From Desulfitobacterium dehalogenans ATCC 51507 (GTDB lineage Bacteria > Bacillota > Desulfitobacteriia > Desulfitobacteriales > Desulfitobacteriaceae), in assembly GCF_000243155.2 (NCBI RefSeq), contig NC_018017.1, positions 3,534,001-3,598,000 of the forward strand: a DNA stretch of 64,000 nt, written 5' to 3'. The position numbers and the translations under genes are program-made. Numbering within the stretch: position 1 is the first letter of the stretch; each line of letters opens with the position of its first letter. Shown here in pieces: positions 1 to 64,000 of the stretch. The notes beneath the pieces were generated by a model, which did no database searches, had not been told where the DNA came from, and saw nothing but the letters and a program-made list of their open reading frames with translations.

Positions 1-561
1 GATTTGATACACTCCATGTCCCATATCCTGAGAATCTTCAACCTGTTCCGCTACTTCATCAGACAGTTGAAAATCTACCCGTGTATAATTCGAGGCCGAG
101 GCCGAACCCTCATTCCGGCTGTCACTGTCTTCTTTAATCGCAGCCGGGGTTCTGCCATCCATGAGTGCCCGCATTTCATCCACCAAGTCTTGATACTCGA
201 CGGTGATTTCCTCTCGCTTTTCCACCTGGCCTAACATTTCTTTGACACGGTCCGTAACCGCTAAAAGAACGTCAACCATGGAGAGTGAAACTTCCATCTT
301 GCCTTGACGCAGCCGATCCAGTAAATCCTCAGCAGAATGAGTCAATGCTACTATGGAAGTAAACCCCATGGTTCCGGAGGCTCCTTTTAAACTATGTGCA
401 GAACGAAAGAGATCATTAATCAGCCCGACATTATTGCCTTCTTTCTCAAGTTGCAGCAAACCCGCTGCAAGCTTTTCAATTTGCTCTTGTGAATCGAGAA
501 GATAAAAATCCAGAAACTCTCCCAAATCGACTCCCAAGTTTTGATTATCTTCCTGGCTCAT
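1..561 (-). CDS. cheA: CheA-like chemotaxis histidine kinase, N-terminal part (cut by window edge)
   Basis: This is the first 187 codons of a gene that runs off the left edge. The N-terminal half is a histidine phosphotransfer (Hpt) domain with the signature SAHSLKGASGTMGF and the phospho-accepting His near residue 56. A Ser/Asn-rich linker begins near residue 150. CheA autophosphorylates and passes phosphate to CheY/CheB from the chemoreceptor array at the membrane. I chose the ATG at 561, which has GGTGGAG six bases upstream. An in-frame ATG at 594 lacks a ribosome site. The kinase core is not visible, so another Hpt-bearing signalling protein is possible. Position next to flagellar genes favours CheA. 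Confidence 0.75.
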   Translation of the reverse strand, partial: MSQEDNQNLGVDLGEFLDFYLLDSQEQIEKLAAGLLQLEKEGNNVGLINDLFRSAHSLKGASGTMGFTSIVALTHSAEDLLDRLRQGKMEVSLSMVDVLLAVTDRVKEMLGQVEKREEITVEYQDLVDEMRALMDGRTPAAIKEDSDSRNEGSASASNYTRVDFQLSDEVAEQVEDSQDMGHGVYQI

Positions 562-1203
562 ATGCAGCTCCACCCCTAACTTTTGCTTCTTCATTGTACA
601 CGGAAAAACCTGACTGAAGTCGCCGGTTGCCTCAGTGCACCGCAGATATGACTTTCAGATATGCGAAAAAATAAGCCAAACACTGTACCCAATCCATTAT
701 GTAATCGGTGGAAGCCCCATGGGCAGAGGCATCCATTGTTCTTTATTCGCCACGCTTTTTGTAATTCCTCCAAGCAAGGAGTCTATCAAGAAATCTTTGC
801 TTTTCCCAAATATATCTTTTTTTCCGCTTTAATTATACTAACATTCCCTTAATCCAAGTGTAAATAAAACATTACTACATTTTCTTTGGAATACAAATTC
901 TATTTTACTTATAAACGTGTCCTGTTTATATAGGACTTTCATCCTAATTTCTCCCAGTCAGGCAAAAAACACTCCGAAAATCGAAGTGTTTTTTGCTTTC
1001 GACTATTATTATGATGACGACACCTGATATAAATTGAGATTTTCTGGATAACAGAAAGAATCATACATGGAATTTACGAAGAAATAATATGAATGTATTC
1101 AACCAGTATTTAAAAAAGAACAACTAAGTGATTAGATTATACTGCTTTGAGCTTTCCGAAAGTATTTCCTGACGGAGCCCTTATTCGATGGCACAACAGA
1201 CAC
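562..1203. other. Intergenic region upstream of cheA, no convincing gene
   Basis: About 640 bases separate cheA from the end of the fliD operon. On the minus strand a TATAAT at 833-838 could start cheA transcription, which would leave a leader of about 270 nt. The leader contains short inverted repeats, such as ACTGA..TCAGT near 610-635. I did not recognise a known riboswitch class in it. A 60-codon open frame at 591-773 (TTG start) shows no recognisable similarity. A hairpin terminator lies at 964-994. Confidence 0.4.
964..994. terminator. Bidirectional hairpin terminator
   Basis: A 13-bp stem with one mismatch (AAAAAACACTCCG with CGAAGTGTTTTTT) closes on a 5-nt loop. It has A/T tracts on both sides, so it could stop transcription in either direction. 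It lies between cheA and the fliD operon. Confidence 0.6.
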
Positions 1204-1243
1204 AAAAAGCGCCTCAATCCTTTAGAACACCAAGGATGGAGGC
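1204..1243 (-). terminator. Terminator of the fliD-fliS-fliT-flaG operon
   Basis: A 12-bp stem (GCCTCAATCCTT paired with AAGGATGGAGGC, one mismatch) lies just after the downstream flaG stop. On the minus strand it is followed by GCGCTTTTTG. This is a classic intrinsic terminator closing the operon. Confidence 0.8.
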
Positions 1244-1261
1244 ATTTTAACAATGAACCTG

Positions 1262-1639
1262 TTAAACTCTTTGATCAACAAATAATCCGGCAGCATCGGT
1301 TAGATTATGAAGTAGCTCCATCACCCATTTCGGTGTGGATTCCTTAAGAACCTGCTCCGAGTCCTGGTCTACGATCCGCACCAGGATCTCCTCCGAGTCC
1401 TCTTCATGAACCTCGAACCGCATTCCTTTATTAATCAAGCCCATAAAGCGGTTCAATTTATCCACTGCCTTCTCAACTTCCTCACGGGGAATCTCTTCCC
1501 GGGCATTGGGAATCTCGTTTTTACGCTCGACTACCGGCCGGGGTATTTCTTGAGATCGTTCCAGTTTTTGACCGGGATAGGCATCCACAGGCATCATGGT
1601 CTTCTGATTATTAGGCTGAATTGGCTCAATAACGATCAT
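1262..1639 (-). CDS. flaG: FlaG family flagellar protein (second copy)
   Basis: A 125-residue protein of the FlaG family, soluble proteins encoded beside flagellin or fliD that affect filament length or assembly. The C-terminal about 75 residues carry the family pattern: KAVDKLNRFM, then a FEVHEED strand, then IVDQDSEQVLKE and an amphipathic end. The N-terminal 45 residues are Pro/Glu/Arg-rich linker. The start at 1639 is set by AAAGGAGGAATTCTC directly upstream. It is the last gene of the fliD operon. A paralogue lies at 18214-18606 with the same C-terminal architecture, so the window holds two diverged FlaG copies. Confidence 0.85.
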   Translation of the reverse strand: MIVIEPIQPNNQKTMMPVDAYPGQKLERSQEIPRPVVERKNEIPNAREEIPREEVEKAVDKLNRFMGLINKGMRFEVHEEDSEEILVRIVDQDSEQVLKESTPKWVMELLHNLTDAAGLFVDQRV

Positions 1640-1677
1640 GAGAATTCCTCCTTTCAGCACTGGACTGGGTAGTCAGG

Positions 1678-2010
1678 TTAGCGCACCCAGTTTCTGTGGT
1701 TCACAGGACGCTGGTTCCCACCTGAGTAGGCTTCCGCTACTTGATGATGGTGTTTTGCTTTACTATGAGTCGCTTGAAAGTGACTCATGAGGATTTGGTC
1801 TTCCCCCTGGATCTCAGTCAGGAGCTTTCTCCCCTCAGGGGAACTTCTGAAACCTTGGTCCGGAGTCTCCTCAATGAGAGTCTGCATCCGTTCCCGCTGG
1901 CTCATCAAATCATGGAACAGCTCCATATCCTTTTTGTCAAGAAATTTCAGCATTTCTTTGGTGAGGAAAAGGTAGTCCTGCCATAAGGATTCCGGAGTTT
2001 TCTCAGTCAT
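1678..2010 (-). CDS. fliT: FliT-like flagellar chaperone
   Basis: A 110-residue mostly helical protein, rich in charged residues, in the fliT position directly after fliS. In other bacteria FliT-type proteins bind the cap protein FliD in the cytoplasm before export and can feed back on flagellar transcription. No sharp motif exists for the family, so the call rests on size, helical character and gene order fliD-fliS-fliT. The tail beyond about residue 85 is His/Asn/Arg-rich (KHHHQ) and probably disordered. GAGGAAAAAGGGT precedes the ATG. Confidence 0.65.
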   Translation of the reverse strand: MTEKTPESLWQDYLFLTKEMLKFLDKKDMELFHDLMSQRERMQTLIEETPDQGFRSSPEGRKLLTEIQGEDQILMSHFQATHSKAKHHHQVAEAYSGGNQRPVNHRNWVR

Positions 2011-2025
2011 ACCCTTTTTCCTCCT

Positions 2026-2418
2026 CTAAACCCCGGCCACTTTGTCTTGTTGGGCCAGCTTCATGGCTTCCTGCCAGGTATTGCGCATATCTTCCAGGAT
2101 TGCTTTGGCGTTACGCAGCTGCTGTACGTCTTTTTTTATATTGCCTTCAATTAAGCAGTGCTCGATATACTCATAAAGAGCTGCCCAATTCTTGGCGATC
2201 TCATAATTCATATCCAAGGTACCCATGAATTCGCGAATAATCGCTTGCACGCGGAGGTTGGAGTGGTGAGATTTTTCCTTATCGCCGCTTTCCAAGGCCT
2301 GGATGCTCTCGTTAAGGAATCTTAAGGCGCCATTATAAAGCAGCAAGGTTAACTGCTCCGGGGAAGCTGTCATGATCTGCTGGTTTTTGTAAGCGGCCGC
2401 CATTTGGGAATTTAACAT
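2026..2418 (-). CDS. fliS: FliS flagellin export chaperone
   Basis: A 130-residue four-helix protein with the FliS hallmarks: AAYKNQQIMTASPEQLTLLLYNGALRFL near the N-terminus, a central helix with YEIAKNWAALYEYI, and an alpha-helical tail. FliS binds the disordered C-terminus of flagellin in the cytoplasm, prevents early polymerisation and delivers it to the type III export gate. In Firmicutes it also takes part in the FliW-CsrA control circuit by freeing FliW. It sits between fliD and fliT with short gaps, in one transcription unit. Confidence 0.95.
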   Translation of the reverse strand: MLNSQMAAAYKNQQIMTASPEQLTLLLYNGALRFLNESIQALESGDKEKSHHSNLRVQAIIREFMGTLDMNYEIAKNWAALYEYIEHCLIEGNIKKDVQQLRNAKAILEDMRNTWQEAMKLAQQDKVAGV

Positions 2419-2432
2419 ATTTTCACTCCCTT

Positions 2433-3914
2433 TTAATTTCCACTGCTAAACATATTCGCCAGCCAGTTGCTTTGTTGACTTAATTTGCTCAAAGCTAACT
2501 CCATAGCATTAAATTGTTTATAATAGCGATCTTCCATTTGGGCAAGGCGGTCGTTCATGCGATCTAAACTTTTTTCGTAATCGCGAATTTGCTTTGCCAA
2601 AGTACTTTCGGTATCACCTTTAATGGTACCGGTGACGCCTGCTGTTTCCTTAATGTTATCCATAGTTGATTTCAAGGAATCATAGAGGCGCACCGCCACC
2701 CCTTGGCTATTTCGATCCTCTCCGGAAGAACCAAACAGTTTGTTCACAATATCCGGGTCCTCTTCCAGAGCTTTCTTCAACTTGGTTTCATCAAGATAAA
2801 GCTTGCCGCCTTCCAGATAATCCTTTCCTGTGGTCACACCTATAGAAGATAAAGAATTATATTTGCCTGCAACTCCACTGATAGGACTCGCTATATCATT
2901 GCGCAGCCTATAGATCAAGGACTGCAGAGTAGAATCATTGCGCAGCAGGCCACTTCTCGCCATATCTTCCCACTGAGTAATCTGAGAATCGCTTAGCGCA
3001 CCCTTCATCTCATTGGTTAAGGGCATGTAACTTTTGTATTTGGCCTCATTCAGTTCCTTATTGATCGTTTCCAGCAAACTGTTGTATTGTTCAACAAAAT
3101 CCTTGACTGCAGATACGGCTTTCCCATTATCGGCCGAGACATGGATGTTAGCCTCGCCTTTTGCTTTTAGAGTATAGGTCACGCCAAAGGCGGTAAAGGT
3201 GTTGCCGGAATGGGTAATTTCAGCGCCATCTAGTTCGACCTTAGCATCTTTACCCTCTACCCTCGCAATATCTAGCTTTAACTTATCAGTAAGAAAATCT
3301 ATACCGGCAGGATCCGTTGTCTCTCCAAAATCAATAGCCACATCCTTCCCTGTTCCTGTCGTGCTTATCTGAAAGCGATCCAGGGCAGCGTCATAGCTGG
3401 CTCTAATCTTCAAACCTGATTTATTCAAGTCACTGACAAAGTCATAGATGCTTTTGGTTGGATCCACTTCTATGGTTTTCGATCCAACACCATCGCTGAG
3501 CACCAGGTTAAACTTTTCCTCCGCCATATTAAGCTGAGAAACCAGGCTGTCTTTAATAGCTCCTGAACCCATTTGCCCACTGGTGATTTTCGCTCCCTCC
3601 GCCAGATTGATCACGTTGATACTGCGGCTTACATTGGCCGCGTCGGCATTGGCTGTAGCGGTAACAATGCTATCTGCTGATGAGGTCACGATCTTAGGGA
3701 TTGTGGTGCTGGACAGCCGATAGTTAAAAGCTGTGGTATTGCGGAAGTTCTCTATTGTATTGTACATGGTATTATAATCGGTTTTTTTCCACTCCAGCTG
3801 AGTTTTCTTTTGCCAGAGTTTATCGTATTGCTCCCGCCGGGCCGACATCATGTCCTTAATCATTTGATCTACATCCATGCCTGAACCGCTTAAACCATAG
3901 GTACGTATTGCCAT
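2433..3914 (-). CDS. fliD: FliD flagellar filament cap protein
   Basis: A 493-residue HAP2/FliD protein, which caps the growing filament and folds incoming flagellin. The N-terminus (YGLSGSGMDVDQMIKDMM) is the FliD_N signature that interacts with filament and export gate. The C-terminal third is the coiled-coil FliD_C region ending in QMEDRYYKQFNAMELALSKL and SNWLANMFSS. The variable middle (about 130-330) is surface domain. AAAGGAGGACTATAT precedes the ATG. It is the first gene of fliD-fliS-fliT-flaG and is driven by the sigma-28-type promoter at 4007-4034. Confidence 0.96.
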   Translation of the reverse strand: MAIRTYGLSGSGMDVDQMIKDMMSARREQYDKLWQKKTQLEWKKTDYNTMYNTIENFRNTTAFNYRLSSTTIPKIVTSSADSIVTATANADAANVSRSINVINLAEGAKITSGQMGSGAIKDSLVSQLNMAEEKFNLVLSDGVGSKTIEVDPTKSIYDFVSDLNKSGLKIRASYDAALDRFQISTTGTGKDVAIDFGETTDPAGIDFLTDKLKLDIARVEGKDAKVELDGAEITHSGNTFTAFGVTYTLKAKGEANIHVSADNGKAVSAVKDFVEQYNSLLETINKELNEAKYKSYMPLTNEMKGALSDSQITQWEDMARSGLLRNDSTLQSLIYRLRNDIASPISGVAGKYNSLSSIGVTTGKDYLEGGKLYLDETKLKKALEEDPDIVNKLFGSSGEDRNSQGVAVRLYDSLKSTMDNIKETAGVTGTIKGDTESTLAKQIRDYEKSLDRMNDRLAQMEDRYYKQFNAMELALSKLSQQSNWLANMFSSGN

Positions 3915-4006
3915 ATATAGTCCTCCTTTATATTACACTTTAAATCTCTCTATCGTGATTCACTTGGTGCAAAACTCCTAACTGCTGAATCTTCTCTATA
4001 TATGAG

Positions 4007-4034
4007 TTATCGGATTAATTGAGATAAGACTTTA
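4007..4034 (-). promoter_or_regulatory. Sigma-28 (SigD) type promoter for the fliD operon
   Basis: On the minus strand TAAAGTCT is followed after 12 nt by TCCGATAA, close to the flagellar sigma consensus TAAAGTTT / GCCGATAA. It lies about 95 bp upstream of the fliD ATG. The spacing equals that at the flaG, fliC and motA promoters in this window. Confidence 0.75.
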
Positions 4035-4120
4035 GTCCCAAAACGTTAAAAAGGATAATAAAAAATAAGAGACCTGCGGCTATATGCCTAAGTTCTCTAT
4101 TGTTACTTGCTTTGCTTTTT

Positions 4121-4531
4121 TTAGAGTGCTTTTTTAAAAGCTGCGAGTTCGGATTCCGTCTGCAACTGGCGAAGAGCCAAAATATTGATGGATTCTCCTT
4201 GAATGATTTGATTCTCACTAATGCGATCCAGCTTTTTATCCATCAGTTCCAGAAGAGCTTTCACATCGTCCTGCTGACTTTGACCGTACCGCTCGACTTT
4301 GGTATCCAATGCATCTACCTTGGCAGTTAGTGTAGATTCGACCTCGTCGATTCTTTTCGTTAATGCAGATTCGACCTTATCGATTCTCTTCGTTAATGTA
4401 GATTCGACCTCATCAACTCTTATTGTTAACGTAGATTCAACCTCATCGACCCTTTTCTCCAGCTTGGTTTGTCCTTTCTCAAGACCCGTCAGTTTTTCAA
4501 GTACCAGCTTTTGAAACTCTTCATTGGTCAT
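4121..4531 (-). CDS. Small coiled-coil protein with 11-residue tandem repeats, function unknown
   Basis: A 136-residue soluble protein. Residues about 27-80 consist of tandem 11-residue repeats of the form RVDEVESTLTK, RIDKVESALTK, RIDEVESTLTA, a hendecad pattern typical of long right-handed or straight coiled coils. The rest is also helical (DKKLDRISENQ). It resembles a family of short uncharacterised Clostridial coiled-coil proteins. There are no catalytic residues and no membrane segment. GGCAAGGAGGTACTGTC precedes the ATG, and it has its own sigma-A-like promoter, so it may not belong to the flagellar regulon despite lying next to fliD. It could be a scaffold or oligomerisation module. 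Confidence 0.7.
   Translation of the reverse strand: MTNEEFQKLVLEKLTGLEKGQTKLEKRVDEVESTLTIRVDEVESTLTKRIDKVESALTKRIDEVESTLTAKVDALDTKVERYGQSQQDDVKALLELMDKKLDRISENQIIQGESINILALRQLQTESELAAFKKAL
4326..4457. repeat. Four tandem 33-bp repeats inside the coiled-coil gene
   Basis: Units at 4326-4358, 4359-4391, 4392-4424 and 4425-4457 share the core GTAGATTCGACCTC with a few substitutions each. Each unit encodes one 11-residue coiled-coil repeat. The copy number could change by slippage without breaking the reading frame. Confidence 0.85.
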
Positions 4532-4571
4532 GACAGTACCTCCTTGCCGTGAGTTGCTGTTCTTTTCTTAT

Positions 4572-4601
4572 ATTATAGCCTGCTAATCAGGACGACAACA
4601 A
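4572..4601 (-). promoter_or_regulatory. Sigma-A-like promoter for the coiled-coil gene
   Basis: On the minus strand TTGTTG is followed after 18 nt by a perfect TATAAT, about 40 nt upstream of the ATG at 4531. Confidence 0.5.
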
Positions 4602-4701
4602 GTCCCAATATACGCGATTAAAATGGCTAAACTCAAATGGTGCACCAAAGAGCTAATCCATCTGAAGGTGTAACAAATCTCTGCTAAAGATTCTGCAATT
4701 A

Positions 4702-4990
4702 TTAGTTCAGATGAGATTTTATATTTTTTTCAATCTGCTCTACAGGCAGTTTCGTTATCTCAAGGAACATCCCTTTTTCAGCATGGATAAGATCATTTCC
4801 GTTTTGCTTCAACTTTGCTGCATTCTATCCCTTATTCTATTTCCTCGGCTCTGCCCTCTTCCTAGACTCCTTCAATGACGGAGACATGATCCAATAAGGC
4901 ATTCTCCCGCATTTCATACAAATATCTTTCTTTATCCTGCTTTAGGAATTTTTCAGCAGTCAGGGCTTTACGAATGGCTGGTTCACACAT
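4702..4990 (-). pseudogene. Decayed PD-(D/E)XK (Rpn-type) nuclease/transposase remnant, C-terminal part
   Basis: Read from the ATG at 4990, the frame gives KALTAEKFLKQDKERYLYEM and then a stop. After stops and a frame change, DNA nearer 4702 encodes a piece ending KLPVEQIEKNIKSHLN. This matches the layout of the C-terminal tail of Rpn / PD-(D/E)XK family transposase-like proteins: a charged helix with RYLYEMRENAL, then a helix ending in a V/I-E-x-I motif. The catalytic nuclease domain is absent. It looks like a fragment of a mobile-element-type gene left in the glycan island. The identification is by pattern memory only. Confidence 0.5.
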
Positions 4991-5076
4991 GGTGCTCTCC
5001 TCTATTTCCTCTTAGCATCGACACTCATCAAATCAGTTGAGCAACGATGGCCTTAGATCCGTTCAAGGTCTTGCTG

Positions 5077-5412
5077 TCAGCTTGTAAAGGCCGGTATAAG
5101 GGTCTTTGTCAAGGATGTTTGTATCGCTAGGAGATTATTTTCCTCGTACCCATCAATTACCTTTGCAATACTTTCCCGGATATCTCGGATGGACTTACTG
5201 TATAGATTCAGTTCCCCAGCTTGGGCTTATCATCGACAAGGTATAATAGGCGATTTTTCAATTGCCAGAACTACGTCCTGAAATAGAAGTACCGACTCTT
5301 CCAGACGAAGTTCCTCAAGCTGCACCTTCATGTGATACAAGGCTTCTTCAAGCGCCGGCAGCAGATTTAGGGTATGGTAGATCACTTCGTAATTCTGATC
5401 CGTAAAACTCAC
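5077..5412 (-). pseudogene. Broken small helical gene next to the glycan genes
   Basis: The first 60 codons (5230-5412) read MSFTDQNYEVIYHTLNLLPA and continue as an acidic helical protein. The same frame meets TGA TAA near 5224-5229 and then continues as another helical stretch (LNLYSKSIRDIRESIAKVID) to a stop at 5077. A local frame shift reads LVDDKPKLG across the break, so I infer two compensating small indels in an about 110-residue protein. Similar small helical proteins of unknown function occur beside flagellin-modification genes in Clostridia (from memory). It begins three bases after the stop of the upstream acetyltransferase gene, so it was probably co-transcribed. Confidence 0.55.
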
Positions 5413-5414
5413 AA

Positions 5415-6431
5415 CTAAAAAACCAGCGGATCCACTCCTGCAAGAATTTTCAACCCAAATTCATCAGCATATGTTGTCCAACGTACTGTGTTAATGCTCC
5501 TAGTAGTAATAAAATAATCTGCTTGCATAAAAAGTAGTCGTTCATCAAACACTTCACAGTTATATACTAGAACATCTGGACAATTTACAAAAGATTGGGT
5601 AATACTTTCTACCTCACTGATATGTTTTTGGATATCAATCCTATTTGACATATAAATTATTAAAGTGACACTATCACTATTGGTAAACTTTGAACAATAT
5701 TCCTTTAATACTTTTTTCCAAACAGAAAATGGTTCTTCGAAATCAGAGAATAGCAAGAATGAATTGTCTTTCCTTTCTAATTTGAGGTCAAATAACTTCT
5801 GCTTATGTCGAAGAGCTTCCGGATAGAAAACATCTATAAATTTATCAATGCTCTCTGTAAATAATGCCGCATGCTCATTAAGCACTTTTATATCGAAATC
5901 CCACCATCGTATCAGTTGAAGCTTTTCGATCTGTTCATGAGTGAACCTATAATTAATCACCCGGCATGGGTTTCCGACTGCGATTGAATAGGGAGGAATA
6001 TCTTTCGCTACCACTGACCCTGCTCCAATAACTGCCCCGTTACCTATCTTCACTCCCGACATAATTAGCGTATCATGACCGATCCAAACATCGTTTTGAA
6101 TAATAATTTGCCCTTTTTTTCGAATCTTGGGCTCAGATTGAGATAAGTCAGATTGAGATAAAAATGAAGCTGCCGAAGTTGTTACCGATTTATAATCGTG
6201 GTTCAAATTTACCATTAATGTTAAGTTCGTTGCGATTGAACAATAATTGCCGATTTGAATGCTATGTGCAAACTCTGAATCTAGATCTAAACGGGACTGT
6301 ACCTCTGAGGAAACAATATAAGAATCAACACCAATGTTTAATAACGGAAACTCTCCAACATTATTTAAATTAACCTTTACAGTGGTAAGTCTATTAATCG
6401 TTTTAGGGTTTACTTGAAAATTCACTATCAT
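5415..6431 (-). CDS. Left-handed beta-helix acyltransferase with an extra C-terminal domain
   Basis: A 338-residue protein. Residues about 30-180 form a hexapeptide-repeat (LbH, CatB/XAT-like) acetyltransferase: [33 protein letters not shown] and [22 protein letters not shown], with the family's HDY segment (NLNHDYKSV) for the catalytic His. The C-terminal about 140 residues are a separate domain ending in [20 protein letters not shown], a module I associate with sugar-modification proteins but cannot name. The likely role is O- or N-acylation of a sugar on flagellin or another surface glycan, with acetyl-CoA as the usual donor. GGAGGGAAACCAAA precedes the ATG. Base composition is AT-richer than the flagellar genes. 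Confidence 0.8.
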
Positions 6432-6520
6432 TTTGGTTTCCCTCCTTAGGCATCCCCCTTAAGATTCGACACTTTGTCTATTTTAATAAGAAAAGCAAAT
6501 TGGATGCCCCTATTGCTTCT

Positions 6521-7795
6521 CTATATGGCATATATGCAATAAGACATCGCAAATGGCAGTTCAAATGGTGGGTACCTTAAATAAAACTGATAGGAAGAAT
6601 CAATTCTGTTAATCAAAAGGGGTATATCAACAATGTCCGCAAGCTTATGGTAGCTGTCCACTACTATCTTAGGATGCTCATTCTTAATATGTTTTTGTGC
6701 ACCAACAATGGCCTCTTTGTCAACGCCTTCCACATCAATTTTCAAAAAAGTAATTTCTTCTTTAATGTCTTCATCTAAAGGGACTATTTCTACCCTATAT
6801 AGTCCCTCTTTTCCTAGTTTGTTGCCATGGAAAGGACCTGGCACTCCGTTCAAATACAGTTCACCGTATTTATCAGACACACCTTTCCAATTATTCACCA
6901 CATTTTTAAGTGGTGCAAGATTTTTCTCCAACACATCAAATGTTTCTTTAGAAATCTCATAGGTATAAATTCGTTTATAATCATTTCCATATGTATTTAC
7001 AAAGGATGCGACCGTATCGCCAATATACGCCCCTGCGTCAACAAATACCTCTTCCTTTTGATACTTTATTATATCCAAATCAAAATTTACTGGAAATATG
7101 TCATCTCCGGCCTTTGTTATTCCTTCTATAGAAAATGTCAGCCAATTATTAATAATAGCATTTAGCGCATTTTTCGACCGGTAATCACACAGCCTGCCAT
7201 AAAACCATTCAAAATCAGCTGCTCGGTTTTTTAAAACTTTCATTCTATTAATCAGTAATGAATTGTTAGAACCGTCTAGACCGTCAAGAATATTGTTTTC
7301 AAAATACCAACCTCTATATTTTACAGTGAGATCATTATATAAGGTCTTATTTTGCTCCTGAACCTTTTTCAGATTATCAAAGGCAAACCGGCATAAGTCT
7401 TCGAAGCTCGTTTTTTTAATAAAATCTATATAGTTGAAAAACTCATAATCCACGCTATTATACTTAGGAATAATGGAAGGCTTCTTCTTATAAGATTTGT
7501 CCGATACCAGTAAAACAACTATATCCTCAAACCAAGCATCAAACAATGGCTTTAATTTTGCAAAACAATTCTCATATTTTAATTTGGCTATATAATGCAG
7601 TACCTTTGTGGCATCCGGAACTCTTCCGGCATAAAATTCAACTGATTCAAGATGCTCAACGCAAGCTGAAACAGCTTCTAAGATATCCTCGACTAAATAC
7701 TCATTTCCTGTAATACCATTACTAGCCAAACAATCAATACCCTCATTAGCTGTAGTAAGTACTGAGATTATCTGCCTTATTTCTTGCGCCGCCAT
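6521..7795 (-). CDS. FkbM family SAM-dependent methyltransferase
   Basis: A 424-residue protein. Residues about 235-405 carry the FkbM methyltransferase fold: motif I FVDAGAYIGDTVASF, an acidic motif II region (IYTYEISKETFDVLEKNL), and the FLKIDVEGVDKEAIVGA segment typical of FkbM enzymes, which O-methylate sugars or polyketides. The N-terminal 200 residues are helical and unassigned. GAGGAGGCTGTTTAA precedes the ATG. In this island it probably methylates a hydroxyl of the surface sugar. The acceptor cannot be read from sequence. Confidence 0.85.
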   Translation of the reverse strand: MAAQEIRQIISVLTTANEGIDCLASNGITGNEYLVEDILEAVSACVEHLESVEFYAGRVPDATKVLHYIAKLKYENCFAKLKPLFDAWFEDIVVLLVSDKSYKKKPSIIPKYNSVDYEFFNYIDFIKKTSFEDLCRFAFDNLKKVQEQNKTLYNDLTVKYRGWYFENNILDGLDGSNNSLLINRMKVLKNRAADFEWFYGRLCDYRSKNALNAIINNWLTFSIEGITKAGDDIFPVNFDLDIIKYQKEEVFVDAGAYIGDTVASFVNTYGNDYKRIYTYEISKETFDVLEKNLAPLKNVVNNWKGVSDKYGELYLNGVPGPFHGNKLGKEGLYRVEIVPLDEDIKEEITFLKIDVEGVDKEAIVGAQKHIKNEHPKIVVDSYHKLADIVDIPLLINRIDSSYQFYLRYPPFELPFAMSYCIYAI

Positions 7796-7850
7796 TTAAA
7801 CAGCCTCCTCATTCATCTCTAATAATCATTCACAATTGTAGATTGCTTAA

Positions 7851-8372
7851 TTACCCCCAATTTTTATCCTTTTCACTCATGATATAGGGCGGGACCATGG
7901 GCCATACTATCCCAAATGCAGGATCGTCAAACCTGTATCCAACTTCCGTATCTGGCGTATAATATTGAGTTACTAAGTATAACACCTGTGTGTTGTCCGT
8001 CAGCGTCAGATACCCATGAGCACACCCTTTCGGAACATACAGACCAATCCCATTCTCCGCTGAAAGTGTTTCACCGACCCATTGCAAATACGTCGGTGAG
8101 TCTTTGCGAACATCCACACATACGTCAAATATCTCGCCTTGAATACACATCACCAATTTGTCTTCCGCCGCATCACCGAATTGAGTGTGCAATCCCCGAA
8201 GCGTCCCCTTATATCGATTGGTTGATAGATTCATTTGCGCGATTTCGCCACATAGTCCCACTGCTTCCAGTTCACGGCGACAGAACATACGTGAAAATGT
8301 CCCGCGCTCATCAGCAAATGGCTCACGTTTTACAATATAAGCCCCGGCTATTTTTGTCGCTGTGATTTTCAC
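7851..8372 (-). CDS. RfbC/RmlC-like sugar 3,5-epimerase (cupin)
   Basis: A 173-residue cupin of the dTDP-4-dehydrorhamnose 3,5-epimerase family: ADERGTFSRMFCRREL, the catalytic-His segment YKGTLRGLHTQF, VPKGCAHGYLTLTDNTQVLYLV and a C-terminal YRFDDPAFGIVWP. RmlC enzymes epimerise a nucleotide-linked 4-keto-6-deoxyhexose at C3 and/or C5. The neighbours make a CDP-linked rather than dTDP-linked sugar (rfbF, rfbG), so the substrate here is probably CDP-4-keto-6-deoxyglucose. The start is GTG at 8372 with GGGAGGTAATTGT upstream. The next gene (SDR) would reduce the product. Confidence 0.85.
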   Translation of the reverse strand: MKITATKIAGAYIVKREPFADERGTFSRMFCRRELEAVGLCGEIAQMNLSTNRYKGTLRGLHTQFGDAAEDKLVMCIQGEIFDVCVDVRKDSPTYLQWVGETLSAENGIGLYVPKGCAHGYLTLTDNTQVLYLVTQYYTPDTEVGYRFDDPAFGIVWPMVPPYIMSEKDKNWG

Positions 8373-8455
8373 ACAATTACCTCCCGATAGCTTTAACTCA
8401 ATAATCCTTGATGCATAAGGTCGGACGATTCAGCGTTGCCGATAGTTCTGTCACC

Positions 8456-9379
8456 TTATACGCCTTTCCTATCTTTCAGCCATGCTATGGTCTTATCAAT
8501 TCCATCCTCAAAACTTACTTCAGGGACAAACCCGGTATCTTCATTAAGCAAATGCAGATCAAATAACGAATAGTCAAGGGGAACACCGCTGTACTGGATT
8601 TCCCCAAGGTTCAGCGGAATCCTAGGATCCACTCGATCTCGCATTACTTTCAAAAAATCCTTTAATGGCTTTGGTTCGATACTGCCAATATAATAGTTCT
8701 TGTTTGCCTGTCCACATTCACCAATAGCATTAAAGGCTTTTGCTGCATCGGTTATATATATAAAGTCGTAAATTTGTTCACCAGATGTAAACGCTGTTCT
8801 TTCTCCTGATAGAAATTTTCTCAATGTTGTATTGACAAAACGGGGAGAAATCTCGCCCATCCCATAAATATTAGAGATAGTCCCTACAACATAATCAATA
8901 TTAACTTCTGCGGCAACAGTTCGAGCCATATAATTTGCGGCTAACTTCGCTGCACTATAAACATTTCCTGATCCTGGTACATTCTGTGTAGACATAATTT
9001 GAGCACATTCATATCCCATAATACTGCCGGGAAGCACAAATTTCTTACTACTAATATCTCGACTTGCAATCACTGCATCACAACTATATTGGACATTTTT
9101 TAGTTGTAATTCATAATTTGAACGCAAGGTTCCGGCAGAACCCTCCCAAGCAAAATGGTAAAAGACGTCAAAATGACGTTCGACTATTATCTTTGCTAAA
9201 TTTCTTATCTCATCAAGAGGACAAAACACTATTTTAAGCTTGGGTAAATCTTTAATTCTTGAGCAATTAGATTGTTCATTACGGACGATTGCTGTAACCT
9301 CAACACCGCTTTTTACTAGTTCCTCAACCAATGCACTGCCTACAAATCCATTTGCACCAGTAACAACTACCTTTTTCAT
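8456..9379 (-). CDS. NAD(P)-dependent sugar epimerase/reductase (extended SDR)
   Basis: A 307-residue extended short-chain dehydrogenase. It has the N-terminal nucleotide-binding motif VTGANGFVGSALVEELV (GxxGxxG), a central Ser/Thr region (VLPGSIMGYE) and the catalytic YSAAK. The C-terminal half is the substrate lobe (ERTAFTSGEQIYDFIYITDAA, typical of sugar-nucleotide SDRs). Following rfbF and rfbG, it most likely performs the final 4-keto reduction of a CDP-6-deoxyhexose, though a second epimerase role is possible. GGAGATGCA precedes the ATG. Confidence 0.82.
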   Translation of the reverse strand: MKKVVVTGANGFVGSALVEELVKSGVEVTAIVRNEQSNCSRIKDLPKLKIVFCPLDEIRNLAKIIVERHFDVFYHFAWEGSAGTLRSNYELQLKNVQYSCDAVIASRDISSKKFVLPGSIMGYECAQIMSTQNVPGSGNVYSAAKLAANYMARTVAAEVNIDYVVGTISNIYGMGEISPRFVNTTLRKFLSGERTAFTSGEQIYDFIYITDAAKAFNAIGECGQANKNYYIGSIEPKPLKDFLKVMRDRVDPRIPLNLGEIQYSGVPLDYSLFDLHLLNEDTGFVPEVSFEDGIDKTIAWLKDRKGV

Positions 9380-9433
9380 TGCATCTCCACAACCTTTGAC
9401 TTGATTAGCCGTTAAAGATAATCTTAATTCTCA

Positions 9434-10507
9434 TTAACTCAGATATTCTCGAATCTGTTTATCCATAATCGCAGTAACATCTTCTTCGACAAAGTATGTT
9501 TTTGTCCATTCAATCGTTTTTTCCAAAGCTTGCTTAATATTCCATCGGGGTTCCCAGCGAAATGTCTTCTTCAATTTAGTGCAATCAAGCTTTAACAGAT
9601 TCGCTTCATGGGGACCTCTATCATTTTGCACCTTCCACGAAGCCCCTACGCCCCAAGTCCGGCAAAATAATTCAACTAACTCTCCTGTCGTAATGCAGTC
9701 TTCTTCATTCGGACCAACATTATAATACCCTGAATACTGGGGATTTTCGTATTGTTTTTGAAGAATCATTAAATATACCTTAAGAGGCTCAAGAACATGC
9801 TGATAGGGGCGTATAGAATGTGGATTACGAACAATGATTTCCTCACCACTCCCTATGGCCCTAATACAATCAGGAACAATTCTATCTTTGGCAAAGTCTC
9901 CTCCACCAATTACATTACCGGAACGCGCTGTAGACACTGAAACGCCCTGTCCTTGAAAAAACGAATGATAATAACAGTGTGTGACAAGCTCTGAACAAGA
10001 CTTGCTGTTTGAATAAGGATCAAACCCATCTAATGGCTCATGCTCCACATATCCTCGCTCTGTTTCTCTATTTAAATAGACCTTATCTGTTGTAACATTT
10101 AGAACAGACTTAACACTTCTACACTGACGCGCTGCTTCCAAGAAGTGAACCGTCCCCATAACATTTGTTTCATAAGTATAGACTGGAGCATTGTACGACT
10201 CCCTTACCAAAGGTTGAGCTGCCATATGAACCATAATGTCGGGCTGAAACTCTTCTACACATTTTTTCAGATAGTCTAGGTCTCGTATATCACCTATAAC
10301 TGAAAGAATCTCCTGTGAGATTCTCGCTTTTTCAAATAAGTTTGGACGGGAAGCAGGTTCTAGAGCATATCCACAAACGGATGCATTGGCCATTTTCAAC
10401 ATTTGACATAACCAAGATCCTTTAAATCCGGTGTGACCTGTAATGAAAATCTTCTTGCCATCGAAGAATTCTAAACTAAAAAAAGGTTCCTCAGGGTTTT
10501 TCACCAT
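9434..10507 (-). CDS. rfbG: CDP-glucose 4,6-dehydratase
   Basis: A 357-residue extended SDR matching RfbG/DdhB: ITGHTGFKGSWLCQML (NAD motif), NVTTDKVYLN with the catalytic Thr-Asp, and YSNSKSCSELVTHCYY (YxxxK). It converts CDP-glucose to CDP-4-keto-6-deoxyglucose, the branch point for CDP-linked deoxysugars. It overlaps the end of rfbF by a few bases, as expected for translational coupling. The ATG at 10507 is given. An in-frame TTG at 10516, with GGTGAAG upstream, is equally plausible. Confidence 0.92.
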   Translation of the reverse strand: MVKNPEEPFFSLEFFDGKKIFITGHTGFKGSWLCQMLKMANASVCGYALEPASRPNLFEKARISQEILSVIGDIRDLDYLKKCVEEFQPDIMVHMAAQPLVRESYNAPVYTYETNVMGTVHFLEAARQCRSVKSVLNVTTDKVYLNRETERGYVEHEPLDGFDPYSNSKSCSELVTHCYYHSFFQGQGVSVSTARSGNVIGGGDFAKDRIVPDCIRAIGSGEEIIVRNPHSIRPYQHVLEPLKVYLMILQKQYENPQYSGYYNVGPNEEDCITTGELVELFCRTWGVGASWKVQNDRGPHEANLLKLDCTKLKKTFRWEPRWNIKQALEKTIEWTKTYFVEEDVTAIMDKQIREYLS

Positions 10508-11274
10508 ACTTTCCAAGGAGCTTCACCGCTTTCCCACAATCTTTCTAAAGCTACCTTATCTCTTTGCGTATCCATGCATTTCCAGAATCCGCTATGATGA
10601 TAAGCCACAATTTCTCCTTCCTCCGCCAACTTTGCTAACGGTTCCTTTTCAAAAGCGATATCATCTCCATCAATATAGTCAAACACTTCCGGTTCAAGGA
10701 TAAAAAAGCCGCCATTAATCCAAGTATTTAATGTATTGGGCTTTTCAACGAATTCCAGTACTGTGGCATCGTCATTCAAGCCCAATACGCCATATCTGCC
10801 ACTGGGCTGAACAGCAGTCACGGTAGCTAGTTTGCCATGAGATTTGTGAAAGGCCAGTAGTTCATGGACATTAATATCAGCCACTCCATCACCATAAGTC
10901 AGCATAAAGGTTTCATCGCCAATATACTTCTTAATTCTCTTAATACGTCCACCTGTCATTGTATCTATTCCTGTATTAGCTAAAGTCACTCTCCACTCCT
11001 CAACATCTTCACTGGAATGGATCTTCAAACTATTCTTAGCTAAATCAAAAGTTACATCGGAACCATGTAAAAAATAATCCGCAAAGTACTCCTTAATCAT
11101 GTATCCTTTGTAACCTAGACAAATCACAAAATCGTTGAAACTATAGTGAGAATAAGTCTTCATAATATGCCATAAGATAGGGCGCTCCCCTATCTCAATC
11201 ATGGGTTTGGGCTTTAAATGTGATTCTTCACTAATACGGGTTCCATAACCACCAGCTAGTATTACTACTTTCAT
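10501..11274 (-). CDS. rfbF: Glucose-1-phosphate cytidylyltransferase
   Basis: A 257-residue nucleotidyltransferase, full length for RfbF/DdhA. It has N-terminal MKVVILAGGYGTRISEESH with the G-G-x-G-T-R loop, KPKPMIEIG, and TYGDGVADIN for metal and nucleotide binding. It makes CDP-glucose from CTP and glucose-1-phosphate, the first step of the CDP-deoxysugar branch. I trimmed the start to the ATG at 11274, where family homology begins and AAAGGAAT sits upstream. It directly precedes rfbG and follows the dead C-methyltransferase. Confidence 0.93.
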   Translation of the reverse strand: MKVVILAGGYGTRISEESHLKPKPMIEIGERPILWHIMKTYSHYSFNDFVICLGYKGYMIKEYFADYFLHGSDVTFDLAKNSLKIHSSEDVEEWRVTLANTGIDTMTGGRIKRIKKYIGDETFMLTYGDGVADINVHELLAFHKSHGKLATVTAVQPSGRYGVLGLNDDATVLEFVEKPNTLNTWINGGFFILEPEVFDYIDGDDIAFEKEPLAKLAEEGEIVAYHHSGFWKCMDTQRDKVALERLWESGEAPWKVW

Positions 11275-11363
11275 ATTACTATTCCTTTCAATTCCAAAAC
11301 AATATGAACTTTGCACCCTAATAAGTTTATCAATACTTATTGCAGTTCATTTAAAATTCCGCG

Positions 11364-12285
11364 CTATTGCACTCCTAATTCGTGCTCCTCGGGTAATTGC
11401 AAATTAGCGTTTATATCCTTTATTCTTTTCTGAATCTCTGCTTTATAATTAGGGTTCATAACGATGACATGTGTTACTTCTCTTCGAATTGCAGTTTCTA
11501 TATCTGTGATCAAGCGCCCTGTACCTTGTAAGAACTTACCTTGTTTATTAGGATTAATATCAATAATACAGTTATCAACCTTCGCTCATGATTAGCATAT
11601 TAGCAAATGTAACACCTTTTGCCCCCGTTCCCCAAATCGCAATATGATTAGTTTCTCTATTCATAGAAATAAGATACTTGCGCCAGGCAGCTAACATCTA
11701 TTCCTCTCTTGCCCCAAAATTATCAATTATCCTTTTCCCAGGGCTTTTCGAATACTCTTCAATAAAACAATAGGATCCGAAATGTGTTCAATTACATGTC
11801 TACAAATGATCACATCCGCTTCTAGCGAATTCTCCATTAAAATAACTTTTGAAAATTTAAGGCGTCCCTAAACAGATTGTCTTCTCCACAATAACTAGGG
11901 TCAAAGCCAACTCCACTATTTCCGTACTTGGGATTTTTCACCATTCTTTTTAGAAACTCGCCTTGACCGCATCCAATTTCAATAATTCTTGAATTTTGAA
12001 TCTTACATTCTTCCTTTAAATGATAAGTTAGAAAACCACATATTCCCCCAAAACATGTTGAATATAATTGACAATTATCATAGGATTGATTATATATGAC
12101 TTTATGTTCGTTATAATTTTGATTATAAACAAATTAACATTTTGGGCATGCTGATCTTCCCCTTACTTATTTGAGCAGCTACATCTTGTTCTGAAATAAA
12201 CTATATTTTGAAATATAGGTACTCCATCTCTTTCTAAGAATGAATAATTTCTATTGTGACCACAGATCGGGCAATTGCTTTTCAT
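11364..12285 (-). pseudogene. Decayed SAM-dependent sugar C-methyltransferase
   Basis: From the ATG at 12285 (GGAGGAG upstream) the first frame gives a zinc-finger-like start, MKSNCPICGH, and stops after about 40 codons. Other frames then give NYNEHKVIYNQSYDNCQLY, a SAM motif I (IIEIGCGQGEFLKRM), HVIEHISDPIVLL and, after more shifts, the C-terminal module AIWGTGAKGVTFANML followed by IDINPNKQGKF. This order (zinc-binding, methyltransferase, C-terminal C-methyltransferase domain) is that of NovU/TylC3-type sugar C-methyltransferases. At least three frame disruptions are visible, so it cannot make full-length protein. It sits just upstream of rfbF, as in CDP-sugar operons that make branched sugars. 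Confidence 0.8.
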
Positions 12286-12325
12286 ACTGCTCCTCCAGCA
12301 GCTTTTTCTACCAAATTAATGCTAT

Positions 12326-13831
12326 TTAGCTCCTTTTAATGTTAATAACAAAATCCTTTGCCGTTGCTTTAATATAAGCATTATTATCTGTAAAGTTAAA
12401 ACTATCAAGTAACTCTTTTATTTCTTTATTAAATGAATGCTGTTCAATACTAACATCCTTTACAAAATACCCCTGAGTGTTCAGGTGCTCACTAAGCTCC
12501 TCAATAGAAATGTGATGCAAGTTATGTATATCTTTAGTTGTCACATCAAATCCCATTATCTTCAGAAACGTTCCAATATCATAAGTATTACGAATTTTTA
12601 ATAATAATTGTCCATCGCTTTTAAGCAATCTTAAAAAATATCCTAACATCAAGAAGGGATCACCGTATGAATTTAAAGGTTGACCTACAACAATATAATT
12701 AAAATAGCCTTCCTCAAAGTGCTGAAGAATATATTCCGGACGATCTGTTTCCACCCTACCATTACAAATAGTTTTTAAATCAAACCAGTATTTTGCCTTG
12801 GTTGAAAAGGCTGATAATTCTGCATTAAAAGAACCTTGTTCCCGAAGAGTGTTTTTCAACTCGAGTATAGGCGTACCACATCGGACATCAACCCCTAATA
12901 TATTTGGAGCATACTTTGAACTCACTTTATTGGCTTTAACAAAAGACATCATCGAAGTTTCAAAATTATTTACATCGTCCCAAGCATCAATTCCATAGTA
13001 CTTTTCTTGAAAGGCGGTTCTTCCTTTTTCAAGAGACATCCGAATGACTTCCGGGTCTCTGGTTGCAATGCCAGCGTGTTGAACAAAAACATCTTTGCAA
13101 AGAATTGCTTTATAACCTGCTCTTCTCACTCTGAAAGTTATGTCATCATCTCCAAAGTCATGAAAAAAACCATAATCCTGCTTACCAAGCATATCTAAAC
13201 AAGTCCTACGGTAAAAAGCCATTGCGGTTATCAAGCGAAGGTGCTCATGCCATTTTCTGGGATTTGATTTATTGAATTCAGCAGCTTTTTTTTGCATATC
13301 TTCAAAATCATTAAAATCCAAATCTACAGCTTGAAGATTACTAACATTATCGGATACAGGAACTATCATACCAATACGTTCATCTGAAAAGGCACATTTC
13401 AATAGGTTTGCTAGCCAATTTTTTGTGACATAAATATCGTTGCTTATTACTGCAATAAATTTTCCTCTAGCTATTTCTATGCCGGAATTAATGCCAAAGA
13501 AAAGCCCTATATTTTTAGTGATTTTGATAATTTTCTTTTTTGGATGTTTTACAGATTCGAAGAACTCAAGTGTACCATCTGTAGAGCCATTATCTACTAA
13601 TATAAGCTCATAATCTTCATCTAAGGTATAATTTAAGATGCACTCCACACAAATTTTTGTATGTTTATAAAGATTGTTATAACCTACTACAATAACACTC
13701 ACTAAAGGAGCATTTAATTCACTTATGGTCATTGATACATTATCTCTAGCTATGTATATATCCCCACCCGGTTCTGGCATTTTCTTATCATTAGTATTAA
13801 TTTGAATTATTTGATTTGATTTTTCATTCAT
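12326..13831 (-). CDS. GT2 glycosyltransferase fused to a degenerate methyltransferase-like domain
   Basis: A 501-residue protein. Residues about 40-280 are a GT-A family 2 glycosyltransferase: PLVSVIVVGYNNLYKHTKIC, LILVDNGSTDGTLEFFES, GKFIAVISNDIYVTKNWL (the position of the usual DxD) and DFGDDDITFRVRRAGYKA. Residues about 310-500 resemble a class I methyltransferase fold (YFNYIVVGQPLNSYGDPFLM, then SDGQLLLKIRN), but the Gly-rich SAM loop is not evident. It probably transfers a sugar to flagellin or extends the glycan in the cytoplasm. Strongly AT-rich relative to the flagellar genes, which suggests transfer. AAAGGAATG is upstream of the ATG. Confidence 0.82.
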   Translation of the reverse strand: MNEKSNQIIQINTNDKKMPEPGGDIYIARDNVSMTISELNAPLVSVIVVGYNNLYKHTKICVECILNYTLDEDYELILVDNGSTDGTLEFFESVKHPKKKIIKITKNIGLFFGINSGIEIARGKFIAVISNDIYVTKNWLANLLKCAFSDERIGMIVPVSDNVSNLQAVDLDFNDFEDMQKKAAEFNKSNPRKWHEHLRLITAMAFYRRTCLDMLGKQDYGFFHDFGDDDITFRVRRAGYKAILCKDVFVQHAGIATRDPEVIRMSLEKGRTAFQEKYYGIDAWDDVNNFETSMMSFVKANKVSSKYAPNILGVDVRCGTPILELKNTLREQGSFNAELSAFSTKAKYWFDLKTICNGRVETDRPEYILQHFEEGYFNYIVVGQPLNSYGDPFLMLGYFLRLLKSDGQLLLKIRNTYDIGTFLKIMGFDVTTKDIHNLHHISIEELSEHLNTQGYFVKDVSIEQHSFNKEIKELLDSFNFTDNNAYIKATAKDFVINIKRS

Positions 13832-13878
13832 CGATTTTCATTCCTTTTAAATACAGAACTTTAAATTAAGATTAGAAG

Positions 13879-14560
13879 CTATTCTTTTCTTCTCAAATCT
13901 GAGATTTCCCATTTTGGAGCAAATTCTTCGCCGATTTTAATGTATGATTTTTTATTATTCCAATTACAATGAGAAGACTGATAACAATCTTTACAGCATT
14001 TCATCATCTGCGGGGTATTAACTGTTCTTCGATTTTCTTGGTATTGCGAAGCATTCCACATCTCCCGGAAATTACGATCGGAATACTACCTTAACTTCCT
14101 CAAGCCCTATATCAGCCGCTAAATCTATAAGCTCCGGCAACTCATGAAGACTGCGGTGCATAGCACAAAAAACATAATTTATATAAGGATACTTAAGGTT
14201 AAGATTGTGTTTTCTACTAACAATTTTTCTAAGATTTCTGTTTATCTCACGTAAATCAGAACCTCTGCGAATGGCATCATTTGTTTCTTGATTAGCACCA
14301 TCAACACTGACTGCGAAAACATCAACATGATTGTCAAAAATTGCGTCAAGAAGTTGGCCCCATCCCATAAGGGTTACTTCCTCAAGTATATCAAATAAGG
14401 GCTCTAGAGAGTAAAACCATCTCATATCTAAACGTATCAAGCTAAATGATGCTGCATTTCTTCCACACATAACGCAATCTAGATTGCATGCATTCGTCAG
14501 TTCAAGTACTATGCGCCGAGGTAATGAACAGAGAATAGCTTTACAGACTCCATTACTTGA
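13879..14560 (-). pseudogene. Broken radical SAM / SPASM protein of the glycan island
   Basis: Three pieces remain. Near 14480-14545 one frame reads LPRRIVLELTNACNLDCVMC, giving the radical-SAM CxxxCxxC motif. This continues as 14072-14470 with VFAVSVDGANQETNDAIRRG and INYVFCAMHRSLHELPELID, then stops. A second piece, 13879-14061, is a SPASM-like C-terminus (NTPQMMKCCKDCYQSSHCNW). Between them a segment of roughly 100 residues, expected to hold the other auxiliary-cluster cysteines, is missing, and the frame changes. Intact relatives are radical SAM proteins found beside glycosyltransferases. I infer an internal deletion plus frameshifts. Confidence 0.8.
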
Positions 14561-14698
14561 ATATTACAATCGCTGTTATTCTTCTGTTGGCAAGTAAGTG
14601 GTTTCCCTGAAAACAAATTTGTAGTTTTTGACCAAATTATCGTCGCGAACGTCCTTCTTTTATTATTTCTATGAATATGAGAAAAAAATCCATATCGA

Positions 14699-16654
14699 CT
14701 ATTTGTATGTCTTAGATGGCTTTCTTTCATATCTTTCGGCATGCTTACTCTCAGCCCTATCCCGCAATACTTCGTTGGCCTTTGCTCTCACGCTACTGGA
14801 CGCATTCAATTTGTCAACATTCCAACGCAAGAACTCATAGATGTCGTTAACACGATAGCCTGCCTCATAGGCCTTGATAAAAGCCTCGGAAGCAGCAATA
14901 GGACTATTCAGGCGGTTCAGGCAGTAGCCCTGATTATAGTACAAAGCCGGATGTACCAAGATACCTGCCTCCACTGAGCGTTGTACGGCATAATTATAAT
15001 AATTCAACCCATCCTGATAATATCCTTCCATGATAAAGAGACTGCCTAATGGAGCGGTCATATCGTCCGGAAATTGGTCAGCCAGCCTAAGCAACTTCTC
15101 CTTTGCGGTATCATCAGCCCAGAGAAAAAAGGTGCGCACCATACTAAGAAAGGCCGGTTTATCTTCTTCGCTAAACAGCATGATATCCCCATGATAAGCT
15201 TTGAGGATCCTCGCATAGGCAGAGGGCAATTGTTTCGTGGCTTGAGCCACATACCCACCATTGCCGCTTAAGGCGGCCGCCGTTGCCGATACCAAGGCCA
15301 GCCGTTCATCCTTATCCCTGCCATAGCAATCCAATAATGCGGCAAAGGCTTTATCATAATAGCCGTTGGCCACCAGCATTTGCAGAACCACATAATCTTC
15401 TTTCGGGTATTTTTTTTCCCTTAAGCTTGTATAATATGCCAAAACCTTTGGCAGTGGGTGATTGACCAAATTTGTAGCCAAAAAGTCCAGATCGGCTTCC
15501 TTTTCCACATCAAATAGCGCATTTAAAAAACCAATAATCTCCTCTAGCGGCTGGGGCCGGATCAGCCTGAGCAGACGGTCAAAAGCGGTTGCATCATATT
15601 TGTCTATTTGCAAAGTTTTTATATAATATTCAACTGCCTCGCCGGAGTCACTGCGGAATTCACTGATAACTCCCATCATACTGTGCAGGTTGCCGAGATT
15701 TACGGCTAGGGGATTGACTTCGATATCCTCATAATTTTCGTGTAGTTGCAACGCTCGCCGCAGTTCAAGGAAGGCGGCGTCGTAGCGTTGGTCATCATAT
15801 AAGAACTTGGCTTTATAAAAATAAAATAAAGGATGCCGTGGGAATTTACCGATGGCAATCTCCACTTCCTCCATTACCTCACCCACAGGATAATGCAGGT
15901 TCATCATAGCATCGATTAAAATGTTATGTAACCGTACATTAAGATTGGTCAGCTTAGCGCCGCAGTCTCTAAACAAGCGGACATAAGTAATGACCTTGTC
16001 CCACTGGGACAAAGTGAAATATGTGTCCGCAATGTAATAATAATATTCCGGCTTAGCAACAGTATCGCCGTCCACCTGCCTAAGTAAGAGCTTCAGGTTT
16101 CTGTGGGCTTTATCCTGATTAATATCTTTTGAATAGCCGGTATGATAGATGAGTAGCTTCCGCCGATCTGCCAGATGAGCCTGCAGTTTTCCTCCTTTGC
16201 GGCTATAATGGAGCGCTTCATGAATCGGGTTGAGATAGCGGAGCTCTTTATCGTTTTTAAAGATCCGCACATGGACAATTTCATTGATGATCTTCCCGCT
16301 GGTTTCATCAATGTTGATCATTCTGCATGCTACGGCACCATACGCTTTGTCCAGATTTTCCAGATAAGTCCGGAGATTGCCGCCGGTGCCGCCGGCGAAG
16401 TATTCATCGGCATCCAAAAAGACGATCCAGTCCCCTTTGGCCTTGGCAATGGCAAAATTTTTCGCCGCGGCAAAATCATCGATCCAGGCAAAGTGAAAAA
16501 CTTTCGCTCCCAGAGCTTGGGCAATCGCCACCGTCTGATCGGTAGAGCCGGTATCCACGACAATGATTTCATCCACCGCCCCGCGATAGCTCTCGATACA
16601 GCGAGCAATGACCTTTTCTTCATTTTTTACAATCATGCAGGCCGAAATCTTCAT
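14699..16654 (-). CDS. GT2 glycosyltransferase with TPR-like helical C-terminal region
   Basis: A 651-residue protein. Residues 1-230 are a family 2 glycosyltransferase of the SunS/WaaE-like type: KISACMIVKNEEKVIARCIE, IIVVDTGSTDQTVAIAQALG and the DxD motif in FLDADEYF. Residues about 230-630 are helical repeats of TPR character (YYYIADTYFTLSQWDKVITY; HPLFYFYKAKFLYDDQRYDA). GT2-TPR enzymes beside flagellin genes commonly glycosylate flagellin, so it is the prime candidate for attaching sugar to FliC. I trimmed the start to the ATG at 16654, where the GT fold begins. The Shine-Dalgarno AAGGAAGGA is about 13 nt away, a little far. It follows fliC directly. Confidence 0.85.
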   Translation of the reverse strand: MKISACMIVKNEEKVIARCIESYRGAVDEIIVVDTGSTDQTVAIAQALGAKVFHFAWIDDFAAAKNFAIAKAKGDWIVFLDADEYFAGGTGGNLRTYLENLDKAYGAVACRMINIDETSGKIINEIVHVRIFKNDKELRYLNPIHEALHYSRKGGKLQAHLADRRKLLIYHTGYSKDINQDKAHRNLKLLLRQVDGDTVAKPEYYYYIADTYFTLSQWDKVITYVRLFRDCGAKLTNLNVRLHNILIDAMMNLHYPVGEVMEEVEIAIGKFPRHPLFYFYKAKFLYDDQRYDAAFLELRRALQLHENYEDIEVNPLAVNLGNLHSMMGVISEFRSDSGEAVEYYIKTLQIDKYDATAFDRLLRLIRPQPLEEIIGFLNALFDVEKEADLDFLATNLVNHPLPKVLAYYTSLREKKYPKEDYVVLQMLVANGYYDKAFAALLDCYGRDKDERLALVSATAAALSGNGGYVAQATKQLPSAYARILKAYHGDIMLFSEEDKPAFLSMVRTFFLWADDTAKEKLLRLADQFPDDMTAPLGSLFIMEGYYQDGLNYYNYAVQRSVEAGILVHPALYYNQGYCLNRLNSPIAASEAFIKAYEAGYRVNDIYEFLRWNVDKLNASSSVRAKANEVLRDRAESKHAERYERKPSKTYK

Positions 16655-16756
16655 TATAGGTATATATCCTTCCTTCGTCACATTTTTATAGCAGAGAGGG
16701 ACAGCACTGAAACCGTCCCTGCCCACCCCTTATGTTCTATTAGGTGTAAAATAGAA

Positions 16757-16790
16757 GCCAGAGTGAATACTCTGGCCCCTATACCTGGCA
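16757..16790 (-). terminator. Hairpin after fliC
   Basis: An 8-bp stem GCCAGAGT / ACTCTGGC closes on GAAT. On the minus strand it is followed by TTCTATTTT, an imperfect U-tract. It probably ends or attenuates the abundant fliC transcript before the glycosyltransferase genes. Confidence 0.6.
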
Positions 16791-16799
16791 AACTATGGA

Positions 16800-17960
16800 T
16801 TACCGGAGAAGCTGCAGTACGCCCTGAGGCTGTTGGTTCGCTTGGGCCAGCATGGCTTGAGCAGCTTGGGAAAGAATGTTGTTCTTCTGGAAGTTCATCA
16901 TTTCTTTCGCCATATCTACATCACGAATCCGTGATTCAGCGGCGGTGAGATTTTCGCTGGAAGTACCCAGGTTGTTGATGGTGTGTTCCAGACGGTTTTG
17001 GATGGCACCCAGCTTGGAGCGTTCTGCCGATACCCGCTCAATCGCGTCGTTAATGGTTGTAACGGCGGCAGTTGCTTTGAAATAGTCATCCACTTGTAGT
17101 GATTTCCCATCCGCATTGCGGACACCAATGTCCTGAGCCTTCATGGAATTGATGCCGACCAGAATGCTTTGGCCGCTGTTGGCCCCGATCTGCATACTGA
17201 AAGAGTTGCCAAGATTAGTCTCTGCTGTCACAGTTGCCTTTACACTGATCGTGATGCTTTCACCGACAGCAAGGCTAAACAACGAATCGCCACTAAGTTC
17301 GATTGTTTCACCCTTGAACGTAATTTGAGTACCATTAACTACAGCTCCGGTAATACTTGCATCGGCACTGTCAATTCTGAAATCTAAAGTGTCACCTGCT
17401 GCCGATGAAACCAAGGTGCGGGTTATGATAATGGTACCACTATTAGCAAGATCGGTCGCGCTAGCACTAGAAATTCCAATTTCCGCCCGAGTATTAAGTT
17501 GGATCTTAGTCTCGGAGGCTGCAGCTTCGACAAGACCTTTTTTGCTCCCGTCAATCAGCTTCTGGGTGTTGAACTCGGTGGTGTTGGCAATCCGGTCGAT
17601 TTCATCAGTTAACTGGTTAATTTCTTTCTGGATTTCACCGCGGTCTGATGTAGAGTTGGTATCATTAGCAGCTTGAACAGCCAGCTCACGCATCCGCTGG
17701 AGAATGCTGTGGGTTTCGTTCAAGGCGCCTTCTGCAGTCTGGATCATGGAAATGGAATCTTGAGCATTACGTCCGGCTTGGTCCAAACCACGGATTTGAC
17801 CACGCATTTTTTCAGAGATAGCCAAACCTGCAGCATCGTCACCAGCACGGTTGATGCGGAGACCGGAAGAGAGCTTTTCCAAAGATTTGGCATTATTGGT
17901 GTTGTTGGTGGTCAATTGACGATAGGTGTTAATCGCCGACATATTGTGGTTAATAATCAT
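16800..17960 (-). CDS. fliC: Flagellin, filament protein
   Basis: A 386-residue flagellin. The conserved N-terminal helical domain D0/D1 (MIINHNMSAINTYRQL, SLEKLSSGLRINRAGDDAAG) and the C-terminal helix ending LSQAAQAMLAQANQQPQGVL flank a Ser/Thr/Ala-rich variable region (about 140-290) that would carry O-linked glycans. It is exported and polymerised into the filament. The start is the ATG at 17960, with AAGGAGGAATACACTT upstream. Its own sigma-28-type promoter lies at 18086-18113. The 119-nt leader has a CsrA-type hairpin, so translation is probably repressed by CsrA and relieved through FliW, whose genes lie just upstream. Confidence 0.97.
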   Translation of the reverse strand: MIINHNMSAINTYRQLTTNNTNNAKSLEKLSSGLRINRAGDDAAGLAISEKMRGQIRGLDQAGRNAQDSISMIQTAEGALNETHSILQRMRELAVQAANDTNSTSDRGEIQKEINQLTDEIDRIANTTEFNTQKLIDGSKKGLVEAAASETKIQLNTRAEIGISSASATDLANSGTIIITRTLVSSAAGDTLDFRIDSADASITGAVVNGTQITFKGETIELSGDSLFSLAVGESITISVKATVTAETNLGNSFSMQIGANSGQSILVGINSMKAQDIGVRNADGKSLQVDDYFKATAAVTTINDAIERVSAERSKLGAIQNRLEHTINNLGTSSENLTAAESRIRDVDMAKEMMNFQKNNILSQAAQAMLAQANQQPQGVLQLLR

Positions 17961-17969
17961 AAGTGTATT

Positions 17970-18003
17970 CCTCCTTGATTGTGATGCCGGGCATCCTTGC
18001 CCG
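17970..18003 (-). promoter_or_regulatory. CsrA-type binding sites in the fliC leader
   Basis: In the minus-strand leader, CGGGCA-AGGA-TGCCCG (17988-18003) forms a 6-bp stem with the loop AGGA. A second GGA lies in the AAGGAGGA Shine-Dalgarno about a dozen bases downstream. CsrA/RsmA proteins bind GGA in hairpin loops and in the SD. B. subtilis hag has the same two-site arrangement, and fliW-csrA are adjacent here too. Confidence 0.7.
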
Positions 18004-18085
18004 TGCATTTTAATAATGCGGGTAGAAAATTTCCGCCCTCCGGCCGGTAGGGGAGAAGTATTCTACTTTTTCCTGCTTATCTTTT

Positions 18086-18113
18086 ATATCGTTAGATTCG
18101 GAGGTTTTCCTTA
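18086..18113 (-). promoter_or_regulatory. Sigma-28 type promoter for fliC
   Basis: TAAGGAAA, a 12-nt spacer, then AACGATAT on the minus strand. It is a weaker consensus match than the fliD and motA promoters but has the same spacing, and it lies about 125 bp upstream of the fliC ATG. Confidence 0.65.
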
Positions 18114-18213
18114 GGACGATTGTGGTCAACAATCACTTGTTTTGTTTCTTTTCTTCAATATATCTTTCGTTTTCTCGATATTAAGCCCTTATTTCTAAAT
18201 CTTTATTCCTACT

Positions 18214-18606
18214 TCATACTTTCTTATCCAAAAGCAGTCCCACATAATCCCGGATGGCCGCCAAGGTGTCCAGCAATTCATGGGGGGGGAATTCCTTGAT
18301 GACCTGATTATCCTTCTTGTTGATAAATTTAACGATCAGCCGCTGAGTTTCTTGATGCAATTCAAATTGCAAATCGGCATCGATAGTTACGATAAATTGA
18401 TTCAGACGTTCGGTCAATTTATTAACATCCTCACGAGTAAGTTCTTCCTTACCCTCAGACTGGGATTGATTTCTCCCAGCTTCCGATTTATTGGCCGCTG
18501 TGGGTTTATTCAGCGTCAGATCATCGGGTTTTGCAATCTCTGGATTCGCCGCATAGTTATTCGCAGTCGCTTGAACCGGAGGCTGTTTTACTACAGTCAT
18601 ATCCAT
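18214..18606 (-). CDS. flaG: FlaG family flagellar protein (first copy)
   Basis: A 130-residue FlaG family protein. The N-terminal about 55 residues are low-complexity and polar. The C-terminal 75 carry the family fold (REDVNKLTERLNQFIVTIDA, LQFELHQETQRLIVKFINKK, VIKEFPPHELL, YVGLLLDKKV). The FPP-x-E-L-L motif of standard FlaG proteins is present here but degenerate in the paralogue at 1262-1639. The start at 18606 follows GGAGAGAGGATAGACAT. It lies between csrA and fliC and has its own sigma-28-type promoter. Confidence 0.9.
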   Translation of the reverse strand: MDMTVVKQPPVQATANNYAANPEIAKPDDLTLNKPTAANKSEAGRNQSQSEGKEELTREDVNKLTERLNQFIVTIDADLQFELHQETQRLIVKFINKKDNQVIKEFPPHELLDTLAAIRDYVGLLLDKKV

Positions 18607-18649
18607 ATGTCTATCCTCTCTCCTTTTGACACAATATTCTTTATATAGA

Positions 18650-18677
18650 TTATCGGCAAAGCAAGAACAATACTTAA
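18650..18677 (-). promoter_or_regulatory. Sigma-28 type promoter for flaG
   Basis: TTAAGTAT, a 12-nt spacer, then GCCGATAA (a perfect flagellar -10) on the minus strand, 44 bp upstream of the flaG ATG. Its -35 element abuts the csrA-flaG palindrome. Confidence 0.7.
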
Positions 18678-18712
18678 GAGGGGAATTCAGGCAATTGCCT
18701 GAATTCCCCTCT
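18677..18712. terminator. 36-bp perfect palindrome after csrA
   Basis: A perfect inverted repeat of 18 bp per arm, centred at 18694/18695 (core CAGGCAATTGCCTG). It begins seven bases beyond the csrA stop and ends at the -35 of the flaG promoter. The U-tract after it is poor (TTAAGTATTGTT). It probably terminates or stabilises the flgM-to-csrA transcript so that flaG depends on its own promoter. Confidence 0.6.
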
Positions 18713-18718
18713 CTCAAT

Positions 18719-18952
18719 CTACTTTTTGATGTGAAACCCCTTTAAAACAGTTAGTTCTGATAGATCTACGGGGATAGCGGCCTCTTTATTCTCAGCCGCG
18801 ATAGCATCATAGATCTCACCCCGGTAGATTTTGATCTCTTTCGGCGCATCAACGGTTAGGCGGATACTGTCCCCTTTAATAGCGACGACGGTTACGACGA
18901 TGTTATCACCGATCACGATGCGCTCTCCAGCTTTACGGGTGAGTGCCAGCAT
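18719..18952 (-). CDS. csrA: CsrA translational regulator
   Basis: A 77-residue RNA-binding protein of standard length (MLALTRKAGERIVIGDNIVV, IRLTVDAPKEIKIYRGEIYD). The conserved Arg in the IYRGEIY region contacts GGA RNA motifs. CsrA dimers block ribosome access to flagellin mRNA in Firmicutes. The ATG at 18952 lies right at the fliW stop and is preceded by GGAGGCGAGTAAG, so it is translationally coupled to fliW, its protein antagonist. The target is probably the fliC leader. Confidence 0.96.
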   Translation of the reverse strand: MLALTRKAGERIVIGDNIVVTVVAIKGDSIRLTVDAPKEIKIYRGEIYDAIAAENKEAAIPVDLSELTVLKGFHIKK

Positions 18953-18953
18953 C

Positions 18954-19412
18954 TTACTCGCCTCCTTCAGGAGTTCCCTGAGCTTGGGCCTCAGGAAAAA
19001 GCTTGTGGCGGACGGAATACTCCGTTTTATCCAGGATAATCTGTCTGCCGATTCCCTTATCCCTATTGACAACGATGGGAGCCAAGAGATTGACTGTCAT
19101 GTCGGTTATCTTTTCTCTTACGGTGCCAATCAGAAAAACCTGAGGAGGGTTTTCTTCCGAAAGTTCCAATTCCCCGGCCAGCTCATCATCGAGGACAAAC
19201 TCATACTCCGGAATAAAGGGGAAGGGATCAACCAGCAGAAAGGACAAATCCGCTTCTGCAGTGGATTGAAGGAAGGAGAAAGGACTATTTTCATCATGGG
19301 GTAAATGGACAAAGGCTTTCTCATCGAGAAAGCCTGGAATTCCATGAGGAAAATGAATGATCTGCTCAGGGGCCACTTCAAGGGTTCCAAATCGTGTGGA
19401 TTCTATCTTCAT
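18954..19412 (-). CDS. fliW: FliW flagellar assembly factor
   Basis: A 152-residue FliW of normal length: FGTLEVAPEQIIHFPHGIPGF, FLLVDPFPFIPEYEF and VNLLAPIVVNRDKGIGRQII. FliW binds free flagellin or CsrA. When flagellin is exported, FliW is released, sequesters CsrA and allows fliC translation. The start at 19412 is set by AAGGAGGAAACGAA. It is coupled to csrA with a one-base gap. The order yviE-like, fliW, csrA, then flagellin is that of B. subtilis. Confidence 0.96.
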   Translation of the reverse strand: MKIESTRFGTLEVAPEQIIHFPHGIPGFLDEKAFVHLPHDENSPFSFLQSTAEADLSFLLVDPFPFIPEYEFVLDDELAGELELSEENPPQVFLIGTVREKITDMTVNLLAPIVVNRDKGIGRQIILDKTEYSVRHKLFPEAQAQGTPEGGE

Positions 19413-19461
19413 TTCGTTTCCTCCTTGGAAATAAGGTTGCAATATATGCAGAAAATGACTG

Positions 19462-20013
19462 CTACACTTTAACATCTACTACGGAAATATCGAGTCTGGG
19501 ATACTGAGTCACCTGGATGTCCACCTTTCCGGGCCGGTAATCCGCATCTACTTTTCCCCTCACCAGGTTGTAGTTAATTTTGCCCGGAATGACTTCGATC
19601 TGAGCCGGGCTGGCTTCATAGCGGACAGAGGGGGGGACGATGGGCTCAAAGCTGAGCTCACCTTTTTCCTCAAAACAGGATTCAAAAGCCATGTCGGCGA
19701 TGGCATTGGTGGCAGGATTACTAATCTGCGCCAGACGATTTCCCTTTTCCACGATGGCGGCGATACCTTCCAGGGCAGCCTTTCTGCCGCGATCGTAGTT
19801 TTCCTGGGAAAGGGCAGCCCTGGTTTTGATGCCTATGGAATGATAATACTCCGTATTGTCAATGGTCAATTTCCCGGCCGGTTGGGTGATTTGCAGCTGA
19901 GGACGGATGTTCTCCATCTCAACCATGGGAAGACGTTTCTTCATATCTAACCGGGCATTCTGTATCGTATACTCCAAGCGAATGGGGTAACTCCTCATGC
20001 TGAGTCGGAGCAT
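19462..20013 (-). CDS. DUF6470 (YviE-like) protein of the flagellar operon
   Basis: A 183-residue soluble protein, recognised by its position between flgL and fliW, where B. subtilis has yviE, and by its composition: QLQITQPAGKLTIDNTEYYH, a helical centre (GRKAALEGIAAIVEKGNRLA) and a beta-rich Pro-containing C-terminus. Its function is unknown in all relatives. A purine run ending GGGGGGGTGCCGG lies just before the ATG at 20013. A second ATG at 19998 is possible. Confidence 0.8.
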   Translation of the reverse strand: MLRLSMRSYPIRLEYTIQNARLDMKKRLPMVEMENIRPQLQITQPAGKLTIDNTEYYHSIGIKTRAALSQENYDRGRKAALEGIAAIVEKGNRLAQISNPATNAIADMAFESCFEEKGELSFEPIVPPSVRYEASPAQIEVIPGKINYNLVRGKVDADYRPGKVDIQVTQYPRLDISVVDVKV

Positions 20014-20085
20014 CCGGCACCCCCCCTTAAGCGGTCACTTTTTTATCATCTATATCATTTTATTTCAATTTTATTTGAGTCCGGT

Positions 20086-21069
20086 TTATCTCAGGAAATC
20101 TGCCAGGGAGGGCTGAATAATCTTCGTTCCCACAGAAAGGGCGGCCTGATAAATGCTGTCCTGGGTCTTAAAGTTCACCAGAGTCTCCGCGATATCGGCA
20201 TAAAGAACGTTAGCGAGTGAATCTCCGAGATTGGCAGAGGTGGAATCCAGCTGGGTATAGACCGAATCCATACGATTTTGCCGCGCACCCAGTTGAGCGC
20301 GTACATCAGAGATGTGATCCGCTTGAAGTTCCATTTTAGCGATTAAGACCTGTACGCCGTCTTCTTCTGTCCCTGTGCCATCATCCACTCCAAAGATGTT
20401 TGATTCGTTCAGAGCTTTGCTCAATTGGGCCAGAGTATCAAACATGGCAATGCCTGAAGCACCGGTCTTCTTGTACTCATAGGTGGGAGGATCGGTGGAA
20501 GGGGTCTTTTCGAGATATTCCCAGCCTGCTCCAAATAAATCATTCCCATTGACCGAGACTTCGATACTTAAATCACTGCCTACCTGGAATTTCTTCGTAT
20601 CATCGGAGCCTTGCCATCCGGTAGCTCCTTTGGGGAAAGGTTCCACGTTGGCTGTCCCGCCAAAAATATATTTGGTACCTACTTTGGTATTGGCTAACTC
20701 GATGACATGCTCCCGGATTTGATCGATTTCAATGGCGATCTTTTTGCGGTCCTCATCATTCACCGTGGATGTATTCATAGCATGAATGGCCAACTCTTTA
20801 GCCCGTTGGATCATAAGGCTCATCTCACCCATAGTATCATCTGTCGTATCCATGTAGGCTATGCCCTCCTTGGCATTGGCCTTCAGTTGGTTCAGGTAGG
20901 AAATGTTACTTTTAAAGCGCAGGGAGTTCTCCGTCCCCACGGGATCATCGGAGGGGCGGTTAATCTTTTGTCCTGATGACAACTGATTCTGCAGTTTATC
21001 CAAGCGACCTTGTGCCGCCTGGAGATTTAGGAGCAGATTGCGGGAAAGCATATTATTGGAAATTCGCAA
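20086..21069 (-). CDS. flgL: FlgL hook-filament junction protein (HAP3)
   Basis: A 327-residue FlgL. The N-terminal flagellin-like helix (RISNNMLSRNLLLNLQAAQG, LSSGQKINRPSDDPVGT), the middle FGGT motif (KYIFGGTA) and the C-terminal helix (IAETLVNFKTQDSIYQAALS, QPSLADFL) are all present. It joins the hook-filament adaptor FlgK to the flagellin filament. Translation appears to start at TTG 21069, with a weak AGTGGTG ribosome site. It follows flgK closely. Confidence 0.95.
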   Translation of the reverse strand: MRISNNMLSRNLLLNLQAAQGRLDKLQNQLSSGQKINRPSDDPVGTENSLRFKSNISYLNQLKANAKEGIAYMDTTDDTMGEMSLMIQRAKELAIHAMNTSTVNDEDRKKIAIEIDQIREHVIELANTKVGTKYIFGGTANVEPFPKGATGWQGSDDTKKFQVGSDLSIEVSVNGNDLFGAGWEYLEKTPSTDPPTYEYKKTGASGIAMFDTLAQLSKALNESNIFGVDDGTGTEEDGVQVLIAKMELQADHISDVRAQLGARQNRMDSVYTQLDSTSANLGDSLANVLYADIAETLVNFKTQDSIYQAALSVGTKIIQPSLADFLR

Positions 21070-21093
21070 AGCGGTTCACCACTCTTTCTTATT

Positions 21094-22692
21094 CTAACGA
21101 GTAATACCCATTCCATTGACGATAGTATCCAGCATACTGTCCAGCATGGTCACGATCCGCGCTGCCGCAGTGTAACTCTTCTGGAATTTGACCAGATTTG
21201 TGATTTCCTCATCCATGTTTACTCCGACCACGGATTCCCGTTGATTATACATATGAGTGACAAGGACTGCCTGGCCTTCCTTCATCCGGGTCGCTTGCTG
21301 GGCATCGACCCCCAGCTCGGCGAGAGCTGCCCCATAATAATCACCAATAGAAGCTGCCGATAAAGGAGGAGGGGGCGGAGTTGTTATAGGAGCCCCGGTC
21401 ACAGGGTCTGTCAAACCAGCAAGCCCGGTCCAGCCTGTGGACAGAGAACTAATAGCTTTAGCAACTTCTCCGTTACCATAAGCTCCCACCGGGTTTCCGT
21501 TTTCATCTTTTGTAACTTTTCCGGTGGCGATTTTCCAGGGATCACTTATCAGTGCTGCATTCACTTTAATATTAGCGGCAGTGATCGTTCCTACACTGGT
21601 ATCGAAAAAATCGAGACCAGAATTATTATCCCTATCTATCCCTGTCTTATGAATTGCATTCACCGCTTCAGCAATACCTTTGGCCAGCTGGTTATACTGA
21701 TCCCGCAAATAGGCCAGATGCGCAGTAGCTTTGGTATCCCCGTTAGCGGTATCATAATCAAATCCGGAACCCCGCAATAAGATGCTGGAATGGAGCTCTC
21801 CCGAGCCTTCACCCAAATTAACGGAAGCACCGGCTAAAGGATGTCCCGCACCCCATTTTACTTCAGCAAAAGGCTCCCCATCCGCTCCGGCCGCCTCAGG
21901 TGTCGCCAGCTGATAGGCCTTCGTATCATCGACAAGGATCTGGTCGGTTGCTTTTTCATTGCCGATATAAAGCTTAAAGATATTGACCTCTCGATCTGTA
22001 AAGTTAGGATCCCGGCTTTCCACAACCCGGACATTGACCAGCTTGGAAAGCTCATCCACCAAGGCGTCCCGTTGATCCAACAGGTCATTGGGATTGTCCC
22101 CGGAGACTTGGACCTTCTTAATCTGATGGTTCAGTTCCTGGATTTGCTTGGCATAGTTATTAATCTGGCCGACCTGGACCCGCACGCTGGAGTCGAGGCT
22201 TTTTTGCAACTCGGTAATCTGTTGGTCGATATGATGGAGGGTGTCGGCGAGAGTGGCCGCTCTTTCTAAAATGACGGAACGGGCGCCTAAGTTTTCCGGA
22301 TTATTGGCAAGCACACTCCAAGCATTCCAAAATTGAGTCAAATCATTGCTTAAACTGTTATCCGAAGGCTCATTGAGGAGCCCTTCGATCTTCATCAGGG
22401 TATTTTCACGGGCTGCCCAATAGGAGTATTTGGAATTCTCCCAACGGAATTGCCGATCGATAAAGATATCCCGGGCCCGCTCGATGCTTTTGACGGTGAC
22501 CCCTGTACCAATGCTCAAGTAGTTCCCCATGCCGGGGATTCTATCGGATAATGTTGCCTGCAAATTAACCACTTGGCGGGTATAGCCTTTGGTATTGGCG
22601 TTGGCAATATTATGCCCCGTGGTATCCAAAGCGATCTGCTGAGATTCCAGTGCCCGCCTCGCTAACTCTAAACCAGAAAATGTGGAGCGCAT
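21094..22692 (-). CDS. flgK: FlgK hook-associated protein 1
   Basis: A 532-residue FlgK. The N-terminus (STFSGLELARRALESQQIAL, TTGHNIANANTKGYTRQVV) is the axial-protein helix. RFRWENSKYSYWAARE and the DLLDQRDALVDELSKLVNV segment are typical of FlgK. The C-terminal helix (NLVKFQKSYTAAARIVTMLD) packs into the junction. A Pro-rich loop (TTPPPPPLSAAS) interrupts the outer domain. It forms the first ring between hook and filament. GAGGAGGATTCGT precedes the ATG. Operon flgM-flgN-flgK-flgL. Confidence 0.96.
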   Translation of the reverse strand: MRSTFSGLELARRALESQQIALDTTGHNIANANTKGYTRQVVNLQATLSDRIPGMGNYLSIGTGVTVKSIERARDIFIDRQFRWENSKYSYWAARENTLMKIEGLLNEPSDNSLSNDLTQFWNAWSVLANNPENLGARSVILERAATLADTLHHIDQQITELQKSLDSSVRVQVGQINNYAKQIQELNHQIKKVQVSGDNPNDLLDQRDALVDELSKLVNVRVVESRDPNFTDREVNIFKLYIGNEKATDQILVDDTKAYQLATPEAAGADGEPFAEVKWGAGHPLAGASVNLGEGSGELHSSILLRGSGFDYDTANGDTKATAHLAYLRDQYNQLAKGIAEAVNAIHKTGIDRDNNSGLDFFDTSVGTITAANIKVNAALISDPWKIATGKVTKDENGNPVGAYGNGEVAKAISSLSTGWTGLAGLTDPVTGAPITTPPPPPLSAASIGDYYGAALAELGVDAQQATRMKEGQAVLVTHMYNQRESVVGVNMDEEITNLVKFQKSYTAAARIVTMLDSMLDTIVNGMGITR

Positions 22693-22704
22693 ACGAATCC
22701 TCCT

Positions 22705-23184
22705 CTAAATATTTCGATCGAGAAAGTGAACCGTCTTCGCTTCGCTCTCTTTCCCCCCAGGGCGGTTATAGGTACTGCCGCTGGGTTGTGCGGTAATCAC
22801 GCTAAGGGTTAGGTCGATCACTTTCATGGCCTGCTTAAGAAGTTGATTATTGAGTTCATTGACTTCTTTCAAATTCATCACAACGTTTTCCAATTCAGTC
22901 TTAACATCGGTCAGTTCCGGAAAACGCTCTGCTAATTCTTTTAAAGTAATGCTTTCGGGAGCTTTCCCTAAGTGCTGGGCGATCTGCTCTGCCCATAGAA
23001 GCCGCTCCTTTTCCAGACGGGAGGCTTCGAGAAGAAGCTGCTCTTCCTGAATTGTCGTGGCTTCAATCTCATGGAGATCGTTTTTGAGCAGTGCCTGTTG
23101 CTTCATCTGAGCATAATGTTTGAGTTCTTTATAGAGAGACGCTTGTTGCTTTAAGTTTTCATTCAACTGCTTAATATCAGGCAC
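22705..23184 (-). CDS. flgN: FlgN-like export chaperone
   Basis: A 159-residue coiled-coil protein in the flgN position between flgM and flgK. It is helical throughout (LNENLKQQASLYKELKHYAQ; NVVMNLKEVNELNNQLLKQA). FlgN chaperones FlgK and FlgL to the export gate. The start is GTG at 23184 with AAAAGGAGGTTTTATT upstream. Family sequence is poorly conserved, so gene order carries much of the call. Confidence 0.85.
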   Translation of the reverse strand: MPDIKQLNENLKQQASLYKELKHYAQMKQQALLKNDLHEIEATTIQEEQLLLEASRLEKERLLWAEQIAQHLGKAPESITLKELAERFPELTDVKTELENVVMNLKEVNELNNQLLKQAMKVIDLTLSVITAQPSGSTYNRPGGKESEAKTVHFLDRNI

Positions 23185-23217
23185 AATAAAACCTCCTTTT
23201 GGGGCAAAGAATGCGGA

Positions 23218-23493
23218 TCATTCTTGACCGAGCAGCTTACCGGCAATGGACTGCGCATCGATCTTGAATTCACCTTTATTGATCTGCTCTGTAATTTCTC
23301 GAATCCGTTCTTCACGAACTTCAGGAATCTCCTTGACTTTCTGTAAAAGATTTTGATAGAGCTGTCCCTTGTCGGAGACTTTGATGCCGTCTTGTTCCTG
23401 ACCAGGTATTGCAGCTTTTTTAGCGATGGATGCCACTCGGTTGGTCGCTTGGATACTACCGATCGAGGACATTGACGTTCCATCTATTTTCAT
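23218..23493 (-). CDS. flgM: FlgM anti-sigma-28 factor
   Basis: A 91-residue FlgM. Its polar N-terminal part includes KVSDKGQLYQNLLQKVKEIP, and the C-terminal helix (REERIREITEQINKGEFKID, AGKLLGQE) is the SigD-binding segment. It holds flagellar sigma inactive until the hook-basal body is complete and it is exported. I trimmed the start to the ATG at 23493, after GGGAGTGAATTCGAA. It is the first gene of the minus-strand cluster. GTCGATAA lies upstream but without a matching -35. Confidence 0.9.
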   Translation of the reverse strand: MKIDGTSMSSIGSIQATNRVASIAKKAAIPGQEQDGIKVSDKGQLYQNLLQKVKEIPEVREERIREITEQINKGEFKIDAQSIAGKLLGQE

Positions 23494-23691
23494 TTCGAAT
23501 TCACTCCCGTACACACTATCTTATCTTTGTTATCGACATTCTCTCCGGAAAGATGAGAGGTTATTTAGCAGGATTATGTTCATCAGCATTAGAATTTCTC
23601 CATTTCTCTCCGAATATCAAGGCTATCCCTTGACCCAGATAATTTTGTGTTTCCTTTTACCAGATTAAGACCGACCGTAAATCGGACTTGC

Positions 23692-23723
23692 CCCAAATTT
23701 CCAAGCGCGGGTCTGTTGACAAA
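23692..23723 (+). repeat. Left terminal inverted repeat of the IS
   Basis: It starts CCCAAATTTCCAAGCG and matches the complement of 25368-25399 over all 32 bases. Confidence 0.95.
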
Positions 23724-23908
23724 AGCACAGATGCTTGTCAGCCAACATCGAGATATGACAAGTAAGTTTAAGATTAGATCATTTCGAAATTACTCATCTA
23801 GATGACTCGTCTCAAAACCGGCGTTTTTTCACCATCACTCCCCTTAGACCCTAGAAAATCAAAGGGTATCTCCTTCGACATGGTATAATGGTGTAGGGGG
23901 TGGCGCCA

Positions 23909-25339
23909 ATGATGAAAGAGCAACAACACAAACAAAACCGGATGCTTTGTGTCTTTATGGAGGACCTCGTGCCGAAAGGGCACTTTCTGCGCAAGCTGGA
24001 CGCAGCCATAGATTTCAGCTTTGTCTATGACATCATGAGACCGTTATACAGCGATAAAGGAAGACCGTCGATTGATCCGGTTGTTCTGGTAAAAATGCTC
24101 CTGATCGGCTACCTCTACGGAATAGACTCCGAACGGAAGCTGGAACAAGAGATCCTCGTCAATATCGCCTATCGTTGGTTTCTAGGTCTTGACTTAGAAG
24201 ATAAGGTTCCGGATCACTCGGTCTTTTCTCAAAACCGCAGACGCCGGTTCAAAGATACGGAAGTGTTTCGGGAGATCTTTAACACCGTGGTTGAGCGTTG
24301 CGCCGAAGCAGGACTCATCGGCGGTGAATGCGTTGTCATGGATTCCACCCATATTAAAGCCAATGCCGCTAACGGACATGCAGAGAAAGTCCTTCTTGTG
24401 GAAGGTCCCAATGACTACTGGCTCAAGCTCAACGACGAGCATGGCGGTCATATCCGGCAAAAAACAGAAGAGGCAGACATGACCTTGACGGTTAAAAAAA
24501 AGTCTCTCTCTGATCCTGAAGCCGGGTGGATGCACAGACATCCCAAGCCAGCAGGCTTTCACTACCTTTGCCATCAAAGCTCAGATATCCGCTATGGTAT
24601 CGTAACCGACGTCCATGTCACGCCGGGGGATGTGACCGACGCCCCCTATTGTGTGGAACGGATAGCTTACCAAAAGAAAGAATGTCGACTTCCTTTCCGC
24701 TATGCGGGATTGGATAGCGGCTATGATACAGTGGCAGTTCATCATGGATTACATCAGCTTGGAATAAGAGCCTATATCCCTGTCAATCCTGGTCATACAG
24801 CCCATTGGCGTAAAGAAAGAGGACTGTTTACCATTGAGGATTTTCACTATGACGTTCAGAATGACCGTTATATCTGTCCTAACGACTGCACACTGCGTTA
24901 CATAGGTGTAAGAAAAGCACATTACAGAGTGGGTAAAAACTATGTCACACGATCAGAAGATTGTAAAAACTGTCCTTTGAAAAGTCAATGTATTGCCGGG
25001 AAGGCGAATTACAAAGAAGTCAGACGGGATTTCTATCAAGAAGATCAGGAACGCCATCACGCCTTAGTCGGAACAGCCTTATACCGCTACGTCATGCGCA
25101 AGCGGCAGGTAATATGTGAAGGGAATTTTGCTCTTCAAAAGCGATGTCACAATCTAAGATTCACTCGCAAGCGAGGCATTGAGAAAGTCCAGGAACAATG
25201 CCTCTTTTCGGCAATGGCCCTGAACCTGAAAAGATTGGTGAAGTATGGGACAGCACCGCTCAGGCCAGCTGTCTCCTATCCGCAAATTAAGCTGAGGATA
25301 GTAAGTCTGCAGAGAAATCTCTCAGTTAATTATTGTTGA
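23909..25339 (+). CDS. IS1182-like transposase (DDE, DUF772 plus DUF4096-type)
   Basis: A 476-residue transposase. The N-terminal DUF772-type domain reads RPSIDPVVLVKMLLIGYLYG, with SERKLEQEILVNIAYRWFLG and SVFSQNRRRRF. DDE candidates are the Asp in VMDSTHIKANAA, the Asp in AGLDSGYDTV and the Glu in CEGNFALQKRCHNLR. A cysteine cluster (CKNCPLKSQC) precedes the last segment. There is no stop or frameshift, so it should be active. The start is one of two adjacent ATGs at 23909 and 23912, with AGGGGGTGG upstream; GTG at 23900 is also in frame. Confidence 0.92.
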   Translation: MMKEQQHKQNRMLCVFMEDLVPKGHFLRKLDAAIDFSFVYDIMRPLYSDKGRPSIDPVVLVKMLLIGYLYGIDSERKLEQEILVNIAYRWFLGLDLEDKVPDHSVFSQNRRRRFKDTEVFREIFNTVVERCAEAGLIGGECVVMDSTHIKANAANGHAEKVLLVEGPNDYWLKLNDEHGGHIRQKTEEADMTLTVKKKSLSDPEAGWMHRHPKPAGFHYLCHQSSDIRYGIVTDVHVTPGDVTDAPYCVERIAYQKKECRLPFRYAGLDSGYDTVAVHHGLHQLGIRAYIPVNPGHTAHWRKERGLFTIEDFHYDVQNDRYICPNDCTLRYIGVRKAHYRVGKNYVTRSEDCKNCPLKSQCIAGKANYKEVRRDFYQEDQERHHALVGTALYRYVMRKRQVICEGNFALQKRCHNLRFTRKRGIEKVQEQCLFSAMALNLKRLVKYGTAPLRPAVSYPQIKLRIVSLQRNLSVNYC

Positions 25340-25367
25340 TGGTCCTTAATCGCTATGATTTACCCTA

Positions 25368-25399
25368 TTTGTCAACAGACCCGCGCTTGGAAATTTGGG
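25368..25399 (-). repeat. Right terminal inverted repeat of the IS
   Basis: It ends CGCTTGGAAATTTGGG and is the exact complement of the left repeat at 23692-23723. Confidence 0.95.
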
Positions 25400-25513
25400 C
25401 CTTGGCCTTGACGAGTCCACTACCTTTTCTACTATAATAATATATAACAATAACATCGACTCGGACGACATCTTAAAGCGTACTTATTCTTATGTTATAG
25501 GCCTTTAGCCCTA

Positions 25514-25541
25514 TAAAGTTTTATGCCTTTTTTTTCGATAA
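25514..25541 (+). promoter_or_regulatory. Sigma-28 type promoter for motAB
   Basis: TAAAGTTT (a perfect -35), a 12-nt spacer, then TTCGATAA. It lies 107 bp upstream of the motA ATG at 25649. It also shows that an ATG inside it (25523) is not the motA start. Confidence 0.8.
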
Positions 25542-25648
25542 ATAGAATGGTGTCTTTTTTTACTAAAAATTTCTATGCAAAAATCTTAGCAAAGGGGGTA
25601 GCCGGTACTTTAGTTTATTGTGTCTTTAAGAGTAAGCACCGGCCAAGT

Positions 25649-26446
25649 ATGATGGACATTTCAACATTATTAGGGATTCTCATCGGTTTTGGAGCATTAA
25701 TTCTGGGCTTTCTCCTCGAAGGGGGGCATATCAGCGCGCTCTTTCTTCTCCCTCCGGCCATTATTGTTTTCGGCGGCACCTTCGGAGCAGTCTTTGCCAG
25801 TTTTCCCTTGAAGGAAATGAAGAAATTTCCCACTTGGATGAAGATTGCTTTTACTGATAAAAGCTATGGCACGATAGAAGCTTATGAGACTCTCATTCGC
25901 TTTGCCGAAAAGGCCCGTCGTGAAGGTCTGCTCAGTCTTGAGCAAGAGCTTGAAGAGGTGGAGGATCGTTTTACACGTCAGGGGATGCAGCTGGTCATCG
26001 ACGGCACGGATCCGGATATTACCAGGGAAATCCTTGAATCCAATATTGCCGTGATGGAAAAACGCCATAAAGTCGGCATCTCCGTCTTCGAAGCCGCAGG
26101 GGGTTATAGCCCCACCCTCGGGATTATCGGTACTGTCATGGGATTGGTCCACGTCTTAGGTAATCTTACGGACCCGGAGTCCCTCTCTAAATCCATCGCA
26201 GGAGCATTTTTGGCAACCTTGTATGGTGTATGCTTTGCCAATCTTCTCTATCTACCCATTGCCACAAAACTCAAGCAAAAGGATAAAATCGAAGTAGCCT
26301 CTATGGAAATGATTATGGATGGAATTCTCTCCATTCAAGCCGGGGAAAACCCCTCTATTCTCAAAGAAAAGTTAAAAACCCATCTTGGTAATATGCCTGA
26401 GCCGGCGATCCCACGAAATGAGTCAGGGGAAAGAACTTTCGCATAA
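25649..26446 (+). CDS. motA: MotA flagellar motor stator protein
   Basis: A 265-residue MotA with four predicted membrane helices. They include DISTLLGILIGFGALILGFL, LLPPAIIVFGGTFGAVFASF, the pair from YSPTLGIIGTVMGLVHVLGN, and GAFLATLYGVCFANLLYLPI. The cytoplasmic loop carries the charged residues that contact FliG (YETLIRFAEKARREGLLSLE). The upstream open frame overlaps the promoter, so I start at 25649, where family homology begins. No good Shine-Dalgarno is visible there. It forms the H+ or Na+ channel with MotB. Confidence 0.93.
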   Translation: MMDISTLLGILIGFGALILGFLLEGGHISALFLLPPAIIVFGGTFGAVFASFPLKEMKKFPTWMKIAFTDKSYGTIEAYETLIRFAEKARREGLLSLEQELEEVEDRFTRQGMQLVIDGTDPDITREILESNIAVMEKRHKVGISVFEAAGGYSPTLGIIGTVMGLVHVLGNLTDPESLSKSIAGAFLATLYGVCFANLLYLPIATKLKQKDKIEVASMEMIMDGILSIQAGENPSILKEKLKTHLGNMPEPAIPRNESGERTFA

Positions 26447-26495
26447 GCTCAGAATAACACTGTAACCAAACATAGTATAGAATTAAGGTGAACAC

Positions 26496-27335
26496 ATGGC
26501 GAGAAAACGAACTGAAGAACCTGAAAAAGATAGTTCCGAACGCTGGCTCCTGACCTATTCGGACCTCATCACTCTGCTCATGATTTTCTTTGTAGTTATG
26601 TATTCCATGAGCCAGGTGGATGCGAATAAATTCCAAGCCATCGCTGAGTCCCTCAGCATCGCTTTAGGTGGAGGCACCCCTGCTCAGATAGAAATCGGCA
26701 CCTCTCCCTCCGGGCCGAACCTGATTGAAACTTACCCCGTCAACAAGCCGAAGGAAGGAAAAGGGCCCGAGAATGGCGAAGGAAATGGCAAAGGTGACGG
26801 TACCGATATGGAGAATATGACTATTGAAGCCATTAAGCAAAAGCTGGATAAATTTGCTTCAGACAATGGCATCGAGGCTAAGCTGGTCTCCTCCATTGAA
26901 GAGCGCGGGCTGGTCATTAGTATTCAGGACACCCTCCTTTTCGAGAGCGGAGCTGCGGAAATCACCCCCAAAGCTCGGGAAATCCTCGATAAAATCAACA
27001 ACGTCCTGGCCTCGGCTCCGAACTACATTAAAGTAGAAGGACATACGGATAATCTTCCCATTAACACCGGCCGGTTCCCCAGCAACTGGGAGCTTTCCGT
27101 ACTACGGGCCACCAACGTGGTTCGCATCATGCAGGAGATCATCCCTGCCGAACAGCTCTCCGCTACCGGTTATGGGGAGTACCGTCCTATCACATCAAAT
27201 AACACCGAAGCCGGCCGGGCAAGAAATCGTCGCGTCGACCTGGTCATCCTCCGCTCCAAATATGATTTAACGGAGCCCGGACAGTCCCTGGCAGCCGATC
27301 CGACCTCAGGAACATCCGCAACTCCGTCAAATTAG
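26496..27335 (+). CDS. motB: MotB flagellar motor stator protein
   Basis: A 279-residue MotB. One membrane helix (WLLTYSDLITLLMIFFVVMY) contains the ion-carrying Asp in the TYSDLITLL motif. A Gly/Glu-rich plug and linker follows, then an OmpA-like peptidoglycan-binding domain (VISIQDTLLFESGAAEITPK; VEGHTDNLPINTGRFPSNWE; GYGEYRPITSNNTEAGRARN). It anchors the stator to the cell wall. AAGGTGA precedes the ATG, 50 bp after motA. Confidence 0.96.
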   Translation: MARKRTEEPEKDSSERWLLTYSDLITLLMIFFVVMYSMSQVDANKFQAIAESLSIALGGGTPAQIEIGTSPSGPNLIETYPVNKPKEGKGPENGEGNGKGDGTDMENMTIEAIKQKLDKFASDNGIEAKLVSSIEERGLVISIQDTLLFESGAAEITPKAREILDKINNVLASAPNYIKVEGHTDNLPINTGRFPSNWELSVLRATNVVRIMQEIIPAEQLSATGYGEYRPITSNNTEAGRARNRRVDLVILRSKYDLTEPGQSLAADPTSGTSATPSN

Positions 27336-27339
27336 ACTT

Positions 27340-28380
27340 CTAAAAAGCAAGGCTCTTGACCGCTCGATACACGATTTCCGTAGCCAGCTGAACCTGTTCT
27401 CTTTTAACTATCCCAATCGTATCCTGGGTGGTGTGATTATTCTCCAGCCACTCCCGAGCCAGAAGGGTCACCGCGGGGATACCCGCTTTGGCAAAGGTGA
27501 TTTGGTCGCTGTTATGACCATTGCTTTGAACTATCATCGCACTGGCTCCTACCTCAGCGGCCGCCTTTTGAACAGCCTCAGCAGCTATCTTGGCCTTATC
27601 ATCCGCCCAAAGACCGAAATTTCCAATCATGCCGTTACCAATGGTATCTACGTTGATAACGGCCTTTATTCTATCTAAGGGAAAACTGGGATTCCTTACA
27701 AACGCTTTAGAACCCAAAAAGCCCATCTCTTCGCCGCTCCAGAAGGCAAAGACCAAAGTCTTTTTGGGAGCCGCCTTCTCCCGAACCAGCCGTCTAATCA
27801 CATCAAGGACACAGCCCACTCCGGAAGCGTTGTCATTGGCCCCCGGATACAACTGTCCTTCAAAAATTCCCAGGTGATCATAATGGGCAGAAACCAGGAT
27901 AACTTCCTCCGTTTCCCCCTTAAGGCCGCCAAGAATGTTCAGGCTGGGAGCCCGGAGAGTGTCAGGGTTACCCACAGCAAAGGTTAAACGGTTACCGACG
28001 ACAGTCTCTTTCACTTCATGAATCGTAAAGGCATGAGCAAAGCTCTTATTGCTATCTCCCATGGGCTTCAGGCCCAGCATGCTCAGTTCCCTGGACAGAT
28101 ATTGGGAAGCTCTTCCCTCACCGGCTTGACCGGTCCGTCTGCCCTCCATCTCCGGAGAACTCAAAGCGAGGATATCATCCATAGCTGTTTTGCTGAGGCT
28201 TGCCGATTGGAAATACTCATAAATCGTTTGAGCTTCCGGCGGGACCACATAGAGCTTGGCTCTGGGTTGCTTCATTAAGGGTTCAATAGCTGCTTTTAAC
28301 TTGTTGTCAAAGCCAATCCATGGTAAAGTAAAGGCTCCAAGACCAAATAACATTTTCAAAAAAAAGCGTCGTGTTTGCAT
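27340..28380 (-). CDS. M28-family zinc aminopeptidase, exported
   Basis: A 346-residue M28 peptidase. The N-terminus has RRFFLKMLFGLGAFTLPWIG, an Arg-Arg signal resembling a Tat or Sec export signal. Metal ligands of the family are seen: ILVSAHYDHLG (His, Asp), PGANDNASGVG (Asp), FAFWSGEEMGFLGS (Glu pair) and INVDTIGNG (Asp). The last His ligand is probably in the C-terminal WLENNHTTQDT. It removes N-terminal residues from peptides outside the cytoplasm. I trimmed the start to the ATG at 28380 after AAAGGACGCTGTAC. It is divergent from the YaaR gene with only 39 bp between starts, so promoters must overlap coding DNA. Confidence 0.88.
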   Translation of the reverse strand: MQTRRFFLKMLFGLGAFTLPWIGFDNKLKAAIEPLMKQPRAKLYVVPPEAQTIYEYFQSASLSKTAMDDILALSSPEMEGRRTGQAGEGRASQYLSRELSMLGLKPMGDSNKSFAHAFTIHEVKETVVGNRLTFAVGNPDTLRAPSLNILGGLKGETEEVILVSAHYDHLGIFEGQLYPGANDNASGVGCVLDVIRRLVREKAAPKKTLVFAFWSGEEMGFLGSKAFVRNPSFPLDRIKAVINVDTIGNGMIGNFGLWADDKAKIAAEAVQKAAAEVGASAMIVQSNGHNSDQITFAKAGIPAVTLLAREWLENNHTTQDTIGIVKREQVQLATEIVYRAVKSLAF

Positions 28381-28419
28381 GTACAGCGTCCTTTCAAGTC
28401 TTTTACAGGGGGAATGGCA

Positions 28420-28857
28420 ATGCCTATACGAATTAACGGAGCTCAACAACCCGAGTCCCTGACCCGCCCCAGCCCCTCATCCCAAAAAGGGGAGCTGGAT
28501 TTCAATCAAATTATGAGCCAGACTCGGAAGCTGCAAGGTCAGGAGCTTCAGGAGTTTTTGACCCGCCTGGAGAAGAAGGGCCAGCAATTGGCCGAAAGCT
28601 TCTCCCTGCGAGATTTATCTGATTTTAAAGAGTTGGTCAAATCCTTTTTACGCTCAACCTTCGGGCAAAGCCGTCGGGTCTCTGAAGAATCCTTTTGGGA
28701 TTTCCAAGGACGGCCTAAGGTTCTCTCACGAATCAACGATATTGATAAAGCCCTTGAAGAACTCGGGCAGAAAGTGCTGGATACACAGGCTAAGCCTTTA
28801 GAGATTCTTAATCAAATCGATGAAATTCGCGGACTTATCATTGACCTATTTGGATGA
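28420..28857 (+). CDS. YaaR family (DUF327) protein
   Basis: A 145-residue helical protein of the YaaR/DUF327 family: FNQIMSQTRKLQGQELQEFL, LRDLSDFKELVKSFLRSTFG and ILNQIDEIRGLIIDLFG at the end. Function is unknown. Relatives are often encoded near motility genes, as here beside motAB and cheR. I place the start at ATG 28420, seven bases after CAGGGGG. ATG 28414 lies only two bases from that site. Confidence 0.8.
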   Translation: MPIRINGAQQPESLTRPSPSSQKGELDFNQIMSQTRKLQGQELQEFLTRLEKKGQQLAESFSLRDLSDFKELVKSFLRSTFGQSRRVSEESFWDFQGRPKVLSRINDIDKALEELGQKVLDTQAKPLEILNQIDEIRGLIIDLFG

Positions 28858-28863
28858 TTCATC

Positions 28864-28892
28864 TTGACCGGGCAAAATTCCTTCTTTATGCT
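28864..28892 (+). promoter_or_regulatory. Sigma-A-like promoter for cheR
   Basis: TTGACC, a 17-nt spacer, then TATGCT, ending 30 bp upstream of the cheR ATG. It begins six bases after the YaaR-family stop codon. Confidence 0.55.
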
Positions 28893-28922
28893 TAAAGTTA
28901 GAATTTAAATAGGCTAATAGAG

Positions 28923-29735
28923 ATGAAAAGAGGTGCTTCCTTGGCAAACTTAGATACCAATACTTATGAGTGGTTTATCAAAGCTTTCCACCCGAAAAGC
29001 GGACTCGATCTTAATTTTTATAAGCAAAATCAAATGGAGCGGCGTATCAGGAGCTTTATGACCTCTCATAGTTACAAGACCTTCCCGGACTTCATTAAAG
29101 CATTGGATCAGGATAAGGAATTGTATGACGCCTTTTTTAAACATTTAACCATCAATGTCACCCAGTTCTTCCGGGACACCAACCAATGGAAGACCTTAAG
29201 AGAAGTGATTCTCCCGAAGCTTCTTGAGAAGAAGCCCTCCTTAAAAATCTGGAGCGCAGGATGTTCCAGCGGGCAGGAACCTTATACCATGGCCATTACA
29301 TTAATGGAGTACTTCCCTCAGGCTCGTTTCAGTATTTTGGCTTCTGATATTGATGTCAATGTCCTGGAGCAAGCGAAAAAAGGCATTTATAAGGAAGCTG
29401 ATTTCGCCAGCACTCCCCCGGAGATTATCAAGAAGTATTTTACCCCTGTGGATGGCGGCTACCAAATCAAAGAACAGGTCAAACGCTCTGTAACCTTCCA
29501 AAGGCAAAACCTTCTCACCGATCGCTTTGATTCAGGCTTCGATCTTCTGGCCTGCCGCAATGTGGTCATTTACTTTACTGAAGAAGCCAAAGACATGCTC
29601 TATCGTAAGTTCGCCAACTCCTTGAATCCTGGAGGAATTCTCTTCACCGGAAGCACGGAACATCTCTTTGGTATGAACCATCTGGGCTTTAAGCTGATCT
29701 CCTCATTCTTCTACGAAAAGCAAGTAAAGGTATAA
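28923..29735 (+). CDS. cheR: CheR chemoreceptor glutamate methyltransferase
   Basis: A 270-residue CheR of full length. It has an N-terminal helical domain (YKQNQMERRIRSFMTSHSYK; HLTINVTQFFRDTNQWKTL, the usual N-VTxFFRD box) and a SAM domain with motif I IWSAGCSSGQEPYTMAITL, the acidic ASDIDVNVLEQAKKGIY, and LACRNVVIYF with LNPGGILFTGSTEHLF. It methylates glutamates of MCP receptors using SAM, and works with CheB in adaptation. A TTG at 28941 with AGAGGTG upstream could be the true start. No cheB lies nearby. Confidence 0.95.
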   Translation: MKRGASLANLDTNTYEWFIKAFHPKSGLDLNFYKQNQMERRIRSFMTSHSYKTFPDFIKALDQDKELYDAFFKHLTINVTQFFRDTNQWKTLREVILPKLLEKKPSLKIWSAGCSSGQEPYTMAITLMEYFPQARFSILASDIDVNVLEQAKKGIYKEADFASTPPEIIKKYFTPVDGGYQIKEQVKRSVTFQRQNLLTDRFDSGFDLLACRNVVIYFTEEAKDMLYRKFANSLNPGGILFTGSTEHLFGMNHLGFKLISSFFYEKQVKV

Positions 29736-29829
29736 ACAAACACTATCCCATTATAACTGAATAGGATGCCGTTGCAGCATAAATTATTTAGTCGTGTGCA
29801 AAACCTGCGGGAAAACAGCTATTGAATTT

Positions 29830-29884
29830 ACCCCTGTGTCATCTGAAGGTAGTGATACTCTTTCGGGATGACACAGGGGTTTTT
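29830..29884 (+). terminator. Strong terminator after cheR
   Basis: A perfect 14-bp stem (ACCCCTGTGTCATC with GATGACACAGGGGT) followed by TTTT. Located 95 bp after the cheR stop. Confidence 0.85.
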
Positions 29885-30057
29885 AAAAAAATCGTTCGTC
29901 AGGAATCGAGTATTAATCCGTTTATTTGAAGTTTTCTTCCCGGAAGTTTAATCTTACGAGTGGACAGTGCTTAAGGGTGGGTTGATTTTGTCGGATATTT
30001 CACTTTTCAATTCATCAATAGTTTGTTAAACTAATGTTAAAACCAAGAGAGGAATAA

Positions 30058-30402
30058 TTGGTCAAAAGGCTAACTAAAACTAAGAGGAAGGTGGGATTTC
30101 TATTGTACTTCCACGATAATCTTATCATCTGTTATGTCCAAGACCCCGATAACGATCGTTATCTCTTCCAGCTGACAGGAGGGGAGGTATGCGATGTAAG
30201 CAAGGAGGAATTCTATGCCCATTGGCAGGAGTACCGTGCCTTTGAGGAAGCACGTGCCCTGGATGTGGTCGAACCCTATCGTCCACTTCCTGTTACCTTC
30301 TCCACCACATACAATGTTAAACGTATGCCTATTAATATGCATTTGAGGCGCAAACGCAAATCAGCTTATTTAATGCAACAGCCCATGCTTGCTCATGGCT
30401 AA
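30058..30402 (+). CDS. Small protein of unknown function
   Basis: I do not recognise this 114-residue protein. It has a basic N-terminus (VKRLTKTKRKVGFL), an acidic middle with a possible small beta fold (YFHDNLIICYVQDPDNDRYL; GGEVCDVSKEEFYAHWQEY) and a basic C-terminus (MHLRRKRKSAYLMQQ). There is no signal peptide. It starts with TTG at 30058 (AGAGAGGAATAA upstream), or possibly TTG at 30103 with AGGAAGGTGGG. A terminator follows 46 bases after the stop, which supports a real single-gene unit. Confidence 0.6.
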   Translation: MVKRLTKTKRKVGFLLYFHDNLIICYVQDPDNDRYLFQLTGGEVCDVSKEEFYAHWQEYRAFEEARALDVVEPYRPLPVTFSTTYNVKRMPINMHLRRKRKSAYLMQQPMLAHG

Positions 30403-30447
30403 TTGTGAAAAGAGCTGAAAACCGTATGCGCCTTTTAATTTGCACGT

Positions 30448-30475
30448 AAAAAGGGACTTTTAGAGTCCCTTTTTT
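30448..30475. terminator. Bidirectional terminator between two convergent small genes
   Basis: AAAAAGGGACT / AGTCCCTTTTT, an 11-bp stem with A and T tracts on both sides. It lies between the genes ending at 30402 (+) and 30494 (-). Confidence 0.85.
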
Positions 30476-30493
30476 GTATTATTATTTAAGTTT

Positions 30494-30685
30494 TCATGAA
30501 GTCATATGATTGGATTGTTGGTAGGCTGCAACCAACTCATCCACATGGTAAGTAACCCCTTTACCTTTGTACTCCAGCGAAACCTGCTGGGCTGTGGGAT
30601 TATAGCCGATATACTTCATCCCCAATTGCTTCGCCATCTTCGCCAGTTCAATACGCGCGCTTCGTCCCATGTCTTGAAATTTCAT
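30494..30685 (-). CDS. Small conserved-looking protein, function unknown
   Basis: 63 residues from the ATG at 30685. A basic helix (RSARIELAKMAKQLGMKYIG) is followed by a short beta-like segment (QVSLEYKGKGVTYHVDELVA), which could be a tiny nucleic-acid-binding or regulatory fold. Upstream is GGGG about 11 bases away, not a strong ribosome site. A GTG at 30694 is also possible. It has its own terminator. I cannot assign a family. Confidence 0.55.
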   Translation of the reverse strand: MKFQDMGRSARIELAKMAKQLGMKYIGYNPTAQQVSLEYKGKGVTYHVDELVAAYQQSNHMTS

Positions 30686-30919
30686 AATGCACACGCCCCT
30701 TATACCGTTTTTTCTCTCTTTTAGGTAAATCTCGGGAGTTTGGAGTACGTATTCAGTTTTCCAATTCTTTTTGAATCTTTAAGTCTTTTTTAGAAAGACT
30801 AACTCCAGTCAATATCAGTGCTTGTTAGCACTTTGTCGACCCTTCGTTAAGATAATAATATCCTATTCACCGGGGCGATGCAACTTGCATTTCCACCCAG
30901 AGTTGTTGATTTTTTTCCT

Positions 30920-32464
30920 TTAATCTTTGGGTTCTCTTACCACGTCAATGACTGTCCCATCACGGTATTCCACCACAGCCACCACCCGCTCAGTGAACTC
31001 GATAGTTTCAGGAACCCCTGTCAGCCTTTCCGATATTTTCTTGAGTTCCTCAATAGTTATGATGGGAAGTTTGCTATCCTTGAGTTTTTCCAAAAGATCG
31101 GTTCGTCTGGGATTGATGGCAATACCACGCTCTGTCACTAAGACATCAATGGTTTCCCCAGGGGTGGTCACTGTCGTGACTCTATCTTTAATTACCGGCA
31201 GCCGCCCCTTGGTCAGATTAGTTACGATAATGGCGATCTTGGAGCCCGCTGCTGTGTCGTTATGCCCCCCAGAAGCTCCCATGATGATCCCATCGGAGCC
31301 GGTAACCACATTCACATTAAAGTCCGTGTCGATCTCTGTGGCTCCTAAGATCATGATATCCAGGTTATTAACGATGGCTCCTTTGTCATGAGGATTCCCA
31401 TAGAGCGAACCGGACATGGCCTGATGGCGAGGATTTTCCCTATAGGATGCCACTGCTTTCAGATCAAAGCATTGCACATCGAAAAGGTTTCGAAACAGCC
31501 CTTCATTGAGCATGTCTACGATATAGCCTGTGATTCCGCCGGCAGCAAAGGACCCGACCACCTTCTTTTCCTTCATGAATTTGCGTACTTCAGCAGCTAC
31601 AGCTAAGGATGTCCCACCGGCTCCTGTTTGGAAGGACATTTCATTTTGGATATAACCGGCTTCATTGATAAGTTGAGCGGCCATTTTGGCAATCCGCAGC
31701 CCCACAGGATCTTTGGTCACGGTAAGAGTTCCCGAAACGATACCATTGGCATCACCGATGGAATCCACCTGGACCACATAATCGACAAAGTCTTGGGTAA
31801 TCTCAATAGGACAGGCCGGGTATGGAGCTAAATGATCGGTAACCGCCACGACCTTATCCGCAAAGAAGGCATCGGCCACAGCGTAGGATAAGGTACCACA
31901 AGCGGCAGGTCCGCCCACTCCATTGATATTTCCATAGGCGTCGGCTGTGGGAGCTGCAATAAAGGCTACATCAATATGAAGGTCCCCGCTTTCAATCGCC
32001 CGAGGACGTCCTCCATGGCTCATAAACACGGCGGGCTTTTGCAGGAAACCCTGGGAAATAGCTTTAGCCACAGGCCCAGGGGAAATATAGTTGACGGAAA
32101 TCTTAGTCACGATTCCCTTTTTTATATACTCCACAAGGGGCTCGTGAATGGGGAAAATCCCTGTTGCCGCCACATGGATATCTTTGACCCCACGTTTGGC
32201 GATAGCAGCCATCACCTGGTTAAGGACATAATCTCCATTCCTTAAATGATGATGAAAGGATACAGTCATCCCATCCTGGATTCCCACTTTATCCAGAGCT
32301 TCTTCAATAGTGGCCAGCAGCTTCTTCTCGCCAGGTTTAACCGAGCGCAGAGTCACTGAAGCCTTAGCCCGTTCACCATAATTGGCAAAGGCCCCCATGA
32401 ATGGTCTGACTGTTCCGTAGCCTTCTATGTAATCCGGGATCTCTCTTCCAAGGTTATTCTTCAT
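30920..32464 (-). CDS. citF: Citrate lyase alpha subunit (citrate:acetyl-ACP transferase)
   Basis: A 514-residue CitF, close to the usual length. Family segments include VSFHHHLRNGDYVLNQVMAA, VNYISPGPVAKAISQG, FMSHGGRPRAIESGDLHIDV and MGASGGHNDTAAGSKIAIIV. It transfers the acyl group from acetyl-CitD to citrate, giving citryl-CitD. It is the last gene of citD-citE-citF. The ligase and prosthetic-group genes (citC, citX, citG) are not adjacent, so they must be elsewhere if the lyase is active. Confidence 0.95.
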   Translation of the reverse strand: MKNNLGREIPDYIEGYGTVRPFMGAFANYGERAKASVTLRSVKPGEKKLLATIEEALDKVGIQDGMTVSFHHHLRNGDYVLNQVMAAIAKRGVKDIHVAATGIFPIHEPLVEYIKKGIVTKISVNYISPGPVAKAISQGFLQKPAVFMSHGGRPRAIESGDLHIDVAFIAAPTADAYGNINGVGGPAACGTLSYAVADAFFADKVVAVTDHLAPYPACPIEITQDFVDYVVQVDSIGDANGIVSGTLTVTKDPVGLRIAKMAAQLINEAGYIQNEMSFQTGAGGTSLAVAAEVRKFMKEKKVVGSFAAGGITGYIVDMLNEGLFRNLFDVQCFDLKAVASYRENPRHQAMSGSLYGNPHDKGAIVNNLDIMILGATEIDTDFNVNVVTGSDGIIMGASGGHNDTAAGSKIAIIVTNLTKGRLPVIKDRVTTVTTPGETIDVLVTERGIAINPRRTDLLEKLKDSKLPIITIEELKKISERLTGVPETIEFTERVVAVVEYRDGTVIDVVREPKD

Positions 32465-32497
32465 AGCATTTTCTTCCCTTCTCTAGATCCTTTTGTA

Positions 32498-33202
32498 TCA
32501 GAAGATGGTATTCAGGGTATCAATCTGGCGGCCATCCAGGGCTAATTTGCCTGTAAAGCCCAGTCTTTTCGCCGTTAAGGCATCCTTCTCCAAACCCTCG
32601 TTATCATTGCTATCAGTAAAACAGGTATCGATGGCATGGATACCAGCTGCCCGGCAGGCGATGCCCACTCGGCCACGGACATAAAGAAGTTCATCCCCTT
32701 CTTTTGTGCGTTTTGCTCCAAACTCGGCCATGAGACCCTCGGCATTAAGCCATACCCCGGTAACCCGGGGAGAAATCCTGATAAGGGTGTTCATAGTCTC
32801 TATACCAAGAGCCGTTTCCAGGACAGGAATCAATTCAATACCGCCCTTAAGAAATCCCTCTTCACTTTCTATAGCCGCAAGTATACTATCCACTTGTCGG
32901 ATGATTTCCGGATTGGCCTTAGGGATAACCAGCGCCCCCGGCTTTACCCGGGGGATACTCTCCATATCCTTTTGCCCTTCTTCTGTGTCCAGAGGATTGA
33001 TCCGGACCATGACCTCGACCTTAGAGTAGTCCAAGAAGCTGAGTGCTTCTCTGACCAGATGACGGGCACTATCCTTTTCTTGGGGAAGGACTCTTTCTTC
33101 CAAATCGAACAAAACCACATCAGGTTCAAACACAGGTGCATCCTGCATGCTTTTCGGACTGTTTCCGGATAGTATCAAAAGGCTTCTTCTTCTCTTCATC
33201 AT
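32498..33202 (-). CDS. citE: Citrate lyase beta subunit (citryl-ACP lyase), short form
   Basis: A 234-residue CitE/CitE-like aldolase: RRSLLILSGNSPKSMQDAPV, DVVLFDLEERVLPQEKDSA, VMVRINPLDTEEGQKD and IELIPVLETALGIETMNTLI. It cleaves citryl-ACP into oxaloacetate and acetyl-ACP. Two oddities appear. FDLEER replaces the usual FDLED. The protein stops soon after GRQIDTLNTIF, about 55 residues earlier than classic CitE proteins. DNA past the stop shows no continuation in any frame I read. It may be a natural short variant. Confidence 0.88.
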   Translation of the reverse strand: MMKRRRSLLILSGNSPKSMQDAPVFEPDVVLFDLEERVLPQEKDSARHLVREALSFLDYSKVEVMVRINPLDTEEGQKDMESIPRVKPGALVIPKANPEIIRQVDSILAAIESEEGFLKGGIELIPVLETALGIETMNTLIRISPRVTGVWLNAEGLMAEFGAKRTKEGDELLYVRGRVGIACRAAGIHAIDTCFTDSNDNEGLEKDALTAKRLGFTGKLALDGRQIDTLNTIF

Positions 33203-33275
33203 TAAAAGCGTCTCCCTTCATAAGAAAACCCTAAAAAGCTAAGCTAAACATCGTTTCAAAATCAGGCTATAAAAA

Positions 33276-33563
33276 TTAATCACGCGTTCCAGAAGCAAGC
33301 GCCCTTTCCAAAGCCGTCTGAACTCGTGCCCGAATGGTATAGTTCAAAGCGCCTTTGTCCTGGACTTTAATGATGACATCATCCACATCCATTTCAGACA
33401 CCTTGCCTCGCACAACTTCCTCGATTTGTTTACCGAATTGCTTGAAGATGACTCGTTTGGTTTCTAATTGAATTTGAACTCCACCTTGGTCATTGGGCAT
33501 CACTGTCACCAGTACATCGTTGGATTCCAGTGCCCCTGCCTGTGCAGTAGTGCTGATCTTCAT
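33276..33563 (-). CDS. citD: Citrate lyase acyl carrier protein (gamma subunit)
   Basis: A 95-residue CitD. The N-terminal AQAGALESNDVLVTVMP contains the Ser that carries the phosphoribosyl-dephospho-CoA group. The rest matches the family: VQIQLETKRVIFKQFGKQIE and the C-terminal NYTIRARVQTALERAL. It is the first gene of the citDEF operon, with AAGGAGGGAATTTCT upstream of the ATG. Confidence 0.95.
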   Translation of the reverse strand: MKISTTAQAGALESNDVLVTVMPNDQGGVQIQLETKRVIFKQFGKQIEEVVRGKVSEMDVDDVIIKVQDKGALNYTIRARVQTALERALASGTRD

Positions 33564-33725
33564 AGAAATTCCCTCCTTACACCTCTTAAGTATTGCATGC
33601 TCTTGCCATCATTTATGCAATATGTGCGCACTATCTTTTTTAAGTGTAAACCTGTCATTCCCACTTTGACAATAGAATATAGGTTTTCAGGAAGGTTCGC
33701 AATATTTCGAATATCTAAATTCCGG

Positions 33726-33754
33726 AGACAGTTCTCTGGAACAAGTGTATAATT
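33726..33754 (+). promoter_or_regulatory. Sigma-A-like promoter for the 33.8-34.5 kb pair
   Basis: GAGACA, a 17-nt spacer, then a perfect TATAAT, about 60 bp upstream of the gene starting at 33816. Confidence 0.6.
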
Positions 33755-33815
33755 TAAGAATGAGTTCTATGAAAATAAGCATGAACTGCATACTATTCCC
33801 CTAGGAGGCGTTTGT

Positions 33816-34103
33816 GTGAGTATCTTTGAAGCCCTTATGCTCCTTAGTTTTGGAGCCGCATGGCCTTTTTCCATTTACAAATCCTATATATCCCGGTCCA
33901 TGGAAGGAAAAAGCCCTTTCTTTCTCGTTATCATCATCTTCGGTTATATCGCAGGCATCCTGCACAAGCTCTTTTACCAGTATGATCTGGTAATCTACCT
34001 TTATATACTGAACCTTCTTATGGTCTCGGCAGACTTTCTTCTCTACCTTCGCAATAGCCGTCTGGCTAAAGTCCATCGCAAGATTTCTGAATCCATCATT
34101 TAG
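33816..34103 (+). CDS. Small three-helix membrane protein, PQ-loop/SWEET-like
   Basis: A 95-residue protein with three hydrophobic helices (about 5-22, 36-52 and 58-78). SFGAAWPFSIYKSYISRSMEGKSPFFL resembles the first part of a PQ-loop/SemiSWEET-type triple-helix bundle, with a Pro in helix 1 (WPFSIYK). SemiSWEETs dimerise to move small solutes. I offer this only as a fold resemblance. The start is GTG at 33816 with AGGAGGCGTTT upstream. It may be co-transcribed with the next gene. Confidence 0.65.
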   Translation: MSIFEALMLLSFGAAWPFSIYKSYISRSMEGKSPFFLVIIIFGYIAGILHKLFYQYDLVIYLYILNLLMVSADFLLYLRNSRLAKVHRKISESII

Positions 34104-34176
34104 ATTTCCTATAGAAGAAGGATAATCAGGGCACTCTATAGAAGGTTATTTATCCTGTGTAAGGGGGGATCTATGT

Positions 34177-34548
34177 ATGAGTGAGAAGCAAAGCGAACTC
34201 GAACAACGTCTTATGGTGGGCCTGCACGGAACGCCTGAACTCAAACATCATGAGAAAGTGCAGCACCTTGGTCAGTTCCGCGAACGGATAATACGGTTGC
34301 TGACGAAAAACCAAGTGGAGGATAATCATGTCTATCCCGAAATCGAGGAAGCGCTTAAGGACCCTCGTGCCATACGCCTTCTCCTTAACGGGGATTTGGC
34401 TTATAGATATCGTGATAAATATATAAAAATCGCTCGCAAGCACAGCAAGCCTTATACTGTGGTCAATGATCCCAGCCTTAAAGGCAATGCAGGTTTAGTC
34501 GTGGTCGCTGACCATGCCGTGGATGTAGATAAGATTGAGGTTAAGTAA
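34177..34548 (+). CDS. DUF1694 (YueI) family protein
   Basis: A 123-residue protein with the YueI pattern: MVGLHGTPELKHHEKVQHLG, FRERIIRLLTKNQVEDNHVYP, LLNGDLAYRYRDKYIKIAR, and YTVVNDPSLKGNAGLVVVAD near the end. Function is unknown. Relatives occur in most Firmicutes as stand-alone genes. GGGGGGATCTATGT is upstream of the ATG at 34177. A terminator follows directly. Confidence 0.85.
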   Translation: MSEKQSELEQRLMVGLHGTPELKHHEKVQHLGQFRERIIRLLTKNQVEDNHVYPEIEEALKDPRAIRLLLNGDLAYRYRDKYIKIARKHSKPYTVVNDPSLKGNAGLVVVADHAVDVDKIEVK

Positions 34549-34555
34549 AAATCAA

Positions 34556-34595
34556 GGACGGCTCAAAGCAAAAAAACTTTGGTCCGTCCCTTTTT
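34556..34595 (+). terminator. Terminator after the DUF1694 gene
   Basis: GGACGGCTCAAAG pairs imperfectly with CTTTGGTCCGTCC and is followed by CTTTTT. It begins eight bases after the stop codon. Confidence 0.8.
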
Positions 34596-34624
34596 ATATT
34601 AACTTTTGAGTTAAATCTCCATTC

Positions 34625-35755
34625 CTATGGTTTCAACACAACTTTAATACAGTTATCCTTTTTCTCATCAAAAATCTCATAAGCATGTTCTCCTTTATCC
34701 AAAGAAAGCCGATGAGTAATGATATCCGTTGCATCGAATCGGCCTGTTTTGATTAATCCCAAGATAGAATCCACATAGGAGTGAGCCGGACATTGCCCCA
34801 TCTTCAAGGTGATATTCCTGGAGAAGAAATCCCCTAGAGGAAATAGATTGTATTTTGACCCATAGACACCTACCAAAGCTACGGTCCCGCCTTTTCTTAC
34901 CGCTTGAGTGGCAATCTCAATGGCAGATTTAGATCCCCCCTGGAGTTTAAGCAAGGTCTCGATTTTCTCTAGGGTGGATGCTTTTCCATCCATACCCACA
35001 CAGTCGATAACCACATCCGCACCTCCGTGAGTTATCTCCTTAATATACTCTCCAGTGTTGTCGTGGTCCTCAAAGTTAATAGTCTCCACCCCGTAATGCC
35101 TATAGGCATGATCCAACCGGTAGCTAATGTGATCTACAGCAATGACTCGTTTGGCCCCCTGGAAAATGGCCCATTTGATAGTCAATAGACCTACCGGTCC
35201 ACACCCCAGAACTACCACTGTATCACCCTTTTTTACCCCACCGATTTCCACTCCCCAGTAAGAGGTCGGTAGGATATCTGTTAAGAAGAGGACCTGCTCA
35301 TCGGTTAACTCCTCCGGAACCACCCTGGGTCCCACGTTAGCATAAGGAACTCTCAGATACTCTGCCTGTCCTCCATCATAACCCCCAAAGGTGCTGCTAT
35401 AGCCAAAATACGCTCCCGATTCCACTTCCGGGTTCGCGTTATCACATTGACTCCATAGGTCATGCTCACAGTACCAACAATGCCCGCATGCGATAGGAAA
35501 AGGAACGATGACCCGTTCTCCTTTTTTGACCTTATAGACATCCTTGCCTACCTCTTCCACGATACCCATGGTCTCATGGCCAAGGACAAATCCCTCAGGC
35601 ATATTAGGGACCATACCATGAATAAGATGGAGATCCGAGCCGCATATGGCTGTGGATGTAACCTTGACAATGATGTCGTCGGGTTTTTGTATTTCCGGGT
35701 CCCCAACATTCTTGACCTTCACATCTCGAACTCCTTCATAGACGATTGCTTTCAT
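34625..35755 (-). CDS. Zinc-dependent alcohol dehydrogenase (MDR family)
   Basis: A 376-residue medium-chain dehydrogenase of the glutathione-independent formaldehyde dehydrogenase type. The catalytic zinc site is in AICGSDLHLIHG and VLGHETMGIVEEVG. The structural zinc site is the four-Cys lobe CGHCWYCEHDLWSQC. The NAD motif is VVVLGCGPVGLLTIKWAIFQ, and the adenine-binding Asp is in VIAVDHISYRLDHAYRHYG. It oxidises an alcohol or reduces an aldehyde; the substrate is not readable. AGGTGTAATTAAT precedes the ATG. It is a single-gene unit by spacing. Confidence 0.9.
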   Translation of the reverse strand: MKAIVYEGVRDVKVKNVGDPEIQKPDDIIVKVTSTAICGSDLHLIHGMVPNMPEGFVLGHETMGIVEEVGKDVYKVKKGERVIVPFPIACGHCWYCEHDLWSQCDNANPEVESGAYFGYSSTFGGYDGGQAEYLRVPYANVGPRVVPEELTDEQVLFLTDILPTSYWGVEIGGVKKGDTVVVLGCGPVGLLTIKWAIFQGAKRVIAVDHISYRLDHAYRHYGVETINFEDHDNTGEYIKEITHGGADVVIDCVGMDGKASTLEKIETLLKLQGGSKSAIEIATQAVRKGGTVALVGVYGSKYNLFPLGDFFSRNITLKMGQCPAHSYVDSILGLIKTGRFDATDIITHRLSLDKGEHAYEIFDEKKDNCIKVVLKP

Positions 35756-35889
35756 ATTAATTACACCTTCCAGAAAGATAGTTGCACATAGCTTTCTCCC
35801 GCTGGCGTGGATCTATTCAAGACCTAAACTTCTGCGCCTTAATATTTATACCCATACCAATTAAGCATGCCAATCAAGCATTCCAATAC

Positions 35890-35927
35890 AAAAAAGCCCT
35901 CCAGCGTGAAATCTCACGAAGAGGACT
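35890..35927 (-). terminator. Terminator of RNase P RNA
   Basis: On the minus strand AGTCCTCTTCGTGA pairs imperfectly with TCACGCTGGAGGGCT and is followed by TTTTTTGT. It lies about 40 nt beyond the 3' end of rnpB. Confidence 0.8.
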
Positions 35928-35965
35928 ATTTTCGAAAGTTTTTAAACTCATCGGTAAAATGCAGT

Positions 35966-36358
35966 GCAAAGCCAATCTGTAAGCCGGGTTCTGTACCTTC
36001 CTTTCAGAAGGTGATGATCATCTATCTAGGACCGTTGTTACCAACGGCCTCAAGCGACCTTACCCGGAGACAAAAACGGGCCGTTTCATAGTCTCCCTAT
36101 TCGGTCTTGCTCCAAGTGGGGTTTGCAGGGCCAGCCTGTCACCAGGCTGCCGGTGAGCTCTTACCTCACCTTTCCACCCTTACCTACTCGAAAAGTCAGT
36201 CTCAGGACTAACTTCCGCTATCGGCGGTATATCTCTGTTGCACTGTCCTTAGGATTTCTCCCACTGGGTGTTACCCAGCACCTTGCCCTATGGAGCCCGG
36301 ACTTTCCTCAGAAGCAACCTTTCGGTTCTTACTTCCGCGACCATCCAATTGGCTTTGC
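35966..36358 (-). ncRNA. rnpB: RNase P RNA component, type A
   Basis: About 393 nt. The conserved 5' core GAGGAAAGTCCGGGCTCC and the 3' core ACAGAACCCGGCTTACAG are present, as is the CCAAG-type central region. The terminal helix P1 is formed by GCAAAGCCAAT at the 5' end and ATTGGCTTTGC at the 3' end, which fixes both boundaries. A sigma-A promoter places transcription start exactly at the P1 5' base. The RNA is the catalytic subunit that matures the 5' ends of tRNAs. Confidence 0.97.
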
Positions 36359-36364
36359 TTAACT

Positions 36365-36393
36365 ATCTTACTTGATTCTGACCTTTTGGTCAA
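36365..36393 (-). promoter_or_regulatory. rnpB: Sigma-A promoter of rnpB
   Basis: TTGACC, a 17-nt spacer, then TAAGAT on the minus strand. The predicted +1 seven bases on (36358) coincides with the first base of helix P1. Confidence 0.85.
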
Positions 36394-36424
36394 ATAGATT
36401 TAAATGGATTGATTTCCAACCTAC

Positions 36425-36583
36425 TTAGCTTTTGGCAAAACTCTTCTGTGGTTGACGAATTTGTTCCATTTCAGCATCAATATCCATCAGAGATGTAAGC
36501 AACTTTGCTTTATTCTCGGGACCTTGAGAGAGTTGTTTCAAAATGCGGTCCCGTTCTAGACGTAAAAATTCTGTACGGCTCAT
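36425..36583 (-). CDS. Small helical protein, function unknown
   Basis: 52 residues from the ATG at 36583, which has AAGGGGGACTACATT upstream, a good ribosome site. It is entirely helical and charged (RTEFLRLERDRILKQLSQGP; LMDIDAEMEQIRQP). I do not recognise a family. The strong Shine-Dalgarno suggests it is translated. Confidence 0.6.
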   Translation of the reverse strand: MSRTEFLRLERDRILKQLSQGPENKAKLLTSLMDIDAEMEQIRQPQKSFAKS

Positions 36584-36920
36584 AATGTAGTCCCCCTTAT
36601 ATTTCCATTCCATATACTTAATGCAGTGAAAACAATGAATTGTTATTAAAGGAAATTTTCAGTAATTACACTTTAGCATGCTTTCGTATTTAAATCCGTG
36701 ATTCCAATCACTCTATTAAAAATACCCAGACAATACTGCTTTTCTTTTTATAACATTTGGAATAATTTCAACTTCCTTACGACATTATTCTACAACAAAA
36801 GACTTTGTGTGTCAATAATTTATATTCAGAATAATCCCTCTTTTCTTGCTAATAGAATGCTTCGCATTTTGCTATTTATTTCTTTTTAGTTATTAGCAAT
36901 TACAGAAGATTTTAGAGTTA
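36584..36920. other. AT-rich spacer without a visible gene
   Basis: About 340 bases of strongly AT-rich DNA between the small gene at 36425-36583 and the terminator of the Nif3-like gene. Short open frames here lack ribosome sites and recognisable content. Confidence 0.5.
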
Positions 36921-36952
36921 AAAAAAGCACTTCTATTTAACAATAGAAATGC
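36921..36952 (-). terminator. Terminator of the trmK-nif3-like operon
   Basis: GCATTTCTATT / AATAGAAGTGC with one mismatch, followed on the minus strand by TTTTTTTAACTC. It begins 12 bases after the stop codon at 36964. Confidence 0.8.
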
Positions 36953-36963
36953 CTTTACAAAAT

Positions 36964-38130
36964 CTAAGTATTCAGCGTTCTCCATGGATTTTTCATTTTT
37001 TCACTGATGATCACTTCAACCTCTGCCAAAGCTTTTTCCCCTTTTAAATACTCTGCCAAGGCCTTCACCATAGGGATTTCGCCCCAGAAGTGCCCCATAT
37101 CCATGATGGACAGTCCTGCTTCAAGAGCATCTAACGCTTCATGATGACTCACATCTCCGGTGATCAAGAGGTCGACCCCTTTGAATAGTGCTTTGGAGAT
37201 AAAGCTCCCTCCGCTCCCATTGACAATGGCTATTTTGCGAAGAGTCTGCTCAGGACTTCCAGAAATGCGTACGGTAGGTTCCTCTGCCAAGGAGATAGGA
37301 GCAAGTTTTTTTAAACTCGCAGAGAGTTTAAGAGAAAAACTACCCAGACTCTCGGGCTCTTTTAAATAACCCATAATACCATAGCCCCGGCTTGCTCCCG
37401 TGTTATAGAGAGGGATTAAATCATAAGCGGGCTCCTCGTAAGGGTGTGCTTTTTTCAAAGCTTTCACCACGCGGTCTATGCGGTGCTCAGGGATAATGCT
37501 CTCCAGCCTTATCTCCTCTACTCGCGTCAGTTCGCCAATCTCACCGATGATGGGCTGAGCCTCTCCTAGAGGCCGGAACATTCCCGTTCCTTCTCCGGCA
37601 AAGAAGCACTCGGCATACTCAGAAGCATGGGGGCCGTCTGTGATCCCTTCCCCAACCCCTGCTTTCACGAGAGCCTGGCGAACCTCCTCGGCATGGTCTT
37701 TAGGAATGAAGGCAACCAATTTAACAAGCTTTTCTGTATGTGATATTTTAAAATGCTCCATCTTTTCCAGTTCTAAAGCCCTTCCCAGACTCCAGCTGGA
37801 AGACAAGGAAGATTGGTCCAAATTAGTATGGGCTGCATAGTAGGCGATTCCCGATTGAATCATTTGGATAGGTAATCTTGCTCCTTGATTGTCAGAGCGG
37901 AGATTTTTCAGGGCTCTAAACAGGATGGGATGATGGGCTATGATCAGTTGTACATCCTTTTCCCGGGCTTCCTGCAGGACTTCCGGAGTAGCATCCAGGG
38001 TTACCAGAATTCGCTCTACAGGGGCAGCAAAATCCCCCACCAACAGCCCTACATTGTCCCATTCCTCGGCCCAAGCCTTGGGGGCAATCTTTTCAATGGT
38101 TTGAGCAATTAAACCAACGGAAACAGGCAT
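36964..38130 (-). CDS. Nif3-like dinuclear metal centre protein (YqfO family)
   Basis: A 388-residue Nif3 family protein. The two Nif3 halves carry the metal-binding segments VLVTLDATPEVLQEAREKDV, LIIAHHPILFRALKNL and AAHTNLDQ at the N-terminus, and LLITGDVSHHEALDALEAGL with IMDMGHFWGE at the C-terminus. The middle 130 residues (about 130-260) are the inserted PII-like YqfO domain (HPYEEPAYDLIPL). The annotation GTP cyclohydrolase I type 2 is common but its real role is unsettled. It overlaps trmK by 22 bp and is translationally coupled to it, as in many Firmicutes. Confidence 0.93.
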   Translation of the reverse strand: MPVSVGLIAQTIEKIAPKAWAEEWDNVGLLVGDFAAPVERILVTLDATPEVLQEAREKDVQLIIAHHPILFRALKNLRSDNQGARLPIQMIQSGIAYYAAHTNLDQSSLSSSWSLGRALELEKMEHFKISHTEKLVKLVAFIPKDHAEEVRQALVKAGVGEGITDGPHASEYAECFFAGEGTGMFRPLGEAQPIIGEIGELTRVEEIRLESIIPEHRIDRVVKALKKAHPYEEPAYDLIPLYNTGASRGYGIMGYLKEPESLGSFSLKLSASLKKLAPISLAEEPTVRISGSPEQTLRKIAIVNGSGGSFISKALFKGVDLLITGDVSHHEALDALEAGLSIMDMGHFWGEIPMVKALAEYLKGEKALAEVEVIISEKMKNPWRTLNT

Positions 38131-38906
38131 TTTTCCAACTCCTCCAATACTTTGATGGACATGACGTACTCCTGAATGCGCTTTTGCACCTTCTCCTGGT
38201 TGGACTTTTGCATTTCATGGTTAGTTCTCCGCAGTGTTTGTATCTGCTCCAGTATCAGCACTCTAAGTTCTTCACTGGGAGAATCTAAAGCAAGGGGACC
38301 AAATTCCCAGATCCACTTTGTAAGAAGGCTTTCACTCCACTGGGAATCACCTAACGCCCCCCAAACCAGATCCTGCCACTTTTGTACTTTGCGCTGCAGC
38401 TCCTCCAAGGCATATCCTTCCCGACGCGAGAAATGCATCACCCCATAGATTCGGCCTTCTTCAGCTACATACTCTTCCTGCTTCATCTGCCAGCCTGCTT
38501 GCAGCAAGGTCAGGCGCACTTTCCCCTCAGCTCCTTGAGGCTGGAGAATGAGGTCATTAACCTGAGACAAAACTTCCGGCCGGGCGGCAAAAATCTCCAG
38601 CATCGTATTCCCGCCCATTCCGGCTAAAGTGAGAGTATCCACTTCCCCTACCTGAATGGGCTTTAATCCATCCCCATACCGGACATCAATGACCGATTGC
38701 AACCCTCGGCTTTCGATAGCTGAGCAAGCGGAGCGATAAGGTCCCTCATGAACATCCACTGCCACAGCCTTTATAATCTTTTTATTCTCCCATAGGAAAA
38801 TCGGTAAATAAGCATGATCGGTCCCGATATCCCCCAGCCGGGAACCTTCAGGAACAAATGCCGCCACACGTTGAAGGCGTGGTCCCAAATTTACGGAAAC
38901 AGCCAT
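38109..38906 (-). CDS. trmK: tRNA (adenine-22-N1)-methyltransferase
   Basis: A 265-residue TrmK: RLGDIGTDHAYLPIFLWENK is the SAM motif I region, followed by AVDVHEGPYRSACSAIESRG, TLTLAGMGGNTMLEIF and LILQPQGAEGKVRLTLLQAG. It methylates A22 of bacterial tRNAs. The C-terminal 100 residues are a coiled-coil-like helical domain (EQIQTLRRTNHEMQKSNQEK). It lies between the tRNA cluster and the Nif3-like gene, downstream of rpoD, a conserved Firmicute arrangement. Confidence 0.93.
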   Translation of the reverse strand: MAVSVNLGPRLQRVAAFVPEGSRLGDIGTDHAYLPIFLWENKKIIKAVAVDVHEGPYRSACSAIESRGLQSVIDVRYGDGLKPIQVGEVDTLTLAGMGGNTMLEIFAARPEVLSQVNDLILQPQGAEGKVRLTLLQAGWQMKQEEYVAEEGRIYGVMHFSRREGYALEELQRKVQKWQDLVWGALGDSQWSESLLTKWIWEFGPLALDSPSEELRVLILEQIQTLRRTNHEMQKSNQEKVQKRIQEYVMSIKVLEELEKCLFPLV

Positions 38907-38970
38907 AGGTTAACTCCTTTCAACAAAAATAGCGAGATGCTTAATACATCTCGCTACATTCGTTCTTAAG

Positions 38971-39046
38971 TGGTGACCCGTACGGGATTCGAACCCGTGT
39001 TACCGCCGTGAAAGGGCGGTGTCTTAGGCCGCTTGACCAACGGGCC
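38971..39046 (-). tRNA. tRNA-Glu (anticodon TTC)
   Basis: A 76-nt cloverleaf with encoded CCA. The acceptor is GGCCCGT / ACGGGTC. The anticodon arm is CCGCC-CTTTCAC-GGCGG with anticodon TTC. The T arm is ACGGGTTCGAATCCCGT. It is the last of three tRNAs transcribed together. Confidence 0.96.
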
Positions 39047-39056
39047 ATTGTTATAG

Positions 39057-39131
39057 TGGTGGGCCCACCAGGATTCGAACCTGGGACCAACCGGTTATGA
39101 GCCGGCCGCTCTACCGCTGAGCTATAGGCCC
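39057..39131 (-). tRNA. tRNA with CAT anticodon, probably tRNA-Ile2
   Basis: A 75-nt cloverleaf with encoded CCA. The acceptor starts GGGCCTA, and the anticodon arm reads CCGGCTCATAACCGG with anticodon CAT. The loop context GGCTCATAACC matches lysidine-modified Ile2 tRNAs of Firmicutes better than elongator or initiator Met tRNAs, but identity needs comparison. Confidence 0.93.
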
Positions 39132-39141
39132 AATAAAAAAA

Positions 39142-39216
39142 TGGCTCCCCGAGCAGGACTCGAACCTGCAACCTACCGGTTAACAGCCGGTTGCTCCACC
39201 ATTGAGCTATCGAGGA
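39142..39216 (-). tRNA. tRNA-Asn (anticodon GTT)
   Basis: A 75-nt cloverleaf with encoded CCA. The acceptor is TCCTCGA / TCGGGGA. The anticodon arm CCGGCTGTTAACCGG has anticodon GTT. It is the first tRNA after the promoter at 39235-39263. Confidence 0.96.
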
Positions 39217-39234
39217 ATGCCCTTTGCAGAGTTT

Positions 39235-39263
39235 ATTATACGAGATTCGTATTAGCTAGTCAA
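39235..39263 (-). promoter_or_regulatory. Sigma-A promoter of the tRNA Asn-Ile2-Glu operon
   Basis: TTGACT, a 17-nt spacer, then a perfect TATAAT on the minus strand. Predicted start is about 12 bp before the first base of tRNA-Asn, so the tRNAs do not depend on rpoD read-through. Confidence 0.85.
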
Positions 39264-39325
39264 GCTTATATTTGATGTTTTTTTGTTCTAAATAGTGAGA
39301 AGCCTTTGACCTATCCCCTTGGTTC

Positions 39326-40450
39326 TTATTCAAGGTAATCCTTAAGCTTCTTGCTGCGGCTGGGATGACGAAGTTTCCGCAGGGCTTTGGCCTCAATCTG
39401 ACGAATCCGTTCCCGAGTTACGCCGAATTCCTGGCCTACTTCCTCCAAAGTCCGGGTACGACCGTCATCAAGACCAAAACGCAAACGCAGAACCTTCTCT
39501 TCCCGGGGAGTCAGAGTCTCTAATACTTCCTCCAGCTGTTCTTTTAACAGGATAAAGGAAGCCGCCTCCGAGGGCGCCGGGGCATCCTCATCAGGAATGA
39601 AGTCCCCTAAATGGGAATCTTCTTCTTCTCCAATGGGCGTCTCTAAGGATACCGGCTCTTGGGCAATCTTCATAATTTCCCGGACCCGTTCTACTGAAAT
39701 ATCCATTTGAACAGCAATTTCCTCGGGGGTTGGTTCACGTCCTAATTCCTGCAGGAGCTGGCGTGATACCCGAATCAGCTTATTGATGGTTTCCACCATA
39801 TGCACAGGAATTCGAATAGTTCTTGCCTGATCGGCAATAGCTCGAGTAATAGCCTGGCGAATCCACCATGTGGCATAGGTTGAGAACTTAAAGCCTTTTA
39901 CATAATCAAATTTTTCCACAGCCTTAATCAGTCCCAGGTTACCTTCCTGAATCAAATCCAGGAAAAGCATCCCCCGGCCTACATAACGTTTGGCGATGCT
40001 GACAACAAGACGCAAATTGGCTTCTGCCAAACGGCGTTTAGCACTTTCGTCCCCTTGTTCCATGCGTTTGGCCAGTTCAATCTCCTCTTCTGCCGTAAGA
40101 AGGGGAACTCGACCAATCTCTTTAAGGTACATACGGACAGGATCATCAATCCCTACCCCTTCGGGAATGGAAAGATCCACATCCACATCCACCTCTTCCT
40201 CAGCATCAGGGTCATCCACATCGTCGGGGATTTCATCAGTGGCCTTTTCCAATGCTTCCACTTCACCCGCTTCAGGGATGATATCAATCCCCATCCGGCC
40301 GATCTGTTCATACACTTCGTCAATCTGTTCGGCTGTGAGCTCAATTCCTTGGAGGGTATCCATGATCTCCCGGTAGGTTAAAGAACCTTTTTTCTGGCCT
40401 TTTTGTATCAGCTCTTTCACCGCATCGACCTTTAGTTGGTCATCATTCAT
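39326..40450 (-). CDS. rpoD: RNA polymerase primary sigma factor (SigA/RpoD)
   Basis: A 374-residue sigma-70. Region 1.1 is near the N-terminus. Region 1.2 is [20 protein letters not shown]. Region 2 is [20 protein letters not shown] followed by [20 protein letters not shown] and [20 protein letters not shown]. Region 4 has [17 protein letters not shown] and the [23 protein letters not shown]. The start at 40450 is chosen for GGGAGGGGAATCT. An upstream ATG at 40492 with AAGG is possible. It follows dnaG with a 46-bp gap, the usual macromolecular-synthesis operon order. Confidence 0.97.
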
Positions 40451-40496
40451 AGATTCCCCTCCCTTCTTGGTTTCATTTTTCTGTGTGCTCATGACC

Positions 40497-42341
40497 TTAC
40501 TTTTCGCCACTTCTCAACCGCTCTCCTATCTCTTTTAACAGGGCTAAAGCACCTGTCAAATCGCCGGATTTTTCTAATTCAACCATTCGAGCCTGAAGCT
40601 CTTCCACAGTTTCTTCTTCATTTATCGAACGAATCTGTTTAATACAATCATGGAAAAGTCGTTCTGGATTGGATAGCTCCATATCTTCCAGCATGAGTTG
40701 GGCTACCTTGCTTTGCAAAGCGTCGGATTCCATACTGGGCATAGCTCCTTTTCCAATACAGCGTGCTTTTTCAATATAATCAAATATCTGCTGATGATAA
40801 GCTACCTTCCAAAATCCCTCTTCGAATTGTTCCTTGAATTCTGAGACAGGAATCAATTGTTCAAGCAAAAGACGTAACAGAACTTGCTCAGCTCGAATCA
40901 CTCCATCAGGTACTGATGCTCCAGTTTGAGTCGGATTTGCACACCTATTGATATTATCCCTTTTTTTTACAGAAATATCCTGTTTGTTAGGAAATAATTC
41001 CTCTTCAGAGGCCCTTTTCGAAGGTTTTCGGTCAAATCCTGCAATTTCCGCTTGAACCCTATCTAAAGTTAAACCCAACTCCAGACTCAGAAACCGCTCA
41101 TACCCTTCCCGCTCCACAGGACTTTGCACTTTTATAATATCCGAGGCTAATTCACGGACCAATTCTGCTTTCTCCGGAGCCGATAGAGTTGGTTTCGTCT
41201 TGACATGGATCTGATATTTAAACTGAATATAGGGCTCTGCCTGAGCTAACGCTTTATTAAATTCTTCCACTCCGAAGGTTTTTAGGTATTCATCCGGGTC
41301 CTTAGCTCCGGACAGACTTAAGATATCTACCCGAAAACCCATATCCCGCAATAGTTCACCCGCTCGAAGTGTTGCTTGAGTTCCAGCCTGATCCGAATCA
41401 TAAACGATCACTACCCGCCCAGTGTAGCGATGGATCAATTTTGCCTGCTCCCGGGTTAAGGCTGTTCCCAAAGAGGCTACTGCGTTTTTGAAGCCTGCTT
41501 TTTGTAAGGCGATAACATCCATGTAACCTTCTGCCAGAAGAGCGAATCCGTGTTCCCGGATCCCCTGGTGAGCTCGGTGCATTCCATATAAATGATGTCC
41601 CTTGTTAAAAAAAGCAGTCTCTGGTGAATTCAGATATTTTGGTGTAGAATTATCTAAAACTCGCCCTCCAAAGCCAATGGTCTTTTGACGCGAGTCAAGT
41701 ATTGCAAAGATTACCCTTTTCCGGAAACGGTCATAGAAGCCGCGGGATTTCCCTTCCGAATGGTCTCGTTCCAAGGCAAGTCCGGCTTGAGCCAACTCCT
41801 GGGGGTTTACTCCCCGGGCACTGAGTGCCTCAATCAGTCCGTCCCATCGTTCGGGAGCATACCCTAAACGAAATTGCTTTATGGTCTCTTCATCTATCCC
41901 TCGCTGCTTAAAGTACAGCCTTCCAGGCTCTCCTTCAGGTTTATGCAATAGGACTTCATGAAAATAACCCGTTGCCCAATCGTGAATCTCTTCCCAACGA
42001 CGTCGACGGGTTTGTTGTTCTTTCTCACGGGGTGAAAGCTCTTTCTCCGGGAGAACAATACCGTGTTTTTGAGCTAAATGCTCCACCGTTTCGACAAAAT
42101 TCCAGTTTTCTTTTTTCATTAAAAAAGAAAATACATTACCACCCGTATGGCAACCGAAGCAATAAAAAATCTGTTTATCCGGGGTTACCGTAAAACTCGG
42201 GGTCTTTTCCGAATGAAACGGACAGAGGCCTAGGTAATTCTTCCCTTTCCGTTGAAGTCGTACATATTCGGAAATTGTATCCACGATATCGGAACGCAAT
42301 CTGACTTCTTCAACGATTTCCTCAGGAATTCTATAGTCCAC
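40497..42341 (-). CDS. dnaG: DNA primase
   Basis: A 614-residue DnaG. The CHC2 zinc finger is [13 protein letters not shown] with [14 protein letters not shown]. The catalytic TOPRIM core includes [40 protein letters not shown] and [16 protein letters not shown]-terminal helical DnaB-interaction domain follows a low-complexity linker. It makes RNA primers at the replication fork. I give the GTG at 42341 ([14 protein letters not shown]), near where homologues start. The frame is open upstream to ATG 42401, and TTGACA lies inside that extension, so the exact start is unsure. Confidence 0.95.
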
Positions 42342-42804
42342 TGATTGTAATTCGCCACCCCTATGCCATATTTTTGACAGATTGTCAAGATAATAATACA
42401 TTTATTGTTTCGCCAAAAAACTCAAGAATCCTCTTTTTCACTTTCGTAAAGCATAACTTCGTTGCATACTTTCCTCCTGAATAAGTGCAACTAGGCAGCT
42501 GTCTGCGCCAGAGGCTTGCCACCAGCCAAGTTTTCTATAAAATCTTTCTTTAAAATCAGACTTTTTTGGTGTACAATATATATTCTAGATATATTTAGGG
42601 TCTATAAATATTATTCTACCTTCCTTAACTATTTCCTCCTTCATTTCGACTTTTTCTTTCCTTCTTACCGCCAGCCGCGGCTGATCGCTTTTCCTCCTCT
42701 TCTTTTCGTGCTAAAATGAATTAATGGCTAATTTTTATACATAGATGAGTCAAGTCACAACATTATGCTAAACTAAAAAATGACTCAGAAAGGTGGACGA
42801 TCCT
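42342..42804. other. Spacer between dnaG and the GerMN lipoprotein gene
   Basis: This divergent spacer should hold promoters for both genes. On the minus strand a 9-codon open frame (42438-42467, peptide MQRSYALRK) follows AGGAGGAAAGT, a strong ribosome site. It lies about 40 bp upstream of the first dnaG-frame ATG and could be a leader peptide. A near-palindrome AATATATATTCTAGATATATT lies near 42577-42596. No other gene is visible. Confidence 0.4.
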
Positions 42805-43395
42805 ATGTGTAACGCTAAATTCCGCTCTTTGATTATCGCATTTTCCATATTCTTTTTAACCTTTGGCTTAGTAGGCTGTGGATCCGATGACACCACGAAA
42901 AATACGCCTCCATCTCCCCCTCCTGCCAATGTAACAGATCCCCAAAACCCTGACCCAGTTGAACCGGCTCCTACGGAGACTGTGGAGGTTACGATGTATT
43001 TCCCTACATCGGATGCGACAGGGCTGGTCCCAACTGACCGGACGGTAAACGTTGCAAAAAAATCGAGCGAGGAAGTCATTGCTGAGATGTTCAAAGAGTT
43101 CGCGAATCCCCCTTCGGGTTTGGTGGCTCCCCTCCCCAAGGAAACAAAACTTCTGGATGTTAAGATTAAAGACGGTGTCGCCACCATTAATCTGTCCAAT
43201 TCCTTCAGAGAAAACTTTGAGGGGGGCGCCACAGGAGAACAGATGGTCCTTTACAGCATCGTCAACTCCTTAACCACCCTTAAGGATGTGGACTCTGTAG
43301 AATTCCTTTTGGAAGGGGAACTGAAGGCTGCTATTCTCGGCGGTTTGGATACTTCAACCCCTGTAACGGCCAATGAGAGTTTAATCCTAAAATAA
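42805..43395 (+). CDS. GerMN-domain lipoprotein
   Basis: A 196-residue protein with a signal peptide and lipobox (LTFGLVGCGSDD, Cys near residue 25). A Pro/Thr-rich spacer (about 30-65) and a C-terminal GerMN domain follow (VEVTMYFPTSDATGLVPTDR; AEMFKEFANPPSGLVAPLPK; VATINLSNSFRENF; EQMVLYSIVNSLTTLKDVDS). GerM-type proteins occur in spore formers and are linked to spore envelope and cell-wall processes. The role here is not known. AAAGGTGGACGATCCT precedes the ATG. Confidence 0.88.
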   Translation: MCNAKFRSLIIAFSIFFLTFGLVGCGSDDTTKNTPPSPPPANVTDPQNPDPVEPAPTETVEVTMYFPTSDATGLVPTDRTVNVAKKSSEEVIAEMFKEFANPPSGLVAPLPKETKLLDVKIKDGVATINLSNSFRENFEGGATGEQMVLYSIVNSLTTLKDVDSVEFLLEGELKAAILGGLDTSTPVTANESLILK

Positions 43396-43444
43396 AAGGT
43401 TCTTACTATTATCCATCAACAAAGACATATTAAAGAATGTTTAA

Positions 43445-43495
43445 GGGAGTGTCGCATAAACTACTTTTTTAAAGTAGTTGGCGATACTCTTTTTT
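43445..43495 (+). terminator. Terminator after the GerMN lipoprotein gene
   Basis: A two-part stem: GAGTGTCGC / GCGATACTC (one mismatch) and inner ACTACTTT / AAAGTAGT, followed by TTTTTT. It begins 50 bases after the stop. Confidence 0.8.
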
Positions 43496-43550
43496 ATAAA
43501 AAAAGGTCCGTCTTACGGCGACAGACCCTTGATTATTTTTGCATAAATTC

Positions 43551-44540
43551 TTAATGTCTGGGAACTAGGAAGTTTTGAAAGAGATCAATGGCATAATTAT
43601 CGGTTAGCCCGGAGATATAGTCCACCACGGCTTTGACCGCATCTCCATCAGCCCAAACAAGGTATTCCTGAGGGAGAAACTGTAAGTTTTTCATATAATA
43701 ATGGAATAAAGCCTGGACAACGTATTCACCTTTACGCCGCTCTTCACGGAGGGCCTCGCTGTTATAGACTCGTTCAAACATAAACAGTCGAAACTCCTGC
43801 ATAGCCTCTGTAACAGGGCGAGATTGTTGGATAGAGGTTTGATTCTGTGAACTTTCGATCATGTCCACCACCATAGTGGTGATCATGCGGCTGGGATTAT
43901 CCCCCAAAGTAGACACCACCTTCTCGGGGAGCTCTCCTTTGTGAATGAGCTCTGCCCGCAAGGCATCATCATAATCGTGACAAAGATAGGCAATACGATC
44001 CCCTGTCTTGACGATCTGCCCCTCGAGGGTATAGGGGATTCCTTTTCCTGTATGATGAAGCACCCCATCCAGAACTTCCTGGGTCAGATTCAGCCCTTTT
44101 CCCTCCCCAGAGAGAACTGTGAGGATGCGAACGGATTGCTCATTATGCTCAAAACCTCCGATAAGTTTGACGATGGCCTCCTCTCCCACATGGCCAAAGG
44201 GAGTATGCCCCACATCATGCCCGAGGGAAATGGCTTCGATGAGGTCTTCATTTAAGCGCAAACCTCTGCCAATGGTGCGGGAAATCTGTGAGACTTCCAG
44301 GCTGTGGGTCATCCGCGTCCGGTAATGATCCCCCGCAGGTGCAATATAAACTTGCGTCTTATGCTTAAGCCGGCGAAAAGGCTTACTGTGCAAAATACGA
44401 TCCCGATCCCTTTGGAACTTGGTCCGAATGTCACACTCCGCTTCTTCCCGCGATCGTTTAGCCTCACTGCTTTTAGCAGCATGAGGTGAAAGTCGCTCCC
44501 ATTCTTCTCTTTCTGTACGGATCCGAATATTTTCCACCAT
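43551..44540 (-). CDS. dgt: dGTP triphosphohydrolase (Dgt), HD superfamily
   Basis: A 329-residue HD-domain phosphohydrolase of the deoxyguanosinetriphosphate triphosphohydrolase-like family. Metal ligands are visible: the His of RMTHSLEVSQISRTIG, the HD pair in SLGHDVGHTPFGHVGEEA, and the Asp in VKTGDRIAYLCHDYDD. The N-terminal RDRDRILHSKPFRRLKHKTQ is a nucleotide-binding signature. It hydrolyses dNTPs to nucleoside and triphosphate. The start at 44540 follows AAAGGAGGAGTGAGT. It is near dnaG-rpoD as in other Clostridia, with the GerMN gene inserted between. Confidence 0.93.
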   Translation of the reverse strand: MVENIRIRTEREEWERLSPHAAKSSEAKRSREEAECDIRTKFQRDRDRILHSKPFRRLKHKTQVYIAPAGDHYRTRMTHSLEVSQISRTIGRGLRLNEDLIEAISLGHDVGHTPFGHVGEEAIVKLIGGFEHNEQSVRILTVLSGEGKGLNLTQEVLDGVLHHTGKGIPYTLEGQIVKTGDRIAYLCHDYDDALRAELIHKGELPEKVVSTLGDNPSRMITTMVVDMIESSQNQTSIQQSRPVTEAMQEFRLFMFERVYNSEALREERRKGEYVVQALFHYYMKNLQFLPQEYLVWADGDAVKAVVDYISGLTDNYAIDLFQNFLVPRH

Positions 44541-44654
44541 ACTCACTCCTCCTTTGAGGCTGGGTCAATCTCTTATATTATAGCATGAGGTCTGGACATA
44601 AATATAACCTATAAAAAATCCGTGTAATTTATTACGCAAGGAAACATCTATCTT

Positions 44655-46001
44655 TTAAAATAATCCGATGTTTTGCAACAAAGCTCCAATAATCAGTATC
44701 CATAAGACGCCAATTCCGGCAGCCAGGATCTTATCCGATGAAATCAACAGAGACGTTTGCTGCGCTTCTTCTTTTAGGCAGCCGGCACACTGTCCTGGGC
44801 ACCCCTCTTCCCTTTTATCTGATTTGGGGGGGATAGATTTCCGTCCTAAAATAGCGCTGGCCTTTCGTTTGCACAGGGCTGTGAAATCCAAAAATGCGCC
44901 TACAGGACAAAAGCAACGACACCAAAAGCGGAGGATAAAAATGGAGAAGAGCAAGATGATCCCCATAATAATCCACTGAGAAGTGTTGCCGTCAGCATCA
45001 AAGAACACTGAAAACGGTTCATAGCTGGCTATCCCCGGGTTGTTTAACAATAAAGCCAATAATGCAGCCAGCCAGAGAAAGAACCAGCGGCTTTTTCGGG
45101 CTATCGTAACGAGCCTGGGATGCGGATGATAGTTGGCTAAGTTCAAGGCCCTATAGATTCCTTCTTGAACAGCTCCGAAGGGGCAGAGCCAGGAACAGTA
45201 AAAATTTCTGCCCCAAAACAACGTAATCAGGAACACCCCGATGACCATCACATACCAGATGGGACGTTCCGAAAAAGTCGGCATCTTGAGAGCGATAATA
45301 CTCATATAATTGCCGATGGTCAAGGAAACGTTCTCCATGAACCCTAAAACAAAGACCGCTGCTACCAATATCCAGAGTCTAAGCTTCTTCATATTGCGGG
45401 AGGAAGCGAGAATGGCAAGAGCCAGCATAAGAACGACGAGACCATCCTGCCATTGAAAATGGAAGGTTTTTAACGGGGGAACCTTTAATCCCAGGTGATT
45501 TTCTCCCACTTGGTACATCCCTTTTTCAACGGCCAGCATCATCCCTTTAGCAGTTCGTGTGGCTCCACTGACAATATCGATATCTTCATGGGCTTCTAAG
45601 GGTTCGGAGACCGTTTTCCCCAGAAAATTTTCCGGATAACCGGCTACCAGGACCTTCTTTAGATAAAGAGGAGTTTCGGAATCATCCAATAGTACTGCAT
45701 TGGCAATCTTTCCTTCCTCACTCACTATGGTTAGCATAGTGATCGGCCCGCCATAACCGGAAGCGCTGGAAATCACCCCATAACTTAAAAATGTCCCCTC
45801 CTGGTTATATAAGGCATAGCTCTTATAGGCGCCCTCCACCTCTTTAAACTGGCTTGCCGACGGTTCTCCTTGCTGCAAAAGACCCAAGAGATCCTGCTTA
45901 TTGGTACTCTGTTGATAAATAAATGTCATGAGCAAGAGAAGGCAGGCGAAAACAATGACGCCTGTCTTCCCTTTTGCTTTATTGAATTGAGTATTAAACA
46001 T
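44655..46001 (-). CDS. NosR/CprC-like membrane flavoprotein with polyferredoxin motifs
   Basis: A 448-residue integral membrane protein. After one N-terminal helix, a periplasmic FMN-binding domain (about 55-165) contains DIVSGATRTAKGM. The Thr of SGAT is where FMN attaches covalently in NosR/RnfG/NqrC proteins. Five or more helices follow, with two C-x3-CP motifs near the membrane face (FYCSWLCPFGAVQEG, WCRCFCPVGAFLDF). The tail has EGCPGQCAGCLKEE. Such proteins pass electrons across or at the membrane to exported reductases. It is the last gene of torD-ferredoxin-NosR-like. Confidence 0.85.
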   Translation of the reverse strand: MFNTQFNKAKGKTGVIVFACLLLLMTFIYQQSTNKQDLLGLLQQGEPSASQFKEVEGAYKSYALYNQEGTFLSYGVISSASGYGGPITMLTIVSEEGKIANAVLLDDSETPLYLKKVLVAGYPENFLGKTVSEPLEAHEDIDIVSGATRTAKGMMLAVEKGMYQVGENHLGLKVPPLKTFHFQWQDGLVVLMLALAILASSRNMKKLRLWILVAAVFVLGFMENVSLTIGNYMSIIALKMPTFSERPIWYVMVIGVFLITLFWGRNFYCSWLCPFGAVQEGIYRALNLANYHPHPRLVTIARKSRWFFLWLAALLALLLNNPGIASYEPFSVFFDADGNTSQWIIMGIILLFSIFILRFWCRCFCPVGAFLDFTALCKRKASAILGRKSIPPKSDKREEGCPGQCAGCLKEEAQQTSLLISSDKILAAGIGVLWILIIGALLQNIGLF

Positions 46002-46005
46002 TGTT

Positions 46006-47160
46006 TTACACTAACTTTCCGAATAGTTTTTTGCGAACATCTGAGAGTATATCCTCTTCAGAAGGCTCTTCCTTACACCAGTAACACAGATCATCCTGAC
46101 TAGTGATGGTTTCCGCTTCACAAATCCTACATTTTCCGACCGGAGCTTTAAATATGGACTGCTCCTTGTAAGGTTGAGCATTGGGTTGTCGATCCCGGAG
46201 AATAGAGCGCGTGGGACAAGACAGCATGCATATGCGGCAATCTAAGCAGTGCCCACTGGTAAAGTCATGAATACATTCCTTCACTTCCACTCGAATCTTC
46301 AAGGCTTGCGTAGGACAATACCGGGCACACATCCCACAGTTAACACATTCCATACTCATTTGGATAGATGGCCAATAGGCTGGGCTTCCCCCCTCTTGAA
46401 AGTGACTAGAGTAACTATCTTCCAGACGCTTCTGCCAATCAGGCAGGACATTGATTCTGGCCCTTTTCGCCCTTTCATCACTGCCGGGGGGTGCTTTTTT
46501 CTCTTTGGCCATGAGCTCGCTCCCAGGTTTCCGGCCCATCAAGGTTAGAAAAAGATCACGGCGGGAAGTTACTTTCAAGCCTGAGGATACAGCTTGGAGT
46601 TTCTTTTTCTTCTTCGCCTTCTCTGCCGTGTAAATCAGGGAGAAGTCGGGGGTATGCCCGGAAGCTGACAACCATTCCATAGCCGTTTCTACAGCAAACT
46701 TCATGCGCTCCAGGCAATCTTTCATGGGGCAATTCTGGCATTCATCCAGGCGCAGCTCCACCCCGGTGAGTAACCCCAATTCATACCACATTCCTTTGGA
46801 AATTGCACTTAAGCAGGTGTGAACCTGCACCGCCCCTTTGTTTTTTTCCTCTTTACTAAGATAGGGGGCGGGATGATAACCGCAGAAAATCTGGGTGGAT
46901 TTTGCCCCTTGCTCTTTCACGTCTGAGCTTATCGTCGTCTCATCCCATTGCGTGGAACCAAAGACCTGAGTAGGGCAATCCGAGAAGCACAGCCCGCAAC
47001 CCAGGCATTGATCTTGAATGAGATAAATTTGGTGATCAGATAAAATTAATGCTTGTCCTGGACAATGGGAAACACAATGGTTGCATTCCACACCATTGTG
47101 CCGCTGATTCAAACATCGCTTTGTGTCAACTTGCACATGAGCACCGTGATTAAAAAGCAT
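46006..47160 (-). CDS. Cytoplasmic polyferredoxin (multiple 4Fe-4S clusters)
   Basis: A 384-residue soluble Fe-S protein with cysteine clusters in order: CNHCVSHCP, CLGCGLCFSDCP, CQNCPMKDC, CVNCGMCARYCP, CLDCRICMLSCP, and a C-terminal CRICEAE with CYWC that looks like a zinc or iron knuckle. At least four 4Fe-4S clusters are possible. The arrangement resembles NapF/NapG-type and reductive dehalogenase accessory ferredoxins. It probably links cytoplasmic electron donors to the NosR-like protein next to it. GAGGAG is eight bases before the ATG at 47160. Confidence 0.85.
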   Translation of the reverse strand: MLFNHGAHVQVDTKRCLNQRHNGVECNHCVSHCPGQALILSDHQIYLIQDQCLGCGLCFSDCPTQVFGSTQWDETTISSDVKEQGAKSTQIFCGYHPAPYLSKEEKNKGAVQVHTCLSAISKGMWYELGLLTGVELRLDECQNCPMKDCLERMKFAVETAMEWLSASGHTPDFSLIYTAEKAKKKKKLQAVSSGLKVTSRRDLFLTLMGRKPGSELMAKEKKAPPGSDERAKRARINVLPDWQKRLEDSYSSHFQEGGSPAYWPSIQMSMECVNCGMCARYCPTQALKIRVEVKECIHDFTSGHCLDCRICMLSCPTRSILRDRQPNAQPYKEQSIFKAPVGKCRICEAETITSQDDLCYWCKEEPSEEDILSDVRKKLFGKLV

Positions 47161-47201
47161 GCCTCCCACTCCTCATCACAAAATTCGGAACAACTTCTTC
47201 T

Positions 47202-47894
47202 TTACACCTGTATAATTTTTGTTAACCCCAGCAAAGCCAATTGAGCCACTGCGAGATAAGTTGCCTCATTTGTCTCAGTTTGTAACATCTCAAAAAATTC
47301 CTGGCCCCACTTTTTAAGATGGAGCTCTTCAAACCCTTTGATCTGCTTTTCAATTTGGGTTATTTCTTCAGCGTTTTGCTCTTGGAGGGCCTTACCCTTC
47401 CTGGCATAGAGATACATCATAAATTCCAGCTCTGTGGCCATATGATCTGCCGGTTCTGCAGACTGCTTTACCACTCTGACTCCGGCTTCCCGGTAACAGC
47501 GTTCCGCGTCAAGAGCTGCCGGACTCATAAAGAGCATGACTCCCCCATTGGCTTCTTCGGGATTATGGAGAAAAAGGGTTTCATAAATGCTAAGTGCAGG
47601 TTTCTTCGGATCATCAAACAGTCTTGTATACTCTCTCCTCATCCGGATTAAAAGGGTTGTAGCATCTTCCTCTGCAGAGATAAGGGCGTTTAAGGCCTCT
47701 CTCATCTTCGCTATATCTTCCTGACTGCAGGAAAGTTCCTCAAGAATGTTTACCGCATCTTGTCCATAGCTCCCATCCAGCATGGCCTCAGCCAGTTCAT
47801 GATTGGGAAGCCGCAGGGAAATAGAGAGCATTTGATAAAAATCTGAAATTGCAAAAGCAGTCATAACATCTTGTACCTGAACGTTATTACTCAT
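47202..47894 (-). CDS. TorD/DmsD-family Mo-enzyme maturation chaperone
   Basis: A 230-residue all-helical TorD family protein: SDFYQMLSISLRLPNHELAE, LLIRMRREYTRLFDDPKKPA, LSIYETLFLHNP (the family's P-x-ES-x-F-like motif) and HMATELEFMMYLYARKGKAL. These chaperones bind the Tat signal of a molybdopterin reductase and guide cofactor insertion before export. The clients here are probably the two catalytic subunits at 50057-52513 and 59387-61843. It is the first gene of a three-gene operon with its own promoter and operator. Confidence 0.9.
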   Translation of the reverse strand: MSNNVQVQDVMTAFAISDFYQMLSISLRLPNHELAEAMLDGSYGQDAVNILEELSCSQEDIAKMREALNALISAEEDATTLLIRMRREYTRLFDDPKKPALSIYETLFLHNPEEANGGVMLFMSPAALDAERCYREAGVRVVKQSAEPADHMATELEFMMYLYARKGKALQEQNAEEITQIEKQIKGFEELHLKKWGQEFFEMLQTETNEATYLAVAQLALLGLTKIIQV

Positions 47895-47929
47895 TTTTTT
47901 CTCCTTTTTCTTGACCTCTACTTAGTTTC

Positions 47930-47973
47930 ATTTTAACAAAGCTCTAATGGATTCTTCTATATCATTTGATATA
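47930..47973 (-). promoter_or_regulatory. torD promoter with Crp/Fnr-type operator
   Basis: A 16-bp near-palindrome TATATCATTTGATATA (47958-47973) is centred at 47965.5. On the minus strand a -10-like TAAAAT lies at 47930-47935, which puts the operator centre about 42.5 bp upstream of the predicted start. This is the usual place for a class II activator. The same TCATTTGA core recurs at both reductase operons. Confidence 0.7.
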
Positions 47974-48183
47974 CGTTTCACATTTCATTCTCTTCTGATT
48001 TAGTGTTATTCATTTTTATCTAGCTCTCAATAATTTTATAATAAGGCTCCCGATAAAGCTGTCAGGAATACTTATGGAGTTTTGTCCCGAAAAAACACTA
48101 CAGAGAAGATTGGCTTATGCGAAGCAGTAGCCATAGTCGCCTTATGCCTGCTGGTTTATGCTTTCCGATTAACTAGATATTTG

Positions 48184-48207
48184 AAGCTCGGGATTGCTCC
48201 CGAGCTT
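48184..48207. terminator. Hairpin after the first NrfD gene
   Basis: A perfect 10-bp stem AAGCTCGGGA / TCCCGAGCTT with loop TTGC, 24 bases after the nrfD stop. The U-tract is weak on both strands. It separates the reductase operon from torD. Confidence 0.65.
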
Positions 48208-48231
48208 TAGTTAAATGCATCTCCCCTATTC

Positions 48232-49407
48232 CTACTTCCGGGCATTTACCCCGAGGTTCAACTTGCTCAAACCCAAATTCAGAAGCAATGCTCCCAGTGC
48301 GACGATGCCCAAAGATAAACCTATTTCGATCAAACTGGGTACATAGGGACCTGTTGTTCCGCCATATACCGGTGGTCCGGCATAAGTGATGAGAGGGTTA
48401 AATAATTGGGCCTGGAGGAGATTCGACTTAATAAGGTAGATGGCAACCAGGGCGAGTACTGCACCTGCAACAATGCTCCCTGCCTTCCCTGATGTTCCTG
48501 GTTTAGACAGGAGCACGATGGCTGCGATTAGAGCCACCAACTCCACCCAGAAGCCTAAAGCTCCTTCACCAAACACCAGCCAATGGAAGGCAGCATATTC
48601 TTCTCCGCCGCCGGGGTAAAGGCCAATGAAGACTTCCCCCACCACTACGATGAGTTCGATACATAAGAGCACGGCAGCCACTTTCCCCATCTTGCCCAGT
48701 AGTTTCACCGGCATTTGGATGTAACCACTTCTTTTTAAAAGGGTGGCCAGAATCATTTGCACAGACAGGGCTGCCACTAAGGCGGCGATCAGGAAGGATA
48801 GGGGCTGTACCGGGGTATTCCAGAGAGGACGGGCAATTTGGAAACAGAAGACGAAGGAGGTCACCGTGACCAAAATTCCGGCGATAAAGGAAATTACGGC
48901 AACAGGCTTCACTGAGGCTTCATCCTTTTTCCCTTCATGGACCAGTATCAGCTGACGGGTAAAGATGATGGAAAGGACCATATAAGAGGCCAGCATGAGG
49001 AAGTCCCAGAACATGGGAGAGGTCAAGTTGCCGCTGGTAATGAACAGCCAGGCCCGTTCCGGGTTACCGATGTCCACGATGATGAACAAGGAGGCGGCTA
49101 CGATACTGGAGACTGCTCCCAGATAGGAAGCAATCCGGGTATAGGGTTTGAATTCAATGAACTTAAAGAGATAAGGTACTGCTGCGAAGAGCAGGCTTCC
49201 GGCAGCAACCCCTGTGAAGATCATAAAGCCCACGATATAGAGGCCCCACATAGTGTTCACACCAAGGTTGGTCACTTGTAGACCTTGGGTCAGCTGCAGT
49301 CCCCAGCAGACTGAACCGAGGACGGCAAAGACTGCGAAGATAATGTTCCACAGATTTGACGAGGTCTGTTTGGTGTTTTTTACGGTGGTATTTGTTTGCA
49401 CTGCCAT
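48232..49407 (-). CDS. NrfD-family membrane anchor / quinol subunit (module 1)
   Basis: A 391-residue integral membrane protein with about ten helices, of the NrfD/PsrC family: LGVNTMWGLYIVGFMIFTGV and AGSLLFAAVPYLF near the start, IVDIGNPERAWLFITSGNLT between helices, and FCFQIARPLWNTPVQPLSFL. PsrC-type subunits exchange electrons with menaquinone and hold the Fe-S subunit at the membrane. It is the third gene of module 1 (catalytic, Fe-S, anchor). It is strongly similar to its paralogue at 57593-58738. Confidence 0.92.
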   Translation of the reverse strand: MAVQTNTTVKNTKQTSSNLWNIIFAVFAVLGSVCWGLQLTQGLQVTNLGVNTMWGLYIVGFMIFTGVAAGSLLFAAVPYLFKFIEFKPYTRIASYLGAVSSIVAASLFIIVDIGNPERAWLFITSGNLTSPMFWDFLMLASYMVLSIIFTRQLILVHEGKKDEASVKPVAVISFIAGILVTVTSFVFCFQIARPLWNTPVQPLSFLIAALVAALSVQMILATLLKRSGYIQMPVKLLGKMGKVAAVLLCIELIVVVGEVFIGLYPGGGEEYAAFHWLVFGEGALGFWVELVALIAAIVLLSKPGTSGKAGSIVAGAVLALVAIYLIKSNLLQAQLFNPLITYAGPPVYGGTTGPYVPSLIEIGLSLGIVALGALLLNLGLSKLNLGVNARK

Positions 49408-49420
49408 ACTTCACACCCCC

Positions 49421-50041
49421 TTAAGTTAAATAATAGACATTCGGCTTGGTGCCTTTTTCTTCGAGCAAGTGGAAATAGCTCCGGCCCTTAATCGCCTTGC
49501 TGACATCGCTTTCCGGGTCGTCGATATCCCCAAAGTAGCGGGCACGTCCAATACATAACTCCATACAGGCCGGTTTTTTCCCTTCCGCCAGTCGGTGGAC
49601 GCAAAAAGTGCACTTGGAGACTGTATTATATTGATGTGGGGTTGTATTGACATCACCCACAGCAAAATCCACACGGTACTCTGGTTTTTTCCAGTTGAAC
49701 TGACGCACTCCGCTATAGGGGCAAGCTACCATGCAATACCGGCAGCCGATACATTTATCATAGTCCTGGATGACGATTCCGTCTTCCTCCCGCTTATAGG
49801 TGGCTCCTACCGGACAGGCTTTAACACAAGCTGGATTATCACAGTGTTGGCAATTCACCGGCAGGTATTCCAAGGTATTGTTGGGGTAAGTGCCTGCCGC
49901 TGTATCCATGGCCTCCCCACCGACGGTAAGGATGCGGTTCCACCAGATCTCATTGGGCAGGTTGTTAGCCATTTTACATGCTACCGAGCAGGTATGACAG
50001 CCTACGCAGCGTTTCAAATCAATTGCCATGGCATAATGCAT
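49421..50041 (-). CDS. Four-cluster 4Fe-4S electron transfer subunit, DmsB/PsrB-like (module 1)
   Basis: A 206-residue protein with 16 cysteines in the DmsB order: CVGCHTCSVACK, CQHCDNPACVKACPVG, CIGCRYCMVACPYSGVRQF and CTFCVHRLAEGKKPACMELC. It carries electrons from the NrfD subunit to the Mo subunit outside the membrane and is co-exported with it. I count 15 substitutions against the module 2 copy at 58751-59371 (about 93% identity). GAGGAGGAATGAAAT precedes the ATG. Confidence 0.95.
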   Translation of the reverse strand: MHYAMAIDLKRCVGCHTCSVACKMANNLPNEIWWNRILTVGGEAMDTAAGTYPNNTLEYLPVNCQHCDNPACVKACPVGATYKREEDGIVIQDYDKCIGCRYCMVACPYSGVRQFNWKKPEYRVDFAVGDVNTTPHQYNTVSKCTFCVHRLAEGKKPACMELCIGRARYFGDIDDPESDVSKAIKGRSYFHLLEEKGTKPNVYYLT

Positions 50042-50056
50042 ATTTCATTCCTCCTC

Positions 50057-52513
50057 TTAAGCTTTCTCCACTTGAACCAATACATCAAAAAAGGCACTGT
50101 TGGCACAGACACTATTCATGACTCTGGATGTCAGATCCTGATAATGTCCCTCAATGAATTCATGCTTTTCCCGACCTTTAGGCAGGCTCAACACTCCCGG
50201 TTGAATCCCCCGGTCCACAACGGCTTTGATTTTGACATAGCCCCGGTCATTATAGAGCTTGACGATGTCGCCGGTCTTAATATTCCGGGCGGCAGCATCG
50301 GAAGGATTGATTCTGACAAAAGGTTCCGGGCTTAATTCCTTTAAGATGGGGACATCCCACCATTGGGAGTGAGTCCGCCATCTTCCCTTATCCTGAATCA
50401 CCGAGAAAGGATATTTTTCATGGAGAGGGTTTTCATGCCATGCTTCGTGAGGAGGCTCAAAATAGGGAAGCTGTTCTTTAGTCACATCAAAAGTCTGACC
50501 ATAGTTATTATTGGGGGCCGGGCTTTCGTTGTAAATCTGCGCTCTTCCGGAAGGAGTAGCAAAAACCCCTCCTTCAGCATAAATATAGGGATCTCCAGGT
50601 AAAGCTCTGAGAATTTTCTCCTTTTTAAGATTTTCTAAAGTTATTCCTAATTTCCTTGCTCCGTCAGTATCCATCCAGAGCTTCATATAGCCCTCTTCAT
50701 CCATGTCAAAGGCATCACCGCAGCCCAGCTTATCGGCCAGCAATTTGTAGATTTCATAATCAGATTTACATTCATAGAGGGGGTCGATGGCCTTCTCCTG
50801 CAAAATGGCATAAGGATGGGTGCTATAGTTAACAAAGACATCATCCACTTCAAACCAATGGGCTACCGGCAATAATATATCCGCGTACTGTGCCGTTTCG
50901 TTCATGTTCATATCGGCAACGACGATGAATTCCAGCTTTTTCATGACTTCCAGGGTGGCTTTCCGCTCAGCACCATTACCCACTTGATTGACATGGGTAA
51001 AGTATATCCCTTTGAGATCGATGGGAGTTTCACCGTACATTTTAGTCTCCAATACCTCAGTTAGCATATTCACCGGTACGGAAAGGGAAGGCTTTGCCCC
51101 GTTCGGGAACATGGTGCCCGCCATATTGATCCAGTCGGTGGCCAGGTTTTCACCCATGCCGCAGAACGCTCCGGATTTGCCCAGGTTCCCTGTGAGAATA
51201 GCCAACACAGCCATGGCAAAATAACCGTAATGGCCATTGACATAGTGGTCTATGCCGAAAAATTCATAGATTGCAGAAGGTTTATTGGTCGCGTAGAGTT
51301 TCGTGATTTCCTCGATCTGCTCCACGGGAATATTGCAGATTTCTGCCGCTTTTTCCGGTGGGTATTCCGCAATGCGCGTCAAAAGCAATTCATAAGCGGT
51401 GGTTACTTTAATACCATTGATTGTATAGGTTCCCCGCAGGGCCGGGTCTTCAACGGCATTGACTGCCCCATAAGAGTTGGTCAGGGCATCCCAAACGATG
51501 GGCTGATCTTTTTGCCCTTCAGCAAGGGTAATGCCTAAATCACTTTGATGAAGGAACTTCCCATCGGATTTCTTAACCAGGAAAGGTGCTCCTGAAGATT
51601 TCTTCAAAAAGGGCTCATCCACCCAATTTTCTCTGACCACAATATTCATCATACCCAGCGCTAAAGCGGCATCGGAACCAGGTCGTACGGGGACAAAGAT
51701 GTCCGCTTTGGCAGCCAAAGCATTGAAATTGGGGTCAATGACTACAATCTTTGCCCCTTTTTCTTTGGCTTCCAGGAAAAAGTGCGTGCTTTGTTGCTGA
51801 GCTCCCACAGGGTTCGCTCCCCAACAGAAAATGGTTTTGGAATTCTTCAGGTCTGCCGGTTCATTCGCCGTAACAAAGGTTCCTTGACCGAGAGCCGGTT
51901 TTGTCCCTTGTCCCCGTGCCATGTCCACCGCCGCCGTAATATTCAGGGCTCCATTGGCATTTTGCAGACGATTCATAGCACTGCCAATCCCTGCACCGCT
52001 TAATGTGGCGTAGCTTCCTGAGCTCCACATCACGCCAAAAGCATATTTGCCATACTGGTCCTGGTACCTTTTCCATTTCTCGGTGATGGTATTGATCGCT
52101 TCATCCCAGGTGATCTGTTCCCATTTCCCTTCTCCGCGCTCCCCGGCACGTTTCATGGGATATTTGAGGCGGTCTTTACTATAGATTCGTTGCACATGGG
52201 TTAAGCCTTTAACACAGATCCGGTTGTACTCCGGATTGGGCATTTCCCTGGCAGAAGTTCTTACCACTTTACCGTTGCGGACATGAATGTTCAAAAAGCA
52301 TCCGCCGGCACAATTGCCGCGGCAGGCACCGCTAAAGATTTGCTCATCATTGATGGTGGCCCTATCGGTGTTTTCCTCTTCCGCTAAAGCAGTCATGGCC
52401 GAACTCCAGGGATTGGCTGCCACAACACTGACCGTTGCCGCAGTTGCTGCCGAAGCTTTAAGAAATGTACGGCGGGACAGATCAGGGTTAAGTCTACTCT
52501 TTTCTTGAGCCAT
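50057..52513 (-). CDS. Molybdopterin oxidoreductase catalytic subunit, Tat-exported (module 1)
   Basis: An 818-residue enzyme of the DMSO reductase superfamily. The N-terminus has a Tat signal (LSRRTFLKASAATAATVSVV). A 4Fe-4S site follows: C-x3-C-x3-C in GACRGNCAGGCF and a fourth Cys in NRICVKG. Molybdopterin guanine dinucleotide motifs include FCWGANPVGAQQQSTHFFLE and VPVRPGSDAALALGMMNIVV. The C-terminal domain has AARNIKTGDIVKLYNDRGYV. The substrate is unknown (PsrA, TtrA, DmsA and arsenate types share this layout). The start at 52513 follows GGGAGGGAGCAAA. It is divergent from the Crp-like regulator at 52847. Confidence 0.93.
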   Translation of the reverse strand: MAQEKSRLNPDLSRRTFLKASAATAATVSVVAANPWSSAMTALAEEENTDRATINDEQIFSGACRGNCAGGCFLNIHVRNGKVVRTSAREMPNPEYNRICVKGLTHVQRIYSKDRLKYPMKRAGERGEGKWEQITWDEAINTITEKWKRYQDQYGKYAFGVMWSSGSYATLSGAGIGSAMNRLQNANGALNITAAVDMARGQGTKPALGQGTFVTANEPADLKNSKTIFCWGANPVGAQQQSTHFFLEAKEKGAKIVVIDPNFNALAAKADIFVPVRPGSDAALALGMMNIVVRENWVDEPFLKKSSGAPFLVKKSDGKFLHQSDLGITLAEGQKDQPIVWDALTNSYGAVNAVEDPALRGTYTINGIKVTTAYELLLTRIAEYPPEKAAEICNIPVEQIEEITKLYATNKPSAIYEFFGIDHYVNGHYGYFAMAVLAILTGNLGKSGAFCGMGENLATDWINMAGTMFPNGAKPSLSVPVNMLTEVLETKMYGETPIDLKGIYFTHVNQVGNGAERKATLEVMKKLEFIVVADMNMNETAQYADILLPVAHWFEVDDVFVNYSTHPYAILQEKAIDPLYECKSDYEIYKLLADKLGCGDAFDMDEEGYMKLWMDTDGARKLGITLENLKKEKILRALPGDPYIYAEGGVFATPSGRAQIYNESPAPNNNYGQTFDVTKEQLPYFEPPHEAWHENPLHEKYPFSVIQDKGRWRTHSQWWDVPILKELSPEPFVRINPSDAAARNIKTGDIVKLYNDRGYVKIKAVVDRGIQPGVLSLPKGREKHEFIEGHYQDLTSRVMNSVCANSAFFDVLVQVEKA

Positions 52514-52549
52514 TTTGCTCCCTCCCACATAAAATGATTGTTTGTGTAT

Positions 52550-52685
52550 ATTTTATCAAGGAAGGAAATAGCCTTCGATACCATCTGATAGTTTCTGACT
52601 TTTCATTTGCTATATCTTACTATTTCAAATGATACACGGAATTGTATCATTTGATTGATTAATTGGATTAAGGATATGTTATGAT
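52550..52685. promoter_or_regulatory. Divergent promoter region with four phased Crp/Fnr-type operators
   Basis: Four copies of the TCATTTGA-like palindrome are centred at 52584.5 (CCATCTGA), 52606.5 (TCATTTGC), 52628.5 (TCAAATGA) and 52650.5 (TCATTTGA), exactly 22 bp apart. Copies three and four form an 11-bp inverted repeat TCAAATGATAC / GTATCATTTGA. The left -10 for the reductase is TAAAAT (minus, 52550-52555) and the right -10 for the regulator is TATGAT (52680-52685). Outer operators are centred 41.5 bp from each predicted start. Confidence 0.75.
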
Positions 52686-52846
52686 AAGTTCAAACTGGGT
52701 GCATACTACAGATTAACATCGTCATGTAAAACACTGATTTCACAAAGCTATTTCCAGTCCATAAGAGCTTTGCCACAGACCGTTCCTCTATTTATTCTTC
52801 GATAGCAGATTCATCTGCCTAATATTAAAGCAATGCAGGTGTTGGG

Positions 52847-53428
52847 ATGAAAAAACAGTGTGAAGGCAATCCTTTCTGTGATGCTTTGGATTCGGGTACC
52901 CGAGCTTACCTCTGTGAAAACTCCACTTTTATTGTGCAAATGCCTCGGCAAATCCAATCTACGGATTTGGGAAATCCGCGTTTAGAGATTATCCATAAGG
53001 GAGTGCTCTTTACTTTTAATTTATTGGAAGACGGGAGCCAGGAATTTATACATCTTATCAAAAAGGGCGATGTTCTGGGCACTCGCCATTTCTTTGATCG
53101 ACTGGCCATTCCCGAATATAATTTAATGACTCTCACTGAGGTGCATAAATGCAGCATTCCCATTAAGGTTGCGGAGAAGCTTTACCACGAAAACAGGGAC
53201 TTTGCCCAAGCTCTGACGGAAAACCTTCTCGATATGATGAATAATCTCACTCGTTGGGTCAGTATGCGTTCCAAGAATGGCACGGAAAAGGTTCAGCAAG
53301 TTTATGAATTGCTCCAGGACTTGGATATCGATATGACTATGATTACTCAGGATGATTTGGCCCTCATCGCCGGAGTCAGCAGAATCACTGTCGCCAGAGC
53401 CATGAAGGATATCTATAAGAAAAATTGA
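52847..53428 (+). CDS. Crp/Fnr-family regulator of module 1
   Basis: A 193-residue regulator. Residues about 30-130 form the cyclic-nucleotide-binding-like beta roll (LEIIHKGVLFTFNLLEDGSQ; LIKKGDVLGTRHFF). A dimer helix and the HTH (MITQDDLALIAGVSRITVAR, recognition helix SRITVARAMKDI) follow. Cys5, Cys11, Cys23 and Cys102 are all conserved in the paralogue at 62113, an arrangement like the four cluster ligands of FNR. The protein ends right after the recognition helix, so the usual C-terminal wing is missing. It probably binds the TCATTTGA operators, including its own promoter. AGGTGTTGG precedes the ATG. Confidence 0.88.
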   Translation: MKKQCEGNPFCDALDSGTRAYLCENSTFIVQMPRQIQSTDLGNPRLEIIHKGVLFTFNLLEDGSQEFIHLIKKGDVLGTRHFFDRLAIPEYNLMTLTEVHKCSIPIKVAEKLYHENRDFAQALTENLLDMMNNLTRWVSMRSKNGTEKVQQVYELLQDLDIDMTMITQDDLALIAGVSRITVARAMKDIYKKN

Positions 53429-53476
53429 CTTGCACTAAGCCTGTATACAGACGGAACACTTAAAAAGTTGAATTTA

Positions 53477-53522
53477 AAAACGGGTGTCTGGACTTAATTT
53501 TAAGCCCCGACACCCGTTTTTT
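53477..53522 (+). terminator. Terminator of the module 1 regulator
   Basis: AAAACGGGTGTC / GACACCCGTTTT, a 12-bp stem with a 20-base loop, followed by a T-run. Confidence 0.85.
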
Positions 53523-53528
53523 GCCGAA

Positions 53529-53578
53529 TTGACTCACTGATAGCTTCATGGTAATATGAATTCGTACGAACGTCCGAA
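53529..53578 (+). promoter_or_regulatory. Promoter and candidate TetR operator of the TetR-MCP operon
   Basis: TTGACT, a 17-nt spacer, then TAATAT (53552-53557). A perfect 10-bp palindrome TTCGTACGAA (53561-53570) follows, then CGTCCGAA, so TTCG and CGAA half-sites flank the predicted start. This is a likely autoregulatory site for the TetR protein. Confidence 0.6.
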
Positions 53579-53606
53579 CTAAAGTTTAATCTGAGGAGCG
53601 AAAGCT

Positions 53607-54185
53607 ATGAATGATAAAAAAGAAATTGGTCAGTCTGAAAAAATACTCAATGCAGCAATTCAATGTATATCCACAAAGGGCTATGCCAGTGTTTCCCTGC
53701 GGGATATAGCTGATGAGGCAGGTGTTGTGTTAAGTCAGGTCAATTATTACTATAAAAATAAAGAGGGCTTATTCATCGAGGTTATTAGGGTTTTAGCACA
53801 GCACTATTTGCAGGAAATAGAAGATAAATTAAAGCAGGGCAAATCAGCGGATGAGAAAACAGCATACCTGATAGAGTATTTTCAGGACGCGCTTTTAAAG
53901 AATCCGGGATTGATCAAGATGCTCTTTGATATGACCAGCATGGCCCTTTGGTCCGATACCTTTAAGGAACCCCTTCGTCAGCTTTTCGATGACTCAACGG
54001 CCTTAATTGAAGAATACATTATGAAGGATTTCTCTCAAACGAGGGATAGAGACAACTATTCGCCGTCAATATTATCCAGAATTACCCTGGGTGCTTTATT
54101 TGGCACTTCCATTCATATTATGTTGGCAAAAAATCAGGAAGATGCCGTAGGTTCATTATCTGCGATACAGGTGTTTATTAAGTAA
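53607..54185 (+). CDS. TetR-family transcriptional regulator
   Basis: A 192-residue TetR protein. The N-terminal HTH is SEKILNAAIQCISTKGYASV followed by SLRDIADEAGVVLSQVNYYY and KNKEGLFIEVI. The C-terminal 130 residues are a helical ligand-binding domain without a recognised subfamily (LEDM-like features absent). It lies 6 bp before a chemoreceptor gene, so both are translated from one mRNA. It probably represses this operon through the TTCG..CGAA repeat. GAGGAGCGAAAGCT precedes the ATG. Confidence 0.9.
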   Translation: MNDKKEIGQSEKILNAAIQCISTKGYASVSLRDIADEAGVVLSQVNYYYKNKEGLFIEVIRVLAQHYLQEIEDKLKQGKSADEKTAYLIEYFQDALLKNPGLIKMLFDMTSMALWSDTFKEPLRQLFDDSTALIEEYIMKDFSQTRDRDNYSPSILSRITLGALFGTSIHIMLAKNQEDAVGSLSAIQVFIK

Positions 54186-54191
54186 GGAAAT

Positions 54192-55460
54192 ATGAAAGGG
54201 GATTTAAAATTGAATTACAAAAAATTGATAGGAAATTTTAAATTCATCTCATTCATTGTCAACCTCTTATTGAGCCTAAGTTTAGGGCTTATCCTTTGGA
54301 GAATTCTTGGTATTTGGTACATGATCCCTTTGCTTCTGCTGATAGGTATAGTGGGTTACGGCATCATTTCCATTTTCACAAGCTTTGCCAACAAAAAATT
54401 GTTAGTCAAATTTGAAAAACAAATCCTCCAGTTCAAAGAAGGGGATTATTCCAGCCTGGCGGAATTTAAGGATCTTGGCTTTATCGGCAAAATCTCTTCA
54501 TCTTTTAATGATATTATTGAAGACATTCGGAATTTGATTCGGAGTTTTGTAGAGGTTTTTCTTTCTATCATTCAAATTTCGAAAGAAACCAGAGACAAAG
54601 CTGAAGAAGCCTTATGCTCAGTCGGACAGATTTCCGAATCCATTGAAGAAATTGCCAAGGGTGCCTCTATGCAGGCGGATGAGGTTCAGCATGGAGTAGA
54701 GAAAATGGAAAACCTCTCCCAGGAAATCGAATTATTATCGGATCGTTTCAGCGGAGTAAGCAATGATACGAAAGACATCAATGAACTGAACGGGATTGGG
54801 CTTCGGTCTGTCAGCCTTCTTCAGAAAAAATCCCTGGAAACCAATGAGGCGCTGGCACAGATTTATCAAACCATCGAGAGTCTGACGGACTCCACTAAGA
54901 ATATTGAACAGCTTCTGGAGTCCGTGGAAGGTATTGCTGAACAAACCAACTTGCTGGCCTTAAATGCAGCGATTGAAGCAGCCCGAGCAGGTGAATCCGG
55001 GCGGGGGTTTGCCGTAGTGGCCGAGGAAATCAGGAAATTAGCCGAACAGAGCAAGGTGTCCACTGTAGAAATTGGCAGCTTGGTACACACCATTCAAAAT
55101 CAGTCAACACTGACTATAGCTTCCATGCAGCGGGTTCAGGCCGTCTCCCAGGAACAGAATGAAGCTGTCTTACATACGAATGATGCTTTTCAAAATATAA
55201 CTGAGGCAACTGAATCAATAAGTTCAAAAATTGAAATGATCCATCAAGGAATGATCTCTATTCAGAATCATCGCAATGAAGTCCTGAATGTTATTGAGAA
55301 TATTTCCGCCGTTACGAAAGAGGCTGCTGCTTCAAGTGAGGAGATAGCTGCCGCAGCCAGCAGCCAGCTATCCATATTGGAGGAGATGAATGAAGTTACC
55401 CGTAAATTGGATAAAATCACCCAAGAGCTTGATGTTAAACTGAAGAAATATAAACTATAG
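54192..55460 (+). CDS. Methyl-accepting chemotaxis-type protein without an extracellular sensor domain
   Basis: A 422-residue protein. Two closely spaced membrane helices (about 17-37 and 41-62) have almost no external loop, so there is no classic ligand-binding domain. A short cytoplasmic linker and a long MCP signalling coiled coil follow, with the highly conserved tip [20 protein letters not shown] and [15 protein letters not shown]. It may sense membrane state or redox, or relay from the TetR ligand. Methylation helices could be CheR targets. The start is ATG 54192 (AAGGAAAT) or TTG 54210 (AAAGGGG). Confidence 0.9.
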
Positions 55461-55468
55461 TGCGAACC

Positions 55469-55504
55469 TGTCCCAAATACGAATGCGCCTTCGTATTTGG
55501 GACA
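55469..55504. terminator. Hairpin after the chemoreceptor gene
   Basis: A perfect 15-bp stem TGTCCCAAATACGAA / TTCGTATTTGGGACA with a 6-base loop, eight bases past the stop. No clear U-tract follows. It probably ends the TetR-MCP mRNA. Confidence 0.6.
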
Positions 55505-55518
55505 GACCTGTTTGGGGT

Positions 55519-56012
55519 TTAAATATAGTCTTTCTCAAATCCCCGTTTGTAGTAAGCGGCAGCTTTATCATATTGAAAACCGCACGAAGTCAGCGCCTTA
55601 TAGGAGGCCGGATTATCTTCATCTGGCTTCACGATGATCTCTTTTGCCTGTGTATTTGCGTGAATATGCTCCATTAGCAAATTGATCACGCGTTTCCCGT
55701 ATCCTTTCCGAAGATAGGCTTCTTCGCCAATCAAATAATCGATGCTGTATGTTTGATTAGGGTTGCTGACAGAATACCACTCTTCTCCCGCTTTATAGCA
55801 GTCATAATATGGCAGAAGCCAATTGACCTGCTGCCATCCATCACAATAAAATGATTGATAAAAGCGAAGGAACCGTTTCTTTGCTCAATCTCATCAATCC
55901 ATGCTGCCGGATCTTCGTACCAGCGCAGAATATATGGTTTATTCAGCCATTTTTCCAGTAAAGCAATGTCCCCGTCTTCTATCGGACGCAAATACAATGG
56001 TTGTTCACACAT
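55519..56012 (-). pseudogene. GNAT acetyltransferase, frameshifted
   Basis: Two overlapping frames together make one GNAT (AAC(6')-like) protein. 55731-56012 gives PLYLRPIEDGDIALLEKWLN, LRWYEDPAAWIDEIEQ and INHFIVMDGSRSIGFCHI. 55519-55734 gives LIGEEAYLRKGYGKRVINLL (the acetyl-CoA pyrophosphate loop RKGYGK) and NPASYKALTSCGF. A one-base loss near 55806 would join them: restoring one base after FCHI yields YDCYKAGEEWYS and then the IDYLIGEEAY frame. The gene is inactive as sequenced unless this is a sequencing error. Confidence 0.85.
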
Positions 56013-56189
56013 TTTTAAGCCCCCCTTTAAATATAAAAAGATATCAATACAACACCTGTTGAGTATTTCATATTCCGAACCAACTCACTGCGTAATCTTT
56101 GTCCATCTCTGCCACTGATATACCCCTATAAATAACAGTGTGTCTAGCAGTGTCACCCCATTGAAAGCACACTTATTTCTTAATATATA

Positions 56190-56225
56190 AGCCAGAGGCC
56201 GAAGCCTCTGGCTCATGTCTTTTTG
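56190..56225 (-). terminator. Terminator of the patB-like gene
   Basis: A perfect 10-bp stem AGCCAGAGGC / GCCTCTGGCT with loop CGAA. On the plus strand it leads into a T-run (TCTTTTTG). It abuts the stop of the gene at 56228. Confidence 0.65.
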
Positions 56226-56227
56226 AT

Positions 56228-57412
56228 TTAAAGGGCGTCTTTGATCTGTTCAAGGGCTTTGGCCAATATGGAACGGTGACAGGCAAAATTGAAACGCAGG
56301 AAACCGGCTCCCTCTTCTCCAAACCAACGGCCTAAGTCCACAGCAACCTTAGCTTTTTCAATAATGAAGGCATCGATCTCATCAGCAGACATGCCTGTGC
56401 CACGGAAGTCAAACCAGACCAGATAGGTCCCCTGGGGTTTAATGATCCGAACTCCGTTCAGATGCTTATCCACATAATCCAAAGCATAATCAATATTACT
56501 CTCCACATGAGCAAGGAATTCTCTCCGATACCCTTCCCCATAATTGTAGGCAGCTTCTAAGGCAATACCAGCGAAAGCATTCAAGCCATTCACTTGATTA
56601 AGGTCCAATTGCCTGAGGTATTTTTTGCGTATCTCCTTATTGGGGAGAATGATGGCTGAGGCTTGCAGGCCCGCCAGATTAAATGTTTTACTCGGGGAAT
56701 AGGCTGTAATCACATTCTGATTAATATGAGGATCCTGCATGCCCAGGGGAATATGCTTGTTATCTTTTAAAACAAGATCCGAGTGGATCTCATCGGAGAA
56801 TATTATAACTCCGTACTCAAGGCATAGTTCGCCTATTTTGGTCAGATCCTCTACAGACCAAACTCTGCCCACGGGATTGTGAGGATTACAGAGGATAAAT
56901 ATCTTGGTATTAGGATCTTTAAGCTTCATCTCCAAATCTTCAAAATCAATTCCATATTGGCCGGTTTCTTTATTTAAACGCAAAGGGTTTTCTATGGTTT
57001 TCCGTTTATTTAACTCTATGGTTTGCTTGAAGGGATAATAGACCGGCGGTTGGATCAAAACTCCCTCTCCTTCATCGGTCAAAGCTTGAATGGCGTAGGT
57101 AACTGCCGGAACGATCCCAGCCGTAGGGACAATCCACTCCGGCATAAGCTGCCAGTCATGGCGCTTGTAAATCCAATTTATTACGGCATTATCGAAGGAC
57201 GCTCCCTTGGCTTTCGGATAACCAAAGATGCCAAATTGGGCTTTCGTTACGATGGCGTCAATCACTTCTTGAGGAACTCGAAAATCCGTATCAGCAACCC
57301 ACATTGGGATACAGCCCTTGGCATCCAGGCCAGGAAAACGATTCTCAAAACCGTCCCATTTGAGGCTTTCAGTTCCGGAGCGATTGATGTATTCATCAAA
57401 GTTGTAGGCCAT
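56228..57412 (-). CDS. patB: PatB/MalY-type C-S beta-lyase (PLP aminotransferase fold)
   Basis: A 394-residue fold-type I PLP enzyme of the MalY/PatB group. PMWVADTDFRVPQEVIDAIV is the group's N-terminal signature. ILCNPHNPVGRVW and SDEIHSDLVLK bind PLP, and the Schiff-base Lys is in AYSPSKTFNLAGLQ. The C-terminal GFLRFNFACHRSIL holds the carboxylate Arg. It would cleave cystathionine or other cysteine S-conjugates to pyruvate, ammonia and a thiol. The start at 57412 has AAAGGAG eight bases upstream. It is a single-gene unit between the two reductase modules. Confidence 0.92.
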   Translation of the reverse strand: MAYNFDEYINRSGTESLKWDGFENRFPGLDAKGCIPMWVADTDFRVPQEVIDAIVTKAQFGIFGYPKAKGASFDNAVINWIYKRHDWQLMPEWIVPTAGIVPAVTYAIQALTDEGEGVLIQPPVYYPFKQTIELNKRKTIENPLRLNKETGQYGIDFEDLEMKLKDPNTKIFILCNPHNPVGRVWSVEDLTKIGELCLEYGVIIFSDEIHSDLVLKDNKHIPLGMQDPHINQNVITAYSPSKTFNLAGLQASAIILPNKEIRKKYLRQLDLNQVNGLNAFAGIALEAAYNYGEGYRREFLAHVESNIDYALDYVDKHLNGVRIIKPQGTYLVWFDFRGTGMSADEIDAFIIEKAKVAVDLGRWFGEEGAGFLRFNFACHRSILAKALEQIKDAL

Positions 57413-57592
57413 ATGCATAACTCCTTTAATTACATACAGAAAGCCCGACCCACCCATCCTTACCTATACATCCCAGAGCGGCGAAGTCCTTGGTTGCCCT
57501 TGTGCACCTTCAGCTTTCTCTTAAATTCCAAAAGAATAAAAAATAGTATTTATATATGAATTCTATACTTTTATCCAAAGAATTTCAAGAGC

Positions 57593-58738
57593 TTACAGCT
57601 TTAATTTACTTAATCCCAAATTCATGAGCAGAGCCCCTAAGGAAACAATACCTAATGACAATCCGATTTCGATCAAACTAGGAACATAAGGTCCTGATGT
57701 TCCCCCATAAACCGGCGGTCCGGCATAAGTCAGCAGAGGATTGAACAATTGGGCCTGTAACAGGTTGGATTTGATCAGATAGATAGCGATTAAGGCAATG
57801 ACTGCTCCTGCAACGATACCGCCTGCTTTCCCTGCGTCACCTTGCTTGACCAAAAGCAGGATGGCAGCCGCCAAAGCCACTAACTCTAGCCAGAAACCTA
57901 TGGCTCCCTTGCCGAAAACCAGCCAGCTGAAGGCGGCATACTCTTCTCCACCGCCAGGGTAGAGACCAATGAGAGCCTCCCCTACCACAATGATAAGTTC
58001 GATACACAAAAGCACTGCAGCTGCTTTACCCATTTTGCCCAATAAGTTCACCGGCATTTGCAAATAACCGCTTCTATTTAAGAGAGTGGCTAAGATCATC
58101 AGTACCGATAGAGCCGCTACTAAAGCTGCAGCAAGAAAAGATAAGGGTTGAACCGGGGTGTTCCATAAAGGGCGAGCGATTTGGAAGCAGAAGACAAAAG
58201 AGGTTACCGTGACCAGAATCCCTGCGGCGAAGGCGATCCAGGCGATGAGCTTAACTCCGGCTTCCTCTTTCTTGCCTTCCTTAACCTGAATGAGCTGACG
58301 AGTGAAGATTATTGAAATCACCATATAGGAAGCCAGCATGAGAAAGTCCCAAAACATGGGGGAAGTGAGGTTCCCGCTGGTGACAAAGAGCCAGGCCCGC
58401 TCTGGATTTCCGATGTCCACGACGATAAAGAGGGATGCGGCGACGATACTGGACACCGCCCCCAGGTATGAAGCAATTGGGGTATACGGCTTAAACTCAT
58501 CCAGTTTAAACAGATAAGGCACAGCAGCAAAGAGCAGACTTCCCGCCGCAACTCCCGTGAAGATCATGAAGCCAACGATATAAAGACCCCACATAGTGTT
58601 TACGCCCAGGTTAGTCATCTGCAATCCTTTGGTAAGCTGGAGTCCCCAGCATACGCCCCCCAGGGCAGCTAAGGCAGCGAAAATAATATTCCATCGATTT
58701 ATTGAAGTCGATTTCTTGGTATTGGTTACAAGTGCCAT
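57593..58738 (-). CDS. NrfD-family membrane anchor / quinol subunit (module 2)
   Basis: A 381-residue paralogue of the module 1 anchor, with the same ten-helix layout and segments (LGVNTMWGLYIVGFMIFTGV; VDIGNPERAWLFVTSGNLTS; IARPLWNTPVQPLSFLAAAL; THE C-terminal GPYVPSLIEIGLSLGIV). It should accept electrons from menaquinol for the Fe-S subunit. GGGGGTGCGAAT precedes the ATG. It lacks a torD-ferredoxin-NosR set downstream, so module 2 probably shares those of module 1. Confidence 0.92.
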   Translation of the reverse strand: MALVTNTKKSTSINRWNIIFAALAALGGVCWGLQLTKGLQMTNLGVNTMWGLYIVGFMIFTGVAAGSLLFAAVPYLFKLDEFKPYTPIASYLGAVSSIVAASLFIVVDIGNPERAWLFVTSGNLTSPMFWDFLMLASYMVISIIFTRQLIQVKEGKKEEAGVKLIAWIAFAAGILVTVTSFVFCFQIARPLWNTPVQPLSFLAAALVAALSVLMILATLLNRSGYLQMPVNLLGKMGKAAAVLLCIELIIVVGEALIGLYPGGGEEYAAFSWLVFGKGAIGFWLELVALAAAILLLVKQGDAGKAGGIVAGAVIALIAIYLIKSNLLQAQLFNPLLTYAGPPVYGGTSGPYVPSLIEIGLSLGIVSLGALLMNLGLSKLKL

Positions 58739-58750
58739 ATTCGCACCCCC

Positions 58751-59371
58751 TTAAGTTAAATAGTAAATATTGGGCTTGGTACCCTTTTCTTCGAGCAAGT
58801 GGAAATAACTGCGACCTTGGAGCGCTTTGCTTACTTCACTTTCCGGATCATCAAGGTCCCCAAAGTAGCGGGCTCGACCGATGCATAGCTCCATGCAGGC
58901 CGGTCTTTTCCCTTCAGCCAGTCGATGAACACAGAAGGTGCATTTGGATACGGTATTGTATTGATGGGGGGTGATGTTGGCATCCCCTATCGCAAAGTCC
59001 ACGTAATAGTCCGGCTTTTTCCAGTTAAATTGACGAACGCCGCTATAAGGGCAAGCCACCATACAGTAACGGCAGCCAATGCATTTATCATAGTCTTGAA
59101 TGACCAGTCCATCTTCTTTCCGTTTATAGGTAGCACCAACTGGGCAGGCTTTCACACAGGCCGGGTTGTCACAGTGCTGGCAATTCACCGGCAGATATTC
59201 CAGGGTATTATTGGGAAAGGTACCGGCTGCCGTATCCATAGCCTCCCCACCCACGGTGAGGATCCGGTTCCACCAAATTTCGTTGGGCAAATTGTTGGCC
59301 ATTTTACATGCTACGGAACAGGTATGACAGCCTACGCAGCGTTTTAAATCGATTGCCATGGCATAACGCAT
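58751..59371 (-). CDS. Four-cluster 4Fe-4S electron transfer subunit, DmsB/PsrB-like (module 2)
   Basis: A 206-residue protein with the same 16 cysteines in the same four groups as the module 1 copy. The 15 differences are mostly conservative (H2R, E/K, I/L, V/I). Near identity of the electron-transfer subunit, against clearly divergent catalytic subunits, points to duplication followed by change in substrate. GAGGAGGAATGAGATA precedes the ATG. Confidence 0.95.
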   Translation of the reverse strand: MRYAMAIDLKRCVGCHTCSVACKMANNLPNEIWWNRILTVGGEAMDTAAGTFPNNTLEYLPVNCQHCDNPACVKACPVGATYKRKEDGLVIQDYDKCIGCRYCMVACPYSGVRQFNWKKPDYYVDFAIGDANITPHQYNTVSKCTFCVHRLAEGKRPACMELCIGRARYFGDLDDPESEVSKALQGRSYFHLLEEKGTKPNIYYLT

Positions 59372-59386
59372 TATCTCATTCCTCCT

Positions 59387-61843
59387 CTATAACTTTTCAA
59401 TGGCAACTAAGACGTCAAAGAAGGCACTGTTGGCACAGACTTTATTGACCACCCGAGAGCTTAAGTCAGCAAAATGTCCTTCGATGAATTGATCTTTTTC
59501 CCAGCCCTTTGGTGCTGTCAGGACCCCTTTGGGCAACCCATCATTGATTGCCGCTTTCATAACGACATAGCCCCGGTCATTATAGATCTTAACTATATCA
59601 TTAGTCCTAATGCCATAGTGTGCGGCATCTTCCGAATTAATTTTAAGGATAGGCTCAGGATCAAGTTCCAGCAATACGGGTACATCCCACCATTGGGTAT
59701 GGGTGCGGAAACGGACATGATCAGAAATCATCGTAAAGGGATATTTTTTAACCAATGGGTTCTCATGCCATACTTCATTAGGCGGCTCCCAATAGGGTAA
59801 GCGTTCTTTTTCTATATCCCATTCCTGATCATAGTTCATATTTGGGGCAGGACTTTCCACATAGAACTGGGCACGGCCCGTGGGAGTGCCAAACACGCCG
59901 TTTTCACCATTAATATACATTTCACCAGGCAGGCACTTAAGAATTTTCTTTTCCTTAAGGTTCTTCAGAGTAATTCCTAATCTTCTGGCTTCATCGTTAT
60001 TAAGCCACAAATCCAGGTATTCCATCTCAGTCATATTAAACTGCTCTCCATACCCCAGCTTTTGTGCAATAAGTTTGTTGATTTCGAAATCCGATTTACA
60101 TTCATATAAAGGATCAATAGCCTTTTCCTGAAAGATCACATAAGGGTGAGTGCTGTAGTTGCAAAATGCTTCCTCTTGCTCAAACCAATGGGACACAGGC
60201 AATAAGATATCTGCATACTGAGCAGTTTCATTCATGTTCATATCTGCCACAGCGATGAACTCCATTTTATTGAGCCAATCCAAGGTGTATTTTCTCTCAG
60301 CACTGTTAGAAACTACATTGGCATTGGTAATATAGATGCCTTTCACATTAACATCCTTGTTACCATACTTATGCTCATTCATTACCAAATCCATTTGCGT
60401 GGCTGACATAGTCAGGGATGGACCTGTGGCGCCGGCGGGAAAAAGAGTACCTGCCAGATTGGTAAAATTAATCCCCAAGGTTTCGCCCATGCCGCAGGCG
60501 GCTCCGGGTTTACCCAAATTTCCTGTAATCATGGCAAGAGCGTAAATATCAAAGATACTATAGTGACCGTTAACATAGTGATCAATACCGAAATATTGAT
60601 AAATTGTTGAAGGCTTGTTGGTGGCGTAAATATTAGTGATTTCTTCAATTTGGTTGACGGAAATATTACAGATCTCTGCGGCTTTCTCAGGAGGGTATTC
60701 CGCAACACGCTGAAGAAGCAAAGTATAGGCCGTATTGACTTTATGACCATTGATCTCAAAGGAGCCTTCAATAACCGGATCGGTAATCTCTTGAGGAAGT
60801 CCCACCTTTCCATCGGCACTACGCACGACAATAGCGTCCGTTTGCCCTTCAGCGAGCGGGCCTAAATCGCTAAGGCGCAAATATTGACCATCAGCTTCTT
60901 TAACCAGGAAAGGAGCTACAGTGGAAGCTTTCAAAAAGGGGACATCAATCCAGTTTTCTCTTATCACGATATTCATCATACCCAAAGCCAATGCTCCGTC
61001 TGTGCCAGGGCGCACCGGGACGAACTTATCCGCCTTGGAGGCAGTAATATTGTAGATCGGATCAATAACGATGAACGTCGTTCCGTTTTCCTTGGCTTCC
61101 ATCAAAAAATGGGCACTTTGCTGCTGTGAAATGACCGGATTAGCACCCCAGCAAAGGATGGTTTTAGCATTCTTAAGGTCGGCCAGTTCATTAAGGGTGA
61201 AGTTCGGTCCCCACCCAAGGGCGTTACCCGCACTATGGCCATGGGCAGCATCAACAGTCATAGAGATATTGGATGCACCCGTAACATTAAGCAAGCGATT
61301 GGTGGTACACCCCATCCCTTGACCGCTCAAAACTCCGTAATTTCCTGAGCCCCAGTAAATCGCAAAAGCTTCTTTACCATACTCTTCTTGATACTCTTTC
61401 CACTTATCCGCTATCGTCGTGATCGCTTCATCCCATGTAATACGCTCCCATTGACCGGCACCTCGTTCACCGACCCGCTTCATGGGATATTTCAAGCGGT
61501 CCTTATGATAGATTCTTTGGAGATGGGTCAACCCTTTAACGCAGATCCGATTGTAATCCGGATTGGGCATTTCCCGCATTGAGGTCCGTACAACCTTCCC
61601 ATTACGTACGTGAATATTTAAAAAGCAGCCCCCGGCACAGTTGCCCCGACAAGCCCCACTGAAGATTCTCTCCTCACTGCTTTCAGTGGTACTAACCTTC
61701 TCTCCTTCAGCCAAGGCTGTCATAGCGGGTCCCCAAGGGCTTCCTGCCACCGCTCCTACAGTTACAGCAGTAGCTGCAGAAGCCTTAACAAAAGTGCGGC
61801 GTGACAGTTTCGGATTCAGTCTGGAATTTCCCTTTGTGTCCAT
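59387..61843 (-). CDS. Molybdopterin oxidoreductase catalytic subunit, Tat-exported (module 2)
   Basis: An 818-residue paralogue of the module 1 enzyme. The Tat signal is LSRRTFVKASAATAVTVGAV. The 4Fe-4S site is GACRGNCAGGCF plus NRICVKG. The pterin motifs are LCWGANPVISQQQSAHFLME and VPVRPGTDGALALGMMNIVI. Near the active site it reads IYWGSGNYGVLSGQGMGCTT where module 1 has VMWSSGSYATLSGAGIGSAM. The change in residues around the presumed Mo ligand suggests different substrates. It is divergent from the regulator at 62113. Confidence 0.93.
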   Translation of the reverse strand: MDTKGNSRLNPKLSRRTFVKASAATAVTVGAVAGSPWGPAMTALAEGEKVSTTESSEERIFSGACRGNCAGGCFLNIHVRNGKVVRTSMREMPNPDYNRICVKGLTHLQRIYHKDRLKYPMKRVGERGAGQWERITWDEAITTIADKWKEYQEEYGKEAFAIYWGSGNYGVLSGQGMGCTTNRLLNVTGASNISMTVDAAHGHSAGNALGWGPNFTLNELADLKNAKTILCWGANPVISQQQSAHFLMEAKENGTTFIVIDPIYNITASKADKFVPVRPGTDGALALGMMNIVIRENWIDVPFLKASTVAPFLVKEADGQYLRLSDLGPLAEGQTDAIVVRSADGKVGLPQEITDPVIEGSFEINGHKVNTAYTLLLQRVAEYPPEKAAEICNISVNQIEEITNIYATNKPSTIYQYFGIDHYVNGHYSIFDIYALAMITGNLGKPGAACGMGETLGINFTNLAGTLFPAGATGPSLTMSATQMDLVMNEHKYGNKDVNVKGIYITNANVVSNSAERKYTLDWLNKMEFIAVADMNMNETAQYADILLPVSHWFEQEEAFCNYSTHPYVIFQEKAIDPLYECKSDFEINKLIAQKLGYGEQFNMTEMEYLDLWLNNDEARRLGITLKNLKEKKILKCLPGEMYINGENGVFGTPTGRAQFYVESPAPNMNYDQEWDIEKERLPYWEPPNEVWHENPLVKKYPFTMISDHVRFRTHTQWWDVPVLLELDPEPILKINSEDAAHYGIRTNDIVKIYNDRGYVVMKAAINDGLPKGVLTAPKGWEKDQFIEGHFADLSSRVVNKVCANSAFFDVLVAIEKL

Positions 61844-61913
61844 GTGCTTACCCCCTTATTTATTAAAGCGCAGAATACTTTGTATTTAAACTTTTTATCA
61901 CGAATGCATTTTG

Positions 61914-62027
61914 ATTGTAACAGGTCCGTGCTTCTGACTTCTATCTCATTTGATACCAGATACATATCAAATGATACAATGTCCTATCTCATTTGATACA
62001 AAACGAGCAAATACCTTATGATATAAT
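61914..62027. promoter_or_regulatory. Divergent promoter region with three phased Crp/Fnr-type operators
   Basis: TCATTTGA (61946-61953), TCAAATGA (61967-61974) and TCATTTGA (61989-61996) are centred at 61949.5, 61970.5 and 61992.5, spaced 21 and 22 bp. The left -10 is TACAAT (minus, 61914-61919) for the reductase operon. The right -10 is a perfect TATAAT (62022-62027) for the regulator. Outer operators are centred 42.5 and 41.5 bp from the predicted starts. Confidence 0.78.
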
Positions 62028-62112
62028 AGCTTAAAGTAATTTTTTTCACATAAATGAATCTAACTTCCTCAAGCTGAGTCAATGTACTTTAATCCTTAAC
62101 AAGGAGCTCATC

Positions 62113-62691
62113 ATGAAAGAATGCATAAATAACCCCTTCTGTCAATCCTTGGATCTCAAAACCCGGGAGCGCCTATGTGCTCATGCTACAATCACCTATC
62201 AGAAGGCCAAACAAATTCAAGTGGTTAATCCTGAGAATGCCAATCTTGAGATTATTGTCAAAGGAGTTCTCTTTACCTTTACTATTTCGGAAGACGGTTC
62301 TCAAGAAGGCATACAATTAGTCAAAAAAGGAGAGATCTTAGGTACTCATCTCTTATTTGAAAGGCTTCAATTTCCAGTAACTCATACTCTTTCGCTGACG
62401 GATGTCATACGATGCAATTTTCCTATTCATTTCATTGAGAAACTTTTTAACGAAAACCGGGAATTCGCCCAAGCTTTGATGAAGAATCTTACTTTGGACC
62501 ATACCAACAATCTTTCCCACTGGGCATTTCTTCGCTCTAAAAGCGGGCCGGAGAAAGTCGCCTTTATCTATAAGTCCCTTCAGAAATTAGATGTGGACAT
62601 GAATCTCATCACCCAAGAAGATTTGGCACTCATTACAGGGGTCAGCCGGATTACTGTAGCCCGGGCTATGAAAGATATCTACAAAAAGTGA
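62113..62691 (+). CDS. Crp/Fnr-family regulator of module 2
   Basis: A 192-residue paralogue of the module 1 regulator. The same beta-roll is seen (LEIIVKGVLFTFTISEDGSQ; LVKKGEILGTHLLFERL). The HTH is LITQEDLALITGVSRITVAR with the identical recognition helix SRITVARAMKDI. Cys4, Cys10, Cys22 and Cys101 match Cys5/11/23/102 of the other copy. It too ends directly after the HTH (DIYKK), so loss of the wing predates the duplication. ACAAGGAGCTCATC precedes the ATG. Confidence 0.88.
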   Translation: MKECINNPFCQSLDLKTRERLCAHATITYQKAKQIQVVNPENANLEIIVKGVLFTFTISEDGSQEGIQLVKKGEILGTHLLFERLQFPVTHTLSLTDVIRCNFPIHFIEKLFNENREFAQALMKNLTLDHTNNLSHWAFLRSKSGPEKVAFIYKSLQKLDVDMNLITQEDLALITGVSRITVARAMKDIYKK

Positions 62692-62730
62692 CACAGAAAC
62701 AATTATCATTGTCCTGTGTCACTTTGCTTT
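62686..62730 (+). terminator. Terminator of the module 2 regulator
   Basis: AAGTGACACAG / CTGTGTCACTT, an 11-bp perfect stem overlapping the stop codon, followed by TGCTTTC, a moderate U-tract. Confidence 0.75.
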
Positions 62731-62788
62731 CAGTACACTCTATTTTCGGCCTGCTTCCTTTATATTCATATCAACTTTATCCCTTATC

Positions 62789-63967
62789 TTACTTACTCAT
62801 AAATTTAAGAGCAGTGCAGCTGAGCAAGGCTGCCCCTATAGGCAAAGCCTGCTCAGCTAAATTAAATTTCGGGTGGTGAAGGGGGTAGTTCTGCTGCCCT
62901 GGAAAGCCAACACCCAAATACACGTACGCAGAGGGCACAAGCTGGCTGAAAGAAGCAAAATCATCACCTAATAAAACCGGAGGGACAGCTATCGTATTCT
63001 CTTTTCCGACGATTTCTTCACTGGCTTCCTTGATGAGCTCGATCATTCCTTTATCGTTTATCAACGTCTGGACTTCTGCACGGAACTCCAGCGTAAAAGT
63101 GGCTCCATGAGCTGTCGTAATCGAACGAAGCATATTTTCCATGGTCTTGGCTGTCTTGTCCATCAATTCATCCCCAAAACAGCGAACACTCCCTTCCATG
63201 CGTACTCTCTCAGGGATAATATTGGACTTCTGACCCCCATGTATGGATCCAATAGTTAACACAAAAGGCTCGATGGGATCCACTCTTGCTGAGGAAATGG
63301 TCTGCAGAGCTTGTATGCACTCTGCGGCTATAAGGATAGGATTGACGGAGTGGTGAGGCATAGCCCCATGGCCGCCTTTACCGATAATTTCGATATCAAA
63401 GAAGGCCACCGAGGCAAAGAAGGGCCCTTCTTTGTATCCAATCTGACCCGTGGTCAGCCCAGGATAAACATGAAGGGATATTGCCGCATCGACTTGAGGA
63501 GCTTCCATCACTCCTTCATGGATCATCACATCTGCTCCTCCGCTGGGAGATTCTTCACTGGGCTGAAAAATCAACTTGATATTGCCCTTAAACGAGTTTC
63601 TCATGCTTGAAAGGATCTCTGCGGCTCCCAAAACAACGGCTACATGGGCATCATGACCGCAGGCATGCATAACTCCTTTAGTCATAGAGCAGAACTCATG
63701 ACCTGTTTCCTCTTCTATGGGCAAGGCATCCATATCCGCGCGAATGGCTAAGGTCTTTCCTGGTTGTCCTCCTTTAAGAAGTCCCACAACTCCGGTTTTC
63801 GCTACATTTTCAGTCACTTCACAACCAAATGATCGGAGTTTTTCCGCAATGTATCGTGCTGTTTTATATTCCTGTAAGGCCAATTCCGGATACCTATGAA
63901 GCTCTCTTCGTGTGGCTATAAGAGTATTCTCTAGGGATTGCGCCGCCTTTATCATTGTTTCGATCAA
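62789..63967 (-). CDS. M20-family amidohydrolase / aminoacylase
   Basis: A 392-residue M20D-type metallohydrolase. Segments include RRELHRYPELALQEYKTARY, AIRADMDALPIEEETGHEFC, MHACGHDAHVAVVLGAAEIL (metal ligands), FQPSEESPSGGADVMIHEGV and, near the C-terminus, LLGDDFASFSQLVPSAYVYL. Relatives hydrolyse N-acyl amino acids, hippurate or indole-acetyl conjugates. The substrate is not readable. Translation probably starts at TTG 63967 with GGGGGAAGGG upstream; an in-frame ATG is at 63955. It is convergent with the module 2 regulator and independent of it. Confidence 0.9.
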   Translation of the reverse strand: MIETMIKAAQSLENTLIATRRELHRYPELALQEYKTARYIAEKLRSFGCEVTENVAKTGVVGLLKGGQPGKTLAIRADMDALPIEEETGHEFCSMTKGVMHACGHDAHVAVVLGAAEILSSMRNSFKGNIKLIFQPSEESPSGGADVMIHEGVMEAPQVDAAISLHVYPGLTTGQIGYKEGPFFASVAFFDIEIIGKGGHGAMPHHSVNPILIAAECIQALQTISSARVDPIEPFVLTIGSIHGGQKSNIIPERVRMEGSVRCFGDELMDKTAKTMENMLRSITTAHGATFTLEFRAEVQTLINDKGMIELIKEASEEIVGKENTIAVPPVLLGDDFASFSQLVPSAYVYLGVGFPGQQNYPLHHPKFNLAEQALPIGAALLSCTALKFMSK

Positions 63968-64000
63968 GATCCCTTCCCCCTCATCAATAGAATAAAAACT

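Follow-up and report, generated by a model that had tools for sequence, protein, structure and literature searches.

A 22-bp operator array between predicted divergent promoters of a molybdopterin reductase operon and its Crp/Fnr-type regulator in Desulfitobacterium dehalogenans

Introduction

The described systems closest to the one reported here are CprK/RdhK of Desulfitobacterium, local Crp/Fnr activators that act at -41.5 of respiratory reductases through a dehalobox, TTAAT-N4-ATTAA (PMC7062800), and FNR of E. coli, which activates anaerobic molybdoenzyme operons from -41.5 (PMC3688515). Desulfitobacterium encodes dozens of molybdopterin reductases without known substrate (one D. hafniense genome has 53; PMC3306737), and the switching of individual ones is poorly understood. 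Here, we analysed a 64-kb stretch of the D. dehalogenans genome, hereafter the window, whose sequence lets an operator, both predicted promoters, a regulator and a small candidate regulon be identified, so that signal and substrate can be sought. In addition, with its even packing, the operator array is a natural setting in which to examine how adjacent Crp-type dimers and RNA polymerase divide among themselves the DNA between divergent promoters.

In class III Crp systems such as deoP2, each promoter is served by two or more dimers of one activator, at sites that usually lie about 50 bp apart, whereas the sites here are packed at 22 bp and are common to two divergent promoters. The best sites, TGTA-N8-TACA, fit the outer triplets of GTA-N8-TAC, the operator of the nitrogen regulator NtcA; NtcA chains are remote profile matches only (E about 1e-8). 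With CprK/RdhK the locus shares the superfamily, the genus, a local regulator beside a respiratory reductase operon and an operator at -41.5, but its operator is of the type TGTATCA-NN-TGATACA and not TTAAT-N4-ATTAA, and it has a tandem 22-bp array, of which the accessible part of PMC7062800 makes no mention. The regulator, in contrast to CprK/RdhK, is wingless and has N-terminal cysteines. Identity with CprK/RdhK was rejected, the operator not being dehalobox-like and the neighbour being a molybdopterin reductase, not a reductive dehalogenase. The likeness to FNR and its class II promoters (dmsABC, narGHJI, nirB) extends to three N-terminal cysteines and one central cysteine in the regulator. 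However, the operators, with consensus TGTATCATTTGATACA, do not follow the FNR box TTGAT-N4-ATCAA, and FNR is a global regulator with one site in 89% of its ChIP peaks (PMC3688515), as opposed to a local regulator with multi-site arrays here. No description of 22-bp Crp/Fnr arrays, or of this system, was found in the open literature, most subscription journals lying outside the search. The locus is thus a variant of known local Crp/Fnr activation, distinguished by its operator, four-site packing and wingless regulator, and not a new class.

Results

Two reductase modules with divergent regulators

The window contains two modules and a chaperone gene:

47202..47894, minus strand: TorD/NarJ-like maturation chaperone (PF02613; TIGR03482 below cut-off)
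48232..49407, minus strand: module 1 membrane subunit, NrfD/DsrP-like
49421..50041, minus strand: module 1 four-cluster Fe-S subunit, DsrO/PhsB-like
50057..52513, minus strand: module 1 catalytic subunit, molybdopterin oxidoreductase with TAT signal (Pfam PF00384, PF01568, PF04879, PF10518)
52847..53428, plus strand: module 1 Crp/Fnr-type regulator, 193 aa
59387..61843, minus strand: module 2 catalytic subunit
62113..62691, plus strand: module 2 Crp/Fnr-type regulator, 59% identical to the module 1 regulator

The mechanical open reading frame of the module 1 catalytic subunit starts at GTG 52528; the true start is very likely ATG 52513, which follows GGGAGG and lies 15 bases inside this longest frame. 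All matches of the reductases to subfamily models fell far below the curated cut-offs.

Single-protein Pfam matches of the regulators were below cut-off, and a profile search matched them to Crp (E about 1e-13). An AlphaFold model of the module 1 regulator, of moderate confidence (pLDDT 79.8), resembles Crp/GlxR with TM 0.70-0.76. Profile and predicted fold place the regulators in the Crp/Fnr superfamily, with one usual part, the wing, missing. Indeed, the chain stops a few residues past the recognition helix in each of five close members, namely both regulators, their orthologues in a second species of the genus (G003) and a relative in a genome of another class (G123), and no C-terminal beta-hairpin wing was found in any of the five, nor in other frames. 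The recognition helix, GVSRITVARAMKDI, is identical in the module 1 and module 2 regulators, and cross-control between the modules is therefore expected.

Cysteines C5, C11, C23 and C102 occur without exception in seven members, the most distant of which is 24% identical. Their N-terminal spacing is C-x5-C-x11-C, as opposed to C-x2-C-x5-C in FNR, and by our own reading C102 falls opposite FNR's central cluster ligand in the alignment. From this cysteine pattern we reasonably infer a putative [4Fe-4S] cluster in the regulator. Another relative (L034 in genome G427), neither beside a reductase nor accompanied by an array, has instead CAQCGNPFC and GCMIP, a displaced set of ligands that would be compatible with an iron-sulphur cluster.

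The operator motif

The ideal full operator, TGTATCATTTGATACA, has a half-site which, read outward from the dyad, follows (T/A)TGATA(C/T)A over 16 sites in two genomes, the most conserved bases being the TGA adjoining the dyad. The 8-mer TCANNTGA on its own is about as frequent in the window as chance predicts (20 copies, with 21.8 expected). The bare 8-mer thus proves nothing, its plain count was dropped as evidence, and the case rests on the longer dyad and its placement. The perfect 12-bp core, TATCATTTGATA, occurs only twice in the whole 4.32-Mb genome, both times in the window (47960-47971 and 61965-61976), and likewise twice in the 5.6-Mb genome of G003, both copies in the corresponding locus.

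Four operators exactly 22 bp apart in the module 1 divergent region

A sequence-only reading of this DNA had proposed four dyad operators spaced exactly 22 bp apart between the module 1 reductase and regulator genes. The coordinates were exact, with centres at 52584.5, 52606.5, 52628.5 and 52650.5 and every gap 22 bp. From left to right, with ranks by the matrix described below, the region reads:

52550..52555, minus strand: predicted -10 element TAAAAT with extended TGA of the reductase promoter, predicted +1 near 52543
52577..52592: operator 1, GATACCATCTGATAGT (8-bp core CCATCTGA, 52581-52588), reductase-proximal, weakest, rank 4, at -41.5 of the predicted leftward reductase promoter
52599..52614: operator 2, CTTTTCATTTGCTATA (core TCATTTGC, 52603-52610), inner, weak, rank 3, at -63.5 of the reductase promoter
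52621..52636: operator 3, TATTTCAAATGATACA (core TCAAATGA, 52625-52632), inner, strongest, rank 1, at -63.5 of the regulator promoter
52643..52658: operator 4, TGTATCATTTGATTGA (core TCATTTGA, 52647-52654), regulator-proximal, strong, rank 2, at -41.5 of the predicted rightward regulator promoter
52680..52685, plus strand: predicted -10 element TATGAT with extended TGT of the regulator promoter, predicted +1 near 52692

A symmetric 16-bp matrix was trained on the outer sites of module 2 and the torD site only (listed below), the module 1 sites being held out. It ranked these four sites 1 to 4 among 320 positions, with scores of 16.3, 13.3, 9.0 and 7.6 for operators 3, 4, 2 and 1, the next position scoring 6.9. 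Per-position p values ranged from 2.5e-6, for operator 3, to 8.6e-4. Three equal gaps among four randomly placed sites have p = 6e-5 (about 6 in 100,000 trials). The reductase-facing site had been read as differing in quality from the regulator-facing one, and it is indeed the weaker, with the correction that operators 1 and 2 are both imperfect dyads and operator 1 is the weakest by the matrix. The spacing corresponds to about 2.1 turns; bound dimers would lie roughly on one face with little or no free DNA between them, making contacts between neighbours plausible. Further matrix matches at 52680.5 and 62017.5 were not counted as operators, since they overlap extended -10 elements, in which TGATATAAT looks like a half-site, and their full dyads are not conserved.

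Further sites lie in the module 2 divergent region and before the chaperone gene:

47958..47973: torD operator, TATATCATTTGATATA, single, perfect core, before the TorD-like chaperone gene, at about -42.5 of its leftward promoter
61942..61957: module 2 operator 1, TATCTCATTTGATACC, at about -42.5 of the module 2 reductase promoter
61963..61978: module 2 operator 2, CATATCAAATGATACA, middle
61985..62000: module 2 operator 3, TATCTCATTTGATACA, at -41.5 of the module 2 regulator promoter

The module 2 centres (61949.5, 61970.5 and 61992.5) are 21 and 22 bp apart, again as first read; this spacing is looser than that of module 1, and no gradient of site strength is seen. The single torD operator is conserved in G003, and the TorD-like chaperone gene is presumably a member of the regulon.

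Outer sites stand at class II distance from predicted promoters

We compared 12 predicted promoters, namely those of both modules and of torD in each of the two genomes of the genus, together with the two promoters of G123. In all 12, a -10 element with at least five of six matches to TATAAT lies 29-31 bases beyond the centre of the outer site, so that the outer-site centres range from -41.5 to -43.5. In 200,000 simulations the observed mean was never attained, a figure to be read knowing that orthologous promoters are not independent. An extended -10 (TGn) is present in 10 of the 10 promoters of the genus, and no -35 element could be recognised in any of these 10. By sequence, each of the 12 thus looks like a class II activator-dependent promoter, having an activator site centred around -41.5, a -10 element and a poor -35. 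This -10 placement, together with the extended -10 and lack of a -35 in the genus, argues for a class II reading, and the molybdopterin reductase operon and its regulator in all likelihood have divergent Crp/Fnr-type class II promoters.

In module 1, the predicted promoters place each outer site at exactly -41.5 and each inner site at -63.5. The proposal that the outer sites activate outward in each direction is thereby matched by -10 elements at class II distance. In class II complexes, alpha-CTD docks just upstream of the activator, so that an inner dimer could also interfere. For the inner sites, the geometry of the sequence-only reading stands, but its statement that a second dimer commonly acts at -63.5 is too strong, since the class I optimum for an activator site lies near -61.5 and FNR promoters with sites that far upstream are few. 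Of the FNR promoters of E. coli, a very small number carry a site as far out as -61.5 or more (PMC3688515).

The array recurs in a second species and in another class

Among the genomes of the family that were searched, regulators at the stringent cut-off occur only in this genome and in G003, of the same genus; with the distant G123, the carriers of the system are two species of the genus and one further genome. Two contig scans with regulator alignments gave no relatives, nor did a scan of plasmids, and a search of the class of G123 yielded no further member.

G003 has both modules, with catalytic subunits 88% and 92% identical and regulators 85% and 76% identical to those in the window. Its module 1 array aligns without gaps, and the four sites, in the same 22-bp register, are again the top four by the held-out matrix. 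Operators 1, 3 and 4 are conserved, the counterpart of operator 1 being GATAGCATCTGATATT; operator 2 corresponds to TTCACTTGATACA in the identical register. Site strengths shift: in G003 the right half of operator 2 makes a better dyad, and operator 3 differs in its left half. Identity is 80% in the sites and 61% in the linkers (p = 0.05), and since the linkers are also fairly conserved, this comparison points weakly to site-specific selection. In module 2 of G003, which spans 44 bp, strong outer sites flank a weak middle site that scores best at 21/23 bp (8.9, versus -13.7 at exactly 22). Strict 22-bp spacing is therefore not required everywhere, given 21/22 bp in the window and 21/23 bp here. 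The expectation that spacing and inner sites would be kept in relatives wherever the promoters are was borne out for module 1 and only in part for module 2.

G123 carries the same module, with a catalytic subunit 41-43% and a regulator 51-54% identical to those in the window. Between reductase and regulator lie three sites at exactly 22/22 bp, the regulator-side site being a perfect TGTATCATTTGATACA. Same-face spacing of about two turns, as first suggested, is thus kept exactly by module 1 of the second species and by the three sites of G123; the G123 sites are the strongest independent support for the array. From the regulator end to the reductase end, matrix scores are 13.3, 16.3, 9.0 and 7.6 in module 1 of the window, 16.1, 16.1, 9.6 and 10.3 in module 1 of G003, and 20.1, 8.7 and 8.4 in G123. 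This gradient from strong to weak, seen in two species and G123, suggests that the regulator promoter would respond first and that the reductase promoter may need more regulator or help from neighbours.

Two other loci were noted. In G055, a wingless regulator 30% identical to these is divergent from a reductase 61-69% identical to these. Its 203-bp gap (L040, 5541-5743) has no recognisable copy of the motif or array, and with the divergent layout retained, operator specificity seems to have changed. G003 encodes a third reductase (L006/L007, contig 9, reverse strand) of 1012 aa, located beside the torD-like gene; it shares about 47% identity with either catalytic subunit, and no copy of the operator core was found before it. 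It is absent from the window, where module 1 directly adjoins torD.

Discussion

Taken together, these results make an evenly packed operator array, common to two predicted divergent class II promoters and recurring in relatives, the very probable reading of this locus. Chance dyads in A+T-rich intergenic DNA would agree with the chance frequency of TCANNTGA in the window, but the held-out matrix ranks, the equal spacing, the class II placement of the -10 elements and the recurrence in three genomes refute this explanation, to which we give next to no credence. The sites might instead belong to another, genome-wide Crp/Fnr regulator, as related dyads with the NtcA geometry, GTA-N8-TAC, are used by other members of the family. 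Perfect cores are, however, found in these loci only, the motif accompanies the local regulator in a genome of a different class, and the two local regulators have an identical recognition helix, all of which makes a genome-wide regulator highly improbable.

Two further alternatives concern the inner sites. They could be functionless remnants or spacer left by duplication of a single operator, with the outer sites alone mattering: the middle site of module 2 has decayed in G003 while both promoters are intact, and the middle site of G123 is weak. Yet none of the five divergent regions lacks an inner site, three of them keep the exact register, and operator 3 of module 1 is at least as strong as its outer neighbour in two species, so we hold this origin to be rather unlikely. 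Alternatively, with the outer sites activating, inner dimers at -63.5 could act as throttles that block alpha-CTD and damp both promoters at high regulator levels. In E. coli, expression of yfiD is reduced by an upstream FNR site, at -93.5, via the AR1-bearing face (cited in PMC3688515), and activating sites at -61.5 or beyond occur in very few FNR promoters (PMC3688515). With the strong inner operator 3 right beside the strong operator 4, the regulator could be held back at its own promoter. Against this, the weak operator 2 is not expected to throttle the reductase strongly, and the register is kept even where sites are weak; throttling is a possibility to bear in mind, if a minor one.

Under the array reading, dimers of the local Crp/Fnr-type regulator would bind dyads of the TGTATCA-NN-TGATACA type, and the module 2 paralogue, with the same recognition helix, probably binds them too. 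From an outer site at -41.5, a dimer would bring in RNA polymerase at a promoter that has an extended -10 but lacks a -35; the leftward promoter serves the molybdopterin reductase operon and the rightward one the regulator itself, and a single site at about -42.5 would bring the TorD-like chaperone gene into the regulon. Active regulator would fill the strong regulator-side pair first and raise its own level, an autoactivation that would fit the gradient; the 22-bp same-face packing could then aid loading of dimers onto the weak reductase-side sites, and the response of the reductase would be sharper and later. For such cooperativity between the dimers, taken by itself, the prospects fall slightly short of even. 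We infer that the signal may be iron-sulphur or redox in nature. The full combination, in which wingless regulators of iron-sulphur type, with a near-dyad operator, form a close-packed row of dimers on one DNA face every 22 bp and so link the two divergent class II promoters, the gradient ordering regulator and then reductase, is proposed only tentatively and may well not hold in all its parts.

Elsewhere in the genome, one-mismatch copies of the motif were mostly intragenic at the 20 places examined, and none was seen before a molybdoenzyme. At G000:C1:266712-266742, two TCANNTGA cores lie 23 bp apart in the intergenic gap just 5' of a gene for a 492-aa protein, a pair that may be due to chance or may mark one more target of these regulators.
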